64,000 nucleotides of DNA, taken from contig JAFIEI010000001.1 in the NCBI GenBank assembly GCA_020832565.1, forward strand, positions 62,001 through 126,000, read 5' to 3'. This DNA is from Salinarimonas sp. (GTDB lineage Bacteria > Pseudomonadota > Alphaproteobacteria > Rhizobiales > Beijerinckiaceae). How positions within the stretch are numbered: position 1 is the stretch's first letter; each line of letters begins with the position of its first letter. The position numbers were made by a program, and so were the translations under genes. Of the stretch, positions 1 to 64,000 are shown piece after piece. Under the pieces are notes generated by a model. It searched no databases. It had not been told where the DNA came from and worked only from the letters and a program-made list of their open reading frames with translations.

Positions 1-101
1 GCATGTTCTTCGCCAAGCGCAACGGCCGCAATCGCACCACGGCCGATTCCGATGCCGATTTCCAGAAAGAGCACGGCTCAGGCATGACGGAAGTCGCCTG
101 A
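1..101 (+). CDS. C-terminal end of a GGDEF (diguanylate cyclase) protein, partial
   Basis: Only the last 33 codons are inside the window. They read MFFAKRNGRNRTT and then a polar tail ending at TGA. The AKRNGRNR stretch is the characteristic last helix and strand of GGDEF domains, which make cyclic-di-GMP from two GTP. The signature GGDEF loop and any sensor domain lie upstream and cannot be judged, so catalytic activity is unknown. A strong intrinsic terminator follows 30 bases after the stop, so this is the end of a transcript. Confidence 0.75.
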   Translation, partial: MFFAKRNGRNRTTADSDADFQKEHGSGMTEVA

Positions 102-133
102 TCCCCTGCATTTCCCGGCAGCTAATCCGTGGC

Positions 134-161
134 CCGATCTGACCCTGTCGGATCGGTTTTT
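134..161 (+). terminator. Rho-independent terminator after the GGDEF gene
   Basis: CCGATCTGA (134-142) pairs with TCGGATCGG (148-156), nine base pairs with one G-U, around a five-base loop, followed directly by five T residues. It ends the GGDEF transcript and touches the stop codon of the convergent TfoX-domain gene. Confidence 0.8.
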
Positions 162-529
162 CACCTGCGGGCAGGCGTGTCCCGGCGAGGAGTGATTCGT
201 ACGGGCTTTCCCGGTTTTGCCAGCCTGCGGGCGGTTGCATGCGCGCGCCGCGCCCATTCCGCCATGATATCGGGATCTTCCAGCGCTGCGAGTGGCGCGC
301 TCCAGTAGCTCATGGCGACGTCGCGATCACCCTTGTGATAGGCAAACTGCGTGCAGCCGGCATCGCGAAACGCCTGCGCATCGGCTTCATCGGCCTTGAG
401 AAAAAGCGTTCCGTCCGCTTCGAGAGCAAACATCAGCCCGTCGCGAAACACGCCGTGCCCGCCGAACATCCGTCGCAGCTGCACCGGGCCGAAAGCGCTG
501 AACGCATCCCTGATCGCATCCGCATCCAA
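161..529 (-). CDS. TfoX N-terminal domain protein
   Basis: A 122-residue protein matching the TfoX/Sxy N-terminal fold: an opening helix, then RRMFGGHGVF (residues 19-28), the family's most conserved stretch, then LFLKADE and a YWSAP segment. In gammaproteobacteria Sxy is a competence co-activator; single-domain homologues are widespread and uncharacterised, so no competence role is claimed. The only start that fits the family's length is TTG at 529; an in-frame stop lies a dozen codons upstream and no in-frame ATG is available. The C-terminus is Arg/Pro rich. It lies downstream of the Fe-S carrier gene on the same strand, 33 bases away, and may be cotranscribed. Confidence 0.75.
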   Translation of the reverse strand: MDADAIRDAFSAFGPVQLRRMFGGHGVFRDGLMFALEADGTLFLKADEADAQAFRDAGCTQFAYHKGDRDVAMSYWSAPLAALEDPDIMAEWARRAHATARRLAKPGKPVRITPRRDTPARR

Positions 530-562
530 TGCCCGGCTCTCGCGGTTTCGGCGCGTAATGTA

Positions 563-952
563 TTACTGCGCCGGGTTCTCGATATCGGCCGCAGCTTCCA
601 TCTTCGCCGGCGTAATCGCGACGGATTCGCCGCAACCGCAGGCAGAGGTCTGATTCGGGTTGTTGAAGACGAATTGCGAGGCGAGTTTCGTCACCTGAAA
701 ATCCATCTCGGTGCCGAGCAGGAACAGCACGGCCTTGGGGTCGATGAAGACCTTCACGCCCTTGTCCTCGACGACATCGTCGCCGGGCTCGATCGTCTCG
801 GCATATTCCATCGTATAGGCCATGCCGGCGCAGCCGCCGTTGCGCACGCCGACGCGCACGCCCTCGATCGGCCGGTCTGCATTCGCGATGATTTCCTTCA
901 CGCGATCCGCAGCAGCGTCCGTGAGGGAAATGACTTTCAATCCACCAAACAT
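563..952 (-). CDS. A-type iron-sulfur cluster carrier (HesB/IscA/SufA family)
   Basis: A 129-residue A-type carrier that passes Fe-S clusters to apoproteins in the cytoplasm. The three conserved cysteines are visible: the first in NGGCAGM (about residue 40) and a C-terminal CGCG pair (about residue 105), the cluster ligands of this family. NFNNPN-like sequence (VFNNPNQTSACGCG) is typical. An open frame extends 24 codons further upstream, but the ATG at 952 is preceded by a GAGAGGA ribosome site and starts the family homology (MFGGLKVISLT). In Rhizobiales this carrier usually follows the suf operon; here it is next to a TfoX-domain gene. SufA is the likely equivalent, but erpA or iscA cannot be excluded. 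Confidence 0.9.
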   Translation of the reverse strand: MFGGLKVISLTDAAADRVKEIIANADRPIEGVRVGVRNGGCAGMAYTMEYAETIEPGDDVVEDKGVKVFIDPKAVLFLLGTEMDFQVTKLASQFVFNNPNQTSACGCGESVAITPAKMEAAADIENPAQ

Positions 953-1149
953 TTCTATCCTCTCCACCCACGGGTAGAAGGCCCGGGCCAGTGAGCTACC
1001 TCCTTGCAACATAGTCATCTGCATGCCGCGCGTCGAGGGTCACCGGTCCCTCCATCTTGCGGTAGCGGCGAATCCCGCCTTGCCAGCGAGCCGGGGAGGG
1101 GGCTATCTAGCGCCGTCATCGAGCAAAAAGGCGGCGAGCAAACAGCGCC

Positions 1150-1887
1150 ATGTCGGATCCCATCGTCCTGATACCCGCCCGCATGGCGGCCACGCGCCTT
1201 CCGGGGAAGCCGCTTGCGGATATCGCCGGCGAGCCCATGATCGTGCATGTGTGGCGCCGTGCGGTCGAGGCGGGCATCGGGCCGGTCGCGGTGGCGACCG
1301 ATTCCGGGGAGATCGCCCGGGCGGTCGAAGCGGCGGGCGGGCAGGCAGTCGTCACGCGGGCAGACCATCCTTCCGGCTCGGACCGGATCCGGGAAGCCGT
1401 CGAGATTCTCGATCCGCAGGGGCGCCATGATGTGGTGGTGAACGTGCAGGGCGATTTTCCCACCATCGATCCGCGCGCCATCGCCGCTGCGATCCTGCCA
1501 CTGGCCGATCCGGCCGTCGCCATTGCCACGCTCGCCTGCCCGATCCGCGACGAGGAAGAGGCGAACGATCCCAACATCGTCAAGGTCGTAGGGTCGTCGA
1601 TTACGTCCGGGCGCCTGCGCGCTCTGTATTTCACCCGCGCCCGCGCCCCTTACGGCGAGGGGCCGCTCTATCATCATATCGGGCTCTACGCCTTCCGCCG
1701 CCGTGCGCTCGAGCGCTTTGTCAGCCTGCCGCCCTCCGACCTGGAGCAGCGCGAGAAGCTGGAGCAGCTGCGCGCGCTGGAGGACGGCATGCGCATCGAC
1801 GTGACCGTGGTGGAGGACGCGCCGTTCGGCGTCGACACGCCCGAATCCCTGGCGCGTGCCCGCGCCATTCTCGGAGACCGTTCATGA
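1150..1887 (+). CDS. kdsB: 3-deoxy-manno-octulosonate cytidylyltransferase
   Basis: CMP-Kdo synthetase, 245 residues, the usual length. It activates Kdo with CTP for lipid A core assembly in the cytoplasm. The N-terminal nucleotide-binding loop ([13 protein letters not shown], residues 8-20), the HPSGSDR segment (73-79) and NVQGD (98-102) are all present; the residue after NVQGD is Phe where many homologues have Glu, a position that varies in alphaproteobacteria. Its last four bases overlap the start of pheA, so the two genes are translationally coupled. Confidence 0.95.
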
Positions 1888-2744
1888 GCAAGATCATCGC
1901 TTTCCAGGGCGAGCGCGGCGCGAATTCGAACATCGCCTGCCTCGAGGTACATCCCGACTGGACGCCGCTGCCGTGCCCGACCTTCGAGGACGCCTTCGCG
2001 GCCTTGAAGGACGGGGAGGCGCAACTCGCCATGATCCCGATCGAGAATTCCGTGGCCGGGCGGGTGGCGGATATCCATCATCTCCTGCCGGAATCCGGGC
2101 TGCATATCATCGGCGAGTATTTCCTCCCGATCCGCCATCAGCTGATGGCGGTGAAGGGGGCTACACTGGCGACGATCCGCACGGTTCAAAGCCACGTCCA
2201 GGCGCTCGGCCAGTGCCGGCGCACCCTGCGCAAGCTCAATCTCATGCCGATCGTCGGGGCCGATACTGCCGGTTCCGCACGCCAGATCGCCGAGATGGCC
2301 GATCCGACCCGCGCCGCGATCGCCCCTCAGCTTGCCGCCGAAGTCTATGGTCTCGAAATCCTCGCCGCCGATATCGAGGACGAGGCGCATAACACGACCC
2401 GCTTCATCATTCTCGCCAATGATCCCCTGGAGATCCCTCCCGGCACGGCTGATTGCGTCACGAGTTTCGTCTTCCGCGTGCGCAACATTCCCGCCGCGCT
2501 CTACAAGGCGATGGGCGGGTTCGCCACGAACGGCGTCAACATGACGAAGCTCGAGAGCTACATGATCGAGGGGCATTTCACCGCGACGCAGTTCTATGCC
2601 GAGGTGGACGGCCACAAGGACGAGCCGCATGTGCGCCGCGCGCTGGAGGAACTTGCATTCTTCTCGCGCGAGTTGAACGTTCTGGGTGTCTATCCCGCGC
2701 ATCCCTTCCGCCGGAAGTTACGGGATACGCTCGACGAAGAGTGA
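1884..2744 (+). CDS. pheA: Prephenate dehydratase
   Basis: Monofunctional prephenate dehydratase, 286 residues: prephenate to phenylpyruvate in phenylalanine synthesis. The periplasmic-binding-protein-like catalytic domain occupies residues 1-180 with FQGERGANS at 7-15 and the catalytic TRF triad at 172-174. An ACT domain follows (about 195-275), with ESYM at 224-227, the variant of the ESRP motif that binds phenylalanine, so feedback inhibition is expected. No chorismate mutase domain is fused. It overlaps kdsB by ATGA. Confidence 0.95.
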
Positions 2745-2759
2745 GGCGAGAACGGCGGC

Positions 2760-3737
2760 TCACTCGAAGAGATAGCGCCGCACCAGATGATGCGCGATCG
2801 CGACCGGCGGCGGGGTGCGCAGATTGTCGGGGTGGCGATCTTCCAGCATCATCGCGACGTCGGCGCGTGAGAACCAGCGCACGTCCTCCATCTCGTCGTA
2901 ATCGATGTCGAGCCGGTCATCGAGGGCGATGCCGTGGCAGCCGATCATCAGCGAGGAAGGGAAGGGCCAGGGCTGGGAGAGTACGTAGCGCACCTCGCCG
3001 ACGCGCACGCCCGCCTCCTCGAAGGTTTCGCGCCGCACCGCATCCTCGACCGTTTCGCCGGGCTCGACGAAACCGGCGAGGCAGGAATAGTTGCCCGTGG
3101 GAAAGCGCGCCTGACGCCCCAGCAGGATATTGTCGCCATGGGTGATCAGCATGATCGCCACCGGATCCGTTCGTGGGAAATGCTGGGTGCCGCAGGCGTC
3201 GCAGTCGCGCCGGAAGCCCGAGGCGCTCGTCCGTGTGGGGGCGCCGCAATTGGCGCAGAACCGGTGCCGCGCGTGCCAGGAAAGCAGTGATTTCGCTTCC
3301 GCCAGGATGCCCGCCTCAAGCTCCGGGACGAGCCCCTGCGTTGCGACGGAGCGCAGGTCGAGAACGAAGCAATCGTCACGCTTTTCGAATTGTTCCTGCA
3401 GGTCGGCGGCGGTGAGCAGCGCGAGCACATGGGTGCCGTCGAGGGTGCCGAGATAAACCTCTTCCAAGACGGGGAGATCGCCGCGCATATGGGCCGGATG
3501 CAGGGCGCTGAGCCCGTCACCGGAGCGCGAGAGGATCGGTGTATCGCCGGCGAAGAGCACGATACGCGCCTGCGGGTCGCCGCGATGGCGCGCGCGGGCA
3601 TCGTCACCGCGTTCACTGGTGTGGCGCACCAGACCGTTGGTGGCAAAGCCCATCGGTGGGTGTGCGTTCTTGTGCGGGTGTGCGTTCTTGGTCGAGTGCG
3701 CGTTCTTGGGCGAATGTGCCTTGAGGAAATCGTTCAT
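2760..3737 (-). CDS. nudC: NADH pyrophosphatase, Nudix family
   Basis: A 325-residue NudC: hydrolyses NADH to NMNH and AMP, and in E. coli removes NAD caps from RNA. It has a zinc ribbon with CxxC pairs at residues 161/164 and 179/182, a full Nudix box at 222-244 (GFVEPGET then REtFEEAG) and the SQPWPFPSS hallmark at 254-262 that separates NudC from other Nudix enzymes. The first 28 residues are odd: a KNAHxx hexapeptide is repeated before the family homology begins. The ATG at 3737 has only a weakly placed AAAGG; a later ATG at 3653 would remove the repeat but has no ribosome site. Convergent with pheA, 15 bases apart. Confidence 0.92.
   Translation of the reverse strand: MNDFLKAHSPKNAHSTKNAHPHKNAHPPMGFATNGLVRHTSERGDDARARHRGDPQARIVLFAGDTPILSRSGDGLSALHPAHMRGDLPVLEEVYLGTLDGTHVLALLTAADLQEQFEKRDDCFVLDLRSVATQGLVPELEAGILAEAKSLLSWHARHRFCANCGAPTRTSASGFRRDCDACGTQHFPRTDPVAIMLITHGDNILLGRQARFPTGNYSCLAGFVEPGETVEDAVRRETFEEAGVRVGEVRYVLSQPWPFPSSLMIGCHGIALDDRLDIDYDEMEDVRWFSRADVAMMLEDRHPDNLRTPPPVAIAHHLVRRYLFE
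3660..3720 (-). repeat. 18-bp tandem repeat encoding KNAHxx in NudC
   Basis: About three and a half copies of an 18-base unit containing gcgttcttg on the plus strand. On the coding strand it gives KAHSP, KNAHST, KNAHPH, KNAHPP, alternating Lys and His. The copies differ by a few bases, so it is not a recent perfect expansion. Confidence 0.8.
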
Positions 3738-3765
3738 GCCTTTCGGCGCCCCTTTCGCGGGTCTG

Positions 3766-4179
3766 TCAGGCTTCTGCGAAGGCCTTCGTGAATCGGTCGA
3801 TCAGGGGCTGGACCCCGTGTGCGGGATAGTCTTGTCTTGTGCCATGCCCCCAGACCGGGCCGGGCCAGGCGGGGTCGGATGCGAAGCGCCCGATCACATG
3901 CAGATGGAACTGCGAGACGACATTGCCGAGCCCGGCGACGTTCACCTTGTCGGGTGCCGCGACCGCGCGCATGACGCCGACGGCGATGCGGGCTTCCTGC
4001 ATGAGTTGCTGCGAATCCTGCGCCGCAAGATCGTCCAGTTCGACGATATCCGCCCGACGCGGAACTAGGATCAGCCAGGGAAAGCGTGCATCGTTCATCA
4101 GGCGCACGCTGCACAATTCGAGATCACCTAACGCGATCGTATCGGCTTCGAGGCGGGGATCGAGGGAGAAAGCACTCAT
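3766..4179 (-). CDS. HIT domain protein
   Basis: A 137-residue histidine-triad protein, a nucleotide hydrolase or transferase fold. The triad region reads QFHLHVIGR (residues 90-98): two of the three classical histidines are present and the first position is Gln, a variant common in this bacterial subgroup. The N-terminal half (LCSVRLMNDARFPWLILVPRR) is typical of short HIT proteins acting on small nucleotides. The open frame continues far upstream across the start of the divergent acyl-CoA synthetase gene, but homology begins at the ATG at 4179. Substrate is not predictable. Confidence 0.88.
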   Translation of the reverse strand: MSAFSLDPRLEADTIALGDLELCSVRLMNDARFPWLILVPRRADIVELDDLAAQDSQQLMQEARIAVGVMRAVAAPDKVNVAGLGNVVSQFHLHVIGRFASDPAWPGPVWGHGTRQDYPAHGVQPLIDRFTKAFAEA

Positions 4180-4361
4180 TCTGCGAATTCTAGCGCGCAT
4201 TCGCCGGCAGACAAATGCGAAATGCGTCACCGGCGCGCTGGGCGCATCCACCCGGCCTCGAGTGGCAACTGTTGGACAAGCGGCGAAACCCGATGCAATC
4301 TGTTGCGTTTCCAAGGCAAGAGCAATGCAATCGCATAAGGCCGTGGGCCGGGGAGGGAAAG

Positions 4362-6479
4362 ATGTCGGAGGAGAGCGCTGGTACGGGGCGGAAGAAGCAG
4401 GCAGCCGGTTCGCGATCAAAGGCGGCGCAAGAGGCCGAAGCGCCGGGGCAGGGCGCGGGGAAAGCAGCAACCGGGGAGACTCTGACCTCCGAGAAATCTG
4501 CTGTGTCCAAGGAGTCCTCTGCTCCCAAGAAGTCTTCTGCTCCCAAGAAATCCTCTGCTCCCAAAAAAGCCTCTGCTCCCAGGAAGCCGGCAGCATCCAA
4601 GAAAGCCTCTGAGAGCAAGAAGGCTCCTGCGACCAAGGAAGCCTCTGCGACCAAGGAAGCCTCTGCGACGAAGAAGGCTGCTGCGACGAAGAAAGCATCC
4701 GGATCCGAGAAGGCTGCTGCCGGCAAGCAGCCGGCACCATCGACGAAGTCTGCCGCAGGGAAGAAGGTCGCCTCCGGCTCGACCGGTTCGCAGGAGATTC
4801 CGCGCCCCTGGCTCGATCACTATCCCGATTTCGTGGAACGCGAGATCGACGAGGGCGCCGCGCCTGATCTGACAGAGCTGATTGATCGCACGGTCTCGCG
4901 CTACGGCGAGAATATCGCCTTCGAGAGCTTCGGCGTCGGGATGCGCTTCAAGGAACTCGACACGCATTCGCGGGCCGTGGCGGCATGGCTGGGCGCGCAG
5001 GGTTACGGCAAGGGAGACCGGATCGCGGTGATGATGCCGAATGTCATGGCGTATCCCGTGATCCTGTTCGGTATCCTCAGGGCCGGCTGCACGGTCGTCA
5101 ACGTCAACCCGCTCTATACGCCGCGCGAGCTCAAGCATCAGGTCAAGGATTCCGGGGCAAAGGTTCTCTTCGTGCTCGAGAATTTCGCCCATACGGTGGA
5201 GCGCTCGGAGCTTGCGAAGGCGGATCTGGCGCGTGTCGTTCTGGTCGCACCGGGTGATCTGCTCGGGCTCAAGGGCTTCCTCGTCAATACCGTATCGCGC
5301 TATGTGAAACGGGCGGTTCCCGGCTACACGCTACCCGGCGCTATCCGCCTGAGCGCCGTACTGAGCAATCCTGGCGCGCAGGGCTTCAAGCCGCGCGCGG
5401 TCGGCAAGGACGACATCGCCTTCCTGCAATATACCGGCGGCACCACCGGGCTGCCCAAGGGCGCGACGCTCCTGCATCGCAACGTCGCCACCAATGTCGC
5501 CCAGGTGAAGGCCTGGATCAGGCACGCGATCGAGGCGCGCAAGGAAAACGTGATCATCACCGCGTTGCCGCTATATCATATCTTCAGCCTCACGGCCTGC
5601 ATGGTGTTCTTCCAGTTCGGCGCGCGCCAGGTGCTGATCGCGAATCCACGCGATCTGCCCGGCATGATCGACACGCTGAAGAAGACGCCGTTCACCTGTG
5701 TCGTCTTCATCAACACGCTCTACAACGCGCTGGCCAATCATTCGCGCATCAAGGAAGTGGATTTCTCCCATCTCCACCTGTCGATCGCGGGCGGCATGTC
5801 CACGCAGAAGGCGGTGGCGCGCAAATGGAAGGCGCTGACCGGCTCGGCCATCGTCGAGGGCTACGGTCTGTCGGAGACCTCGCCCGTGGTCACGGCGAAC
5901 CGGCTCGACGTGGAGGACCATACCGGCACGATCGGCTATCCGCTGCCCTCGACGGATGTCGCCATCCGCGACGAGGAGGGCAACGTGCTCGGCTGCGAGG
6001 CGGAAGGCGAGTTGTGTGTGCGCGGGCCGCAGGTCATGGCCGGCTACTGGAACCAGCCCGAGGAAACGAAGAAGGTGATGACCGAAGACGGCTTCCTGCG
6101 TACCGGCGACGTGGCCGTGCTGCAGGAAGACGGGCTCGTGCGCATCGTCGACCGGATCAAGGACATGATCAGCGTCTCGGGCTTCAACGTCTATCCCAAC
6201 GAGGTGGAGGACGTGCTGGCCGACCACCCGCAGATCGCCGAGGCGGCAGTGGTCGGCATGCCGGACGACCATTCCGGCGAACGGGTCGTCGCCTATGTCG
6301 TGCTCCGGGACGAGGGGGTCACCGAGCAGCAGATCCGCGATCATTGCCGGGAATCGCTGACGAGCTACAAGGTCCCGCGCGAGGTCAAGTTCCGCGATTC
6401 GCTGCCCAAGACGAATGTCGGCAAGGTCCTGCGGCGGGCCCTGCGCGATTCCGATGAGGGGCGCCGGGAAGAGGCGTGA
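4362..6479 (+). CDS. fadD: Long-chain fatty acid-CoA ligase with Lys/Ala/Ser-rich N-terminal tail
   Basis: An ANL-family adenylate-forming ligase of 705 residues that couples long-chain fatty acids to CoA through an acyl-adenylate. The P-loop-like YTGGTTGLPKG begins at residue 357, followed by YGLSETSP, a GELCVRGP segment, the TGD motif and a C-terminal domain ending in a GKVLRR lysine loop. The enzyme proper starts near residue 146 (IPRPWLDHYP), as in other FadD proteins. Everything before that is a Lys/Ala/Ser/Pro-rich tail with hexapeptide repeats and no predicted fold. The ATG at 4362 is chosen because GGGAGGGAAAG precedes it; the frame is open 49 codons further upstream. The tail resembles bacterial histone H1-like sequences; its function is unknown. 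Confidence 0.9.
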   Translation: MSEESAGTGRKKQAAGSRSKAAQEAEAPGQGAGKAATGETLTSEKSAVSKESSAPKKSSAPKKSSAPKKASAPRKPAASKKASESKKAPATKEASATKEASATKKAAATKKASGSEKAAAGKQPAPSTKSAAGKKVASGSTGSQEIPRPWLDHYPDFVEREIDEGAAPDLTELIDRTVSRYGENIAFESFGVGMRFKELDTHSRAVAAWLGAQGYGKGDRIAVMMPNVMAYPVILFGILRAGCTVVNVNPLYTPRELKHQVKDSGAKVLFVLENFAHTVERSELAKADLARVVLVAPGDLLGLKGFLVNTVSRYVKRAVPGYTLPGAIRLSAVLSNPGAQGFKPRAVGKDDIAFLQYTGGTTGLPKGATLLHRNVATNVAQVKAWIRHAIEARKENVIITALPLYHIFSLTACMVFFQFGARQVLIANPRDLPGMIDTLKKTPFTCVVFINTLYNALANHSRIKEVDFSHLHLSIAGGMSTQKAVARKWKALTGSAIVEGYGLSETSPVVTANRLDVEDHTGTIGYPLPSTDVAIRDEEGNVLGCEAEGELCVRGPQVMAGYWNQPEETKKVMTEDGFLRTGDVAVLQEDGLVRIVDRIKDMISVSGFNVYPNEVEDVLADHPQIAEAAVVGMPDDHSGERVVAYVVLRDEGVTEQQIRDHCRESLTSYKVPREVKFRDSLPKTNVGKVLRRALRDSDEGRREEA
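4515..4700 (+). repeat. 18-bp tandem repeats in the fadD tail
   Basis: Two blocks of in-frame 18-base repeats. 4515-4586 holds four copies encoding SSAPKK (last copy ASAPRK). 4629-4700 holds four copies encoding ATKEAS or ATKKAS. Neighbouring copies differ at few positions, some at none, so copy number may vary between strains. Confidence 0.85.
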
Positions 6480-6510
6480 CGCGCGGGTATCGAAGGTGCC
6501 GTGACCGCTC

Positions 6511-6555
6511 CTGCGCCTGATCATGGCGATCAGGCGCAGCCCGAGCAGCATTTTT
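6511..6555 (+). terminator. Possible terminator hairpin after fadD
   Basis: A perfect 12-bp inverted repeat, CTGCGCCTGATC (6511-6522) and GATCAGGCGCAG (6528-6539), around a five-base loop. The nearest T run (6551-6555) is 12 bases further on, so this is not a classical intrinsic terminator; it may terminate less directly or stabilise the 3' end. Confidence 0.45.
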
Positions 6556-6578
6556 CGTGAGGTAGATGCGTATCTTGC

Positions 6579-6607
6579 TTGACCGAAGCGAAAGCCTCGG
6601 CTACCGT
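6579..6607 (+). promoter_or_regulatory. Candidate sigma-70 promoter of the ilv locus
   Basis: TTGACC (6579-6584), 17 bases, TACCGT (6602-6607). Spacing is ideal and the -35 is close to consensus; the -10 is weak. Transcription would begin about 25 bases before the leader peptide. Confidence 0.4.
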
Positions 6608-6639
6608 TCGCGCAACTTTATGAAAGGAAAGCGGGAGCC

Positions 6640-6690
6640 ATGAGCACGCTTATTCTCGTAATTGGGGCGCCATCGACGGAGCGGGTATGA
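6640..6690 (+). CDS. Branched-chain amino acid leader peptide
   Basis: A 16-codon open frame encoding MSTLILVIGAPSTERV, preceded by a GGGAG ribosome site. Six of the sixteen codons are Leu, Ile or Val, five of them consecutive. It lies just before a hairpin-plus-T-run and the acetolactate synthase genes. This is the arrangement of ribosome-mediated attenuation: shortage of charged Leu/Ile/Val tRNA stalls the ribosome and lets transcription pass the terminator. The assignment rests on composition and position; leader peptides are too short for homology. Confidence 0.85.
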   Translation: MSTLILVIGAPSTERV

Positions 6691-6743
6691 CCCGTACGAT
6701 CCGGCGATGGTGCACGAGGCCCCCCGACGGGGCCTTTTTTATT
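6667..6743 (+). promoter_or_regulatory. ilv transcription attenuator
   Basis: The terminator is AGGCCCC (6717-6723) paired with GGGGCCT (6729-6735) and a run of T. An alternative helix is possible between 6667-6675, inside the leader reading frame, and 6705-6713 (nine pairs, one G-U), and ggggc at 6664-6668 is complementary to gcccc at 6719-6723 inside the terminator stem. These give competing structures of the kind needed for attenuation. Which helix acts as antiterminator is inference. Confidence 0.75.
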
Positions 6744-6830
6744 GCCTGAACCTCTCACACGAACGCCGCACGCAAACACAGACCAGATACCGGAAAATTC
6801 CCCCGGAAGAACGCTGAAGGAAAGTCGATC

Positions 6831-8618
6831 ATGAGCGAGATGATGACCGGAGCCGAAATGGTCGTCCGCGCCCTGCAGGACCAGGGTGTCGAGCATATCT
6901 TCGGATATCCCGGGGGCGCCGTACTTCCGATTTACGACGCGCTCTTCCATCAGGATTCGGTCGAGCATGTGCTCGTGCGCCACGAGCAGGGCGCCGTCCA
7001 TGCCGCAGAGGGCTATGCCCGCTCGACCGGCAAGGTCGGCTGCGTGCTCGTCACCTCGGGGCCAGGCGCGACCAATGCGGTTACCGGTCTCACCGATGCG
7101 ATGATGGATTCGATCCCGCTGGTCTGCATCACCGGCCAGGTGCCGACCCATCTGATCGGCTCCGACGCGTTCCAGGAATGCGACACGGTCGGCATCACCC
7201 GCCATTGCACCAAGCACAATTATCTCGTGAAGGACATCGCCGATCTGCCGCGCATCCTGCACGAGGCTTTCTATGTCGCTGCCAATGGCCGCCCCGGCCC
7301 GGTCGTGGTCGATCTGCCCAAGGACATCCAGTTCCAGACCGGCGCCTATGCCCGCCCGACGAGCAGCGAGCACAAGACCTACCGCCCCACTGTCAAGGGC
7401 GACATGGAGAAGATCCGCGCCGCGATCGAGCTGATCGGCGCAGCCAAGCGCCCGGTCTTCTATACCGGCGGCGGCGTGATCAATGCCGGCCCCCATGCCT
7501 CGGAGCTGCTGCGCGAACTGGTGCGTCTGACCGGCTTCCCGATCACCTCGACGCTGATGGGGCTCGGCGCCTATCCGGCTTCCGACAAGCAGTTCCTCGG
7601 CATGCTCGGCATGCACGGCACTTATGAGGCCAATCTGGCCATGCATGGCTGCGATCTGATGATCTGCATCGGCGCGCGTTTCGATGACCGCATCACCGGG
7701 CGGCTCGATGCCTTCTCGCCGCATTCGCGCAAGATCCACATCGATGTCGACCCGTCCTCGATCAACAAGAACGTCAAGGTCGATCTCGGCATCGTCGGCG
7801 ATTGCGGCTATGTGCTCGAAGACATGGTGCGCCTGTTCCGCTCGATGTCGCCGCAGATCGACAAGCCGGCCCTGACGAGCTGGTGGGAGCAGATCGAAAC
7901 CTGGCGGTCGCGCAAGTGCCTCGGCTATCGCCCCTCTACGGAGACGATCAAGCCGCAATTTGCAGTCGAACGCCTGTATCAGGCGACGCTCGGCCCGGCC
8001 GGGCGGGGGCGCGATACCTTTGTCACCACCGAGGTCGGCCAGCACCAGATGTGGGCGGCGCAGTATTTCGGCTTCGAGGAGCCCAATCGCTGGATGACGT
8101 CGGGCGGCCTCGGCACGATGGGCTACGGCCTGCCGGCGGCGATCGGCGTGCAGATGGCGCATCGCGACGGGCTCGTCATCGACATTGCCGGCGAGGCCTC
8201 GATCCTGATGAACATCCAGGAGATGTCGACGGCGGTGCAGTACCGGCTGCCGGTGAAGATCTTCATCCTCAACAATGAATATATGGGCATGGTGCGCCAG
8301 TGGCAGGAATTGCTGCATGGCGGGCGCTACTCGCAGAGCTACTCGGAATCGCTGCCCGATTTCGTCAAGCTGGCGGAAGCGTACGGCGCCGTCGGCATGC
8401 GCTGCGACAAGCCCGATGATCTGGACGGTGCGATCGAGGAGATGCTCGCCGTCGACCGCCCGGTCATTTTCGACTGCATCGTCGACAAGACCGAGAACTG
8501 CTTCCCGATGATCCCGTCGGGCAAGGCCCATAACGAGATGCTGCTGAACGACTATCTCTCGGAAGACAAGCAGGATATCGGCAACGCCATCGACGAGAAG
8601 GGCAAGATGCTGGTGTGA
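6831..8618 (+). CDS. ilvI: Acetolactate synthase, large (catalytic) subunit
   Basis: Thiamine-diphosphate enzyme of 595 residues, the first common step of valine, leucine and isoleucine synthesis (two pyruvate to acetolactate, or pyruvate plus 2-oxobutyrate). Features seen: the N-terminal domain [16 protein letters not shown] with the downstream catalytic Glu in HEQGA, a central FAD-binding domain with GARFDDR, and the C-terminal TPP motif from GEAS to [12 protein letters not shown]. The usual GDG of the TPP motif reads GEA here ([10 protein letters not shown]), as in rhizobial homologues. It is preceded by the leader peptide and attenuator; the regulatory subunit lies beyond a GST gene. The symbol ilvB would serve equally. 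Confidence 0.95.
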
Positions 8619-8626
8619 CGGCGTAT

Positions 8627-8654
8627 CCGCCGGCCCCTCCGGAGGGGTCGGCGG
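8627..8654 (+). other. GC-rich hairpin between ilvI and the GST gene
   Basis: CCGCCGGCCCCTCC (8627-8640) is followed without gap by its reverse complement with one G-U pair. No T run follows, so it looks like a processing or pausing hairpin and not an intrinsic terminator. It could lower expression of the genes downstream relative to ilvI. Confidence 0.5.
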
Positions 8655-8747
8655 CTTTCGTCTCGGGCATTCGCCCGTCGATGCCCGTGCATCCGGCCGA
8701 ATTGCCGAAACCGTTTCTCACCGAAGATTTCAACCTGCGGAGATCCG

Positions 8748-9434
8748 ATGCCGACTCTCGTCATTGCCAACAAGGTCTATTCCTCCTGGTCGTTGCGGCC
8801 CTGGATCCTGATGCGCCATCTCGGGCTCCCCTTCGACGAGGTGGTGATCCCCCTCGATCAGCCCGATACCCGCACGCGCATCCTCGAATATTCACCCGCC
8901 GGCAAGGTGCCGGTGCTGATCGACGGCGATGTCACGGTTTGGGAATCGCTTGCCATCCTCGAAGAGCTGGCCGAGCGCCATCCGGACCGTCCGATCTGGC
9001 CGCGCGATCCGGCGGCGCGGGCGCTGGCACGGTCGATCGCCGGCGAGATGCATGCGGGCTTCCGCGCACTGCGTGCGGCCATGCCGATGAATCTCGGCCG
9101 GCGTTACGCGCATCGCGATCGCGGCGCGGATGTCGCGGCAGATGTCGCACGCATCTCCGCGATCTGGCGCGATGCCCGTACCCGCTTCGGCGCTGGCGGG
9201 CCGTATCTGTTCGGTGCAGATTTCGGCGCGGCTGATGCGATGTACGCGCCGGTGGTGACCCGGCTCGACACCTATCAATGGCCGGTCGAGCCCGATATCC
9301 GCGCCTATATGGATGCCGTCCTCGCGCTTCCCGCTTTCGTGGAATGGCGGGAGCAGGGGCTGCGCGAGACCTGGCTGGTCCCGCATGACGAGGTGGATGA
9401 GCCGGCGGTCGAGAATTATCGCGAGGGCCTCTGA
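8748..9434 (+). CDS. Glutathione S-transferase family protein
   Basis: A 228-residue GST-fold protein. The thioredoxin-like N-terminal domain starts TLVIANKVYSSWSLRPWILM; the SSWS serine is the likely glutathione-activating residue, as in the maleylacetoacetate-isomerase-like and zeta-type GSTs. GKVPVLID carries the conserved cis-proline and WESLAI the glutamyl-binding Glu-Ser. The helical C-terminal domain follows. The substrate is unknown. It lies between ilvI and ilvH on the same strand, an unusual place, since these two genes are normally adjacent. Confidence 0.88.
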   Translation: MPTLVIANKVYSSWSLRPWILMRHLGLPFDEVVIPLDQPDTRTRILEYSPAGKVPVLIDGDVTVWESLAILEELAERHPDRPIWPRDPAARALARSIAGEMHAGFRALRAAMPMNLGRRYAHRDRGADVAADVARISAIWRDARTRFGAGGPYLFGADFGAADAMYAPVVTRLDTYQWPVEPDIRAYMDAVLALPAFVEWREQGLRETWLVPHDEVDEPAVENYREGL

Positions 9435-9513
9435 GAGCTCAGGCGGCGCTCGGCGGCCGGGGCAGCAAGATCGAACAACAATCAATCACGAAGAACAGCA
9501 GGGCGATGGAGCG

Positions 9514-10053
9514 ATGAACAGTCAGACCCACTATCCGGAACAGACCGTCACCCAGATGGTGAACCGCCACACGCTGGCGGTGATCGTCGACAACGAGCCC
9601 GGCGTGCTGGCGCGAATCGCGGGCCTGTTTTCCGGGCGCGGCTACAATATCGAGAGCCTCACGGTTTCCGAGACCGAGCACGAGAAGCATATCTCGCGCA
9701 TCACCATCGTCACCGCCGGCACGGCGAACGTGATCGAGCAGATCAAGTATCAGCTCGAGCGCCTCGTACCGGTGCATCGCGTCGATGATCTCACGATCGA
9801 CGGTGCGGCGCTGGAACGTGAGCTTTGCCTGATCAAGGTCGTCGGCAAAGGCGAGCATCGCGTGGAGGCGCTGCGGCTGGCATCTGCCTTCGGCGCGCGA
9901 ACCCTCGATGCCACGCTGCACTCCTTCGTCTTCGAGCTCACCGGCACGAGCGAGGAGGTCGAGCGCTTCATCAACCTGATGACTGCGGTCGGACTCAAGG
10001 AGGTCGCGCGCACGGGAATCGCCGCCATCAGCCGCGGTGCAGAGGGGCTCTGA
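9514..10053 (+). CDS. ilvH: Acetolactate synthase, small (regulatory) subunit
   Basis: 179 residues with an N-terminal ACT domain (HTLAVIVDNEPGVLARIAGLFSGR, split here as HTLAVIVDNEPG and GLFSGRGYNIESL) that binds valine and confers feedback inhibition on the large subunit, and a C-terminal ALS small-subunit domain (FVFELTG). The frame is open further upstream, but the ATG at 9514 follows GGGCGATGGAG and starts the family homology. The gene closes the ilv locus and is followed by a strong terminator. Confidence 0.95.
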   Translation: MNSQTHYPEQTVTQMVNRHTLAVIVDNEPGVLARIAGLFSGRGYNIESLTVSETEHEKHISRITIVTAGTANVIEQIKYQLERLVPVHRVDDLTIDGAALERELCLIKVVGKGEHRVEALRLASAFGARTLDATLHSFVFELTGTSEEVERFINLMTAVGLKEVARTGIAAISRGAEGL

Positions 10054-10114
10054 CGCGCATCGCGCGCAACCGGCGAGCATGCTCCCGGATCGTTCGACCA
10101 CGAAAACAGATACG

Positions 10115-10149
10115 CGCCGCGTCGGGCATCCCGGCGCGGCGATTTTCTT
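10115..10149 (+). terminator. Rho-independent terminator of the ilv locus
   Basis: A 12-bp stem, CGCCGCGTCGGG (10115-10126) with CCCGGCGCGGCG (10130-10141), one G-U pair and a three-base loop, followed by ATTTTCTTG. Confidence 0.85.
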
Positions 10150-10277
10150 GTCCGCGCGGCGCGAAAAATGCCGTAAACAGAAGCGGCTGAACGGTTTTTT
10201 CAATGCTGCACCGAAGGGCAGATGCAGGCCCCGTGAAAGGGTGGCGAGAAATTCCACGATTGCGATGCATGAGGCGC

Positions 10278-10306
10278 TTGACAGCGACGAAGGCGCACCG
10301 TAAACC
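10278..10306 (+). promoter_or_regulatory. Candidate promoter of tRNA-Asp
   Basis: A perfect -35 TTGACA (10278-10283) followed after 17 bases by TAAACC (10301-10306). It lies about 35-40 bases before the tRNA, a sensible leader length. Confidence 0.45.
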
Positions 10307-10343
10307 CGCGCCATCGCCGCAGACGAACGCGGCTTGAATGGAT

Positions 10344-10420
10344 GCGGGCGTAGCTCAGTCGGTTAGAGTGCCGGCCTGTCACGCCGGAGGTCGCGGGTTC
10401 GAGTCCCGTCGCCCGCGCCA
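10344..10420 (+). tRNA. tRNA-Asp (anticodon GTC)
   Basis: A 77-base tRNA with CCA encoded. The acceptor stem GCGGGCG pairs with CGCCCGC, the D arm has GCTCAGTCGGTTAGAG, the anticodon stem CCGGC/GCCGG encloses CTGTCAC with GTC at 10378-10380, and the T arm reads GGGTTCGAGTCCC. All four arms fold with canonical pairs. Confidence 0.97.
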
Positions 10421-10738
10421 TCTTCAAATCATCTGCCTTTAGTCCCGATCAATCGCTTGCGGCTTGACTGCCGTAGCGTCACGTTTGGCAGTGTTGGAAA
10501 GTTCACGTTCGTGCAGCGCGCAAAGCCGCCATCAAATCCGGCGATCAGCGCATTCCTGAAGTACATGACTGACAACGTTTATTAAAGATTGTTTACACTT
10601 ATTGACTGTAAGGCTGCATTTTTATCGACCTTTGATTTTGTATGGCGTAAAAATCGGTACTTCCTGTTTCAAATTAACGATTGAGAAGCTCCGATCGGAT
10701 AGCCTCACCTTGTCGCAAAGACACGAGGCCGCACGACC
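10421..10738. other. AT-rich gap between tRNA-Asp and the PilZ gene
   Basis: 318 bases with no credible gene. The second half is clearly richer in A and T than its surroundings (for example around 10570-10660) and is the likely promoter region of the PilZ gene; a TTGACT at 10602 is a possible -35, but no convincing -10 is placed with it. No tRNA terminator was seen. Confidence 0.5.
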
Positions 10739-11137
10739 ATGCTGATGTCCCCTCCTGGTACCAATCACCGCCGTTCGGAGCGCTTGCGGTCGTTCATGGC
10801 GGCACGCATTCTCTTCAACAAGGGGATGATGAAGGTCGATTGCACGATCCGGAATACCTCCGATGGCGGTGCCAAGCTCGAGGTTTCCGGGTCGGTCGCG
10901 CTGCCGGATCACTTCGAGCTCCACATTCCGCAAAGAAATATCACCCGTCAGGTGCGTCTGGCCTGGCGCCAGGGGGACTTCTGCGGCGTTGCCTATCTCG
11001 ATGCCCCGCCTTCGGGGACGGAAGCACCCGCCGAGATGACCGAGGATACCGAGGCGCAGTTGCGCGCGCGGATTCGCGAGCTCGAGCTCACGATCACGAA
11101 GCTCAATGCGCGCATTCAGGAATTGACCTCTGGCTGA
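10739..11137 (+). CDS. PilZ domain protein with C-terminal coiled coil
   Basis: 132 residues. The cyclic-di-GMP binding signature is intact: RxxxR at residues 11-15 and NxSxxG at 39-44. A beta-barrel of about 90 residues follows, and the last 35 residues form an amphipathic helix rich in Glu, Leu and Arg (probable coiled coil for dimerisation). The protein should be a small soluble c-di-GMP effector; its partner is unknown. Two close ATG codons (10739, 10745) are possible and neither has a clear ribosome site. Its 3' end overlaps the convergent membrane-protein gene by 22 bases. Confidence 0.88.
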   Translation: MLMSPPGTNHRRSERLRSFMAARILFNKGMMKVDCTIRNTSDGGAKLEVSGSVALPDHFELHIPQRNITRQVRLAWRQGDFCGVAYLDAPPSGTEAPAEMTEDTEAQLRARIRELELTITKLNARIQELTSG

Positions 11138-12255
11138 TCTGCGGGCCTCGGGGCCGCGAGGGCCGGCGCCTCGCGCCGCTCGAACACGCTGACATCGTTG
11201 GCGAGCAGCACGGCCAGCGGTCGTGTCTGATCGAAGGCCGCGAAGATGATGGCGAGCATGGAGGTCATCGGCACGGCGAGAATCGCCCCCGGTATTCCCC
11301 AGAACGCATACCAGAACGACAGGGCGACGAGCACGACGAAGGGCGAAAGGTTCACCTTGCGCCCGATCATGCGCGGTTCGAGAAAATTCCCCACCCACAT
11401 CTGTGCCGCCGTCAGCATCCCGGCGATGAGCAAGGTCATCGTGAGCGAGCCGAACTGGACGACAGTGAGCAGAACCGGGAAGGCGACCCCGAGCAGCGAA
11501 CCGAAATAGGGGATGTAGTTGAGGATTCCGATGATCAGGGCCCAGAACAAGGCGTAGTCGACGCCGAAGAGCCACAGGATCACGAAAGACAGGCTGGCGA
11601 GGATGATGTTTATCAGCGTCTTGATCGCCAGATAATCGGCGATGCGCTCGTTGATGTCGGCGATCACGGACATTGTCTTGTCGGCCTGACCCTGGCCGGG
11701 GAGGGCCACGGAGATCTTGTGGGCGAAGCTGCCGGCTTCCCCCGTCAGGAACAGGGCATAGACCACCGCCATGAAGAGCACGCCGACGAGCGCGCCGACG
11801 GATCCCGCGAGCCCGCCGATCAGCCCGGTCATGTCGATGCGGTCGATCGTGACTGCGCGCACGGCCTGCCAGTCGGGATTGCCGGCAGTTCCGAACATCG
11901 CCATTACCTGCGTGACCAGCCGCTCCAGATTGGCCTGATAGCCGGGTGCCGAGGCGACGAGGTCGCGTACCGTGACGATCACCACGCCGTTGAAGGCGAA
12001 GATCACGCCGATAAAGCCCATCAGCAGAAGCAGCCGCCGCACGAAGGACGGCAGCAGCCGCGTCACCGGCCAGCGCCCGAGCGCACGCGAGGCGTTCGAC
12101 ATGACATAGGCCGACAACACGGCGATCACGATCGGCAGCAGGATATCCTTGCCGACCACGAGCAGCCATCCCACCATGATCGCCAGCAGGATGGCGAGGC
12201 TGAGGATGATCAGGGTACGCACCGGATCCCGCGCCTTGTCGCTATCGCCGCGCAT
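11116..12255 (-). CDS. AI-2E family transporter (PerM/YdiK type)
   Basis: 379 residues with about eight hydrophobic helices: a pair near the N-terminus, one after LLPSFVRRLLLL, a soluble segment, then several in the C-terminal half. The motif GILNYIPYFGSLLG and the LEPRMIGRKVNLSPFVVLVALSFW region (quoted in part: EPRMIGRKVNLSP) define the AI-2E/PerM family. Members have been linked to autoinducer-2 export or Na+/H+ antiport, but the substrate here cannot be inferred. The ATG at 12255 is preceded by GAGAGAGGTGGC; an upstream in-frame ATG at 12291 lacks a site. The C-terminal tail is soluble and Ala/Pro rich. Confidence 0.9.
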   Translation of the reverse strand: MRGDSDKARDPVRTLIILSLAILLAIMVGWLLVVGKDILLPIVIAVLSAYVMSNASRALGRWPVTRLLPSFVRRLLLLMGFIGVIFAFNGVVIVTVRDLVASAPGYQANLERLVTQVMAMFGTAGNPDWQAVRAVTIDRIDMTGLIGGLAGSVGALVGVLFMAVVYALFLTGEAGSFAHKISVALPGQGQADKTMSVIADINERIADYLAIKTLINIILASLSFVILWLFGVDYALFWALIIGILNYIPYFGSLLGVAFPVLLTVVQFGSLTMTLLIAGMLTAAQMWVGNFLEPRMIGRKVNLSPFVVLVALSFWYAFWGIPGAILAVPMTSMLAIIFAAFDQTRPLAVLLANDVSVFERREAPALAAPRPADQPEVNS

Positions 12256-12362
12256 GCCACCTCTCTCTTCCGGCCAACGCAAAGGGTACATGACCGATCA
12301 GCGTGTTCAACACGACGATAGCCGCAGGCGTTGCGTGAGGAAAGGCGCAGGGTTCGGCAGGT

Positions 12363-12869
12363 TTAATCGACCGGGCGCGGGCGCATCGGCGTATCGGGGG
12401 AGGGGGCGGGTACCGTCTGCTCCTCGCGGGGCGCGTCGCGCGGGGTATCCGGCGGTACGGTAATACGCAAGCCCTGGCGAGGCCCGCTGCCGCTCATTGC
12501 TCCGCGTGGTCCGCTGGTGCCGCGTCCTCCGCTCGAGGCGACCGGCGGCTCTTCGCCGCGCAGGATCGTCGCCGTCTCGGCGCTGACGAGGGGCTCATCG
12601 GGATTCTCGGCGCAATAGGCGACCAGCGCATCGACGGCGGCCTCGATTCCGTCGACATCGAGCAACGGGCGCTGGCCGGTGCCGATATAGTAACCATGCA
12701 GCCAGATCCCGATGCTGCGCTTGCGGGCCGAACGCAGCCGGTCGAACTGAGCGCAATCGACTCGCATCATGTCGACGGCTTGCGCGCGCGCCTCCCCGCG
12801 AGAGCCGTCGGAGAAGGGCAGAATCGCGAAAGCGGCGCAGATTGTCGAAAAAACGGTGCGACGCAACAT
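12363..12869 (-). CDS. Exported HdeA/HdeB-like protein
   Basis: 168 residues. A signal peptide (MLRRTVFSTICAAFA, cleavage near residue 29) is followed by a small helical domain with DC at about 38-39, GIWLHGYYIG, and YC about 50 residues later. This cysteine pair around a W..GYY.G core matches the HdeA/HdeB acid-chaperone family, whose fold is held by one disulfide. A 60-residue Pro/Arg/Gly-rich tail follows. The ATG at 12869 has GGGAGGG before it; a GTG one codon earlier is also open. Chaperone function is inferred from the family only. Confidence 0.65.
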   Translation of the reverse strand: MLRRTVFSTICAAFAILPFSDGSRGEARAQAVDMMRVDCAQFDRLRSARKRSIGIWLHGYYIGTGQRPLLDVDGIEAAVDALVAYCAENPDEPLVSAETATILRGEEPPVASSGGRGTSGPRGAMSGSGPRQGLRITVPPDTPRDAPREEQTVPAPSPDTPMRPRPVD

Positions 12870-13120
12870 CACAAACCCTCCCTTTCGCGAAACGAATCGC
12901 TATTTCCATTATAGTAACAGTCTCTGGCCTCGGATGCGCGCAAGCGCGTGAGGTGTCCCGGCATCGGTGTCCAGTCTGGAATCCTCCTTTGTCGGTTCTT
13001 GTGTTTGGCTGGTGGCTGGGATAAGCCTCGCCCGCGAGGTTTGCGGATGCGAAGAATGCGTGCTTGCCATGCGCGCGCTCGTCGCTGACGCGTCTGAATT
13101 CGGATCGGGAAGGTCGGCGA

Positions 13121-13486
13121 ATGGACAATCTTTTGATCGATTATCTGCCGCTGGTGGTTTTCATTGCCCTGGCCATGGTGATCGGGGGCGCGCTGCTCGT
13201 GGCCCCCTTCGTCGTCGCCCACAGCAATCCAGACAGCGAAAAGGTCTCGACCTACGAATGCGGCTTCAACGCATTCGACGATTCGCGCATGCGCTTCGAT
13301 ATCCGCTTCTATCTCGTCGCCATCCTTTTCATCATCTTCGATCTGGAAGTGGCCTTCCTCTTCCCCTGGGCCGTGGTCTTCGGCGAACTGGGCTGGTTCG
13401 GCTTCTGGTCGATGATGATCTTCCTCGCCGTCCTGACGGTCGGCTTCATCTATGAGTGGAACAAGGGAGCCCTGGAATGGGATTGA
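13121..13486 (+). CDS. nuoA: NADH-quinone oxidoreductase subunit A
   Basis: 121 residues, three membrane helices; the first gene of the complex I operon. The conserved loop [25 protein letters not shown] (here cited as YECGF and RFDIRFY) lies at the quinone-site interface and contains the Cys whose accessibility changes in the active/deactive transition. The ATG at 13121 follows GGGAAGG; an upstream in-frame extension has no homology. The last ten bases overlap nuoB. The 248 bases upstream should hold the operon promoter, but no clear consensus was found. Confidence 0.96.
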
Positions 13487-14064
13487 TCGATCGCGACAAC
13501 CGCGTGCTTTCGCCCAATGCCGAGGGTACGGCGATGCTGCAGCGCGCGCAGGCGAACCCTTCACAGACCAAGGATCCGTTCTTCTCGGAAGTGAATGCCG
13601 AACTTGCCGACAAGGGCTTCCTCGTCACCACGACCGATGATCTGATCACCTGGGCGCGTGGCGGCTCGCTCATGTGGATGACCTTCGGCCTGGCCTGCTG
13701 CGCCGTCGAGATGATGCAGATGTCGATGCCGCGTTACGATGCCGAGCGCTTCGGCTTCGCGCCGCGTGCGAGCCCGCGCCAATCCGACGTGATCATCGTC
13801 GCCGGCACGCTCACCAACAAGATGGCGCCCGCCTTCCGCAAGGTCTACGACCAGATGCCGGAGCCGCGCTACGTCATCTCCATGGGCTCCTGCGCCAATG
13901 GCGGGGGCTATTACCATTATTCCTATTCGGTGGTGCGCGGCTGCGACCGCATCGTGCCCGTCGATGTCTATGTGCCCGGTTGCCCGCCGACGGCGGAAGC
14001 ATTGCTCTACGGCGTGCTGCTTCTGCAGAAGAAGATTCGCCGCACCGGCACGATCGAGCGCTGA
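13477..14064 (+). CDS. nuoB: NADH-quinone oxidoreductase subunit B
   Basis: 195 residues. Holds cluster N2, the last Fe-S centre before quinone. The four ligands are visible: the adjacent pair in [11 protein letters not shown], one in [10 protein letters not shown] and one in [11 protein letters not shown]. The N-terminal about 35 residues are variable. The start overlaps the end of nuoA by ten bases, so translation is coupled. Confidence 0.97.
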
Positions 14065-14082
14065 GATCGGGGAAGAACGACG

Positions 14083-14727
14083 ATGAGTGCGCAGGACGAG
14101 ATCGCAACCCTCGAAAAGCTCGAGGCACATATCCGCAAGGGGCTTGGCGAGAAGGGGTTCGGCGAGAAGATCGCCGATGCCGTGATCACCCATGGAGAGC
14201 TGACCATCACGGTCGCACCGGAAGCGATCCGCGAGACGGTCGCCTTCCTGCGCGATGACGAAGGCTGCCTGTTCAAGTGCTTCATCGATATTTGCGGCGT
14301 GGACTACCCCGCCCGCGAAAAGCGCTTCGACGTGGTCTATCACTTCCTCTCCCTGCGCCATAACCAGCGTATCCGCATCAAGGTGATGGTGGATGCACAG
14401 ACGCCGGTCCCCACGATCATCGACCTCTTTCCCGCCGCGAACTGGTTCGAGCGCGAGGCCTATGATCTCTACGGCGTGATCTTCACCGATCATCCGGATC
14501 TGCGCCGCCTCCTGACCGATTACGGCTTCGAGGGGCATCCGCTGCGCAAGGACTTCCCGCTGACCGGCTTCGTCGAGGTACGCTACGACGACATCCAGGG
14601 GCGCGTGGTCTACGAGCCGGTGAAGCTCACGCAGGAATTCCGCAATTTCGATTTCCTCTCGCCATGGGAGGGCACCGACTACGTGCTCCCGGGTGACGAG
14701 AAGGCCGATCAGGCAGACAAGGGCTGA
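14083..14727 (+). CDS. nuoC: NADH-quinone oxidoreductase subunit C
   Basis: 214 residues; the 30-kDa subunit of the peripheral arm. The family signature [38 protein letters not shown] is present (seen as [12 protein letters not shown] and [17 protein letters not shown]). It is separate from nuoD, as in alphaproteobacteria, and not the NuoCD fusion of enterics. Confidence 0.96.
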
Positions 14728-14743
14728 GGAAGGCGCAGACGTC

Positions 14744-15934
14744 ATGGGCGAACACGACATTCGCAATTTCTCGATCAATTTCGGCCCGCAGCATCCGGCG
14801 GCGCATGGCGTGTTGCGCCTCGTGCTCGAACTCGACGGCGAGCTCGTCGAACGTGTCGACCCGCATGTGGGCCTCCTGCATCGCGGCACCGAGAAGCTGA
14901 TCGAGCACAAGACCTACCTGCAGGCCACGCCCTATTTCGACCGGCTCGACTATGTCGCACCGATGAACCAGGAGCACGCCTTCTGCCTCGCCATCGAAAA
15001 GCTGGCCGGGATCGAGGTGCCGCGCCGGGCGCAGCTGATCCGCGTGCTCTTCTGCGAGATCGGGCGCATCCTGTCGCATCTTCTCAACCTCACCACCCAG
15101 GCCATGGATGTGGGCGCGCTGACGCCGCCGCTCTGGGGCTTCGAGGAGCGTGAAAAGCTGATGGTGTTCTATGAGCGCGCCTCCGGTGCGCGGCTCCACG
15201 CGAATTACTTCCGCCCCGGCGGCGTGCATTCGGATCTGCCGCCGGAGCTGATCGACGATATCGAGGCCTGGTGCGATCCGTTCCTGAAGGTGGTCGATGA
15301 TCTCGACAACCTCGTGATGAAGAACCGCATCTTCAAGCAGCGCAATGTCGACATCGCCGTGGTCGATATCGACGACGCCTATGCCTGGGGCTTCTCCGGC
15401 GTGATGGTGCGCGGCTCCGGCGTGCCATGGGATCTGCGCAAGTCGCAGCCCTACGAATGCTACGAGGAGATGGATTTCGACATCCCCATCGGCAAGAACG
15501 GCGACAATTACGACCGGCAGATGGTGCGCATGGAAGAAATGCGCCAATCCATCCACATCATGAAGCAATGTGTCGCCAAGCTGCGCGCGCCGGACGGGCA
15601 GGGGCCGATCACGACCACTGACGGCAAGTTCGCGCCGCCGCGCCGTGGCGAGATGAAGCGCTCGATGGAAGCGCTGATCCACCATTTCAAGCTCTACACG
15701 GAAGGCTTCCACGTGCCGGAAGGTGAAGTCTACGCGGCGGTGGAAGCGCCCAAGGGAGAGTTCGGGGTCTATCTCGTATCGGATGGCTCCAACAAGCCGT
15801 ATCGCTGCAAGATTCGCGCCCCGGGCTTTGCGCATCTCCAGGCGATGGATTTCCTCTGCAAGGGCCACATGCTGGCCGATGTGGCGGCGATCCTGGGCTC
15901 GATCGACATCGTCTTCGGGGAAGTCGATCGCTGA
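14744..15934 (+). CDS. nuoD: NADH-quinone oxidoreductase subunit D
   Basis: 396 residues; the 49-kDa subunit that forms most of the quinone-binding cavity with NuoB. It begins with the typical [17 protein letters not shown] and contains the conserved HRGTEKL and GRILSHLLN segments. The ATG at 14744 follows GAGGAAGG; the frame is open 17 codons upstream without homology. About 100 bases without a gene separate it from nuoE. Confidence 0.97.
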
Positions 15935-16031
15935 GGATTGCGCAGGAGCGCCGCGCCCTTGCGGCAGGGTAACGAATTGACGGGCGGCATCGGCTGACGG
16001 TGTCGCGGAATTGAAAAAGGCGATCACGATC

Positions 16032-17282
16032 ATGGCCGTTCGCAGGCTCGCACCGGAAGCGGTTCAACCGAAAGAGTTTTCCTTCACGCCGCAGACTGAG
16101 GCGTGGACAAAGGAGCTCGTCGCCAAATATCCGCAAGGCCGTCAGGCTTCGGCGGTGATCCCGCTTCTGTGGCGCGTCCAGAGCGATTGCGGCGGCTGGT
16201 TGCCGCAAAAGGCGATCGAGGCGGTCAGCGAGCGGCTGGAAATGCCGTATATCCGCGTCTACGAGGTCGCGACCTTCTACACGATGTTCAATCTCGAGCC
16301 GGTGGGCAAGTTCTACGTGCAGATGTGCGGCACCACGCCCTGCATGCTGCGCGGCTCCAATGAGATCCGCAAGGTGCTCGAAGAGCGAGTCGGTCCGCAG
16401 CAGAGCGTGAGCGAGGACGGGATGTTCTCGTGGCTCGAGGTCGAATGCCTCGGCGCCTGCTGCAACGCGCCGATGGTGCAGATCAACGATGATTACTACG
16501 AGGATCTGACGCCGGAGAATTTCAACAAGCTGCTCGACGATCTCGCCGCCGGCAAGAAGGTGAATATCGGCTCGCAAGCGGGCCGCAAGTCATCCGAGCC
16601 CGAGGGGGACGTCAAGACGCTGACCGATCCCGCGCTTTATGACGGCTCGGTCGTCGGCTCCTGGCGCAAGCGCTTCGAGGAAGAGGCGGCCCAGCGTGCG
16701 GCGGAGGAGAAGGCCAAGGCCGAGCAGGAGAAGGCCGACAAGGGCAAAGGCGACGCAGGCAAGGGTGAGACCAAGGCCAAGTCCGAGGCCAAGTCCGAGA
16801 CCAAGGCCGAAGCCGAGGTGCGCAAGGTCGACAAGGAAGCCGCCGTCGCGCCCAAGAAGGGTCATCCCGATGCCGGCCGCGCCACCGAGCGCCCCGTTGC
16901 GGAGGCCCCGGCGCAGCAGAAGGCCGCCGGCGAGGAGCCGCTCGATCTCGAAGCCGAGGACAAGGAGATCGCCGAGAAGCTCGCCGCGCTTCACAAGGAT
17001 GCCTCGCCCGAGGACAAGGCCAATGCGGTCGGCTCGCGCCCCAAGGCGCTGAAGAAGCCGCGCAAGGACAAGCCGGACGATCTCAAGAAGATCAACGGCA
17101 TCGGCCCGGCCAACGCGGACAAGCTGCATAATCTCGGCATTTATCACTACGACCAGATCGCCCAATGGGGGCGCCCGGAAATCCGCTGGGTCGGACAGTT
17201 CCTGTCATTCGCCGGGCGGATCGACCGTGAGGACTGGGTCGGCCAGGCGAAGACACTCGCCGCTAGCGACGACAAGTCCTGA
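16032..17282 (+). CDS. nuoE: NADH-quinone oxidoreductase subunit E with long C-terminal extension
   Basis: 416 residues against about 160-220 for a plain NuoE. Residues 1-175 are the thioredoxin-like subunit carrying [2Fe-2S] cluster N1a, with ligands in CGTTPC and CLGAC. A Lys/Ala/Glu-rich linker of about 170 residues follows, probably disordered or helical. Residues 348-410 form a helix-hairpin-helix-like domain ([15 protein letters not shown], then [14 protein letters not shown]), a module also fused to NuoE in other Rhizobiales and found in some L21 proteins. Its role in complex I is unknown. The ATG at 16032 is preferred over a TTG at 16011 because AAAAAGG precedes it. Confidence 0.95.
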
Positions 17283-17293
17283 GAGGAATCGAC

Positions 17294-18595
17294 ATGCTGC
17301 AGGACAAGGACCGCATCTTCACCAATCTCTACGGGTTCCATTCGCCGGATCTCGACGCTGCGCGCAAACGCGGCGCATGGGACGAGACGAAGTTCCTGAT
17401 CGATCAGGGGCGCGACTGGATCGTCGACGAGATGAAGAAATCGGGTCTGCGCGGGCGCGGCGGCGCGGGCTTCCCGACGGGGCTGAAATGGTCGTTCATG
17501 CCCAAGCAGAATGATGGGCGTCCGCATTACCTCGTCGTCAATGCCGACGAATCGGAGCCGGGCACCTGCAAGGACCGCGAGATCATGCGCCATGATCCGC
17601 ATCTCCTGATCGAGGGCTGCCTGCTCGCCTCCTTCGCCATGGGTGCGCATGCCTGCTACATCTACCTGCGCGGCGAATACATCGCCGAGCGCATCGCCCT
17701 CCAGCGCGCCGTCGACGAAGCCTACAAGGCGAAGCTGATCGGCAAGGGCAACGTGCATGGCTGGGATTTCGATCTCTATGTCCATCACGGCGCCGGCGCC
17801 TATATCTGCGGCGAAGAAACGGCCTTGCTCGAGAGCCTCGAGGGCAAGAAGGGCATGCCGCGCCTGAAGCCGCCTTTCCCGGCCAATGTCGGCCTCTATG
17901 GCTGCCCCACCACTGTGAACAACGTGGAATCGATCGCGGTGGCCGGCACGATCCTGCGCCGGGGCGCTTCGTGGTTTTCCGGGCTTGGCCGTCCCAACAA
18001 TGTCGGCACCAAGCTGTTTTGCGTCTCGGGCCACGTGAACAAGCCGTGCAACGTGGAGGAGGAGATGGGCATCACCTTCCGTGAGCTCATCGACAAGCAT
18101 TGCGGCGGCATTCGCGGCGGTTGGGACAATCTGCTCGCGGTGATTCCCGGCGGCTCATCGGTGCCGATGGTGCCGGCCGAGCAGATTGCCGATGCGCATA
18201 TGGATTTCGACACCCTGCGCAATCTGCAATCGGGGCTGGGCACGGCGGCGGTGATCGTGATGGACAAGTCAACTGACATCGTGCGCGCCATCACCCGCAT
18301 CTCCTATTTCTACAAGCACGAGAGCTGCGGCCAGTGCACGCCCTGCCGCGAGGGTACGGGCTGGATGTGGCGCGTGCTGACGCGGATGTCGGAGGGCCGG
18401 GCGCAGAAGCGCGAGATCGACATGTTGCTGGAGGTTACCAAGCAGGTCGAGGGTCACACGATCTGCGCGCTGGGCGACGCTGCGGCATGGCCGATTCAGG
18501 GCTTGATTCGCCATTTCCGGCATGAAATCGAAAAGCGCATCGACGATTATGCGGCCAATCCGCATTCCGATCCGGTGCGCGTGGCGGCTGAATAA
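17294..18595 (+). CDS. nuoF: NADH-quinone oxidoreductase subunit F
   Basis: 433 residues; the NADH-oxidising subunit with FMN and cluster N3. The glycine-rich loop [16 protein letters not shown] holds NADH/FMN, and the cluster ligands are in [13 protein letters not shown] plus the Cys of [21 protein letters not shown] before the ATG is a good ribosome site. Lies 11 bases after nuoE. Confidence 0.97.
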
Positions 18596-18649
18596 CCGGT
18601 TGAAGAGCAATTTGCGGGCGCGAGCGGAAACGAACAGGACGACGACACC

Positions 18650-20731
18650 ATGACCAAACTCATCGTCGACGGCAAAGAAATCGACGTCCCGGCCGAATAC
18701 ACGCTGCTTCAGGCGTGTGAGGAGGCCGGCGCCGAGATTCCGCGGTTCTGCTTCCACGAGCGGCTCTCCGTCGCCGGCAATTGCCGCATGTGCCTCGTCG
18801 AGATCAAGGGTGCACCCAAGCCGATCGCGAGCTGCGCCTGGGGCGTGCGCGATTGCCGCCCGGGGCCCAACGGCGAGCCGCCGGAGATCTCGACCAAGTC
18901 ACCGACGGTGAAGAAGGCCCGCGAGGGCGTGATGGAGTTCCTGCTGATCAATCATCCGCTCGATTGCCCGATCTGTGATCAGGGCGGCGAGTGCGACCTG
19001 CAGGATCAGGCCATGGCCTACGGGGTCGATTCGACCCGCTTCCACGAGAACAAGCGGGCCGTCGAGGACAAGTATATCGGCCCGCTGGTGAAGACCTGGA
19101 TGAACCGCTGCATCCACTGCACCCGCTGCATCCGCTTCGCCACGGAGGTCGCGGGCGTGCCCGATCTCGGCGCCATCGGGCGCGGCGAAGATATGGAAAT
19201 CACCACCTATCTCGAAAAGGCGATGGGTTCGGAGCTGCAGAGCTGCGTGGCCGATCTTTGCCCGGTCGGCGCGCTCACCTCCAAGCCCTACGCCTATACG
19301 GCGCGGCCCTGGGAGATGACGAAGACCGAATCGGTCGACGTGATGGATGCCGTCGGCTCCGCCATCCGGGTCGATTCGCGCGGCCGCGAGGTGATGCGCA
19401 TCCTCCCGCGTGTCAACGAGGCGATCAACGAGGAGTGGATCACCGACAAGACCCGCCATATCGTCGACGGCCTGCGCCGCCAGCGTCTCGACAAGCCTTA
19501 TGTGCGCGAGAACGGCAAGCTGCGCCCGGCTTCCTGGCAGGAGGCGTTCGCCGCCATCGCGAAGGCGGTCGGCGGGGCGAGCCCCGAGCGCATCGGTGCC
19601 ATTGTCGGCGATCTGCCGGCGGTGGAGGAGATATACGCCCTCAAGGAGCTGATGACGGCGCTCGGCGTGACCAATCTCGACGCCCGCCAGGACGGCGCGG
19701 CGCTTGATCCGGCCTTGGGGCGCAGTTCCTATCTGTTCAATTCGACCATCGAGGGGATCGAAGAAGCTGACGCGATCCTGATCGTGGGCTCCAACCCGCG
19801 TATCGAGGGCTCGCTGGTCAATGTGCGCATCCGCAAGCGCTTCCGCATGGGTCCGCCGCCGATCGGCGTGATCGGCGAGAAGGCTGATCTGACCTATGAT
19901 TACGATTATCTCGGCGCCGGCCCCGACACGCTGGCCGAGATCGTCTCGGGCAAACACCCCTTCGCCAAAGTTCTCGCCGAGGCGGAGCGCCCGCTGATCA
20001 TCCTCGGCCAGGGCGCGCTGATGCGCGAGGACGGGGCGGCGATCATGGCGCTCGCGGCCAAGGCCGCCGAGAAGGTCGGCGCCGTCACCGATGACTGGAA
20101 CGGCTTCAGCGTGCTCCATACGGCGGCTGCCCGCGTCGGCGCGCTCGATCTCGGCTTCGTGCCGGGGGAGGGCGCTCTCGATGCGAAGGCGATGGCCGGC
20201 GAAAGTGCGCTCGACGTGATCTTCCTGCTGGGTGCCGACGAGATCGACATCGCGCCGGGCGCCTTCGTGATCTATCAGGGCACGCACGGCGATCGCGGGG
20301 CGCATCGCGCCGACGTGATCCTGCCGGGCGCGACCTATACCGAGAAGTCCGGCACCTTCGTCAATACGGAAGGACGGGTGCAGGTTGCCAACCGCGCGGC
20401 CTTCCCGCCGGGTGACGCCCGCGAGGACTGGGCCATCCTGCGCGCCCTCTCGGACGTGCTCGGCCACAAATTGCCGTTCGACAATCTGGCGCAGTTGCGC
20501 GAAAAGCTGTACGCCGCGTATCCGCATCTGGCGGCGATCGACGAGATCGCGCCGGGCGATGTGGCAGCGGCAGTGAAGGCTGCGGCCAAGCTGAAGGGCA
20601 AACCGGGGGATGCGCCGTTTGTAAGCCCGGTGAAGGATTTCTACCTGACCAACCCGATCGCGCGCGCATCCGCGATCATGGCGGAATGCTCGGCGCTCGC
20701 CGCCGGGGAGAGCCGCGAAGCGGCCGAGTGA
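18650..20731 (+). CDS. nuoG: NADH-quinone oxidoreductase subunit G
   Basis: 693 residues; the 75-kDa subunit. An N-terminal ferredoxin domain binds the [2Fe-2S] cluster N1b ([15 protein letters not shown]), followed by the His-ligated N5 cluster ([18 protein letters not shown]) and the N4 cluster ([10 protein letters not shown] and [10 protein letters not shown]). The rest is a molybdopterin-oxidoreductase-like domain that has lost its cofactor. The N7 ligands found in E. coli are not seen, as is normal for the alphaproteobacterial/mitochondrial form. Confidence 0.96.
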
Positions 20732-20753
20732 GCAAGGACGGGATCAGATAATC

Positions 20754-21773
20754 ATGCCGGAAATTCTCCTCACCGTGCTGCTCATCGCCTTCAAGAGCCT
20801 CGTCTTGATGGTCTCGCTGCTGGTCTTCATCGCCTATATTCTCTATGCGGACCGCAAGGTCTGGGCGGCGGTACAGCTGCGCCGGGGGCCCAACGTGGTC
20901 GGGCCCTGGGGGCTGTTGCAGAGTTTTGCGGATCTGCTCAAATTTGTGCTTAAAGAGCCGGTAATCCCGGCGGGTGCCAACAAGGGGCTGTTCCTGCTCG
21001 CGCCCTTCATCCTCGTGGTGCTGGCTCTGGCGGCATGGGCGGTGATTCCGGTCAATGAAGGCTGGGCGATCGCCGATATCAATGTCGGGATCCTCTTCGT
21101 CTTCGCGGTCTCGTCGCTGCAGGTCTACGGCGTGATCATCGGCGGCTGGGCCTCGAATTCGAAATACGCCTTCCTCGGTGCGCTGCGCTCGGCGGCACAG
21201 ATGGTTTCCTACGAGGTCTCCATCGGCTTCGTGATCATCACCGTGCTGCTCTGCGTCGGTTCGCTCAATCTCACCCAGATCGTTCTGGCGCAGGACAGCG
21301 CCTGGGGCATTCTCGGCTGGTTCTGGCTGCCGCTCTTCCCGATGTTCGTGATCTTCCTGATCTCGGCGCTGGCGGAGACGAATCGCCCGCCCTTCGATCT
21401 GCCGGAGGCCGAATCGGAGCTCGTGGCCGGCTTCATGGTGGAATATTCCTCCACGCCGTACCTGCTCTTCATGCTCGGTGAGTACGTGGCCATCATGACC
21501 ATGTGCGCGCTGATGACGATCCTGTTCCTCGGCGGCTGGCTGTCGCCGATCCCGTTCGCGCCGTTTACCTGGGTGCCGGGGCCGGTCTGGTTCGTTTTGA
21601 AGATGTGCCTGTGCTTCTACATGTTCGCCATGACCAAGGCTTTCGTGCCGCGCTACCGCTACGACCAGCTGATGCGGCTGGGCTGGAAGGTGTTCCTGCC
21701 GATCTCGCTCGCCGCCGTCGTGATCGTGGCCGGCGTGCTGCAGCTGACCGGCTGGGCGCCGGGCGCACAGTAA
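20754..21773 (+). CDS. nuoH: NADH-quinone oxidoreductase subunit H
   Basis: 339 residues with about eight membrane helices; joins the peripheral and membrane arms and lines the quinone entry. The conserved loop [20 protein letters not shown] (20 residues) and the [11 protein letters not shown] segment near the N-terminus are both present. Confidence 0.97.
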
Positions 21774-21786
21774 GGGGGAGGGGAGC

Positions 21787-22044
21787 TTGATCGACTGGAT
21801 TTCACCGGCGGGCATGATCGGGGCGGCCATCGGCTTCCTGATCGGGCTGGTGAATTTCAAGACGATCGGCGGGTTCGTGACCGCGAAGCTGCGGGAGACG
21901 GACCGATCGACCAACGCGGCCGAAAAGGCCGATTACGAGCGGCGCATCACCATCTTTCGCGTCGCATTGTTTGTGATCACGGTGATCGCGTTTCCGATCA
22001 TCGGCTATCTGTTCGGCACGACCGTGGCGGGCATGATCGGATGA
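21787..22044 (+). CDS. Small two-helix membrane protein inside the nuo operon
   Basis: 85 residues, not one of the 14 core complex I subunits. Two hydrophobic segments (about residues 8-30 and 58-82) flank a charged loop rich in Arg, Glu and Lys, so it should span the membrane twice. It sits between nuoH and nuoI with 13 and 10 bases on either side, fully within the operon. TTG at 21787 is the likely start because GGGGAGGGGAGC precedes it; an ATG at 21814 would cut into the first helix. It may be a complex I accessory or assembly factor by position alone; no family is recognised. Confidence 0.7.
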
Positions 22045-22054
22045 GGAGATTGGC

Positions 22055-22555
22055 ATGGAGAAGGCTATGAGGCTCGATCAGGCCGCGAAGGCGATCCTCC
22101 TGAAGGAGTTCGTCTCCGGCTTTCTTCTGGCGCTGCGGTATTTCTTCAAGCCGAAGGCGACCATCAATTATCCTTTCGAGAAGAATCCCACCTCGCCGCG
22201 TTTTCGCGGGGAACATGCGCTGCGGCGCTATCCCAATGGCGAGGAGCGCTGCATCGCCTGCAAGCTGTGCGAGGCTATCTGCCCGGCTCAGGCCATCACC
22301 ATCGAGGCCGGGCCGCGCCGTAACGACGGCACGCGGCGCACCACGCGCTACGATATCGACATGGTGAAATGCATCTATTGCGGCATGTGCCAGGAGGCCT
22401 GCCCGGTCGATGCCATCGTCGAGGGGCCGAATATCGAATTCTCCGTGGAAACACGCGAGGAGCTGCTCTACGACAAGGCAAAGCTGCTCGATAACGGCGA
22501 TCGCTGGGAACGCGAGATCGCGCGTAATCTGGCGATGGATGCGCCGTACCGCTGA
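22055..22555 (+). CDS. nuoI: NADH-quinone oxidoreductase subunit I
   Basis: 166 residues; two [4Fe-4S] clusters (N6a, N6b) bound by [15 protein letters not shown] and [15 protein letters not shown]. An N-terminal amphipathic stretch anchors it to the membrane arm. A GAGGAG site precedes the ATG. The next gene, nuoJ, starts after a 176-base gap that contains no recognisable feature. Confidence 0.97.
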
Positions 22556-22731
22556 GGCGGTTTCATCGTGACCGGCCGGGGCCCGTTTGGGGGGGCTTTT
22601 CTTCGGAGCGGTTGCTGGGGATTGGCTGCACACGGGTTGTGCGGTCGCGAAACGGGGTCTATAGACAGGCCGCTCGCACCCATGCGGGCGAAACCTGACA
22701 AGCCACCGCAACAGGCTTCGAGCGAAAGCGC

Positions 22732-23343
22732 ATGACGGTCACCGCCGCCTTCTTCTACCTCTTCGCCGGTATCACCGTGGCCTCGGCCATCATGGTGATC
22801 GCCGCGCGCAATCCCGTGCACTCGGTGCTCTACCTGATTCTCGCCTTCGTGAACTCGGCGGGGCTCTTCATCTTGCTCGGTGCCGAATTCCTCGCGATGA
22901 TTCTCATCGTGGTCTATGTCGGCGCGGTCGCGGTTTTGTTCCTCTTCGTGATCATGCTGCTCGACGTCGATTTCGCGGAATTGCGCCAGGGCGCGCTACA
23001 ATATCTGCCGATCGGCACGGTGGTCGGGATCATCTTCCTCGTCGAACTGATTCTGGTGCTCACCACATACGCCTTCGATCCCGCCCTGCTGAACCTGCCG
23101 GCCGCGGCCGAGCGGCAGACGGGGGTTACGAACACGGCCCAGCTCGGTTCGGTGATCTATACGAAATACGTCTATTTCTTCCAGCTTTCGGGCCTGATCC
23201 TGCTCGTCGCCATGATCGGTGCGATCGTGCTGACATTGCGTGATCGTCCGGGTGTCAAGCGCCAGGATGCCGCGAAACAGGCTGCGCGCACCCGCGAGAC
23301 CTCGATCGAGGTTCGCAAGGTCAATTCCCGCGAGGGCGTGTAA
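22732..23343 (+). CDS. nuoJ: NADH-quinone oxidoreductase subunit J
   Basis: 203 residues with five membrane helices (ND6 homologue). ARNPVHSVLYLIL and the EFLAMILIVVYVGAVAVLFLF helix (cited as EFLAMILIVVYVGAV), which includes the pi-bulge region, are present. The C-terminal 35 residues are charged and soluble. Confidence 0.96.
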   Translation: MTVTAAFFYLFAGITVASAIMVIAARNPVHSVLYLILAFVNSAGLFILLGAEFLAMILIVVYVGAVAVLFLFVIMLLDVDFAELRQGALQYLPIGTVVGIIFLVELILVLTTYAFDPALLNLPAAAERQTGVTNTAQLGSVIYTKYVYFFQLSGLILLVAMIGAIVLTLRDRPGVKRQDAAKQAARTRETSIEVRKVNSREGV

Positions 23344-23355
23344 GGAGCCGATGCG

Positions 23356-23661
23356 ATGATCACCCTCGTCCATTTCCTCACGCTGGCGGCGATTTTGTTC
23401 ACGCTGGGCGTGCTCGGGATCTTCATCAACCGCAAGAACGTGATCGTCATCCTGATGTCGATCGAGCTGATTCTGCTCTCGGTGAACATCAACCTGGTCG
23501 CGTTCTCGAGCTACCTGAACGACATCGTCGGCCAGGTCTTCGCCCTGTTCGTGCTGACCGTCGCCGCCGCCGAGGCCGCGATCGGGCTGGCGATCCTCGT
23601 CATCTTCTTCCGCAACCGGGGCACGATCCTCGTGGAAGACATCAACACGATGAAGGGCTAA
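23356..23661 (+). CDS. nuoK: NADH-quinone oxidoreductase subunit K
   Basis: 101 residues, three membrane helices (ND4L homologue). The proton-channel glutamates lie in [11 protein letters not shown] and [11 protein letters not shown]. Confidence 0.97.
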
Positions 23662-23673
23662 GGGGCGTTTTTG

Positions 23674-25668
23674 ATGTATCACGCGATCGTCTTCCTGCCG
23701 CTTCTCGGCTTCCTCATCGCCGGTATCTTCGGCCGCATGATCGGGCCGCGCCCGAGCGAGATCGTGACGACCTCCTTCGTCGCGATTGCGGCGCTGCTCT
23801 CCTGGATCGCGCTGTTCTCGGTCGGATTCGGTGACGGCGCCACCACGGTGCGTATCGGAAACTGGATGGTTTCCGGCGAGCTCGCCGTGGACTGGGCCTT
23901 GCGCATCGACGCGCTGACCGTGGTGATGCTCGTCGTCGTCAACACCGTCTCGGCGCTCGTGCATCTGTATTCCATCGGCTACATGCACGAGGACCCGTCG
24001 CGCTCGCGCTTCTTCGCCTATCTGTCGCTGTTCACCTTCGCCATGCTGATGCTGGTGACCTCCGACAACCTGGTGCAGATGTTCTTCGGCTGGGAGGGCG
24101 TGGGCCTCGCGAGCTACCTCCTGATCGGTTTCTGGTATCAGAAGGAATCGGCCAATGCGGCGGCGATGAAGGCTTTCGTCGTCAACCGCGTGGGCGATTT
24201 CGGCTTCGCGCTGGGCATCTTCCTCGTCTTCTACATCTTCGGCTCCACGAGCTTCGACGTGATCTTCCCGCAGGTCGAGGCTTTCGCCACCGGCGAAGCG
24301 GGTGCGGATTTCGTCTTCCTGGGGCTCGATGCGCAGGGCACGCTGACGCTCGCCTGCCTGCTGCTGTTCATGGGTGCGATGGGCAAGTCGGCCCAGTTCC
24401 TGCTGCATACCTGGCTGCCTGACGCGATGGAGGGCCCGACGCCGGTCTCGGCCCTGATCCATGCCGCGACCATGGTCACCGCCGGCGTCTTCCTCGTGGC
24501 GCGGATGTCGCCCTTGTTCGAATTCGCGCCGACGGCGCTCGTCGTCGTCACCGGCATCGGCGCCCTCACGGCGTTCTTCGCCGCGACGGTGGGTCTCGTC
24601 CAGAACGACATCAAGCGCGTGATCGCCTATTCGACCTGTTCGCAGCTCGGCTACATGTTCGTGGCCCTGGGGCTCGGCGCCTACAGTGTCGGCATCTTCC
24701 ACCTGTTCACCCACGCCTTCTTCAAGGCGCTCCTGTTCCTCGGTGCGGGCTCCGTGATCCACGCGATGCATCACGAGCAGGACATGCGCAACATGGGCGG
24801 CCTGGGCAAGGTCATCCCGCTCACCGCGCTGATGATGGTGATCGGCACGATCGCGCTGACGGGCTTCCCGTTCACGGCGGGCTATTATTCCAAGGATGCG
24901 ATCATCGAGGCGGCTTACGCGTCGAGCGCGGGCATGTCGGATGTGGCCTTCGTCGCGGTGGTGATCGCCGCCTTGTTCACCTCCTTCTATTCCTGGCGCC
25001 TGTTCTTCATGACCTTCGCCGGCAAGGCGCGCTGGGGCGAGGGGCATGGTCACGACGCGCATGCGGGTCACGGCGACGATCACGCGCATCATCACGATCA
25101 CAAGCCGCATGAGAGCCCGCCGGTGATGATGATCCCGCTGATCCTGCTCGCCATCGGCTCGCTGGTCGCCGGCTTCCTCTTCAAGGGCGTGTTCATCGGC
25201 GACGGCTACGAGGCCTTCTGGGGCGATGCACTCTATACGCGCCCGGACAACACCATCCTCGTGGACCTGCACTACGTGCCGGCCTGGGTCGTGTGGTCGC
25301 CCTTCGTGATGATGGCGATCGGCTTCGGTCTCGCTTACTGGATGTATGTCCGCGATACCTCGGTGCCCGCGCGGATCGCCCAGGAGCAGCCGCTGGTCTA
25401 CCGCTTCCTGCTCAACAAGTGGTACTTCGACGAGCTCTACGACATCATTTTCGTGCGTCCCGCCAAGCGTCTCGGGCATTTCCTGTGGCGCACGGGCGAC
25501 GGCAAGGTGATCGACGGGATGGGGCCTGACGGCATCTCCGCCCGTGTGCTCGACACCACCTCTTGGGTCGTGCGCCTGCAGACCGGCTACATCTACCATT
25601 ACGCATTCGCCATGCTGGTCGGTGCCGCCGCGCTGGTGACCTGGTATCTGATCGCGGGGGTCCGCTGA
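23674..25668 (+). CDS. nuoL: NADH-quinone oxidoreductase subunit L
   Basis: 664 residues, antiporter-like proton-pumping subunit (ND5 homologue) with many membrane helices and the C-terminal lateral helix. Conserved [16 protein letters not shown] and [19 protein letters not shown]-type sequence (cited as [20 protein letters not shown]) are present. A loop near residue 450 is exceptionally His rich, ten His in about 25 residues, as in several rhizobial NuoL proteins. The ATG at 23674 follows AAGGGGCG; TTG one codon earlier is in frame. Its stop shares one base with the start of nuoM. Confidence 0.96.
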
Positions 25669-27176
25669 TGTTCGGCTTCGGTATCCTCTCCGGGCTTCTG
25701 ATCCTGCCGCTGATCGGCGCGGCCTTCATCCTCACCCTGCGCGGGGACGAGGCGGCGATTCGCAACAACGCGCGCTGGGCGGCGCTGGCGACGACGATCG
25801 TCACTTTCCTGCTTTCGCTGGTCGCATGGGCGCGTTTCGATACGGGCAGTGCCGATTTCCAGCTGGTGGAATCGCATGCCTGGCTGATGGAGACGACGCG
25901 GTTCACGCTCGGCGTGGACGGCTTCTCCCTGCCCTTCGTACTGCTCACCACCTTCCTGATGCCGTTCTGCATCCTCGCCTCCTGGGAGACGATCAAGACG
26001 CGCATCAAGGAATACATGGTCGCCTTCCTCGTGCTGGAAGCGCTGATGATTGGCGTGTTCGTCGCCCTCGACCTGGTCTTGTTCTACATCTTCTTCGAGG
26101 CGGGCCTGATCCCGATGTTCCTGATTATCGGGATCTGGGGCGGCAAGCGGCGCATTTATGCGAGCTTCAAGTTCTTCCTCTACACGCTGCTCGGCTCGGT
26201 GCTGATGCTGATCGCCGTCGTCGCCATGTACTGGCAGGCGGGGACGAGCGATATCCCGACCCTGCTCGCGCATGACTTCCCGGTCTCGCTGCAGACCTGG
26301 CTGTGGCTCGCCTTCTTCGCCTCCTTCGCGGTGAAGATGCCGATGTGGCCGGTCCATACCTGGCTGCCCGACGCCCACGTCGAGGCGCCCACGGCAGGCT
26401 CGGTGATCCTGGCCGGGATTCTTTTGAAGATGGGTGGCTACGGCTTCATCCGCTTCTCGATCCCGATGTTCCCCGACGCGTCGATGTATTTCGCACCGAT
26501 GGTCTTCGCGCTCTCGGTCATCGCCATCGTCTACACCTCCCTCGTCGCGCTGATGCAGGAGGATATGAAGAAGCTCATTGCCTATTCCTCGGTGGCGCAT
26601 ATGGGCTTCGTCACGATGGGCCTGTTCAGCCTCACCCCGCAGGGGATCGAGGGGGCGATGTTCCAGATGATCTCGCACGGCCTGATTTCGGGCGCGCTGT
26701 TCCTGTGCGTCGGCGTGATCTACGACCGGATGCATACCCGCGAGATCAAGGCTTATGGCGGGCTGATCAATCGCATGCCGCTCTACGGCGTCGCCTTCCT
26801 GCTCTTCACCATGGCCAATGTCGGCCTGCCCGGGACTTCCGGCTTCGTCGGCGAATTCCTGACCCTGATCGGCGCCTTCCAGGCCAATTTCTGGGTTGCC
26901 TTCGTCGCCACGACCGGCGTCATCCTCTCCGCCTGCTACGCACTCTGGCTGTACTGGCGCGTGATGAACGGCCCGCTGGTGAAGCCGGAGCTGCAGGCAA
27001 TCCAGGATCTCGACCGGCGCGAAGTCCTTCTTCTGGCGCCGCTGGGCATCCTCGTCATCTATTACGGCGTGCAGCCGCAGGTGATCCTCGACGCTTTCGC
27101 CGCGCCGACCCAGGCCCTGCTCGCCAATGCTTATCCCGTGCTCCAGGCCGGCGCTTCGCTGGCCGGGATCCAGTGA
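25668..27176 (+). CDS. nuoM: NADH-quinone oxidoreductase subunit M
   Basis: 502 residues, antiporter-like proton-pumping subunit (ND4 homologue). [18 protein letters not shown] and [20 protein letters not shown] are the conserved channel helices, including the key Glu and Lys positions. It starts on the last base of the nuoL stop (TGATG), so translation is coupled. Confidence 0.96.
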
Positions 27177-27188
27177 GGTTCGATCGCC

Positions 27189-28652
27189 ATGCCCGTTGAA
27201 ACCACCGCGTCCGGGATCCCCATCTATGCCGTGCCTGCGCTCGGCCCGGCGCTGCCCGAGATCATCATGGCGGTCGGCGTGCTGGCGCTGGTGCTCTACG
27301 GCGCCCTGCGCGGGGAGCGCTCCACCGGCGTCGTGACTGCGGCGGCGATTGCGCTGATGGCCTTCACGCTGGGCTTCGTCCTCACGATGCCGGCGGAAAC
27401 CCAGATCACCTTCGCCGATGCCTTCATCACCGACGGGTTCGCCCGCTTCATGAAGGCGCTGGTGCTGATCGGGGCGATCGTGGCGCTCGCCATGTCGCGC
27501 GAGCATTTCCGCCGCGCCGGTATCGACCGTTACGAATATCCGCTGTTGATCCTTCTGGCCGCCATCGGCATGATGGTGATGATCTCGGCCAATGATCTGA
27601 TCGCGCTCTATCTCGGCCTCGAGCTGCAGAGCCTGGCGGCCTACGTCATCGCCTCGTTCCACCGCGACAATGCGCGCTCGACGGAAGCGGGCCTGAAATA
27701 CTTCGTTCTCGGCGCGCTCGCCTCCGGCATGCTGCTTTACGGCTCTTCGCTGGTCTACGGTTTCACCGGGTCGGTCTCCTTCCCCGAGATCGCCGCCGTT
27801 TTGACCGAGGGCGCTAATCCGGGTGTGATCTTCGGCCTCGTCTTCATCGCCGCCGGCCTTGCCTTCAAGGTCTCTGCCGTGCCGTTCCACATGTGGACGC
27901 CCGACGTGTATCAGGGTGCGCCGACGCCGGTCACGGCCTTCTTCGCTTCGGCTCCGAAGGTTGCGGCGATGGCGCTGGCGGTGCGCGTCTTCATGGGTGC
28001 GTTCCTCACCATCGTCGACCAGTGGCAGCAGATCATCGTCTTCATCGCCGTCGCCTCGATGTTCCTCGGCGCCTTCGCCGCGATCGGCCAGCGCGACATC
28101 AAGCGCCTGATGGCCTATTCCTCCATTGCCAATATCGGCTTCGCGCTGCTCGGCCTCGCTGCGGGAACGCAGCAGGGGGTCGAGGCGGTGCTGGTCTACA
28201 TGGCGATCTACATGGTCATGACGCTGGGCGTCTTCGCCTGCATTCTCGCGATGCGCCGGGGCGGGGTCGAGCTCGAGACCATCGATGATCTCGCCGGTAC
28301 GGCGCGCACGCATCCGGGTTTCGCCTTCGCCATGGCGATGCTGATGCTCTCGCTGGCGGGCATTCCGCCGCTGGCCGGGTTCATCGGCAAGTACTACGCC
28401 TTCTGGGCCGCCGTCGAAGCGGGGCTCGTCGTCTTCGCGGTGCTGGGTGTGATCGCCTCGGTGGTCGGCGCCTATTACTATTTGCGCATCGCCAAGATCA
28501 TCTATTTCGACGAGCCTGTCGGCGCCTATGAGCCGATGCCCGGCTTCCTGCGCGGGGTGATGGCGGTGTCGGCCGTGTTCACGGTCGGTTTCTGGCTGGT
28601 GCCCGCGCCTCTCGTGGCGGCGGCGGGGGTGGCCGCGCGTTCGTTGTTCTGA
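27189..28652 (+). CDS. nuoN: NADH-quinone oxidoreductase subunit N
   Basis: 487 residues, third antiporter-like subunit (ND2 homologue). YLGLELQSLAAYVIASF and PFHMWTPDVYQGAPTPVTAF mark the family. It is the last nuo gene; birA follows after four bases. Confidence 0.96.
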   Translation: MPVETTASGIPIYAVPALGPALPEIIMAVGVLALVLYGALRGERSTGVVTAAAIALMAFTLGFVLTMPAETQITFADAFITDGFARFMKALVLIGAIVALAMSREHFRRAGIDRYEYPLLILLAAIGMMVMISANDLIALYLGLELQSLAAYVIASFHRDNARSTEAGLKYFVLGALASGMLLYGSSLVYGFTGSVSFPEIAAVLTEGANPGVIFGLVFIAAGLAFKVSAVPFHMWTPDVYQGAPTPVTAFFASAPKVAAMALAVRVFMGAFLTIVDQWQQIIVFIAVASMFLGAFAAIGQRDIKRLMAYSSIANIGFALLGLAAGTQQGVEAVLVYMAIYMVMTLGVFACILAMRRGGVELETIDDLAGTARTHPGFAFAMAMLMLSLAGIPPLAGFIGKYYAFWAAVEAGLVVFAVLGVIASVVGAYYYLRIAKIIYFDEPVGAYEPMPGFLRGVMAVSAVFTVGFWLVPAPLVAAAGVAARSLF

Positions 28653-28656
28653 TCCG

Positions 28657-29430
28657 GTGGTACAGGCGCGCGAAGGCATTGCCGGCGGCTTAGTCCACCT
28701 CTCGCGAGACGAGACGGGGTCGACCAACGACGACGCGCTCGCCGAACTCGCGGCAGGGCGCGCCGCGCCTTTCTGGATCACGGCTTCGATGCAGAAAGCC
28801 GGGCGCGGTCGCCACGGGCGCAGCTGGACATCGCCGCCCGGCAACATGTATGCGACGCTTGCGCTGGTTGAACCCTGCGACCAGCGCCATGCCGCGCAAT
28901 TCGGTTATCTGATCGGCCTGGCGTTGCACGATGCCATTGCCGAAATCGCTCCCGCGCATGCGCCGCGGGTGCGGCTGAAATGGCCCAACGACGTTCTGGT
29001 CGACGGCGCGAAGATCGCCGGGATGCTGCTCGAAGGACATCGCACGCCCGGGGGGCGTTTTGCGCTCATCGCGGGGATCGGCGCGAATATCGCCGTCACG
29101 CCCGATGATACGCCCTATCCTGCGGCGCGCCTCGCAGACCTCGTGGCCGGTGTGACGCCCGGGCAGCTCTTCGACGCGCTTGCCCGCGCCTTCGCCCGCC
29201 GCTTCGCGCGCTGGCGCGACGCTGCCGACGAGACGCTCGCCCTGGCGGCGATGCGCGAGGACTGGCTCGCCCGCGCCCACGGGCTCGACGGCAATGTGAC
29301 GATCCGGCTCCCGAGCGGCCGGCGCGAGGGCCGGTTCGTCGGGCTCGACGGCGATGGCCGGCTGCTGCTCCTTACGGAGGGTGGCATTCAGACGATCGAT
29401 GCAGGTGATTTATACTTTGCGGGGATGTGA
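28657..29430 (+). CDS. birA: Biotin-[acetyl-CoA-carboxylase] ligase
   Basis: 257 residues. Attaches biotin to the AccB carrier through biotinyl-AMP. The biotin-binding GRGRHGRSW loop, KWPNDV and KIAGMLLE are all present. It lacks the N-terminal winged helix of E. coli BirA, so it cannot act as the biotin repressor in that way. GTG at 28657 is the start, four bases after the nuoN stop, indicating cotranscription. Confidence 0.94.
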   Translation: MVQAREGIAGGLVHLSRDETGSTNDDALAELAAGRAAPFWITASMQKAGRGRHGRSWTSPPGNMYATLALVEPCDQRHAAQFGYLIGLALHDAIAEIAPAHAPRVRLKWPNDVLVDGAKIAGMLLEGHRTPGGRFALIAGIGANIAVTPDDTPYPAARLADLVAGVTPGQLFDALARAFARRFARWRDAADETLALAAMREDWLARAHGLDGNVTIRLPSGRREGRFVGLDGDGRLLLLTEGGIQTIDAGDLYFAGM

Positions 29431-29468
29431 TATACCCCGCACCAACACATATGGACGAGGTTGTTCGA

Positions 29469-31139
29469 ATGGCGTCTGATCAAGACGAACTGGTATTCCT
29501 GCCGCTTGGCGGGCTGGGCGAGATCGGCATGAATGCCGCGCTCTATGGTTTCGGGCCGAAAAAGAAGAAGAAGTGGATCCTCGTCGATTGCGGCGTCACT
29601 TTCGCCGATGACAGCCAGCCGGGGATCGATCTCATCCTTCCGGACCTGCGCTTCATCGAAGAGCGCAAGGAGGATCTGGTCGCGATCATCATCACCCACG
29701 CGCATGAGGATCATATCGGTGCGATCGCCGAGCTGTGGCCGCGCCTCGAGGCGCCCGTCTACATGACGCGCTTCGCTGCCGATCTGCTCGCCACCCGCCG
29801 CCTCGGCGAGCCGGGCGCGCCGAAGGTGCCGGTGACGGTGGTGCCGCAGGGCGGCAAGATCGACCTTGCACCGTTCGAGGTGCAGTTCATCCCCGTCTCC
29901 CACTCGATCCCCGAGTCCAACAGCCTCGCCATCCGCACGTCGCATGGTCTGGTCGTGCATACGGGTGACTGGAAGCTCGACGACGCGCCTTTCATCGGCA
30001 ACGTCACCAATGGCGAAACCTTCAAGGCGCTGGGCGACGAGGGCGTGATCGCGGCAATCAGCGATTCGACCAACGTCATGCGCGAAGGCATCAGCCCCAG
30101 CGAATCCGATGTCGCCAAGGCGCTCACCGAGATCATCATGGCGGCGGAGCACCGCGTCGCCATCACCACCTTCGCCTCGAACGTGGCGCGTATCAGCGCG
30201 GTGGCGCAGGCGGCACAGGCCTGCGGGCGCGAGGTGGTTCTGGTCGGGCGTGCGATGGAGCGCGTCGTCAGCGTCGCGCGCGAACTCGGCTATCTCGACG
30301 GTATTCCCGAATTCCGCTCGGCTGATGCCTTCCAGCACCTGCCGCGCAACAAGGTGGTGGCGCTGCTCACCGGCTCGCAGGGCGAATCGCGGGCCGCGCT
30401 CGCGCGGATCGCCAATGACGATCATCGCGATATCGCATTCAGCCAGGGCGACATCGTTGTCTTCTCTTCGCGCCTCATTCCCGGCAATGAGAAATCCGTG
30501 CTGCGCATCGTGAATGCGCTGGCCGAGAAGGGGGTGCGGATCGTCACCGACAAGGACGGGCTGATCCACGTCTCGGGCCACCCGCGTCGCGGCGAGATGG
30601 AGATGATGTATGGCTGGCTGCGCCCGCGCACGGTCATCCCGGCCCATGGCGAGGCGCAGCATCTGGCCGAGCATGTGCGGTTCGCCCGCGAGCAGGGCGT
30701 CCCGAACGCATTGATGGGGCGCAACGGCGCCATGATCCGGCTCGCCCCCGGCGATGCCGAGATCATCGATCACGTGCCCGTGGGCCGCCTCTACAAGGAT
30801 GGCGAGATCGTCGTCGACGAGGCGGACAAGGCGATCGGCGAGCGCCGCAAGCTCTCCGTCGCCGGCATCGCGACCATCGCCATCGCCATCGACAGCAAGG
30901 GCGAGGTGGCCGGCGACCCGGTCATCGACGTGATGGGGATGCCCCGCTACACGCGCCAGGGCGAGGAGCTGATCGATTTCGTCGCGGATACGGTGGTGCG
31001 TACCCTCGACGGGTTGCCGCGTGCGCGCCGGCGCGATACCGAGTTCGTCGAGAACGCGGTCTTGCGCGCGGTGCGGGCCACGCTCAACAATACCTGGGGC
31101 AAAAAGCCCGCGTGCCATGTGCTGGTCATCGAGGTATGA
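29469..31139 (+). CDS. rnj: Ribonuclease J
   Basis: 556 residues; metallo-beta-lactamase/beta-CASP nuclease with endo- and 5'-exonuclease activity in RNA decay and rRNA maturation. The zinc motif THAHEDHIGA is intact, followed by the beta-CASP motifs (GSQGESRAAL, SGHPRRGEM and PAHGEAQH) and a C-terminal domain. The ATG at 29469 follows GACGAGG; an open frame extends 14 codons upstream and overlaps birA by four bases. RNase J is standard in Rhizobiales, which also keep RNase E. Confidence 0.94.
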   Translation: MASDQDELVFLPLGGLGEIGMNAALYGFGPKKKKKWILVDCGVTFADDSQPGIDLILPDLRFIEERKEDLVAIIITHAHEDHIGAIAELWPRLEAPVYMTRFAADLLATRRLGEPGAPKVPVTVVPQGGKIDLAPFEVQFIPVSHSIPESNSLAIRTSHGLVVHTGDWKLDDAPFIGNVTNGETFKALGDEGVIAAISDSTNVMREGISPSESDVAKALTEIIMAAEHRVAITTFASNVARISAVAQAAQACGREVVLVGRAMERVVSVARELGYLDGIPEFRSADAFQHLPRNKVVALLTGSQGESRAALARIANDDHRDIAFSQGDIVVFSSRLIPGNEKSVLRIVNALAEKGVRIVTDKDGLIHVSGHPRRGEMEMMYGWLRPRTVIPAHGEAQHLAEHVRFAREQGVPNALMGRNGAMIRLAPGDAEIIDHVPVGRLYKDGEIVVDEADKAIGERRKLSVAGIATIAIAIDSKGEVAGDPVIDVMGMPRYTRQGEELIDFVADTVVRTLDGLPRARRRDTEFVENAVLRAVRATLNNTWGKKPACHVLVIEV

Positions 31140-31169
31140 CGGCCCCATATCGGTCGCAGGAGAAACGTG

Positions 31170-31574
31170 ATGCTCGGGCGCCTCAACCATGTTGCCATTG
31201 CCGTTCGCGACATCGCGGCGGCGACGGCGGTCTATCGTGATATGCTGGGCGCGAAGGTCTCGCAGGCCGTGCCGCTTCCCGAGCATGGCGTGACCACGGT
31301 CTTCATCGAGTTGCCCAATACCAAGATCGAGCTGCTGGAGCCGCTCGGGGCGGATTCACCCATCGCGCGTTTTCTGGAGAAGGCGCCCGACGGGGGCATC
31401 CACCACGTCTGCTACGAGGTCGGCGACATTCGCGCTGCGCGCGATCGCCTCGTGGCGGCAGGTGCGCGGGTGCTCGGTGACGGCGAGCCGAAGATCGGTG
31501 CCCATGGCAAGCCGGTGCTCTTCCTGCATCCGAAGGATTTCTGCGGGACATTGGTGGAACTGGAGGAGGCCTGA
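31170..31574 (+). CDS. mce: Methylmalonyl-CoA epimerase
   Basis: 134 residues, vicinal-oxygen-chelate (glyoxalase) fold. Interconverts (S)- and (R)-methylmalonyl-CoA in propionate metabolism. The metal ligands fit: His in LNHVAIAV, His in GGIHHVCYEV and the Glu in LVELEE. AGGAG lies seven bases before the ATG at 31170; a GTG one codon earlier is in frame. Part of the rnj-mce-DUF1467 run. Confidence 0.92.
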   Translation: MLGRLNHVAIAVRDIAAATAVYRDMLGAKVSQAVPLPEHGVTTVFIELPNTKIELLEPLGADSPIARFLEKAPDGGIHHVCYEVGDIRAARDRLVAAGARVLGDGEPKIGAHGKPVLFLHPKDFCGTLVELEEA

Positions 31575-31578
31575 GCCC

Positions 31579-31914
31579 ATGATCAATGCAATTCGCCTGA
31601 TCGCAACATCTACCCCCGCCACCGTGACCGTGGTCGTGTCCATCGCGATCGCCGCGATCATTGTCGGTATCGGCGTTCTGGGGATGGGAATCACCGGTGC
31701 GCTGGCGCTGTTCTTCGTCGTCTGGTGGACGATGCTCTTTGCCGTCCTGCCTTTCGGCATCCGCTCGCAGCTCGAAGCCGGGGAAGTCGTCGCGGGTTCG
31801 GAACCGGGTGCGCCGGCGGCGCCGGGCCTGCGTCAGAAGGCGATCTGGACGACGATCGTCGCGGCCGTGGTGTTCAACTTCACGATCATGATGCTGCCGC
31901 TGGTCGGGCTGTGA
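31579..31914 (+). CDS. DUF1467 family membrane protein
   Basis: 111 residues. Two hydrophobic segments flank a polar loop; VVWWTMLFAVLPFGIRSQ and the PGAPAAP loop are the family hallmarks. The family is almost confined to alphaproteobacteria and lies between mce and proS in many of them; no function is known. It starts four bases after mce. Confidence 0.88.
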   Translation: MINAIRLIATSTPATVTVVVSIAIAAIIVGIGVLGMGITGALALFFVVWWTMLFAVLPFGIRSQLEAGEVVAGSEPGAPAAPGLRQKAIWTTIVAAVVFNFTIMMLPLVGL

Positions 31915-32051
31915 CGTCAGGCATGCGCGAAGGCGGCTCGGGGCGCCGCTGCCCGGCGGGCCGCTCGTGATGCCGTTCGCTTTCTGATTGCCAGCTTTGG
32001 TGCATGCAAATTGGGCATCTGCAAGTGTAGAAGCAGGCTGCAGTTTTCACC

Positions 32052-32080
32052 AAAAGAAAAAAGCAAGGCTTTCGCCTTGC
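32052..32080 (-). terminator. Rho-independent terminator, best on the minus strand
   Basis: GCAAGGC (32063-32069) and GCCTTGC (32074-32080) form a perfect 7-bp stem around TTTC/GAAA. On the minus strand it is followed by TTTTTTCTTTT, an excellent T run. On the plus strand only CTATGTTTGTT follows, so it may also end the mce-DUF1467 transcript weakly. Confidence 0.75.
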
Positions 32081-32263
32081 CTATGTTTGTTACTAGCGCC
32101 TTGTGATTTTATCTGGATCCATTTTTATGGACCGTGGCGCCATTTCCTCCCCAGACTTGGACCGCGCCCCCCGCCGTCTTGTTGCGTCTTCTTGGCGATC
32201 TGGTGCTGGTTTTATAGTCACGCCTTTCGCGATTGTCACCACCTTTTCATCAGAATCGCGCAA
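32060..32263 (-). ncRNA. Candidate small RNA or small-protein mRNA on the minus strand
   Basis: A strong minus-strand terminator has no annotated minus-strand gene before it. Reading upstream there is TTGTTG, 16 bases, TATGGC (32297 down to 32270), which would start a transcript of about 200 bases near 32263. A minus-strand open frame (32305 to 32093, 70 codons if begun at ATG) stops 13 bases before the stem; no ribosome site supports its start and its product is not recognised. Either a small RNA or a short mRNA is possible. Confidence 0.35.
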
Positions 32264-32269
32264 AAAAAT

Positions 32270-32297
32270 GCCATAAAAATTCGCTGCGGTGCAACAA
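32270..32297 (-). promoter_or_regulatory. Candidate minus-strand promoter
   Basis: TTGTTG (complement of 32292-32297), 16-base spacer, TATGGC (complement of 32270-32275), in an AT-rich patch. Matches are moderate; support comes mainly from the terminator about 200 bases downstream. Confidence 0.3.
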
Positions 32298-32476
32298 AGA
32301 TGCATTTACCGACAGATGTGACGGCGCGGCGTCCGGCGCCCGATCGGGAGCGGATCTGGTGGGGGGCGGCCGGATCGGGCATTGCGTACTTGTCTTTTGG
32401 GGCCGGTAAGTGTCATGTGCGCACAGCTGAATCACGCGCCGTTGCAGGCGCCTTTTCGAGTTGACCGAGGCCGTTC

Positions 32477-33799
32477 ATGCGTCTGAGCCGCTACTTCCTG
32501 CCCACCTTGCGCGAGACCCCGCGCGAGGCCGAGATCGTCTCGCATCGCCTTATGCTGCGCGCCGGCATGGTCCGCCAGCAATCGGCGGGGATCTTTTCTT
32601 GGTTGCCGCTGGGCTTGCGCGTGTTGAACAAGATCAACGCCATCATCCGGGAAGAGCAGAACCGCGCCGGCGCCGCCGAAATCCTGATGCCGACGATCCA
32701 GTCGGCGGAGCTGTGGCGCGAATCCGGGCGCTACGAGGCCTATGGCAAGGAGATGCTGCGCATCCGCGACCGGCACGAGCGCGACATGCTGTTCGGGCCG
32801 ACCAACGAGGAGATGGTGACGGATATCTTCCGCACCTATGTGCGATCCTACAAGGATCTGCCGCTCAATCTCTATCATATTCAATGGAAGTTCCGCGACG
32901 AGATCCGCCCGCGTTTCGGCACGATGCGCTCGCGCGAATTCCTGATGAAGGATGCCTATTCCTTCGATATCGACAAGGACAGCGCCCGCCACGCCTATAA
33001 CCGCATGTTCGTGGCCTATCTGCGGACCTTCGCGCGAATGGGTCTGCAGGCGATCCCGATGCAGGCCGATACCGGCCCGATCGGCGGCGATCTCAGCCAC
33101 GAATTCATCATCCTCGCCTCGACTGGCGAGAGCGAGGTGTTCTGCGACAAGGCCTATCTCGGCTTCGAGACGCCGGCGGAGAATACCGATTTCGAGGATC
33201 GCGCCGGGCTGCAGGCCACCGTCGATGCCTGGACGGCGCGCTATGCCGCAACGAGTGAAAAGCACGACGAGGCCGCCTTCGCGGCGATTCCCGATGCCGA
33301 CAAGCTTTCCGCGCGCGGCATCGAGGTCGGGCATATCTTCTATTTCGGCACGAAATACTCCGACCCGATGAAGGCCGTGGTGACCGGGCCGGACGGCAAG
33401 GAGCACCCCGTGCATATGGGCTCCTACGGCATCGGCCCCAGCCGCCTCGTCCCCGCCATCATCGAGGCCAGCCACGACGAGGCCGGCGTGATCTGGCCGG
33501 ATGCGATCGCGCCGTTCCATGTCGCGCTGCTCAATCTCAAGCCCGGCGATTCGGCCACGGATGCGGCCTGCGAGAAGCTCTACGCCGAACTCGGCGCCGC
33601 CGGCTACGACGTGCTCTACGACGATCGCGAGGAGCGGCCCGGCGCAAAATTCGCCAATGCCGATCTGATCGGCCTGCCCTGGCAGGTGATCGTCGGACCC
33701 AAGAGCCTCGCCGACGGCAAGGTCGAGATGAAGCGGCGCGCGACCGGCGAGCGCGAGCTCGTGGCACTCGACGATTGCCTGGCACGGCTGAAAGCGTGA
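32477..33799 (+). CDS. proS: Prolyl-tRNA synthetase, short form
   Basis: 440 residues; class II synthetase that charges tRNA-Pro. Motif 2 ([23 protein letters not shown], cited as [10 protein letters not shown] and [12 protein letters not shown]) and motif 3 ([16 protein letters not shown]) are clear, as is the TNEEM segment. It lacks the about 180-residue editing insertion of E. coli ProS, as in other alphaproteobacteria, so mischarged Ala-tRNA-Pro would need a separate editing protein. The C-terminal anticodon-binding domain is complete. Confidence 0.95.
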
Positions 33800-33830
33800 A
33801 GCGGCTCCCCGCAAGCATGAAGGTCTTCCC

Positions 33831-35108
33831 ATGACGACGCCGACGACGCCCATGCCGACGCGCCCCTTCGCCGGGTTCGAATGGATGCTGGCCACGCGCT
33901 ATCTGCGCACGCGCCGGCGCGAGGGCTTCGTCTCCGTCATCGCGGGCTTCTCCTTCATCGGCATCATGCTCGGCGTCGCCACGCTGATCATCGTGCTCTC
34001 GGTGATGAACGGTTTCCGCAGCGAGTTGCTGAACAAGATTGTGGGCCTCAACGGCCATATCTTCGTGGCGCCGATCGATTCTCCGCTGACCGATTACGAC
34101 GAGGTCGCCATGCGCATCGCGGAGCTTCCGGGCGTGCGCCGGGCCGTGCCGCTGGTCGAGGGGCAGGCCTTTGCCTCGTCCGACGTGCAGGGCGGCGGGG
34201 TGCTGGTGCGCGGGGTGCGCCCGGGTGACCTGCCGCGCATCGATGCAATTGCCGACAATATCCGCCAGGGGTCGATCGAGAATTTCGGGGAACAGGAGGG
34301 CGTGCTGATCGGCCAGCGCCTCGCCGAGCAGCTCGGCCTGCGGGCAGGGGATACGCTGACGCTGATCTCGCCGCGCGGCGCGACCACGGCCTTCGGCACC
34401 GCGCCGCGCATCAAGGGCTATCCGGTCGAGGCGATCTTCGAAGTCGGCATGACGGAGTTCGACAACATCTTCGTCTATATGCCGCTCGAAGAGTCACAGG
34501 CCTATTTCAATCGTGCCGGCGATGTGAGCGTGATCGAGGTCTTCCTCGATGACGCCGATCGCGTGTTCCAGGCCCGCCAGGCGATCAATGCAGCAATCGA
34601 TCGTCCGATCCTCTTGACCGACTGGACGCAACGCAACCGTACCTTCTTCGCCGCGCTCGAAGTCGAACGCAACGTGATGTTCATCATCCTGACGCTGATC
34701 GTGCTGGTGGCGGCGCTCAATATCGTCTCCGGCCTGATCATGCTGGTAAAGGACAAGTCGAACGACATTGCCATCCTGCGTACGATGGGGGCGACGCGCG
34801 GGGCGATCATGCGCATTTTCCTGATTACCGGCGCCTCGATCGGTATTGTGGGGACGATTGCCGGGCTGATCCTCGGCCTCGTCTTCACTTACAATATCGA
34901 GACGGTGCAGAATTTCTTCTCGTGGGTGCTGGGCCAGGATCTGTGGGATCCCACAGTGCGCTTCCTCTCGGACATTCCGGCGGAAGTAGATCCCACCGAA
35001 GTCGTCGCCGTGCTGGTCATGGCCTTCGTCCTGTCGCTTCTGGCGACGCTCTATCCCTCATGGCGCGCGGCGCGGCTGGACCCGGTCCAGGCACTGCGTT
35101 ACGGGTGA
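33831..35108 (+). CDS. lolC: Lipoprotein-releasing ABC transporter permease
   Basis: 425 residues, LolC/LolE family: an N-terminal membrane helix ([22 protein letters not shown], seen in part), a large periplasmic domain, and three C-terminal helices, with the motif [27 protein letters not shown] shown in part as [13 protein letters not shown]. It extracts mature lipoproteins from the inner membrane for transfer to LolA. Only one permease gene is present, so the complex is likely a homodimer (LolF-like) with LolD, as in other alphaproteobacteria. Confidence 0.93.
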
Positions 35109-35113
35109 TCGTC

Positions 35114-35830
35114 ATGAATGAAGCGATGTCAGAAGCACAACCCCGCGAAGACGTTCCCGCCCTCTATTGCTCCGGCGTCGAGCGCCGCTATCCGCAGGCG
35201 AACGGGGCCCTGGAGATCCTGAGCGGCGCCGAATTCGCCATCTGGCCCGGCGAGATCGTCGCGCTGGTGGCGCCGTCGGGCACGGGTAAATCCACGCTTC
35301 TGCATGTTGCCGGGCTGCTGGAGCGCCCCGATGGGGGCGAGGTCTTCATCGGCGGCGCGCCGACGGCGCATATGGATGATACCGGCCGCACGCGTCTGCG
35401 GCGCGAGGAGATCGGCTTCGTCTACCAGTTCCACCATCTCCTGCCGGAATTCTCTGCGCTGGAGAATGTCGTGATGCCGCAACTGATCCGCGGCCTTCCC
35501 AAGGCGGAAGCCCGCAAGCGCGCGCAGGAACTCCTCGAATTCCTCGGTCTAGGCCCGCGCGCCACGCATCGCCCCTCGGAGCTCTCGGGCGGCGAGCAGC
35601 AACGCGTGGCGATCGCGCGCGCCGTGGCCAATGCGCCGCGCCTGCTTCTGGCCGACGAGCCGACCGGCAATCTTGATCCGCAGACGGCGGGGCACGTGTT
35701 CAACACGCTGGTTTCGCTGGTGCGCGCCACCGGGCTCGCCGCGCTGATCGCCACGCATAATGTCGAGATCGCATCGCGGATGGACCGCATCATCACCATT
35801 GCTGACGGCAAGGTCGTCGACAAGGTCTGA
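35114..35830 (+). CDS. lolD: Lipoprotein-releasing ABC transporter ATPase
   Basis: 238 residues, ABC ATPase that powers LolC/E. Walker A is APSGTGKST, the signature [14 protein letters not shown] and Walker [13 protein letters not shown], with the H-loop in IATHN. All catalytic residues are present. The ATG at 35114 lies five bases after the permease stop; a second ATG at 35126 is possible. The open frame extends into the permease gene but without homology. Confidence 0.93.
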
Positions 35831-35846
35831 GGGCGAAGCTGCTCGA

Positions 35847-36629
35847 TCAGCGCAGGTCGACCGAGACCGGGACGTGGTCGGAAGGCTTTTCCCAGCCGCG
35901 CACATGCTTGTGGATCGCGCTACCGCCAAGGCGATCGGCGGCGCGCGGCGAGAGCAGCAGGTGGTCGATGCGGATGCCGTTGTTTCGCTGCCAGGCACCC
36001 GCCTGATAATCCCAGAACGTGTAGAGCCCATCGGAATCGTCACAGGCGCGCAGGGCATCGGTGAGGCCGAGCGCCTCGAGCGCGCGCCAGCGGGCACGCG
36101 TTTGCGGCTGAAACAGCGCGTCTTTCACCCAGGCTTCCGGCTTTGCCGCGTCGCGCGGCTGGGGGATGACGTTGTAATCGCCGGCGAGGACGAAGATTTC
36201 CTCATCCGCGAGCAGGCCGCGCGCATGGGTGATCAGCCGGTCCATCCAGGCGAGCTTGTAGGGAAATTTGCGCTCATCGTCGATCGGATTGCCGTTGGGC
36301 AGATAGATCGAGGCGACGCGCACGGCCTCGCCCTCGCACGAGATCACCGCCTCGATATAGCGCGCCTGTTCGTCCGAATCGTCGCCCGGCAGGCCGCTGC
36401 GGATATCATCGATCGGATGGCGCGAGAGGATGGCGACGCCGTTATAGCTCTTTTGGCCATGGACCGCGACATTGTAGCCGGCATCCTCGATGGCGCCGCG
36501 CGGTACGTTCTCATCCGTGGTCTTGAGTTCCTGAAGGCAGAGCACGTCGGGCTGCGCCTCCTTCAGGAAGGCGAGCAGGTGCTCCTGACGGGTACGGATC
36601 GAATTGACGTTCCAGGTGGCGATACGCAT
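35847..36629 (-). CDS. xth: Exodeoxyribonuclease III
   Basis: 260 residues, exonuclease III/AP endonuclease of base-excision repair. It opens with MRIATWNVNSIRTR and contains LQELK (metal-binding Glu), VAILSR, the GDYNVIP loop and the C-terminal RIDHLLLS and SDHVPV with the catalytic His. All key residues are present. Convergent with lolD. Confidence 0.95.
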   Translation of the reverse strand: MRIATWNVNSIRTRQEHLLAFLKEAQPDVLCLQELKTTDENVPRGAIEDAGYNVAVHGQKSYNGVAILSRHPIDDIRSGLPGDDSDEQARYIEAVISCEGEAVRVASIYLPNGNPIDDERKFPYKLAWMDRLITHARGLLADEEIFVLAGDYNVIPQPRDAAKPEAWVKDALFQPQTRARWRALEALGLTDALRACDDSDGLYTFWDYQAGAWQRNNGIRIDHLLLSPRAADRLGGSAIHKHVRGWEKPSDHVPVSVDLR

Positions 36630-36664
36630 CGTGTTGTGATCTCTCGAACGAATGTCAGCGCGCC

Positions 36665-37225
36665 TCAGCGGCGCCCGCCGCTATAGGGGCCCTGGCCGAG
36701 GGTCAGTTTCTGAAAGCCCTTGGTGGCGAGCGTCGGCTTCCTGGCCGAGATCACCCGTGAGTTGATCCCCTGCCAGGCGATCTCGCCGGAAAGGCGGCCA
36801 TATTCGATCTTGGGGCAGCGGTTCATCACCACGGTCACGCCGCGCGCCTCCGCCCGCGCCGCAGCCGCGTCGTCGCGCACCGAGAGCTGCATCCAGATCA
36901 CCTTGGGCAGGGGATCGAGCGCAAGCGCCTCGTCGACGATCGGCCCGGCGGCAGCGGAATTGCGGAAAATCTCGACCATGTCCACGGGGCGGGGGATGTC
37001 GGCCAGCGTGCCGTAGACGGGCAGGCCGAGGATTTCGGTTCCCGCCAGCCCCGGATTGACCGGGATCACGTCGAAATCGCGCTCTTTCAGATACTTGATC
37101 ACGATCCAGCTCGGGCGCGCGGGATTGGCCGAGGCGCCGACGATCGCGATCGTGCGCGTGTTCTGCAGGATGCTGCGGATGTGGGTGTCGGGATATTGAT
37201 CGTGAACGATGGCTGCCTGTGTCAT
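36665..37225 (-). CDS. CoA-binding domain protein (YccU family)
   Basis: 186 residues. A Rossmann-like CoA-binding domain: IAIVGASANPARPSWIV, VIPVNPGLAG, and a C-terminal CPKIEYGRL. Members bind CoA or NAD but have no assigned reaction. The ATG at 37225 follows CGAGGAG; the frame is open for 28 more codons without homology. Lies 35 bases after the xth start. Confidence 0.85.
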   Translation of the reverse strand: MTQAAIVHDQYPDTHIRSILQNTRTIAIVGASANPARPSWIVIKYLKERDFDVIPVNPGLAGTEILGLPVYGTLADIPRPVDMVEIFRNSAAAGPIVDEALALDPLPKVIWMQLSVRDDAAAARAEARGVTVVMNRCPKIEYGRLSGEIAWQGINSRVISARKPTLATKGFQKLTLGQGPYSGGRR

Positions 37226-37371
37226 GACGACTCCTCGAAACCGCATCCCGGCACCCGCGCCTTCCCGGGGCCTGCCGGGATGGTTACGCGCTTGCGCGGT
37301 AGAGTTCAATCGTGAAGGCGGCAGACTAAAAGGCTAAACGGCGCACTGGCGTCACCTCTTCAAGCCCTCCC

Positions 37372-40300
37372 TCAAGCAGCCTTCCTGCCCTCGGCGATCT
37401 TCACCAGTTCCCGCAGGATGTTGCGCGTCGTCTTCAGGCGGCGGTCGATATCGGCGACGTCGCGCATGAAGACGATCTTCATATCGGCGCGCACCTTCGC
37501 CGTCGGGCCCTGATCGGCGACATAGGCGACGAGGCCGGCCGGATCGGCGAAGGAATTGTCGCGGAAGGAAACGGTGATGCCCTTGGCGCCGCCCTCGACC
37601 TTCTCGACATTGGCGCGCCGGCACAGGACCTTGATCTGCATGACCTGCAGCAACTGGTCGACCTCGGAAGGCTTCTCCCCGAAGCGATCGACCATCTCGA
37701 TGCCGAATTCCGCGATGGCGTTTTCATCCTCCATGCCGGCGAGGCGGCGGTAGAGATCGAGGCGCAGCTGCAGATCGGGGACGTAGTTCTCCGGGATCAT
37801 CACCGGCGCGCCGATGGCGATGGTCGGCGACCACTGGTCCTCCATCACCTCGCCCTTGCCCTCCTTGAGCTGGGCGACGGCCTCTTCCAGCATCTGCTGG
37901 TAGAGCTCGTAGCCCACCTCGCGGATATGCCCGGACTGCTCCTCGCCGAGCAGGTTGCCTGCGCCGCGAATGTCGAGATCGTGGCTCGCGAGCTGGAAGC
38001 CGGCGCCGAGCGTATCGAGCGATTGCAGCACCTTGAGGCGGCGCTCGGCCTGGGGCGTGAGGGTGCGGTTCTCCGGCACCGTAAACAGCGCATAGGCGCG
38101 CGTCTTCGACCGCCCGACGCGCCCGCGCAGCTGGTAGAGCTGGGAGAGGCCGAACATGTCGGCGCGGTGTACGATCAGCGTATTGGCGGTGGGAATGTCG
38201 AGACCCGATTCGACGATGGTGGTGGAGAGCAGAACGTCGAACTTGCCCTCGTAAAATCCCGTCATCACGTCTTCGAGCTGCCCGGCGGCCATCTGGCCAT
38301 GGGCGACCGCGACCTTCACTTCCGGAATCTCGCGGTCGAGGAAGGCCTTGACCTCGGTGAGATCCTCGATGCGCGGCGCCACGTAGAATGCCTGACCGCC
38401 GCGATAGCGCTCGCGCAGGAGCGCCTCGCGAATCGCCAGCGGATCGAAGGGCGTGACGAAGGTGCGCACGGCCAGCCGATCGACCGGCGGCGTCGCGATC
38501 AGCGAGAGTTCGCGCACGCCGGTGAGCGCGAGCTGGAGCGTGCGCGGAATCGGCGTGGCGGAAAGCGTGAGCACGTGCACCTCGGCGCGCAGCTCCTTGA
38601 GGCGTTCCTTGTGGTTGACGCCGAAATGCTGCTCCTCGTCGACGATGATCAGGCCGAGATCGCGGAACTTGACCGTCTTGCCCAGCAGCGCATGCGTGCC
38701 CACGACGATATCGATGGTGCCGTCGGCAATGCCTTCCTTCACGCGCTTGAGTTCGGCGGAATTGACGAAGCGCGAGGCCTGGCCGATCTGCACGGGCAGG
38801 CCCTTGAAGCGATCCTCGAAGGTCTTGAAATGCTGGCGCGAGAGCAAAGTCGTCGGCACCACTACGGCGACCTGTCGCCCTGCCATGGCGCAGGCGAAGG
38901 CGGCGCGCAGCGCGACCTCGGTCTTGCCGAAGCCGACATCACCGCAAACCAGGCGATCCATCGGACGCCCGGAGGCGAGATCGTTCATCACCGCATCGAT
39001 GGCGTTGAGCTGGTCCTCCGTCTCCTCGAACGGGAAGCGCGAGGCGAATTCGTCGTAGAGCCCTTCCTGCGGGGTGAGCTTCGGCGCTTCGCGCATGACG
39101 CGGGCGGCGGCGATCTTGATCAGCCCGTCCGCCATCTCGCGGATGCGCTTCTTCATCTTGGCCTTGCGCGCCTGCCAGGCGCCGCCGCCGAGCTTGTCAA
39201 GCTGAACCTCGGTATCCTCGGAGCCGTAGCGGGTCAGCAGCTCGATATTCTCCACCGGCAGGAACAGGCGATCGCCGCCGGCATAATGGATCTCTAGGCA
39301 ATCATGCGGCGCGCCTGCAGCCTCGATGGTCTTGAGCCCGATGAAGCGCCCGATGCCGTGATCGGCATGTACGATCACGTCGCCGGGGGTCAGCGCCGAG
39401 ACCTCGGTGAGCACGTCCTGCGGCTTCTTGCCCCGGCGGCGCGCGCGCACCAGACGGTCGCCCAGAATGTCCTGCTCGCCGATGACTGCGAGGCCCTCGG
39501 CCTCGAACCCGGATTCGATCCCCCAGACAGCGAGCCCGATCTCCTTGGCCGAAAGCTCGCCGATCTCGTCGAAGCGGCGCAGCGCCTTGACCCGCTCCAG
39601 CCCGTGATCGCCGAGCACGTGTTCGAGCCGCTCGCGCGAGCCCTCCGACCAGGCCGCGAGCATCACCTTTCGCCCGGCCTGTTGCAGGTCGCGGATATGC
39701 GCGACGGCGGCATCGAAGACATTGGCGCCCTCGGCCTCGCGTTCGGCGGCGAAGCTGCGGCCCTGGCGCGCGCCGCAATCAATGACGATGCGCTCAGCCG
39801 TCTCGGGCGCGGCAAACGGGGTCAGAACGCCGCCGGCGCGCTGCTGGCGCTGCGCCTTCCATTCATCCGCCGAGAGATAGAGCGCATCCGGTGGCAGCGG
39901 GCGATAGGGGGCGACGCCGGGCTGCGGGGCCTCCATCGCAGAGCGGCGCGCCTCGTAATAATCGCCGATCTGCGTCAGCCGTTCGTCAGCGGCTTCATCG
40001 GCGAGATTGTCGAGGATGAGGGGGGCGCCCTTGATGAAATCGAACAGCGTCCCGAGTTCGTCGTAGAACAGCGGCAGCCAGTGCTCCAGCCCGGCATAGC
40101 GCCGGCCTTCGCTCACCGCCTCGTAGAGCATGTCATCGCGCGTCGGAGCACCGAACTGCGCGGCATAGCCCTGCCTGAAACGCTTGATCGTCTCGGTGGT
40201 GAGCCGCGCCTCGCTGATCGGCACGAAATTGAGCGAACGCAGGCTGGTGGAGGAGCGCTGTGTTTCCGGATCGAAGGCGCGGATCGTCTCCAGCGTATCG

Positions 40301-40899
40301 CCGAAGAAATCGAGCCGCACGGGGGCGGGCAGGCCGGGGGCGTAGAGATCGAGAATGCCGCCGCGCACCGCGTATTCGCCGGTCTCGTGGACGGTGCCGG
40401 TGCGCATGAAGCCGTTCACCTCCAGCCAGTCCACGATGGTCTGCATGGTGATGACGTTGCCCGGCGCGGCGGAAAAGGTGTCCTTGAGGATGCGCTTGCG
40501 CGGCGGCGTGCGCTGCAGGATGGCGTTGACGGTGGTCGAGACGATGCGCGGGCGCTCCTCCGAGGAGCGCGTGCGCGCCAGCCGCGCCAGGGTCGTCATG
40601 CGCTGCGCGGTGATGCTGCCATTGGGCGATACCCGGTCATAGGGCTGGCAGTCCCAGGCCGGGAACTGCATCACCTGGACCTTCGGATCGACGAAACCGA
40701 TGGCGCGCTCGAAGGCCTGCGCGCGCTGGCCGTCGCGCGCGACATGCACCAGCACTGCCGGATTCTCCGCGCGCGGCGCCAGGGCGCGGGCGAGGTGGGC
40801 GATCACGATCGCGTCATAGCCGTCGGGCGCGCTGGCGAGCGTGACGCCGGCAGCGCTCTCGAAGGCATCGACGGCTCTGGCGATCGGATCCTGCTTCAT
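37372..40899 (-). CDS. mfd: Transcription-repair coupling factor
   Basis: 1175 residues. Displaces RNA polymerase stalled at lesions and recruits UvrA. N-terminal UvrB-homology domains (about 1-450), a CarD-like RNA polymerase interaction domain (PGDVIVHADHGIGRFIG), then the translocase with Walker A GDVGFGKTEVALRAAF, DEEQHFGV and the RGRVGRSKTRAYA motif, and the C-terminal domain that masks UvrA binding. The ATG at 40899 is preferred; in-frame ATGs at 40911 and 40914 add only four or five residues. uvrB lies about 14 kb away in the same window. Confidence 0.95.
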   Translation of the reverse strand: MKQDPIARAVDAFESAAGVTLASAPDGYDAIVIAHLARALAPRAENPAVLVHVARDGQRAQAFERAIGFVDPKVQVMQFPAWDCQPYDRVSPNGSITAQRMTTLARLARTRSSEERPRIVSTTVNAILQRTPPRKRILKDTFSAAPGNVITMQTIVDWLEVNGFMRTGTVHETGEYAVRGGILDLYAPGLPAPVRLDFFGDTLETIRAFDPETQRSSTSLRSLNFVPISEARLTTETIKRFRQGYAAQFGAPTRDDMLYEAVSEGRRYAGLEHWLPLFYDELGTLFDFIKGAPLILDNLADEAADERLTQIGDYYEARRSAMEAPQPGVAPYRPLPPDALYLSADEWKAQRQQRAGGVLTPFAAPETAERIVIDCGARQGRSFAAEREAEGANVFDAAVAHIRDLQQAGRKVMLAAWSEGSRERLEHVLGDHGLERVKALRRFDEIGELSAKEIGLAVWGIESGFEAEGLAVIGEQDILGDRLVRARRRGKKPQDVLTEVSALTPGDVIVHADHGIGRFIGLKTIEAAGAPHDCLEIHYAGGDRLFLPVENIELLTRYGSEDTEVQLDKLGGGAWQARKAKMKKRIREMADGLIKIAAARVMREAPKLTPQEGLYDEFASRFPFEETEDQLNAIDAVMNDLASGRPMDRLVCGDVGFGKTEVALRAAFACAMAGRQVAVVVPTTLLSRQHFKTFEDRFKGLPVQIGQASRFVNSAELKRVKEGIADGTIDIVVGTHALLGKTVKFRDLGLIIVDEEQHFGVNHKERLKELRAEVHVLTLSATPIPRTLQLALTGVRELSLIATPPVDRLAVRTFVTPFDPLAIREALLRERYRGGQAFYVAPRIEDLTEVKAFLDREIPEVKVAVAHGQMAAGQLEDVMTGFYEGKFDVLLSTTIVESGLDIPTANTLIVHRADMFGLSQLYQLRGRVGRSKTRAYALFTVPENRTLTPQAERRLKVLQSLDTLGAGFQLASHDLDIRGAGNLLGEEQSGHIREVGYELYQQMLEEAVAQLKEGKGEVMEDQWSPTIAIGAPVMIPENYVPDLQLRLDLYRRLAGMEDENAIAEFGIEMVDRFGEKPSEVDQLLQVMQIKVLCRRANVEKVEGGAKGITVSFRDNSFADPAGLVAYVADQGPTAKVRADMKIVFMRDVADIDRRLKTTRNILRELVKIAEGRKAA

Positions 40900-41136
40900 C
40901 GGTCTCGTCATCATGCAAAAAAGCCGGATCGCCGGATGCAAGGGGCATACGGCGCCGGTCGGGCGGGTGAATGGCAGGATGAATGGGGCAGGGGAGGGCG
41001 CAGGTCAATGGTGCAGCGCCGGCGGGAGATGCGCGGTTCAATAAACCCATAAAAAATGTAAAATCCATATTAACACTTGAATTTCTGGAATAATGGCGTA
41101 TCTCCCTTATTGAAACGCGAAAATGAGGTTTCCACC

Positions 41137-42111
41137 ATGAATCGCCCCTTGACCGCGCTCGGTGCCGGTATCGTCGTCGCCGGTTTCGGCATTCACGCAT
41201 TCACCACGCCCGCACATGCGGCGCCGCAGCTGTCGCCGCTGGTCAGCCCCGCAGAGCTCGCCGCCTTCAAGCGCAGCGCCGATCCGCTCCTCATCGACAT
41301 TCGTCAGGGTGAGGCCTCGGAGGGCGTCAGCCTTTATGAGGCCGGACATGTTCCGGGCGCCGTGCATGCGCCTTATGCGCGCTGGCGCGGTCCGGCGGAG
41401 AATCCGGGTGAAGTGCTTTCCGATGCCGAGTTGACCGATCTCTTCCGCAGCCTCGGCGTGGAGGAGGACCGCCCGGTTGTGGTGATCCATCAGGGCGACA
41501 GCGTCAGCGATTTCGGCGCCGCCGCGCGCGTCTACTGGACGCTGAAATCCGCCGGCATCGACAATCTTGCCATCCTCAATGGCGGCGTCGAAGCCTGGAC
41601 GGCGGAAGAGCGTGCGCTGGCCGAGAGCAGCCCGGCCCCGCAGCCGAGCGAGATCACCGTCAGCCTCGGTGATGCCTGGATCGCCACCCGCGAGGACATT
41701 CGCGCCATCGTCGACGGCGAGCAGAGCGCTGCGCTGATCGATGCGCGCCCTGAGGCCTTCTATAACGGGGAGACCGCCCATGGCGCAGCGGCGCGTCCGG
41801 GCACCCTGCCGCAGGCGCGGCTGTTCACGCACGCGAACTGGTTCAGCTCCGGCCCGGCGGTCATGGAGGCCGAATCCGTGCGCCGGCTCGTGGCCGAGAA
41901 CGGCCTCGATAACGGCGAAACGCTGGTCTCCTTCTGCAATACGGGGCACTGGGCCGCGACGAACTGGTTCGCGCTCAGCGAGCTCGGCGGGATCGAGAAC
42001 GTGAAGCTCTATCCCGAATCCGTCGTCGCCTGGTCTCAGGCCGGCCTGCCGATGGACAACGTCCCGGGCCGCCTGCAGCATCTGTGGACCACCGTGAAGA
42101 GCTGGTTCTGA
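41137..42111 (+). CDS. Exported tandem-rhodanese sulfurtransferase
   Basis: 324 residues. A signal peptide (residues 1-28, ending THAHA-like PAHA) is followed by two rhodanese domains. The second carries the active-site loop CNTGHW with Cys267; the first lacks a catalytic Cys, the usual arrangement of thiosulfate and 3-mercaptopyruvate sulfurtransferases. It should work in the periplasm. A GAGG site precedes the ATG at 41137. The upstream region is AT rich. The YeeE/YedE transporter follows after four bases, so the two probably act on the same sulfur compound. Confidence 0.88.
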   Translation: MNRPLTALGAGIVVAGFGIHAFTTPAHAAPQLSPLVSPAELAAFKRSADPLLIDIRQGEASEGVSLYEAGHVPGAVHAPYARWRGPAENPGEVLSDAELTDLFRSLGVEEDRPVVVIHQGDSVSDFGAAARVYWTLKSAGIDNLAILNGGVEAWTAEERALAESSPAPQPSEITVSLGDAWIATREDIRAIVDGEQSAALIDARPEAFYNGETAHGAAARPGTLPQARLFTHANWFSSGPAVMEAESVRRLVAENGLDNGETLVSFCNTGHWAATNWFALSELGGIENVKLYPESVVAWSQAGLPMDNVPGRLQHLWTTVKSWF

Positions 42112-42115
42112 GCCG

Positions 42116-43285
42116 ATGACGAGTCTCGCCGCCAATTCCGCCATGCAGACCAGCGCGCCGCGGGCCGGTCTCGGTTGGCGCATCGCGCTGGTGATCGCCG
42201 GCATCGCGGCGGTCCTGACCGTCGCGGTACTGGCCGGGGCGCGCTACGGGCTGCTGCTCGCGGTCGGTCTCGGATTCGGGATCGTGCTGGAAGGCTTGCG
42301 CTTCGGCTTTGCCGGGCCGTGGCGGGCGCTGATCCTGCGGCGCGAACCGGCGGGGCTCGTCGCCCAGCTCATCGCCATCGGCGTGGTCGCCATCGTTGCG
42401 ATCCCGCTGATCGAGTCCCATTCCGGCGAGTTGATCGGGGCGCATGCCCCGGTCGGATTCGCCATGATCGGCGGCGCCTTCGTCTTCGGCATCGCGATGC
42501 AGATCGTGCTCGGCTGCGGCTCGGGTACGCTCGTTAATGCCGGTAGCGGCAATGCCGTGGGCGCCGTGGCGCTGCCCTTCTTCGCCATCGGCAGCTTCGC
42601 CGGGGCCTGGCATCTCGACTGGTGGACGGGGCTCGGCACCGCGCCGACCATCGCGCTCGGGGATGTCTTCGGCGCGAATGGCGGCCTCGCGGTCACCCTC
42701 GTCCTGCTCGCTCTCGTCGCGATCATCGCCCTGCGCGGTGCGGCGCCCGAGCATCGCCGCATCCCGCGTCGCCTGTGGCTCGCGGCGGGCTTCATCGCGG
42801 TCCTCGCGATCGCCAATCTCGTCATCGCCGGCCAGCCCTGGGGCGTCGTCTACGGGCTCGGGCTTTGGGCGGCCAAGGGCGCGACGGCTCTGGGCGCGGA
42901 TCTCTCCGGCTCCGCCTTCTGGAGTGCGCCGGCCAATATGGAGCGGGTGAGCCAGAGCCTGCTCACGGATGTCACCTCGCTCACCAATATCGGCATCATC
43001 GCCGGCGCAATGCTCGTCGCCTCGTGGCGGCGCGGCTTCGATCAGCCCGTAGCGAGGCTGCCGGCCGTTGCCTGGATCGCGGCGATCGTGGCGGGCCTGC
43101 TGCTCGGCTATTCCTCGCGGCTCGCCTTCGGCTGCAATGTCGGCGCCTTCTTCAGCGGCATCTCGACGGGCAGCCTGCATGGCTGGGTCTGGTTCGCTGC
43201 CGCCTTCGTCGGCTCGATTCTCGGCGTGAAGCTGCGAGCGCGGCTCGGTTTCGAGGGTGCGCCGAACCGGGGAGGTCACAAATGA
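42116..43285 (+). CDS. YeeE/YedE family thiosulfate-type transporter
   Basis: 389 residues with about nine to ten membrane helices. The repeat cysteine motifs are present: GCGSGTLVNAGSGN in the first half and GCNVGAFFSGISTGSLHGW in the second. These match the TsuA/YeeE/PmpA fold in which cysteines relay thiosulfate through the membrane. It is preceded by an exported rhodanese and overlaps the next small gene by four bases. Thiosulfate uptake is likely, but other sulfur species remain possible. Confidence 0.88.
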   Translation: MTSLAANSAMQTSAPRAGLGWRIALVIAGIAAVLTVAVLAGARYGLLLAVGLGFGIVLEGLRFGFAGPWRALILRREPAGLVAQLIAIGVVAIVAIPLIESHSGELIGAHAPVGFAMIGGAFVFGIAMQIVLGCGSGTLVNAGSGNAVGAVALPFFAIGSFAGAWHLDWWTGLGTAPTIALGDVFGANGGLAVTLVLLALVAIIALRGAAPEHRRIPRRLWLAAGFIAVLAIANLVIAGQPWGVVYGLGLWAAKGATALGADLSGSAFWSAPANMERVSQSLLTDVTSLTNIGIIAGAMLVASWRRGFDQPVARLPAVAWIAAIVAGLLLGYSSRLAFGCNVGAFFSGISTGSLHGWVWFAAAFVGSILGVKLRARLGFEGAPNRGGHK

Positions 43286-43452
43286 GCCGCCGCCCCGTCG
43301 CCATCGCCGTCGCGCTGCTGCTTCTCGGCATACTCGCCCTCGATACCGGCATCAGCGCCCCGCTGAATCCCTTCGCGGCCCCATCCCCGATAGCGCTCGG
43401 TTCCGGCCAGGCCGCCGGCGGCGCCCATTGCGCGGCCCCCGCGACGCGGTGA
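43282..43452 (+). CDS. Small exported or membrane peptide of the sulfur operon
   Basis: 56 residues: basic start MSRRP, a hydrophobic segment (residues 6-20), then a Pro/Ala/Gly-rich stretch and a single Cys at position 50 near the end. It has an excellent ribosome site (GGGGAGGTCACAAATG) and overlaps the transporter stop by ATGA, so it is very likely translated. No family is recognised. Its last codons and stop lie inside the left copy of the direct repeat that borders the restriction-modification island. Confidence 0.7.
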   Translation: MSRRPVAIAVALLLLGILALDTGISAPLNPFAAPSPIALGSGQAAGGAHCAAPATR

Positions 43453-43467
43453 GGGTTCGGTCGTGGC
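43437..43467 (+). repeat. Left direct repeat of the restriction-modification island
   Basis: 31 bases beginning CCCCGCGACGCGGTGAGGGT and ending TCGTGGC. It matches 45739-45769 at 29 of 31 positions in the same orientation. It covers the final codons and stop of the 56-residue peptide gene. Confidence 0.85.
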
Positions 43468-43566
43468 GCTTGTGAACAATAAAGGAACAAAACTTGTGGA
43501 TTAAGACTTTTCATTCCAGACTATTCATCCGAAAGTGGCGTTGGTGATTCTGGAGTGAGGTGTCGG

Positions 43567-44736
43567 ATGAAGGTTGCAGGTTTGTTTGCCGGCATCGGTG
43601 GCTTGGAGGTCGGCCTCGCCAACGCGGGGCATGAAACGGTGTTGCTGTCCGAGATTTGGCAACCTGCGCGTTCCGTCTTGGAGGAACGCTATCCGGAAAT
43701 TCCACTTCCCGGCGACATTGCGAGCGTTCGTGCGCTCCCTGCGGATACGGATATCATCACGGCAGGGTTTCCTTGTCAGGATTTGAGCCAAGCGGGGCGG
43801 ACGGCCGGAATCGCTGGGGCACGTTCCGGTCTCGTAGGCCATATTTTTCGCCTATTGGATCAGCAACCGGTTCCGTGGGTGGTTCTGGAGAACGTTTCGT
43901 TCATGCTGCATCTCGACAAGGGACGTGCGTTGCGCACGCTCGTGGAGGCTTTCGAGGAGCGAGGTTACCGCTGGGCATATCGTGTCGTGAATTCGCTTGC
44001 ATTCTTGCCACAGCGTCGCGAGCGCGTGATTTTTTTGGCGACGAAGACGGATGTCAATCCGTCTGATGTGCTGTTTGCGGATGAGGCCGCGCCTCCAGCC
44101 TTCGAGACGACCCTCGACACGCATGCCCACGGCTTCTACTGGACCGAAGGCGTGCGGGGCCTCGGCTGGGCGCAGGATGCGATCCCGACCCTCAAGAACG
44201 GCTCGACGGTCGGTATCGCATCTCCGCCGGCCATATTGCTCCCCGATGGTGGCGTCGTTACACCGGACATTCGGGATGCCGAGCGGCTGCAGGGCTTCTC
44301 AGCAGATTGGACGCAGCCTGCCGAGAATACCGGGCGGGCCTCGTTGCGCTGGTCGCTCGTGGGTAATGCGGTCACGGTTCCCGTGGCAGAGTGGCTCGGT
44401 CACCGCCTCGGTGCCCCGGGAAGCTTCGACCCTTCACGTGATCAGGCGTTGCCGAAAGATGGCCGCTGGCCGAAGGCTGCGCGCTTCGATGGGTCTGTCA
44501 GAAAGGCTGTAGCTATTTCGACGTTTCCGGAATTTCGAGAGCGGGATCCGCTCACACGCTTCCTGCAGTATCCCGGCAAACCCCTTTCCGAGCGTGCGAC
44601 GCGCGGCTTCCTCTCGCGCACGCGAAAAAGCACATTGCGGTTTCCGCCGGGCTTCATCGATGCTCTGGATCGGCATCTTGATACGATGGAAATTGCGAGC
44701 ACGCAGCGGTCCGTTCTCACCATCGCCGCAGAATGA
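43567..44736 (+). CDS. DNA (cytosine-5-)-methyltransferase
   Basis: 389 residues. Motif I is KVAGLFAGIGGLEVGL, the catalytic motif IV GFPCQDLSQAG with Cys70, motif VI ENV (108-110), motif VIII QRRERV (149-154) and motif X RWSLVGNAVTVPVAEWLG near residue 265. The target-recognition region between VIII and X is short. All catalytic elements are intact. The ATG at 43567 has a GAGG site; GTG at 43555 is an alternative. It faces a nuclease gene 52 bases away, so it is likely the M partner of a type II system. Recognition sequence unknown. Confidence 0.92.
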   Translation: MKVAGLFAGIGGLEVGLANAGHETVLLSEIWQPARSVLEERYPEIPLPGDIASVRALPADTDIITAGFPCQDLSQAGRTAGIAGARSGLVGHIFRLLDQQPVPWVVLENVSFMLHLDKGRALRTLVEAFEERGYRWAYRVVNSLAFLPQRRERVIFLATKTDVNPSDVLFADEAAPPAFETTLDTHAHGFYWTEGVRGLGWAQDAIPTLKNGSTVGIASPPAILLPDGGVVTPDIRDAERLQGFSADWTQPAENTGRASLRWSLVGNAVTVPVAEWLGHRLGAPGSFDPSRDQALPKDGRWPKAARFDGSVRKAVAISTFPEFRERDPLTRFLQYPGKPLSERATRGFLSRTRKSTLRFPPGFIDALDRHLDTMEIASTQRSVLTIAAE

Positions 44737-44788
44737 CGGGCGGCGGGCGCTTGCCGGACGCGTTCCGCAGGGACTTTCGCTGCGGCTG

Positions 44789-45637
44789 TCAGAGATCCTT
44801 GAAGCGCGTCGCGTAAATTGCTGCCAGACGATCAATCATAGCCGCGTAGTGATAGTTGCCGCCCGGTTGCGGAGCAGGCGCGCGGTTGAACAGCGTCACC
44901 GGCGAGCCGTCATTCGCGCATGAAACGACGACGATCGCCAGCGCATCGTAGCCTTGATCACCAGTTTTGCTGCGACGCGGAAGCTGCGCAACCTTGTCGA
45001 CGGTGATTTGCGCGTCTTTGGGTTGCCGATGGGTGCTCCATTCCGGGTCCGACTGGCGATGCTTCTTGTTGAGGTCGGGGCTAAGGTAGCGCTCGGCGAT
45101 GTTTACCATGACGAAGCCCGCCGCGATCGCCTGATCGCTCGCACCGTGAACCGTCAGATGCGAGGAGTTCAACTCGTCGTAGAGCCGGGGTAACGCACGT
45201 TGGTGGGCCGTCATGCAGGCTTTTGCTTCGAGTGCCATGAGGACCGACCCGACTGGAGCACGCTTCAGGGACGGCAACTGACGAAGCGCTTCCTGCTCGT
45301 CTTCGGACAAGGTAATGTGGTACTCGGCAACCATGTCTGCCAGCGTACCAACCCGACCATGCCGGGCTGCGCCTGAGGGTGTGCACAGGACGAGGTCGAG
45401 GTCCTTCTTACGATCGTTGCTGAAGTCGCGCATTTCGTGGTTGATCCCGAACGCGACGCGACCGTCGGCGATCTGACGGCGCAGCAGGGGGCAGTGACAC
45501 AGCATGTCGAATACGATACCCCAGCATGCGACTTTCGAGTGATGGTCGCTGCGGGAATGGTATTGCCAATCGTTTCCGTAACGATCTCGCCGGGTTGGGC
45601 GTGAAAGTGTTCTGGCGAGGATGTCCGGACCAAACAT
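44789..45637 (-). CDS. Probable type II restriction endonuclease
   Basis: 282 residues, no family recognised with certainty. A PD-(D/E)XK nuclease core is suggested by KDLDLVL (Asp79/Asp81) and LEAKA (Glu137, Lys139) in a hydrophobic strand, with the expected spacing of about 55 residues. The N-terminus is rich in His, Arg and Trp (WQYHSRSDHHSKVACWG). It is convergent with the methyltransferase inside the repeat-bracketed island, the classical R-M layout. The open frame continues upstream into maf on the other strand; the ATG at 45637 is chosen because the sequence upstream lies antisense to maf and its leader. Confidence 0.72.
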   Translation of the reverse strand: MFGPDILARTLSRPTRRDRYGNDWQYHSRSDHHSKVACWGIVFDMLCHCPLLRRQIADGRVAFGINHEMRDFSNDRKKDLDLVLCTPSGAARHGRVGTLADMVAEYHITLSEDEQEALRQLPSLKRAPVGSVLMALEAKACMTAHQRALPRLYDELNSSHLTVHGASDQAIAAGFVMVNIAERYLSPDLNKKHRQSDPEWSTHRQPKDAQITVDKVAQLPRRSKTGDQGYDALAIVVVSCANDGSPVTLFNRAPAPQPGGNYHYAAMIDRLAAIYATRFKDL

Positions 45638-45738
45638 GTCGCGCGAATCTTTCGTTTTGTTCTGTGATAGATCGTTACAGTGCCGCGCCGGATTTGTCGA
45701 CGGTTGCGCTCGGAAAGGTTGTTCACTGCGCGACAAGA

Positions 45739-45769
45739 CCCCGCGACGCGGTGAGGGTGCGCTCGTGGC
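45739..45769 (+). repeat. Right direct repeat of the restriction-modification island
   Basis: Second copy of the 31-base repeat, differing from the left copy at two positions. It lies 82 bases before the maf start. It again contains the codon string PATR-stop in the equivalent register, as expected if the 3' end of the upstream small gene was duplicated. Confidence 0.85.
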
Positions 45770-45850
45770 CGATGGTGCATTCCATTTGGCCGGCGCATCG
45801 TTTACCGTCGCGCGCGATCGGGGCCGGGATCGGGTCGGTAAGCGGGGTTT

Positions 45851-46501
45851 ATGGTGCTGTCGTTCAAGGAAAAAGACAAGGATTGGCGGCCGAGGCTGGT
45901 TCTGGCCTCGGCTTCGCCGCGTCGGCTGGCCCTGCTGCAGCAGGTCGGAATCGAGCCGGATGCGCTGTTGCCCGCCGATGTCGACGAGACGCCGGAGAGG
46001 ACCGAAACGCCCCGCGATCTGGCGCGTCGCCTCGGGCGGTTGAAGGCGCAAGGCGCAAGGCGGGTCGCGGAAAAGGACGAGACGCTCGGGCATTGCTTCG
46101 TCGTGGCTGCCGATACCGTCGTCGCGCTCGGAAGACGCATCCTGCCCAAGACCGAGACGATGGACGAAGCCGCAGCCTGCCTGCGGATGCTCTCGGGTCG
46201 CCAGCACAGGGTCTATACCGGGATCAGCGTGATCACCCCGAAGGGTAACCGGCGCGAGAAGCTCGTCGAATCGCGTGTGCGTTTCAAGCGGCTCTCCCCC
46301 GACGAAATCGAAAGCTATCTCGCTTCCGGCGAGTGGCGCGGCAAGGCGGGGGGATATGCGATCCAGGGGCTCGGCGGCAGTTTCGTCGTGCGGCTCGTCG
46401 GCTCCTATTCCAATGTGGTGGGGCTGCCCCTTTACGAAACCGTGTCTCTGCTGGAAGGTGAAGGCTATCCCGTGCGCCTCTCCTGGCTGAACGCTGCGTA
46501 A
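45851..46501 (+). CDS. maf: Maf-like nucleotide pyrophosphatase
   Basis: 216 residues. Hydrolyses non-canonical or canonical nucleoside triphosphates (dTTP/UTP in most YhdE-type members) to monophosphates. [18 protein letters not shown] is the family N-terminus, VAADTVV holds the catalytic Asp, and [10 protein letters not shown] is the conserved C-terminal loop. It is followed by an acyl-CoA synthetase and then yacG; maf and yacG are usual neighbours in this group. Confidence 0.9.
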
Positions 46502-46548
46502 GGCGTGTGCGATAACGCCTTAGAAACACGCGCAAGAAGCAAAAAGCC

Positions 46549-48066
46549 ATGAATATCGCAACCTGGCTCGAACAAGCCGGCCGCAGCAATCCCGATGCAC
46601 CCGCCGTCGGGCTCGGCAAGCGGGTCGCGATGGATTACGCCACCCTTGCGGGGCGAGCCGCGCGCTTCGCCGGCGCGCTGCAGACGCGTTTCGGCCTCGC
46701 GCCCGGTGATCGCGTCGCGCTGGTGACGAAGAACTGCCCGCAATTCCTCGAAGTCCTCTGGGGAACCTGGTGGGCGGGCTGCGCCTGCGTGCCGGTCAAT
46801 GCCAAGCTGCACGGCGCCGAGATCGGCTATATCCTGGAGCGCTCCGGCGCGCGGATCTGCATCGTCGGAGATGATCTCACTGACGCCGTCGCCGCGCACG
46901 CGCCAGCGGGGCTCGAGGCGCTGGTGCGTCTCGGCGGTGCCGATTACGCGCGCCTGTTCACGGACGATCCCGCGCCGTGCCTGCCCGTGCCCGGGAGCGA
47001 TCTCGCCTGGCTGTTCTTCACCAGCGGCACGACTGGTCGCCCCAAGGGCGCGATGCTGACGCACGACAATCTGATCGCGGCGAGCTACGCCTATGCGGCG
47101 GAGGTCGATCCGGTCCGCGCCGGCGATACGACGCTGCTGGCCGCGCCGATGAGCCATGGTGCGGGGCTCTACATCATGGCGCATGTGCTGGGGCGCGGGG
47201 TGAATGTCGTGCCCGAATCGGGCGGTTTCGATCCGGCGGAAATCTTCGATCTCGCCGCGCATTGGCGCAACGCCTCGATGTTTGCCGCACCCACCATGGT
47301 CAAGCGCATGACGGCTGCGGGCGCCGAACCGGATACGTCCGCGTTCCGCACGATCATCTATGGCGGCGCGCCGATGTATGTCGAGGATGCCGTGCGCGCG
47401 CTCGATCGCTTCGGCCCCTGCTTCGCGCAGATCTACGGGCAGGGCGAGAGCCCGATGACGATCACCCGGCTCAGCCGCGAGGAGATCGGCGATCGCGATC
47501 ATCCGCGCTGGCGCGAGCGCCTCGCCACGGCCGGCGTCACCTACGGCAATGTCGATGTCGCCATTGCCGACGAAGCGGGCCGCCATCTGCCGCCCGGTGA
47601 AACCGGCGAGATCATCTGCCGCGGTGCGCCGGTCATGCCCGGATACTGGAACGACCCGCAGGCCACCGCGAAGACCCTGCGCGACGGCTGGCTCTTCACC
47701 GGCGATGTCGGCAGCATCGACGCATTCGGCTATCTGTCGCTGAAGGATCGCTCGAAGGATCTCATCATTTCCGGCGGCACCAACATCTATCCGCGCGAGG
47801 TCGAGGAGGTGCTGCTCACGCATCCCGACGTGCGCGAGGTCTCGGTGATCGGGCGTCCCGATCCGGAATGGGGCGAGATCGTCGTGGCCTATGTCGTGGG
47901 CGATGCGGATGCCGCGACGCTCGATGCGCTGTGCCTGTCGCAGATCGCGCGCTTCAAGCGCCCGAAGCACTACCGGTTCGTCGATGCCTTGCCGAAGAAC
48001 AATTACGGCAAGATCCTGAAGACACGATTGCGCGAAATCGACGAGAGCCAACGAGAGGACGGATGA
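46549..48066 (+). CDS. AMP-dependent acyl-CoA synthetase
   Basis: 505 residues, ANL superfamily. FFTSGTTGRPKGAML is the phosphate-binding loop, followed by YGGAPM, IYGQGES in place of the usual YGxTE, the GEIICRGAPVMPGYW and LFTGD segments, and a C-terminal catalytic Lys in KNNYGKILK. It is a complete acyl-CoA synthetase; substrate could be a medium- or long-chain or an aromatic acid. Interposed between maf and yacG, and its stop overlaps the yacG start by four bases. Confidence 0.9.
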   Translation: MNIATWLEQAGRSNPDAPAVGLGKRVAMDYATLAGRAARFAGALQTRFGLAPGDRVALVTKNCPQFLEVLWGTWWAGCACVPVNAKLHGAEIGYILERSGARICIVGDDLTDAVAAHAPAGLEALVRLGGADYARLFTDDPAPCLPVPGSDLAWLFFTSGTTGRPKGAMLTHDNLIAASYAYAAEVDPVRAGDTTLLAAPMSHGAGLYIMAHVLGRGVNVVPESGGFDPAEIFDLAAHWRNASMFAAPTMVKRMTAAGAEPDTSAFRTIIYGGAPMYVEDAVRALDRFGPCFAQIYGQGESPMTITRLSREEIGDRDHPRWRERLATAGVTYGNVDVAIADEAGRHLPPGETGEIICRGAPVMPGYWNDPQATAKTLRDGWLFTGDVGSIDAFGYLSLKDRSKDLIISGGTNIYPREVEEVLLTHPDVREVSVIGRPDPEWGEIVVAYVVGDADAATLDALCLSQIARFKRPKHYRFVDALPKNNYGKILKTRLREIDESQREDG

Positions 48067-48278
48067 GCAAGAAGGATACCACCGACGGCACGCCGCGCCA
48101 GCAGTTCACGCCACGCCCTTGCCCGATCTGCGCGAAGATGTCGGTCGAGCGCTATCGCCCGTTCTGCTCGAAACGCTGCGCGGATGTCGACCTGCAGCGC
48201 TGGTTTACCGGGTCATATGCCGTGCCGGTCGTCGAGGAGGATCGCTCGCCCGAAGATGATGACGGGTTTGAGCGATAA
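48063..48278 (+). CDS. yacG: DNA gyrase inhibitor YacG (zinc-binding)
   Basis: 71 residues. One zinc finger: CPIC (20-23) and FCSKRC (34-39). The family binds GyrB and blocks DNA binding by gyrase in E. coli. The ATG overlaps the acyl-CoA synthetase stop (ATGA), so translation is coupled to that gene. Confidence 0.9.
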   Translation: MSKKDTTDGTPRQQFTPRPCPICAKMSVERYRPFCSKRCADVDLQRWFTGSYAVPVVEEDRSPEDDDGFER

Positions 48279-48345
48279 GGGTGCGGCGGCAGGCAGCCTC
48301 GACGAGGTCAGACGGGCCGCCGAACCGATTGCGATTCGAATGGGC

Positions 48346-48513
48346 TCAGGATGTTGCAGCCTGACGCGGTGAAAACCCGCAGCCGCCGTCCATCCCGGCA
48401 GCGTCTTCGTTCTGCTGAATGGGCGGTGGCGTGCTCGATGCTGTCGCGATTGCGGGAGCGAGGCCGAAGCCGAGGGCCATCAACGCGGCCAAGATAAACC
48501 GATGCTTGAGCAT
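48346..48513 (-). CDS. Small exported peptide
   Basis: 55 residues. The N-terminus MLKHRFILAALMALGFGLAP is a clear signal peptide, probably cleaved after ATA or TAS near residue 25; the mature part is about 30 residues with one Cys and no recognised family. ATG at 48513 is preferred to 48519 because GAGGAG is seven bases before it. Convergent with yacG. An inverted repeat sits directly upstream. Confidence 0.55.
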   Translation of the reverse strand: MLKHRFILAALMALGFGLAPAIATASSTPPPIQQNEDAAGMDGGCGFSPRQAATS

Positions 48514-49063
48514 GATCATTCTCCTCGTCCGTGGAAAATCCACGAAGCAAAGGATCAGCCAAAACTTCCATCGCGTAAATCAGAAAACAGTGAAAACCGT
48601 CACTGCGCGCCCGGATGTCGCAGTCGCAGCGCAATTTCGCGGTAAAGCGCGCGTTTTCATCGCTGATTATTTGGGCATGGTGCCGGTTTCGGAGGCAATG
48701 CCAGGGGCGATCACGATGCGTGCATCCCATCGAATACCGGTTTCGCCGCAAGTGCCCGATTCCCCCGATAGTGGTTTCGATGTCGGCGTCACCCTATCGT
48801 GATGTTTTGTCTGCGACATTATCGCCCGGGCAACCGGATCGTGTTAGGCTCGTCGTCGCCCGGTCGCAGCGGAAGCGCTGATTCAGGTCGCGGCGCCAGG
48901 ACGAAACGGGTTTGCAGATCGAGTCGGGGATCGATCCGTGGGCCCTGGACTGAAGACGTGGGGTGTGATCGCGCAATGCGGGGCCGCATCTTGCAAGCTG
49001 TGTGACCGGATCCCCGGCGCGCTGCCTGCGAGCCTCCCGGGTCGATGGTCACAGACGGATGCT
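48514..49063. other. 550-base gap upstream of the EAL gene
   Basis: No credible gene. It holds the inverted repeat near 48530 and must contain the divergent promoters for the exported peptide and the EAL gene; no consensus could be placed with confidence. Short open frames here have no ribosome sites or recognisable products. Confidence 0.5.
48530..48544. promoter_or_regulatory. Inverted repeat upstream of the small exported peptide
   Basis: CGTGGA AAA TCCACG, a perfect 6-bp palindrome with three-base centre, three bases before the GAGGAG ribosome site of the minus-strand peptide gene. It could be an operator or a leader hairpin affecting ribosome access. Confidence 0.4.
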
Positions 49064-49813
49064 ATGCCGAATATGCGCGACCGTATCGGGCCCTTCCGCT
49101 CGGAAGACCTCACCCTTCTCTACCAACCGCTCGTCGATGCGCGCAGCCACGCAATCATCGGTGCCGAGGCGCTGTTGCGCCTGCGCGAGCCCGGCGGGAC
49201 GCTGGACGGGCCGGCCAGTGTCATCGATGCATTGACGGCGCCCGAGGAGCGCGCCGTCCTCGATTGGTGGGTTCTCGAAAGGGTCTGCCAAGACGCCCGG
49301 AACTGGCCGGATCTGCGGATCGGCATGAATATCTGTACCGAGCATGTCACCGATCCGGGTTTTGCCGCCCAGGCGCTGGAGATCGTCGCGGCGGAGGGGC
49401 TGCCGCCGGACCAGCTCGAGATCGAAGTGGTGGAAACCGGAATCATCGACGACTTCGAATCCGCACGTGAGAATTTCGTCGCCTTGCGGGCAGCGGGAAT
49501 ACGTATCGCCATCGACGATTTCGGGACGGGTTATTCCAGCCTGAGCTACCTCGCGCGACTGCCCGTCGACACCATCAAGATCGACCAGTCATTCGTCGCA
49601 GCGCTCGACGAGGTGGCCTCCGTCGCCGTGATCCAGGCGACCACCGCCATGGCGCGGGCGCTCGGCCTGAAGGTAACGGCGGAGGGGGTCGAGGACGCGG
49701 TGCAGGCCCAGACATTGCGGGCCTTCGGCTGCCATTGCCTGCAGGGCTTCCACTTCTCGAGGCCGGTTCCTGCCGATGCCTTCACCGCCATGCGCGAGAA
49801 CAGACCCTGGTAG
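49064..49813 (+). CDS. EAL domain cyclic-di-GMP phosphodiesterase
   Basis: 249 residues, a stand-alone EAL domain that hydrolyses c-di-GMP to pGpG. The catalytic set is complete: EALLR, the Asn in GMNICTEH, the Glu in EIEVVETG, DDFGTGYSSL (metal-binding Asp pair), IKID and TAEGVE, with the final QGFHFSRP. No GGDEF, sensor or membrane segment is attached. The ATG at 49064 starts the homology; the frame is open 42 codons upstream. Activity is therefore expected, unlike degenerate EAL domains. Confidence 0.92.
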   Translation: MPNMRDRIGPFRSEDLTLLYQPLVDARSHAIIGAEALLRLREPGGTLDGPASVIDALTAPEERAVLDWWVLERVCQDARNWPDLRIGMNICTEHVTDPGFAAQALEIVAAEGLPPDQLEIEVVETGIIDDFESARENFVALRAAGIRIAIDDFGTGYSSLSYLARLPVDTIKIDQSFVAALDEVASVAVIQATTAMARALGLKVTAEGVEDAVQAQTLRAFGCHCLQGFHFSRPVPADAFTAMRENRPW

Positions 49814-49930
49814 TATTCGCGATTGCCCGCGTCTTGAACCTGCGTGTCGGTGCAGGGCGATCCCTGCAGCTTTTCGTCTTGCCGTGCCGCAGTGGCGTCT
49901 CTACCGACGAGCGCTGAAACGGGGGCGATC

Positions 49931-51508
49931 ATGGCACGCGACGTAGGATCGAAGGCAGGCGGCGAGGGGGCGGGACCGGCTGTGCCCGGCCCGGGAATGG
50001 TCGCAGCATCCTCACCCCATGCCGCGCGCGCCGGCCGTGAAGTGCTCGCAGCCGGCGGTAATGCCGTCGATGCCGCGATCGCCACCGCTCTGGCGCTCAC
50101 GGTCGCCGATCCCGTCAATATCAGTTTGTTCGGGCGCTGCCAGATCCTCGGCGTGAAGGACGGCGCGGCCTTCGCGATCGACGGGGCGAGCCGCATCCCG
50201 GCCCATGTGCCCGATGGCAGGCCGGGCGCGGTGCGTGCCGGCTTCGCGGCGGTTCCGGTCCCCGGCCTGCTGCCGGCTTTGGCGCGCGCACATCGGCTGC
50301 ACGGACGAATCGGCCTCGCCGCCATCGTCGCGCCCGCGCGCCGTCTGGCGGAGGAGGGTTTCGCGATCCCGCCGGCACTGGGAGCGATCTGGCGCGAGAA
50401 GGGTGGTGCACTGGCATCCGATCCCGGTGCCCGGGCCCATTATCTCAAAGCAGACGGCACGTCCTACGGACCCGGCGAGCATTTCCGGCATCCGGCCCTG
50501 GCGCGGCTTCTGGATGCCTTGTCGCATGATCTGCGTGCTCTCGATGGGTTGCGCGCCGAGCGGGATGCGCTGGCGCGGCGCATCGCGGATGCGGGCGGCT
50601 TCGTCACGGGCGATGATCTTGCTAGCGATGCGACCGGGGAGGGTGAGATCCTGCACGGTGCGCTCGCCGGGAATCCGGTCATCACGATCGGGCGGCAAGG
50701 CTGGGGGCACAGCCTGCTGCAGATGGCGGCGATCCTGGACGCCGGCGGGTTTCATCCCGATGAGCCAGGTTTTGCCGAGCATCTCGCGCTCACGCTGCTC
50801 TGTGCACTGGCTGATCGCCCGCAGGAGCTCGGCTCGCTGACGCCCAAACCGTTCGGCCTGCCGCTTTCGATCTTGTGCGATCCCGATTTCGCCCGCGCCC
50901 GCGCGGCTCTGATCTGCCGGCAGGCGGGCGAGCCGGATATCGGGGCGCGCCTCGCCGCGGCCTTCGGTGCCCCGGAAGGACGCGCGGATCGCGATACCAC
51001 GCATCTGAGTGTCGTCGACGGCGACGGCAACATGGTCGCCATGACCAGCTCGATCGGACCGCATTTCGGGGCGGGCGTCGCGGATCCCGTTCACGGCGTG
51101 CTGTTCGGCTATTCGTATCGCATGGCAAACGCGCCGCAGCCCGGCGCACGCGACGTCACCGAGATGACCCCGGCCATCGTCGGCGGGGTCGCTGCGCCGC
51201 GTATCGCGATCGGTGGGGCGGGAAGCGAGCGGATACCCGGTGCCGTGCTGCAGGTTCTGGTGGGGCGTCTGATGCGCGGGATGAGCCTGCGCGATGCCGT
51301 CGATGCGCCGCGCTGCAACTGGCTCGGCGGCGCCCTGCGGCTGCATACGGGGCACGATGCCTGGGATCATTTTCGACGGCGCGGCTATGCCATCGTCGAG
51401 AGCCCGCGCGATCATCGCCGACATCTCGGCATCGTCCAGGCCGTCGAGCGCGACGGCGGGCACTGTGAGGGCGCGGCGGATCCCGCCTATGACGGGGCCG
51501 CCGCCTGA
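49931..51508 (+). CDS. Gamma-glutamyltransferase family protein
   Basis: 525 residues, Ntn-hydrolase of the GGT family. The large-subunit region has SSPHAARAGREVLAAGGNAVDAA, seen in part as AARAGREVLAAGGNAVDAAI, and the autoprocessing site TTHLSVVDGDGN with the candidate nucleophile Thr356; GGAGSERIPGAVLQV is the glycine-rich oxyanion region. No signal peptide is present, so it would be cytoplasmic, unlike E. coli Ggt. It may act on another gamma-glutamyl or cephalosporin-like amide. Next to a ureidoglycolate lyase-like gene in convergent orientation. Confidence 0.85.
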   Translation: MARDVGSKAGGEGAGPAVPGPGMVAASSPHAARAGREVLAAGGNAVDAAIATALALTVADPVNISLFGRCQILGVKDGAAFAIDGASRIPAHVPDGRPGAVRAGFAAVPVPGLLPALARAHRLHGRIGLAAIVAPARRLAEEGFAIPPALGAIWREKGGALASDPGARAHYLKADGTSYGPGEHFRHPALARLLDALSHDLRALDGLRAERDALARRIADAGGFVTGDDLASDATGEGEILHGALAGNPVITIGRQGWGHSLLQMAAILDAGGFHPDEPGFAEHLALTLLCALADRPQELGSLTPKPFGLPLSILCDPDFARARAALICRQAGEPDIGARLAAAFGAPEGRADRDTTHLSVVDGDGNMVAMTSSIGPHFGAGVADPVHGVLFGYSYRMANAPQPGARDVTEMTPAIVGGVAAPRIAIGGAGSERIPGAVLQVLVGRLMRGMSLRDAVDAPRCNWLGGALRLHTGHDAWDHFRRRGYAIVESPRDHRRHLGIVQAVERDGGHCEGAADPAYDGAAA

Positions 51509-51517
51509 AGCGGCTGC

Positions 51518-52084
51518 TCAGAGCGCGATGCGCAAGGTCGGCCAGCCGAGATCGGCGAGTTCGACGATCCGGGTCTCGCGAGCATCGCTGCCATGGACGA
51601 GATGCGAGAGCAGGTCTTCCTGCGTCGAGCGGCGCGTCAGCATCAGGCAGGTCGCCTCGCCATTGGGGGCGAGGCTCGCATGCCAGATGCCGGGTGCCAT
51701 GCACAGGCCCGTGCCGGCGGGCACTGTAAAGGCGGCGAGACTGTTGCGGTCGGGCGTCTCCGGCGCATCGGCGAGACTGCGCCCGACGATGTGGATGATC
51801 GGCGCGCCGGTCAGCGGCACCACGGCCTGCTCGGTGAAGAGGTGCATTTCGAGCCGGGTGATATCCGGGCCGGGATTGCGGTAGCGCACCCAGATGAATT
51901 CCGGCGCCCCGCCACCGGTGTTGAAATCATGCTCGTGGCGAAAATCAGTCGCCGGTTCGTGCCAGGAGAGGCGCTCGGGATCGGCATTGGCGAAGTCGAT
52001 CTCGCGGCCCAGCATCGCGCCGAAAGGAGCGAAGGCCTCTGCGCTGGCCGTCTGTGGCTTGAGCAGGATGGGATCTTGGGTCAT
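51518..52084 (-). CDS. Ureidoglycolate lyase family protein
   Basis: 188 residues, cupin-like AllA family, which splits ureidoglycolate to glyoxylate and urea in allantoin breakdown. FAPFGAMLG near the start, RLEMHLFTEQAVVPL and CMAPGIWHASLAP are the conserved parts. It overlaps the amidase gene by four bases. No other allantoin-pathway gene is in the window, so the pathway role is inferred from the family only. Confidence 0.8.
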   Translation of the reverse strand: MTQDPILLKPQTASAEAFAPFGAMLGREIDFANADPERLSWHEPATDFRHEHDFNTGGGAPEFIWVRYRNPGPDITRLEMHLFTEQAVVPLTGAPIIHIVGRSLADAPETPDRNSLAAFTVPAGTGLCMAPGIWHASLAPNGEATCLMLTRRSTQEDLLSHLVHGSDARETRIVELADLGWPTLRIAL

Positions 52085-52857
52085 GAAGGTGCTCCCGGAC
52101 GTGCGCGGATGAGGTTGCGCAGGGTGGTGATGGTCGAGGCATCGGCGATGCCGTCGACGCGCTCGGGCCGGAAATGGCGCTGGAAGGCGCTGACGACCGC
52201 GTGTGTCTGCGGGCCGAAGACGCCGTCGATCGCCAGAGCGTAACCATACATCGCAAACATCGCCTGCAGCGCTTCGATCGGCTGGCCTTCCTCGCCCCGG
52301 CTGAAATAGCGCCCGTCCATGATCGGTTCCGGCGTTACCCAGTGACCGACACCCGCCGCATGCAGCCGCGCCCAGGGGAACAGCTCGCCGGGATCCTGCT
52401 TGCGCATGGGGGCAACGTCCGAGTGGGCAAGCACGTTCCCCGGCGGGATGCGCCAGCGCGCGCAGATATCGGCGCATAGCGCAATCACCGCATCGATCTG
52501 CGCATCGGGATAGGGCGGCAGGCCGCCGTCATGGCCGGGATTGGCGATCTCGATCCCGATCGAGCGGGAGTTGACGTCCCGCGTATCGCCCCAGGCGGAT
52601 TCGCCGGCATGCCAGGCCCGACGCGATTCCGGCACGAGCTGCAGCACGCGCCCGTCCTCGAAGACGAAATAATGCGAAGAGACCTGCGCGATCGGATTGC
52701 ACAGCCATTGCAGCGCCTCGCCGCTATCGGGCATGCCGGTATAATGCAGGATCAGCATGTCGCACCGCGCCGTCGGAGCATCGCTGCGGCGCTCGCCGTG
52801 ATTGGGCGAGGGAAACACCTTCGTGGCGGCGGGGCTTTCGGGGCGGGGGAGGGACAT
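52081..52857 (-). CDS. N-acetylmuramoyl-L-alanine amidase, AmpD type, with peptidoglycan-binding domain
   Basis: 258 residues. Amidase_2 domain with zinc ligands in LILHYTG and AHSDVAP, plus the SIGIEIANPGHDG segment; a C-terminal peptidoglycan-binding domain follows (IDGVFGPQTHAVVSAFQRH). It cuts anhydro-muropeptide or stem-peptide amide bonds, probably in cell-wall recycling. No signal peptide was seen, which fits a cytoplasmic AmpD role. ATG at 52857 is chosen at the start of the conserved region. Confidence 0.9.
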   Translation of the reverse strand: MSLPRPESPAATKVFPSPNHGERRSDAPTARCDMLILHYTGMPDSGEALQWLCNPIAQVSSHYFVFEDGRVLQLVPESRRAWHAGESAWGDTRDVNSRSIGIEIANPGHDGGLPPYPDAQIDAVIALCADICARWRIPPGNVLAHSDVAPMRKQDPGELFPWARLHAAGVGHWVTPEPIMDGRYFSRGEEGQPIEALQAMFAMYGYALAIDGVFGPQTHAVVSAFQRHFRPERVDGIADASTITTLRNLIRARPGAPS

Positions 52858-53112
52858 GACAACTCGCCGGCAGCTTCGGAATTTGCGCCAAGCGATAGGC
52901 CTCGTGCGGCTGCCTTGCAAGGGGGAGAATGCGGGGGGAGCCTTGTCCGGATACGTGCTGAATTCCGCCTACCCCGCGCCGCGCAACACCTCATCGAACA
53001 AGGTCGCCGGCTCCATGTCCATGGCACGCGCGAGGGGAGGCCGGGGCGCGGCCTTCATGGAGGGTGTGGGCGACGGGGTGGCGTGGATGGGGGATTGCGG
53101 TATTCTGGTCGC

Positions 53113-53889
53113 ATGACGCTCGCCACCGATTCGCCCCCGCCTCAACCCGGCCCCGCCGCGCAAGACGCGCTTGGACGTGGCGTCTATGATGCCGGTGAGG
53201 CCGTGCGCCTGCTCAATTTCCACCGTGACGCTACGCCCGTGCGGCGGCTGCAGACCCTAACATTGCATCGCTGGATGCGGGGATACGATCACATTGCAGG
53301 CGACGAAACGCGCCATGCAGCGCCGCTCTGGACACCGGATTATGAGCCTGCCGGCGCGGATGACAATAGTCGTGCACCGCTCGAAATCAGCTTCCGGGAC
53401 CTCATCGAACTGCGCTTCGTCAATGCCTTCCGCGCGCTCGGCCTTCCCCTGCCGGCCATCCGTATTTGCCTGCAGCGGGCCATCGACGTCATCGGGGACA
53501 GCCGCCCGTTTTCGACACGCAAGTTCCGCACGGACGGCAAGACGATTTTCGTCGATATTACCAGCGATCTGCCCGATGGCGCGATGATCGACCTGAAGAG
53601 CCGCCAGCATGTCTTCAGGCATGTCGTCGCACCGAGCCTGAAAGACTTGGAATTCGAAGCAGACAGCGTCGCCCGCTGGTTCCCTCTCGGTCTCGATCGC
53701 CGCAGTCTCGTGATAGATCCCGCACGCGCCTTCGGCAGGCCTGTGGCGACCGAAAGCGGAATCCCGGCGGAGGTGCTTGCTGACGCCGTAGCCGTGGAGG
53801 GCTCAGTTGCCGATGCAGCGCGCGCGTATGAAGTGCCGATCAGCGTGGTGAAGGATGCGGTGCGGTTTCGGGAGAGATTGGTGGCTTGA
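53113..53889 (+). CDS. DUF433-type protein with N-terminal HTH-like region
   Basis: 258 residues. The N-terminal part (RGVYDAGEAVRLLNF) looks like a MerR-type DNA-binding element; FRDLIELRFVNAFRALGLPL follows, and the C-terminal half (PARAFGRPVATESGIPAEVLADA) is the DUF433 fold. Similar architecture occurs in VapB-type antitoxins, often next to a DUF5615 toxin, but no such toxin gene is present here. A transcription regulator is the most likely role. It begins after a divergent amidase gene and precedes the AT-rich orphan gene on the same strand. Confidence 0.75.
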   Translation: MTLATDSPPPQPGPAAQDALGRGVYDAGEAVRLLNFHRDATPVRRLQTLTLHRWMRGYDHIAGDETRHAAPLWTPDYEPAGADDNSRAPLEISFRDLIELRFVNAFRALGLPLPAIRICLQRAIDVIGDSRPFSTRKFRTDGKTIFVDITSDLPDGAMIDLKSRQHVFRHVVAPSLKDLEFEADSVARWFPLGLDRRSLVIDPARAFGRPVATESGIPAEVLADAVAVEGSVADAARAYEVPISVVKDAVRFRERLVA

Positions 53890-54060
53890 AGCACAGTAAG
53901 CACTGAGTCCGATTTAACGGCGCGCCGGGCTGTCGTGGAGTTTACGGCGTGGAAGCTTTTAGCTTCGGTTCTCTGAATTTTTGGTATTTCCGCATAAAAA
54001 AGTTGCCTTTCAATAAAATTTCGCGTGAAAATAGTAAGTGTGCTTCGCTTGGAGTGATTC

Positions 54061-55137
54061 ATGGCTGACGAGAGAGCAACCAAAATCCGTATTTCCTACT
54101 CCGGTGGTCTCGCTAATACGGGGCGACTTCATCTCTATGAATTCAGTAGGGCCTCATACGGATACTCACGTATGCTGCAAACGATTGAATTTTATCGTCG
54201 GGAAGGCAGAATAGCAAAGCGTATAACAGGAAGTGCTAACACTGACATTATTGTAAGCTCTCCCACAAAAGGATCTTTTGTATTTGAATCAATGGTTCTT
54301 GTTTCAGGTAACGTTATTCCTGTCCTTGCAAGTATACCTTTTGATGTTCTCGTGTCATATATAATCGATATCTTAAAATTTAAGAGAAAGTCTGCATCAG
54401 ATAATATTGTAGAGTTAGCAAGAATTCGTGCTGCAGAAGAAAAAACGAGGATGAGTCGCGATACAAAAATTGAAGAAGAACGAACGAAACAATTAAAGGC
54501 CGTTGAAGAAATCGTAAAATCTGGAAATAGCACAGTCTCTCAAGCATTGGATCTAACAAATTGGGCTTTGAAGAGCAATAATCCATCAATTGCTCGCTCT
54601 GGAATTGATCAAAATATTTTACGCAGTGCTGTAAATGATATTGAAAGCGATATTTATAGAAATCAGAAGTTGGCAGGCTACGAAAATGAATTGGCGAGGA
54701 TTCCGAGGGATGACCTCGCACAATTGGCTTCACGTATTCGGCCAATGGTATCTGAGATAGGACTCCCACTCCGAAAGTCGGCCGATGTAATTTCAATTTT
54801 CTCGGGCGATGAAGAAAAAGCTTTCGGACGTTTTGACGAAGAGCAGATCGAAGCGCTTGAATCAAGGTCCGTTGACGAACAAGAAACAAACATTGAGGCG
54901 TCGTTGAAATCGTATGATAGAGAGAATGGAACTGGAAAACTACGCGAATATCAAATTGGCGGAATACATACGTTTGTTATTCCCATCAATAGACGTCGCG
55001 ATATGGCTCCAAAAATAGCGAAGGCATTTCAGAGAAGATTATCGGTATTTGTCGGTAATATTGTGAGAGACAGCGCTGGAAATATGACTTCATTTATTCT
55101 GAATGATGTCCTCGCGGCGGATGGAAAGCACGATTGA
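54061..55137 (+). CDS. AT-rich orphan gene, function unknown
   Basis: 358 residues, clearly lower in GC than every neighbour, suggesting horizontal gain. The N-terminal 90 residues resemble the DUF7946-like module (RISYSGG, then GRLHLYEFSRASYGYSRML and PTKGSFVFE). A hydrophobic segment follows near residue 80-105 (VIPVLASIPFDVLVSYIIDIL), then a long charged helical part (about 110-210) and a C-terminal beta-rich region (YQIGGIHTFVIPINRRR). GGAG lies six bases before the ATG. It ends three bases from the convergent uvrB stop. The family is not identified; a defence role is only a guess from composition and isolation. Confidence 0.8.
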   Translation: MADERATKIRISYSGGLANTGRLHLYEFSRASYGYSRMLQTIEFYRREGRIAKRITGSANTDIIVSSPTKGSFVFESMVLVSGNVIPVLASIPFDVLVSYIIDILKFKRKSASDNIVELARIRAAEEKTRMSRDTKIEEERTKQLKAVEEIVKSGNSTVSQALDLTNWALKSNNPSIARSGIDQNILRSAVNDIESDIYRNQKLAGYENELARIPRDDLAQLASRIRPMVSEIGLPLRKSADVISIFSGDEEKAFGRFDEEQIEALESRSVDEQETNIEASLKSYDRENGTGKLREYQIGGIHTFVIPINRRRDMAPKIAKAFQRRLSVFVGNIVRDSAGNMTSFILNDVLAADGKHD

Positions 55138-55140
55138 TTT

Positions 55141-57813
55141 TCACCGCCCCCGCCGCCCCTTATACCGTGGCGCCTTCCCCGGTTGCCCTTCACTGCTCCG
55201 CCCCGCAGGCCGCACATACCCTTCCGCGCCGAGCGGCCTTTCGCGATCCGTGCCCGGGCCCATATCGTCGAGGCCGGGCTTCGCCGCACGGCTCGCGCTG
55301 CCGCGCCCTTTCCCGCGTGCCTTGCCTGATCCGCCACCGCCGCCATAACGCCCCGCGCCGGCCTCGATGGCGCTCTGGCGGGACATGGGGTCGTCGCTGA
55401 GCATGAGTTCGGTTTCCTGGAGGCGCTTGAGTTCGTCGCGCAGGCGGGCGGCTTCTTCGAATTCGAGGTTGGCGGCGGCCTCGCGCATGCGCTTTTCGAG
55501 ATCCTCGGTGACGGCCTTGAGATTGTGGCCGACGGTCTGGGCGTCCTTGGCGAGGCCGGTATCGACGCGGACATGGTCGCGCTCGTAGACGCTTTGCAGG
55601 ATGTCGCCGATATTGCGCTTGACGCTCTCGGGGGTGATCCCGTGCTCGGCATTCCAGGCGAGCTGCTTGTCGCGGCGGCGGCTGGTCTCGGCCATGGCGC
55701 GTTCCATGGAGCCGGTGACCTTGTCGGCATAGAGGATGCAGCGCCCGTCGACATTGCGCGCGGCGCGGCCGATGGTCTGGATCAGCGAGGTTTCCGAACG
55801 CAGGAAACCCTCCTTGTCGGCATCGAGAATGGCGACGAGGGCGCATTCGGGAATGTCGAGCCCCTCGCGCAGCAGGTTGATGCCCACCAGCACGTCGAAG
55901 GCGCCGAGCCGCAGGTCGCGCAGGATCTCGATGCGCTCCAGCGTGTCGATGTCGGAATGCATGTAGCGCACGCGCACGTTGTTCTCGTGGAGGTATTCGG
56001 TGAGATCCTCCGCCATGCGCTTGGTCAGCACCGTCACGAGGGTGCGGTAGCCCGCCTGCGCCGTCTCGCGCACCTCGCCCAGCAGATCATCCACCTGCGA
56101 GCGCGCGGGGCGGATATCGACGGGCGGGTCGACGAGACCGGTGGGGCGGATGACCTGCTCGGCGAAGACGCCGCCGGTCTGCTCCATCTCCCATTTGCCC
56201 GGCGTCGCCGAGACATGCACCGATTGCGGACGCATGGCGTCCCATTCCTCGAAGCGCAGCGGGCGGTTGTCGAGGCAGGACGGCAGGCGAAAGCCGAATT
56301 CGGCGAGCGTCGCCTTGCGCCGGAAGTCGCCGCGATACATCCCGCCGATCTGCGGCACGGTGACGTGGCTCTCATCCGTGAAGACGAGGGCGTTGTCGGG
56401 CAGGTATTCGAACAAAGTCGGCGGCGGCTCGCCGGGGCGGCGGCCGGTGAGATAGCGCGAATAGTTCTCGATGCCGTTGCAGGCGCCGGTCGCCTCGATC
56501 ATCTCCAGATCGAAGGTGGTGCGCTGCTCCAGCCTTTGCGCCTCCAGCAGGCGGCCCATGCGGGTGAGCTCCTGCACGCGCCATTTCAGCTCCTGCTTGA
56601 TGCCCTTCACCGCCTGCTGCAGCGTCGGGCGCGGGGTGACGTAGTGGCTGTTGGCGTAGACCTTGACGAATTCCAGCTCCGCCGATTTCTGCCCGGTGAG
56701 CGGGTCGAACTCGACGATCTGCTCGATCTCGTCGCCGAACAGGCCGATGCGCCAGGCGCGGTCCTCCAGGTGGGCCGGGTAGAGTTCGATCACGTCACCG
56801 CGCACGCGGAAGGAGCCGCGCTGGAAATCCGACTGGATGCGCTTGTATTGCAATGCCACCAGGTCAGCGATGATCTGGCGCTGGTCGATGCGCTCGCCGA
56901 CCTTCAGCGAGAAGGACATGGCCGTGTAGGTCTCGACCGAGCCGATACCGTAGATGCAGGAGACCGAGGCGACGATGATGACGTCGTCGCGCTCCAGCAG
57001 CGCCCGGGTGGCCGAATGGCGCATCCGGTCGATCTCCTCATTGATGGAGCTCTCCTTCTCGATGAAGGTATCGGAGCGCGGCACATAGGCTTCGGGCTGG
57101 TAGTAATCGTAATAGGAGACGAAATATTCCACCGCATTGTCGGGGAAGAAGCTCTTGAACTCCCCGTAGAGCTGCGCGGCAAGCGTCTTGTTCGGCGCGA
57201 GAATCAGCGCCGGGCGCTGCGTCTCCTCGATCACCTTGGCCATGGTGAAGGTCTTGCCCGAGCCGGTGACACCGAGAAGCACCTGGTCGCGCTCGTTCTC
57301 GCCTATCCCCTTGACCAGTTCCTTGATCGCCTGCGGCTGGTCGCCGGCGGGCTCGTAATCGCTCTTCATCGTGAAGCGGTAGCCGCCTTCGGATTTCTCC
57401 GGGCGCTCGGGCCGGTGCGGCACCCAGGTCTTGCCGTCCTTGAAGAGCGGATTGCCCTCCATCAGGAGTCGTTCCAGGGATTGCATCGTGGCCGAGACCG
57501 CATCGCTGGCGAGGACGGGGGTGGAATCGCCCGCCTCGAAACCGGCCTGCGGCGCTTCCTCCATCGCGCCGGGCGCCGTGCCGTCGGGCAAGTCATAGGC
57601 GCTGACATGGGGCTTGTTCAGCGCCGGATTGAGCAGCTCCGCCAGATGCGCGTCGAGCGGCTTCAGCTCGGGCTTCGAAGCCTTGCTCGCGCTGGCCTTG
57701 CCGGATTTCGCGGGGGACTTGGCCGCCTTTCCCGCTTTGCGCGCGGGCTTCGGGGTCCCGGAATCGTCGCGGGAATCGTCTCGGGGGGAGGGGGATGCTT
57801 TCTGTCTCGCCAT
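55141..57813 (-). CDS. uvrB: Excinuclease ABC subunit B
   Basis: 890 residues against about 670 in E. coli. The helicase core begins near residue 145; Walker A GVTGSGKT is at 181-188, the beta-hairpin [12 protein letters not shown] and DESHVT follow, with RAARNVDGR and a C-terminal UVR domain that meets UvrC. The first 145 residues are a Lys/Ala/Ser-rich tail and a helical stretch; the last 70 are Gly/Arg/Ser rich. ATG at 57813 begins the sequence; the frame is open further upstream. Partner of UvrA/UvrC and of Mfd, also in this window. Confidence 0.95.
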
Positions 57814-57865
57814 GCGCGCAATATGGGTTAGCCGGCCCGGAACGAAAAGAGCAAATCCCGCGCAG

Positions 57866-58606
57866 TCAGCACCAGTCGCCGCGCACCGCCTGGACCAGCG
57901 TGAGCGCCGTGACGGCGGCGGTGTCGGCGCGCAGGATGCGCGGGCCGAGCGCCAGCCGCACCGTATTCGCCCGCTCGAGCAGCATCGCGCGCTCATCCGG
58001 ATCAAACCCGCCCTCGGGCCCGATCAGCACTGCGAGCGGGCCGGGCGGCGCGGCTTGCAGGGCCGCGACGGGATCCGCGATCGGCGCGTCCTCGTCGCAG
58101 AAGACGAGCACGGTCTCCGGCGCAAGCGCGGCGACGGCGTCTCCGAGGCGGGTCTCGGGCATGACCTCGGGCAGGGCGAGGATGCCGCATTGCTCCGCCG
58201 CCTCGATCGCATTGGCGCGCATGCGCTCGAGATTGACCCGGTTGGCCTGGGTGCGTCGCGTCAGCACGGGCAGCAGGCGGCCCGCGCCCATCTCCACCGC
58301 TTTCTGGGCCATGTAATCGAGACGGGCATGCTTGAGCGGCGCGAACAGATAGACGAGATCGGGGGGCGGCGTTTGTGCGCGGGTCTGCTGCAGGGTCAGC
58401 AGCGAGCCGCTCTTGCGGCCATCGACGCTGATCCGCGCCCGCCATTCGCCGTCGCGCCCGTTGAAGACGAGCACTTCCGCGCCTTCGCCGAGACGCAGCA
58501 CGTTGAGCAGGTAGTTCGCCTGGGCGCGCTCCAGCGGAATCCGGGTGCCGATGGCGAGCGGGGTATCGAGGAAAAGTCGCTGCGTGCGGAAATCGTAACT
58601 GGCCAA
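57866..58606 (-). CDS. rsmE: 16S rRNA m3U1498 methyltransferase
   Basis: 246 residues from a TTG start. SPOUT-fold methyltransferase that modifies U1498 of 16S r[13 protein letters not shown] is the standard N-terminus, YLLNVLRLG follows, and the SAM-binding knot is [10 protein letters not shown] and [15 protein letters not shown] at 58606 has AGGGAG six bases before it and fits the family start; an ATG at 58672 would add 22 residues without homology. Confidence 0.9.
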
Positions 58607-58817
58607 ATCCGTCTCCCTGACCGCTATGCCGCGCTGAGTCGCATATCTGCGACAATGCCGCCATAATTTCATGCTGCAAACCTGGATCGGTATGGGGCAG
58701 TCCGCAGGGCTCGGGGCAACGGGTCTCGCGTGCGTGATTGGCACTGTAGCGTCACATCTGATATGGGATGCAAAACCGGCGTGAGACAGGGCCGGCGATT
58801 ACGGGATCCGATCGATC

Positions 58818-59279
58818 ATGAAGCGTATCACTTTCTCCATCATCGCGGCAGGATTCGTGGCGGGATTCGCCGCGATCGGTCCGCAATCGGCCTCGCCGGT
58901 CCAGGCGCAGGGCATGTCCTGCAACGACATCAACCCGATGCTCGAGCAGCGCTCCTCCCTTGTCGAGCGCGTCAATGCACTGGGCAGCGAGGATGTCGAC
59001 CCGCGTCAGGCTTGCCCGATCTTCCGCGAACTCGTCGCGAATGGTGAAGAGGTCAAGGAATTCGTCGAGGACAATCAGGCCTGGTGCCAGATCCCGCAAA
59101 GCTTCGTCGACGGCTTCATACAGGATCACGAGCAGGTTTCCTCCGTGCGTGATCAGGCCTGCCAGGCGGCGGCACAGATCAACCGCATGGAAAACGAAGC
59201 CCGCCAGCAGCAGGAGCAGGGCCAGTTCGGCGGGCCGGGCCTGACCGGGCGCTTCCCGATCCCGCAGGGCGCGCTCTAA
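58818..59279 (+). CDS. Exported protein with four cysteines, unknown
   Basis: 153 residues. Signal peptide (residues 1-31, ending VQAQG). The mature part has four cysteines (about positions 35, 66, 89, 114), consistent with two disulfides, a helical middle with Glu and Val, then Gln-rich and Gly/Pro-rich tail. No family recognised. A plausible promoter (TTGGCA at 58738, GATATG at 58760) precedes it. Confidence 0.75.
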   Translation: MKRITFSIIAAGFVAGFAAIGPQSASPVQAQGMSCNDINPMLEQRSSLVERVNALGSEDVDPRQACPIFRELVANGEEVKEFVEDNQAWCQIPQSFVDGFIQDHEQVSSVRDQACQAAAQINRMENEARQQQEQGQFGGPGLTGRFPIPQGAL

Positions 59280-59338
59280 TTTTCTGCAGAAGTCACCTGT
59301 GCGTCATGCCTCGGCCTGATGCCGCACCGGAGTAGACC

Positions 59339-60277
59339 GTGTTTCGCTCGCCATTCGCCGACAAGGGTGTTCCCGATGCCGTGAAAGGGCATTGGGTCGA
59401 TCGCAACGCGCCGATGTTTCTTCGCCCGTATCTGCGCCTCGCGCGGATAGAGCGCCCGATCGGCTGGTGGCTGCTGCTGCTCCCGTGCTGGTGGTCCGCC
59501 GCGCTTGCCGCTGCCGCTGCGGGCGCGTCCTATCCGAATCCTTGGCATCTGGCTCTCTTCCTGATCGGTGCCGTCGCCATGCGCGGGGCGGGATCGACCT
59601 ATAACGACATCGTCGATCGCGAACTCGATGCCCGCGTCGCGCGCACGCGCGACCGCCCGCTGCCCTCCGGGCGCGTGAGCCTGCGCGGTGCGGTGATCTT
59701 CGTGGGCCTGCAATGCCTCGTGGGATTGCTGGTGCTGTTGCAGTTCAACGCCTTCACCATCGCGCTCGGCTTCGCTTCGATCGGGATCGTGCTGTTCTAC
59801 CCCTTCATGAAGCGCTTCATCTGGATGCCGCAATTCGTGCTCGGCCTGTGCTTCGCCTGGGGCGCGCTGATGGGTTGGGCTGCGGAATTCGGCTCGCTCG
59901 CGCTGGCGCCGCTGCTGCTCTATGCGGCTGCGATTTCATGGACGATCGGCTTCGACACGATCTACGCGATCCAGGATATCGAGGATGACGAGATCGTCGG
60001 CATCAAGTCGGCGGCGCGCTATTTCGGAGAACATGTCCGCCCCGCCGTCGCCGGATTCTACGTGCTGACAGTGGCGCTCGTGATCGGCGCCGTCGCGGCG
60101 AGCGGGATCGGCCTGATCGGCTATCTCGCGACGCTCGCCTTCGCCGCGCATCTCACCTGGCAGGTGGCGACGATGGATCGCGAGGACGGGCCGCGCGCGT
60201 TGAAGCTGTTTCGCTCCAACCGCGATGCCGGCCTGATCCTGTTCGCCGGATTCGCGTTGGCGGCTGTTCTGGGCTGA
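59339..60277 (+). CDS. ubiA: 4-hydroxybenzoate polyprenyltransferase
   Basis: 312 residues with about eight membrane helices. Attaches the polyprenyl chain to 4-hydroxybenzoate in ubiquinone synthesis, the electron acceptor for the nuo enzyme encoded upstream. Aspartate-rich motifs NDIVDRELDARVARTRDRP (first) and YAIQDIEDDEIVGIKSAA (second) are intact. GTG at 59339 is taken as the start because the following DAVKGHWVDR is conserved; an ATG at 59414 is the alternative. Confidence 0.93.
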   Translation: MFRSPFADKGVPDAVKGHWVDRNAPMFLRPYLRLARIERPIGWWLLLLPCWWSAALAAAAAGASYPNPWHLALFLIGAVAMRGAGSTYNDIVDRELDARVARTRDRPLPSGRVSLRGAVIFVGLQCLVGLLVLLQFNAFTIALGFASIGIVLFYPFMKRFIWMPQFVLGLCFAWGALMGWAAEFGSLALAPLLLYAAAISWTIGFDTIYAIQDIEDDEIVGIKSAARYFGEHVRPAVAGFYVLTVALVIGAVAASGIGLIGYLATLAFAAHLTWQVATMDREDGPRALKLFRSNRDAGLILFAGFALAAVLG

Positions 60278-60281
60278 GCCC

Positions 60282-61643
60282 TCAGGCGGCGTCGCTGCGC
60301 AGGGCGTCGAAGAACTGGCGTACTTCGCGCGACAACAGCGTGGATTGCTCCGAGAGTTCGCTCGCGGCCTGGGTTACCGAAGCAGCGGAACGGTTGGTTT
60401 CCAGGATCGCGTCGTTCACTCCCGCGACATTCTCCGACAATGTATGCGTTCCTGTGGCGGCGCGCTGGATGTTGGTCGAGATTTCGCTCGTTGCCGCGCT
60501 CTGCTCCTCGATCGCCGCAGCGACGCTGCTGGTGACGTTCTCGATCTTGCCCATGATGCCGGTAATCTTGCGGATCGATTCGACCGAAGTCGCCGTCGAA
60601 CCCTGGATCCCGTTGACATGACGGGCGATTTCCTCCGTCGCTTTCGAGGTCTGGCTGGCCAGGGCCTTGACCTCCTGCGCGACGACGGCAAAGCCGCGCC
60701 CGGCCTCGCCGGCGCGGGCGGCCTCGATCGTCGCGTTGAGGGCGAGCAGGTTGGTCTGTTCGGCAATCGCCTGAATCAGCGAGACGACTTCACCGATCTG
60801 GCGCCCGGCCTCGGCCAGGCGCTCGACCTCGGCGCTCGAGGTTTCGGTCATCTGTGCGGCTTCGCGCACGATGCTGTTGGCGCCGTTGATCTGGTCGGCG
60901 ATCTCGTTGATCGACGCGGTCATCTGCTCGGTGGCGGAAGCGACGCTCTGCACGTTGAGGGAGGTGTCCTGCGAGGCGCTGCTGGCCGAACCGGCTTCGC
61001 GGCCGGCTTGCTCGGCGACATTGGTCAGCGTGGTCGCCGTCTCCTGCATGCGGGTGGTGTTCGAATCGAGCGAGCCGAGAATCGCATCGACCGAGCCGCG
61101 GAAATTGTCGATCGCACCGGCGATCTCGTCGTTGCGGCGCTGGCGCTCTTCGATGAGTGCCGTCTGATAGGTCGAGATGGCATAGTCGAGATCGAGCATG
61201 ACCACCTTGTTGAGCGCTTCGATATAGTGGGCGAGCCGGGTCGGGGCGAAGCGGTTCTTGCGCATGACGATGGTGCTGAGTTCGTTGAGCAGGAACTGGT
61301 AGCCGGCGATATACCAGCGCGGCTCCAGGCCGATGCGCACATGCGCCATGCCGATGCGGCGGATGCTCGCGACGTAATCGGCATCGAACTGACCGCCGAA
61401 CAGCCGCTCCCAGTGCTTCGCCTGCGCCGTCTCCAACCCGGCCTGCTTGTCCCCGAGCAGCTTGCTCAAATGCGGCTCGGCGTGAGCATGCGCATAGAAC
61501 CGCGTCAGTACTCCGGGAAGCTCGGGCGCGATCTGCTGCCAGATCGCGGGCAGATTCGCGCGCGTCGTCGCATCGATGCGTGCATAGCGCAGACGCGTTT
61601 CGTGATCGGCCTTGTCGAAGGTCTGGGCGGGGGCATGTGACAT
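60282..61643 (-). CDS. Globin-coupled methyl-accepting chemotaxis protein
   Basis: 453 residues, soluble: no signal peptide or membrane helix. Residues 20-180 form a sensor globin. His101 in IGMAHVRIGLEPRWY aligns with the proximal haem ligand of HemAT and Tyr111 with its conserved partner, so oxygen sensing is likely. The rest is an MCP signalling domain with the canonical hairpin tip (AIAEQTNLLALNATIEAARAG, shown in part as EQTNLLALNA and EAARAGEAGRGFAVVA). No HAMP domain. Convergent with ubiA; no other chemotaxis gene is in the window. Confidence 0.93.
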   Translation of the reverse strand: MSHAPAQTFDKADHETRLRYARIDATTRANLPAIWQQIAPELPGVLTRFYAHAHAEPHLSKLLGDKQAGLETAQAKHWERLFGGQFDADYVASIRRIGMAHVRIGLEPRWYIAGYQFLLNELSTIVMRKNRFAPTRLAHYIEALNKVVMLDLDYAISTYQTALIEERQRRNDEIAGAIDNFRGSVDAILGSLDSNTTRMQETATTLTNVAEQAGREAGSASSASQDTSLNVQSVASATEQMTASINEIADQINGANSIVREAAQMTETSSAEVERLAEAGRQIGEVVSLIQAIAEQTNLLALNATIEAARAGEAGRGFAVVAQEVKALASQTSKATEEIARHVNGIQGSTATSVESIRKITGIMGKIENVTSSVAAAIEEQSAATSEISTNIQRAATGTHTLSENVAGVNDAILETNRSAASVTQAASELSEQSTLLSREVRQFFDALRSDAA

Positions 61644-62029
61644 GGTACTACCAATGCTTCGTTATCTTGTGGCTCGAAAGTCCAAACAGGTGACTTGCGA
61701 AATCAATGTTCGAGATATTTGCGCATCGCGTCTCGATCCCGTCTCTGTCGTGCGTTTCCTGGGACGGACACTCGCTCATAAAATTTAAGGAGTTCTGAAG
61801 GTGGGGTCCTCGAAGGGTCGGCGCCCGTCCTTTCGGCATTTTGCGAATGACATACTTGGAAAGGCTACCTAAAATTGTATAAATCCATGCCAATTGTTGT
61901 TGTTCCGTGAAGTCATCCACAGCCTGTGAAGATCGGGGAAAGCGGGCGTGGCACGGTGAAAGATCGCACAGGCCGTCAACATCCTTTACCCTGCCGCTCG
62001 ACACAACATCGATTCGGGCGAATGTAACG
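61644..62029. other. 386-base divergent promoter region, chemoreceptor and dnaB
   Basis: No gene is supported. The right half is AT rich and holds a plus-strand promoter candidate at 61856-61883 for dnaB. The minus-strand promoter of the chemoreceptor could not be placed. Confidence 0.45.
61856..61883 (+). promoter_or_regulatory. Candidate dnaB promoter
   Basis: TTGGAA (61856-61861), 16 bases, TATAAA (61878-61883), inside an AT-rich patch. It would give a leader of about 140 bases before the dnaB ATG. Confidence 0.4.
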
Positions 62030-63523
62030 ATGGCGAATGCCAATGCGCTGGTGGCGCAGCTTGATCAGAACGAGGCGGAGTACCGCGTCGCGCCGCATAA
62101 CCTCGATGCGGAGCAGGCGCTATTGGGTGCCATCATCGTCAATAACGAGGCCTATTACAGGGTTTCTGATTTCCTCGAGCCTGAACATTTCTACGAGGAT
62201 CTGCACCGGCGGATTTTCGAGGTCACCTCGAGCCTGATCAAGGCGGGGAAGGTGGCGACGCCGATCACGCTGAAGACCTTTCTGGGCGACCAGGATCTGG
62301 GCGGCATCACCGTCTCGCAGTATCTGGCGCGGCTGGCGGCAGAAGCGACGACGATCATCAACGCCCTCGATTACGGGCAGACGATCTACGATCTCTCGAT
62401 TCGCCGCAAGCTCATCGCCATCGGCGAGGATACGGTCAATTCCGCCTATGACGCGCCGGTGGATTCCACGCCCCGCGCGCAGATCGAGGAGGCCGAGCGC
62501 AAGCTCTTCACGCTCGCCGAGACCGGCCGCTACGACGGCGGTTTCCAGCGCTTCGCCGATGCGCTCACCTCTGCCGTCGACATGGCGGCGAAGGCCTATC
62601 AGCGCGAGGGCAAGCTCTCGGGCATCTCCTCCGGCCTCGTCGATCTCGACCGCATGCTCGGCGGGTTGCAGCCCTCGGATCTGGTGATCCTCGCCGGGCG
62701 CCCGGCCATGGGCAAGACCTCGCTCGTCACTAACATCGCCTTCAACATCGCCAAGGCCTATCGCGGCGAGAAGCGGCAGGACGGTGTGATCGAGACGGTG
62801 AATGGCGGCATTGTCGGCTTCTTCTCGCTGGAAATGTCCTCCGAACAGCTCGCCACCCGCATCATCGCGGAGCAATCGGGCATCCCGTCCTACAAGATCC
62901 GGCGCGGCGATATCCGCGAGGACGAGTTCTACAAGCTGACCGATGCCGCGCGCGAAATGCAGACCATGCCGTTCTATATCGACCAGACCGGCGGCATCTC
63001 GATCGCCCAGCTCACCGCACGGGCGCGCCGGCTCAAGCGGCAGAAGGGGCTGGATCTCCTCGTGGTCGACTATCTGCAGCTGCTTTCGGGTTCCGGCAAG
63101 AAGGGCGATAACCGCGTGCAGGAACTCACCGAGATCACCACCGGCCTGAAGGCGCTTGCCAAGGAATTGTCGGTGCCGCTGATTGCGCTGTCGCAGCTCT
63201 CGCGTCAGGTCGAGGCGCGCGAGGACAAGCGTCCGCAGCTCTCGGATCTGCGCGAATCCGGCTCGATCGAGCAGGATGCCGACGTGGTGCTGTTCGTCTA
63301 TCGCGAGGAGTATTATCTGCAGAACCGCGAGCCCAAGCCCGGCACGGAAGAGCATTTCAAATGGCAGGCGGAGATGGATCAGGCGCATGGCAAGGCCGAG
63401 GTGATCATCGGCAAGCAGCGCCACGGCCCCACCGGCACGGTCCAGCTCGCCTTCCAGGCCGACATCACCCGCTTCACCGATCTCGCCGACGAGGACAAGA
63501 TGCCGGAGCGGATCGGTGACTGA
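62030..63523 (+). CDS. dnaB: Replicative DNA helicase
   Basis: 497 residues. Hexameric 5'-3' helicase of the replication fork. N-terminal primase-interacting domain (PHNLDAEQALLGAII), linker, then RecA-like ATPase with Walker A GRPAMGKTS, FFSLEMSSEQLATR, Walker B LLVVDYLQLL, and the H4 region KRPQLSDLRESGSIEQDAD. No intein. The ATG at 62030 begins the homology; the upstream open frame is not conserved. The next gene starts eight bases after its stop. Confidence 0.95.
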   Translation: MANANALVAQLDQNEAEYRVAPHNLDAEQALLGAIIVNNEAYYRVSDFLEPEHFYEDLHRRIFEVTSSLIKAGKVATPITLKTFLGDQDLGGITVSQYLARLAAEATTIINALDYGQTIYDLSIRRKLIAIGEDTVNSAYDAPVDSTPRAQIEEAERKLFTLAETGRYDGGFQRFADALTSAVDMAAKAYQREGKLSGISSGLVDLDRMLGGLQPSDLVILAGRPAMGKTSLVTNIAFNIAKAYRGEKRQDGVIETVNGGIVGFFSLEMSSEQLATRIIAEQSGIPSYKIRRGDIREDEFYKLTDAAREMQTMPFYIDQTGGISIAQLTARARRLKRQKGLDLLVVDYLQLLSGSGKKGDNRVQELTEITTGLKALAKELSVPLIALSQLSRQVEAREDKRPQLSDLRESGSIEQDADVVLFVYREEYYLQNREPKPGTEEHFKWQAEMDQAHGKAEVIIGKQRHGPTGTVQLAFQADITRFTDLADEDKMPERIGD

Positions 63524-63530
63524 GGCCTCC

Positions 63531-64000
63531 ATGATCGGCGATTTCGCTATTATCCCGCCCGAGGAAGCCGGCGCCGTCCTCACCATCGACCTGGATGCCT
63601 ACGCGTCAAACTGGCGCCTGCTGCGCGACCGGGCGGGCGGGGCCGATTGTGCGGCGGTGGTGAAGGCGAATGCCTATGGAATCGGTATCGAGATGGCGGT
63701 GCCCAAGCTCCTCGCAGCCGGCTGCCGCACCTTCTATGTCGCGCATCTCGCGGAAGCCAGGCGCGTGCGCGCGCTCACCGGCGAGGCTGTGATCTACGTG
63801 CTCAACGGCTTCCTGCCCGGCACCGCTCCGGTCTATGCCGCGCACGGCCTGCGCCCGGTGCTCGGCTCGCGGGCAGAGATCGACGAATGGGCCGGATTCG
63901 CCGCGGCCCATCCCGAAGCGCCGCCGGCTGCGATCCATATCGATACCGGCATGAACCGCCTCGGCCTGCCGCCCGAGGAAGTGGAGGGCGTCGCCCGCAC
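63531..64000 (+). CDS. alr: Alanine racemase, N-terminal part (cut by window end)
   Basis: 156 codons are inside the window. LTIDLDAYASNWRLL and AVVKANAYGIG carry the fold type III start and the PLP-binding lysine; HIDTGMNRLGL is the next conserved block. The enzyme makes D-alanine for peptidoglycan. The catalytic Tyr of the C-terminal domain lies beyond the window. dnaB-alr is a common pair in alphaproteobacteria. Confidence 0.92.
   Translation, partial: MIGDFAIIPPEEAGAVLTIDLDAYASNWRLLRDRAGGADCAAVVKANAYGIGIEMAVPKLLAAGCRTFYVAHLAEARRVRALTGEAVIYVLNGFLPGTAPVYAAHGLRPVLGSRAEIDEWAGFAAAHPEAPPAAIHIDTGMNRLGLPPEEVEGVAR

Follow-up and report, generated by a model that had tools for sequence, protein, structure and literature searches.

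Insertion of restriction-modification (R-M) units with long and variable target duplications is a described phenomenon, for which Nobusato et al. (2000) and Furuta et al. (2010) are cited (PMC3874152, PMC3031569, PMC1643837), and the available text of one of these sources gives the length of the duplications as the "order of 100 bp" (PMC3874152). The same text recognizes a second class of insertion, in which the duplication is short and the terminal inverted repeats are imperfect, and records both that the SOS response is induced by post-segregational killing and by unbalanced R-M activity and that LexA represses the toxin symE (PMC3874152). In Caulobacter, the LexA consensus is GTTC-N7-GTTC in the accessible portion of PMC12700426. 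According to the accessible portion of PMC12907096, which concerns ScmA and VsrA of this organism, C5 methylation is coupled to SOS there in that its loss triggers the response, and the gene vsrA is SOS-induced and contains a GTTC-N7-GTTC site.

The unit discussed here lies within a 64,000-nucleotide stretch of a Salinarimonas sp. genome (contig JAFIEI010000001.1, positions 62,001 to 126,000, forward strand), which is referred to as the window and supplies all coordinates that carry no prefix. A methyltransferase gene (M) and a predicted nuclease gene (R) are set there between two direct repeats at the end of a small host gene. Taken as a whole, an insertion with target duplication that brought along its own SOS switch is considered a likely explanation of the island. 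Its features are as follows.

43282-43452, + strand: ORF for a 56-aa peptide, host side, between a transporter-like gene and maf
43437-43467, + strand: left direct-repeat copy, 31 bp, from repeat comparison; one copy in the congener locus L004
43474-43488, + strand: predicted LexA (SOS) operator GAAC-AATAAAG-GAAC, upstream of M and six bases inward of the left repeat
43567-44736, + strand: M, C5-cytosine DNA methyltransferase, 389 aa (PF00145, 2e-45)
44789-45637, - strand: R, predicted restriction endonuclease, 282 aa, PD-(D/E)XK-like, convergent with M
45739-45769, + strand: right direct-repeat copy, 31 bp, from repeat comparison
45851-46501, + strand: maf, host side (NF002401, 1e-99)

M also gives a near full-length match to the PADLOC model PDLC03324 MTase_II (2e-157), and the 56-aa peptide matches no family in Pfam, NCBIfam or PADLOC. 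The gene names transporter-like, acyl-CoA-synthetase-like, hemA-like, helicase-like, dnaE2-like and ssb were assigned by eye and carry no family call. R is without a match in Pfam, NCBIfam and PADLOC, and a PDB sequence search returned nothing below E 0.97. The best structural matches of its AlphaFold model (pLDDT 93) include the restriction enzymes NgoMIV (Z 8.6) and BbvCI (8.2), beside NucC (8.1) and, lower, EcoRI (6.8), a range of Z that indicates a common fold only, and the best Foldseek E value is 0.017. Residues D83 and E139-x-K141, in the numbering of P0001, which begins two residues ahead of the start codon, are invariant across 48 aligned R sequences. R is predicted to be a restriction endonuclease, possibly with a PD-(D/E)XK-like fold. 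The initial annotation had given a methyltransferase and a convergent nuclease gene as the sole content of the island; the content and the orientation stand, and the nuclease, matching no named family, is a prediction.

The description of the framing repeats in the initial annotation holds throughout. The copies are identical at 29 of 31 positions, at a spacing of 2302, and the left one contains the last codons and the stop (43450-43452) of the peptide ORF. The best local score between the two 1.2-kb flanks of the island is 25, far above the scores of 500 dinucleotide-preserving shuffles, which reach 17 at most. A search of the 4.09-Mb draft genome with the 20 leading bases of this sequence, at up to three mismatches, matches only the two framing copies (one match for a reversed control); judged by these bases in that draft, the framing repeats are not copies of an insertion sequence, and an IS-framed composite transposon was not encountered. 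The copies enclose 2,271 bp, of which M and R occupy 2,019 bp and thus leave no space for a recombinase, whose absence had been noted before. The GC content, 57-65% within the island and 58-71% in windows up to about 3 kb away, is a weak sign of insertion.

A congener, G003, carries the corresponding host region at locus L004, with the transporter-like gene, the peptide, maf and the acyl-CoA-synthetase-like gene 91, 69, 93 and 89% identical and in conserved order. Between the peptide stop and maf of this genome M and R are absent and the repeat region is present in a single copy, and the window from which M-R and one repeat have been removed aligns continuously with the G003 site. A syntenic site was sought in two further congeners and none was obtained, the empty site being that of one genome. 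It could also have arisen if the island were ancestral and recombination between the repeats had removed it from G003: deletion between direct repeats yields an identical one-copy site, and the syntenic site comes from a single congener. Such a loss is nevertheless highly improbable, as R is absent from all three congeners (one of these genomes is 74% complete) and from 388 of the 397 genomes of the family, the nine with R including the window's own genome. Moreover, the repeat copies resemble each other (29/31) more closely than they do the G003 site, with which they share 22 and 21 identities over 32 columns that include two gaps; the duplication thus probably postdates the split. The sporadic occurrence of R speaks against conservation of the island across the order, and the reading offered in the initial annotation, an R-M unit inserted with target duplication, is supported by the outcome that it had named as a check, a one-copy empty site, in one congener; on these sequence comparisons it is very probably correct.

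The window's genome (G000) holds a second unit, made up of a NotI-type R gene (PF12183, 5e-120) and a C5 methyltransferase gene (PF00145, 1e-65).

L177:6404-8920, which is G000:C26:144403-146919 (L177 being G000:C26:138000-150000): NotI-type R-M unit

Repeats of 74 bp (71/74 identical) frame this unit, one being a tRNA-Thr gene and the other a copy that ARAGORN rejects as tRNA. In G003 (L180), both flanks are collinear over a single tRNA-Thr gene, at 86-88% identity and overlapping at the tRNA, and the NotI-type unit has no match in that site. In G001 and G002 a single tRNA-Thr is seen and the unit is unmatched, but so is the far flank, in G002 because the contig ends. A relative of the window unit itself (M 72%, R 71%) is framed in genome G106 of the same family.

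L097:5155-8129: M-vsr-R unit framed by two copies of the cysG 3' end, 158/158 identical

Of 39 genus members, only G106 was seen to have an extra piece of exactly these 158 bp; G381 (9% contamination) instead shows another match, which is full-length. The cysG side is present in all 29 congener loci examined, with a single repeat match (left-flank query) in 28 of them, and the L097 unit has no match within the 1.5-kb flanks of these 29. In the congeners the second flank of L097 was not located next to cysG, and the empty junction is seen from one side. At the left copy a stop codon lies just past the repeat, and the cysG gene by the right copy extends 15 codons into the insert. Finally, at locus L044 (Bradyrhizobium) the end of a helicase-like gene recurs in degenerate form (35/43); the right copy there is 92% identical over 48 bp to the helicase-like gene end of L043, and as a framed insertion this locus is suggestive only.

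The target in the window unit, the NotI-type unit, L097 and L044 is in each case the 3' end of a gene, as expected if harmless insertions alone survive. Gene 3' ends and tRNA genes are the usual sites of integrase-borne islands, and these units sit at such ends, one of them at a tRNA gene; the repeats could then be attL and attR of units integrated as circles in a site-specific manner by an integrase that acted in trans or has since disappeared. This is very unlikely. No space for an integrase exists beside the R-M (and vsr) genes of the three clear units, and the duplications of 31, 74 and 158 bp, of unrelated sequence and different even between two relatives, point to a variable and not a site-specific process. 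Furthermore, the 158-bp copies of L097 are identical, while the two nearest congeners diverge there by 19-22%, which makes it probable that the second copy was derived from the host's own sequence. Homology-assisted capture, in which a donor with M-R and a similar gene end would recombine by one crossover, followed by illegitimate or circle joining, would fit tRNA and cysG ends, these being sufficiently conserved for recombination, and a near-identical donor could supply the copies. It is considered unlikely, however, because 31 bp of poorly conserved sequence would be a weak substrate and 158/158 identity demands a donor almost identical to the host at that point.

In an insertion with target duplication, a compact type II unit, comprising M and R each with its promoter region, would enter at a host gene's 3' end and in doing so duplicate about 31 bp of the target. 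Owing to the lack of a recombinase in the unit and of any shared terminal sequence seen, the joining would probably fall to host repair or replication, which would insert the fragment at a break that was staggered or re-copied. The pair GTGAACAA/TTGTTCAC near the inner ends was rejected as terminal inverted repeats, as the left one belongs to the SOS box, and no such ends are visible by eye in L097 or L044.

Relatives of R are encoded at 52 loci, and M adjoins R in 54 (50 distinct) once eight family loci are added; four loci are counted twice in the orientations, which are convergent in 40 and tandem in 14. With a C5 methyltransferase gene beside a gene for a predicted endonuclease, the unit has the composition of a type II system. 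A vsr-like gene, recognized by motif, lies between M and R in 26 loci, and Pfam confirmed Vsr in both of the two such genes checked; the window unit has no such gene, and a search of the window's genome gave no Vsr. A scan for framing repeats in the 49 distinct units with both flanks gave clear results for the window and L097, a weak one for L044 (score 19), and a score of 15 for L040, which equals the 99% point of the cross-pair control, in which one pair nevertheless scored 28. Most of the other relatives among these 49 have no framing repeat, and old insertions would presumably have lost theirs; no target or repeat sequence common to the relatives was seen. In the Sphingomonas unit L046, near-identical palindromic 15-mers, TGCAACC[CG]GTTGCAA, stand at 4843-4857 and 7501-7515, at similar distances outside both genes, and may be an operator or due to chance.

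The second property of the island, which the initial annotation does not mention, concerns the control of M. Of 35 alphaproteobacterial units, 29 have the box GAAC-N7-GAAC in the 200 bp that precede M and none has it ahead of R; the count for M is 27 of 33 when the window and L044, where it was first noticed, are excluded. Spacers of 0-6 and 8-15 occur in one unit at most each, and letter shuffles give a mean of 0.22 units and a largest value of 2. The regions upstream of M otherwise have little in common for the most part (best local score: median 8, at most 10 for the window), and after similar ones are merged the box is present in 24 of 30 groups, 39-133 bp ahead of M. The exact box is missing from L035, L063, L064, L096, L101 and L102, of which L101 has a one-mismatch form. 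A search of 385 genomes of the class yielded four further homologues of M. The box is present at L187, where no R is visible over the 1.2 kb up to the contig end; L188 is apparently the genome of L039; and L189 and L190, of one genus, lack the box, with R not seen within 1.5 kb. No sigma-70 match was found beside the box, and no 7-mer or dyad is prominent as a conserved motif before R. In the non-alphaproteobacterial unit L074 (Akkermansiaceae), GTTC-N4-GAAC stands about 50 bp before M and may be an SOS site used by that group; L073 and L077 each contain one half of this sequence. Such sites of other types were set aside as support, as L074 alone is complete and this is too few.

The window's genome contains 70 matches to GAAC-N7-GAAC as against 52 for the reversed control, and thus single matches mean little. 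A box at 210004-210018 lies upstream of lexA (TIGR00498; G000:C101:209191-209955). A check of the genes that follow boxes covered the forward-strand, AT-rich matches within 30 of the 70, plus lexA; three of the five such forward-strand boxes precede nameable genes, namely ssb, a dnaE2-like gene and the M of the NotI-type unit. Among six homologues of the latter M, the box occurs at 135-256 bp in four (its own and three others) and is missing from the two that are most distant; a NotI-like gene is nearby only in its own locus and L192, and the unit's own box sits inside the end of its R gene. Other alphaproteobacterial C5-methyltransferase genes (L206-L285) have the box within 400 bp in 16 of 70 cases and within 250 bp in 11 of 70; in the 400-bp control, shuffles gave a mean of 0.82 and a largest value of 5, and other spacers 3 at most.

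The box could instead serve as operator for M itself, or for a regulator other than LexA, given that LexA binding is here a prediction from DNA sequence. Some type II methyltransferases do control their own genes. Against this, the same box precedes lexA, the dnaE2-like gene and ssb in the window's genome, recurs before homologues of a different M and before the further methyltransferase genes just described, and is present in none of the 15 non-alphaproteobacterial relatives, in which LexA sites are of other kinds. In addition, the window box exactly fits, spacing included, the LexA consensus of Caulobacter as given in the accessible portion of PMC12700426. An operator for a protein other than LexA is therefore improbable, and the box at 43474-43488 is probably a LexA operator. 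Control of the C-protein type was also rejected for the window unit, which has no third gene. Hence M seems, from its upstream sequence, to be tied to the DNA-damage response, a link that recurs in many relatives.

Under LexA control, the repressor bound at GAAC-N7-GAAC would keep M at a basal level. DNA damage, the cutting of under-methylated host sites by R included, would then lead via RecA-LexA signalling to cleavage of LexA, upon which M would rise and the genome would be re-protected. Whether the box serves this feedback, with cuts by R calling forth more M, is put at even odds, and a weaker reading is that SOS repair synthesis merely requires extra methylation. On arrival in a new host, the entering DNA and the first cuts would induce SOS, which would suit the same circuit; a difficulty is that the LexA of the new host would repress M immediately, such that basal transcription must suffice. 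More broadly, LexA may widely control C5-methyltransferases in the Alphaproteobacteria, and not the nucleases (as judged from the family tested), and provide a damage-sensing homeostat that aids the establishment of minimal R-M units in new hosts and their persistence once inserted, a proposal for which the chances appear equally balanced. These considerations bear on how recombinase-free R-M units move and spare new hosts. If true, a large part of a bacterial class would have restriction linked to its SOS response, methylation surges would be predicted after DNA damage, and the circuit would place an antidote under an alarm triggered by its toxin.

In comparison with known systems, the window island resembles the described long-duplication insertions in being a recombinase-free unit with long, variable direct repeats, one copy of which marks the empty site of a relative. 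Its 31 bp nevertheless fall below the "order of 100 bp" in the available text of PMC3874152, and, in contrast to the short-duplication class of the same text, the unit has no convincing terminal inverted repeats. Whereas such insertions have been described before, here one genome carries two units, each with an empty site in the same congener. As in type II C5 R-M systems with Vsr, M belongs to PF00145 and a vsr-like gene accompanies 23 of 50 distinct relatives, but the window R matches no named family searched and its unit lacks vsr. Like SOS-regulated toxin-antitoxin genes, the unit would be a toxin and antidote pair affected by SOS; for symE, however, LexA represses the toxin (PMC3874152, available text), whereas the predicted site of the window unit is on the antidote, M, only. 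No report of LexA control of a restriction methyltransferase was found in the accessible literature searched, which includes PMC2614495, and the word LexA is absent from the available text of a 2025 R-M review (PMC12707154). The nearest described case to the SOS-linked M is Caulobacter VsrA (PMC12907096, accessible portion): C5 methylation is coupled to SOS there and would be so here, although in Caulobacter the site is within the Vsr gene and ScmA is solitary, whereas in the window unit the predicted site stands before the methyltransferase. The window insertion is of an already described kind, though a clean example, and it is the SOS link that merits follow-up.
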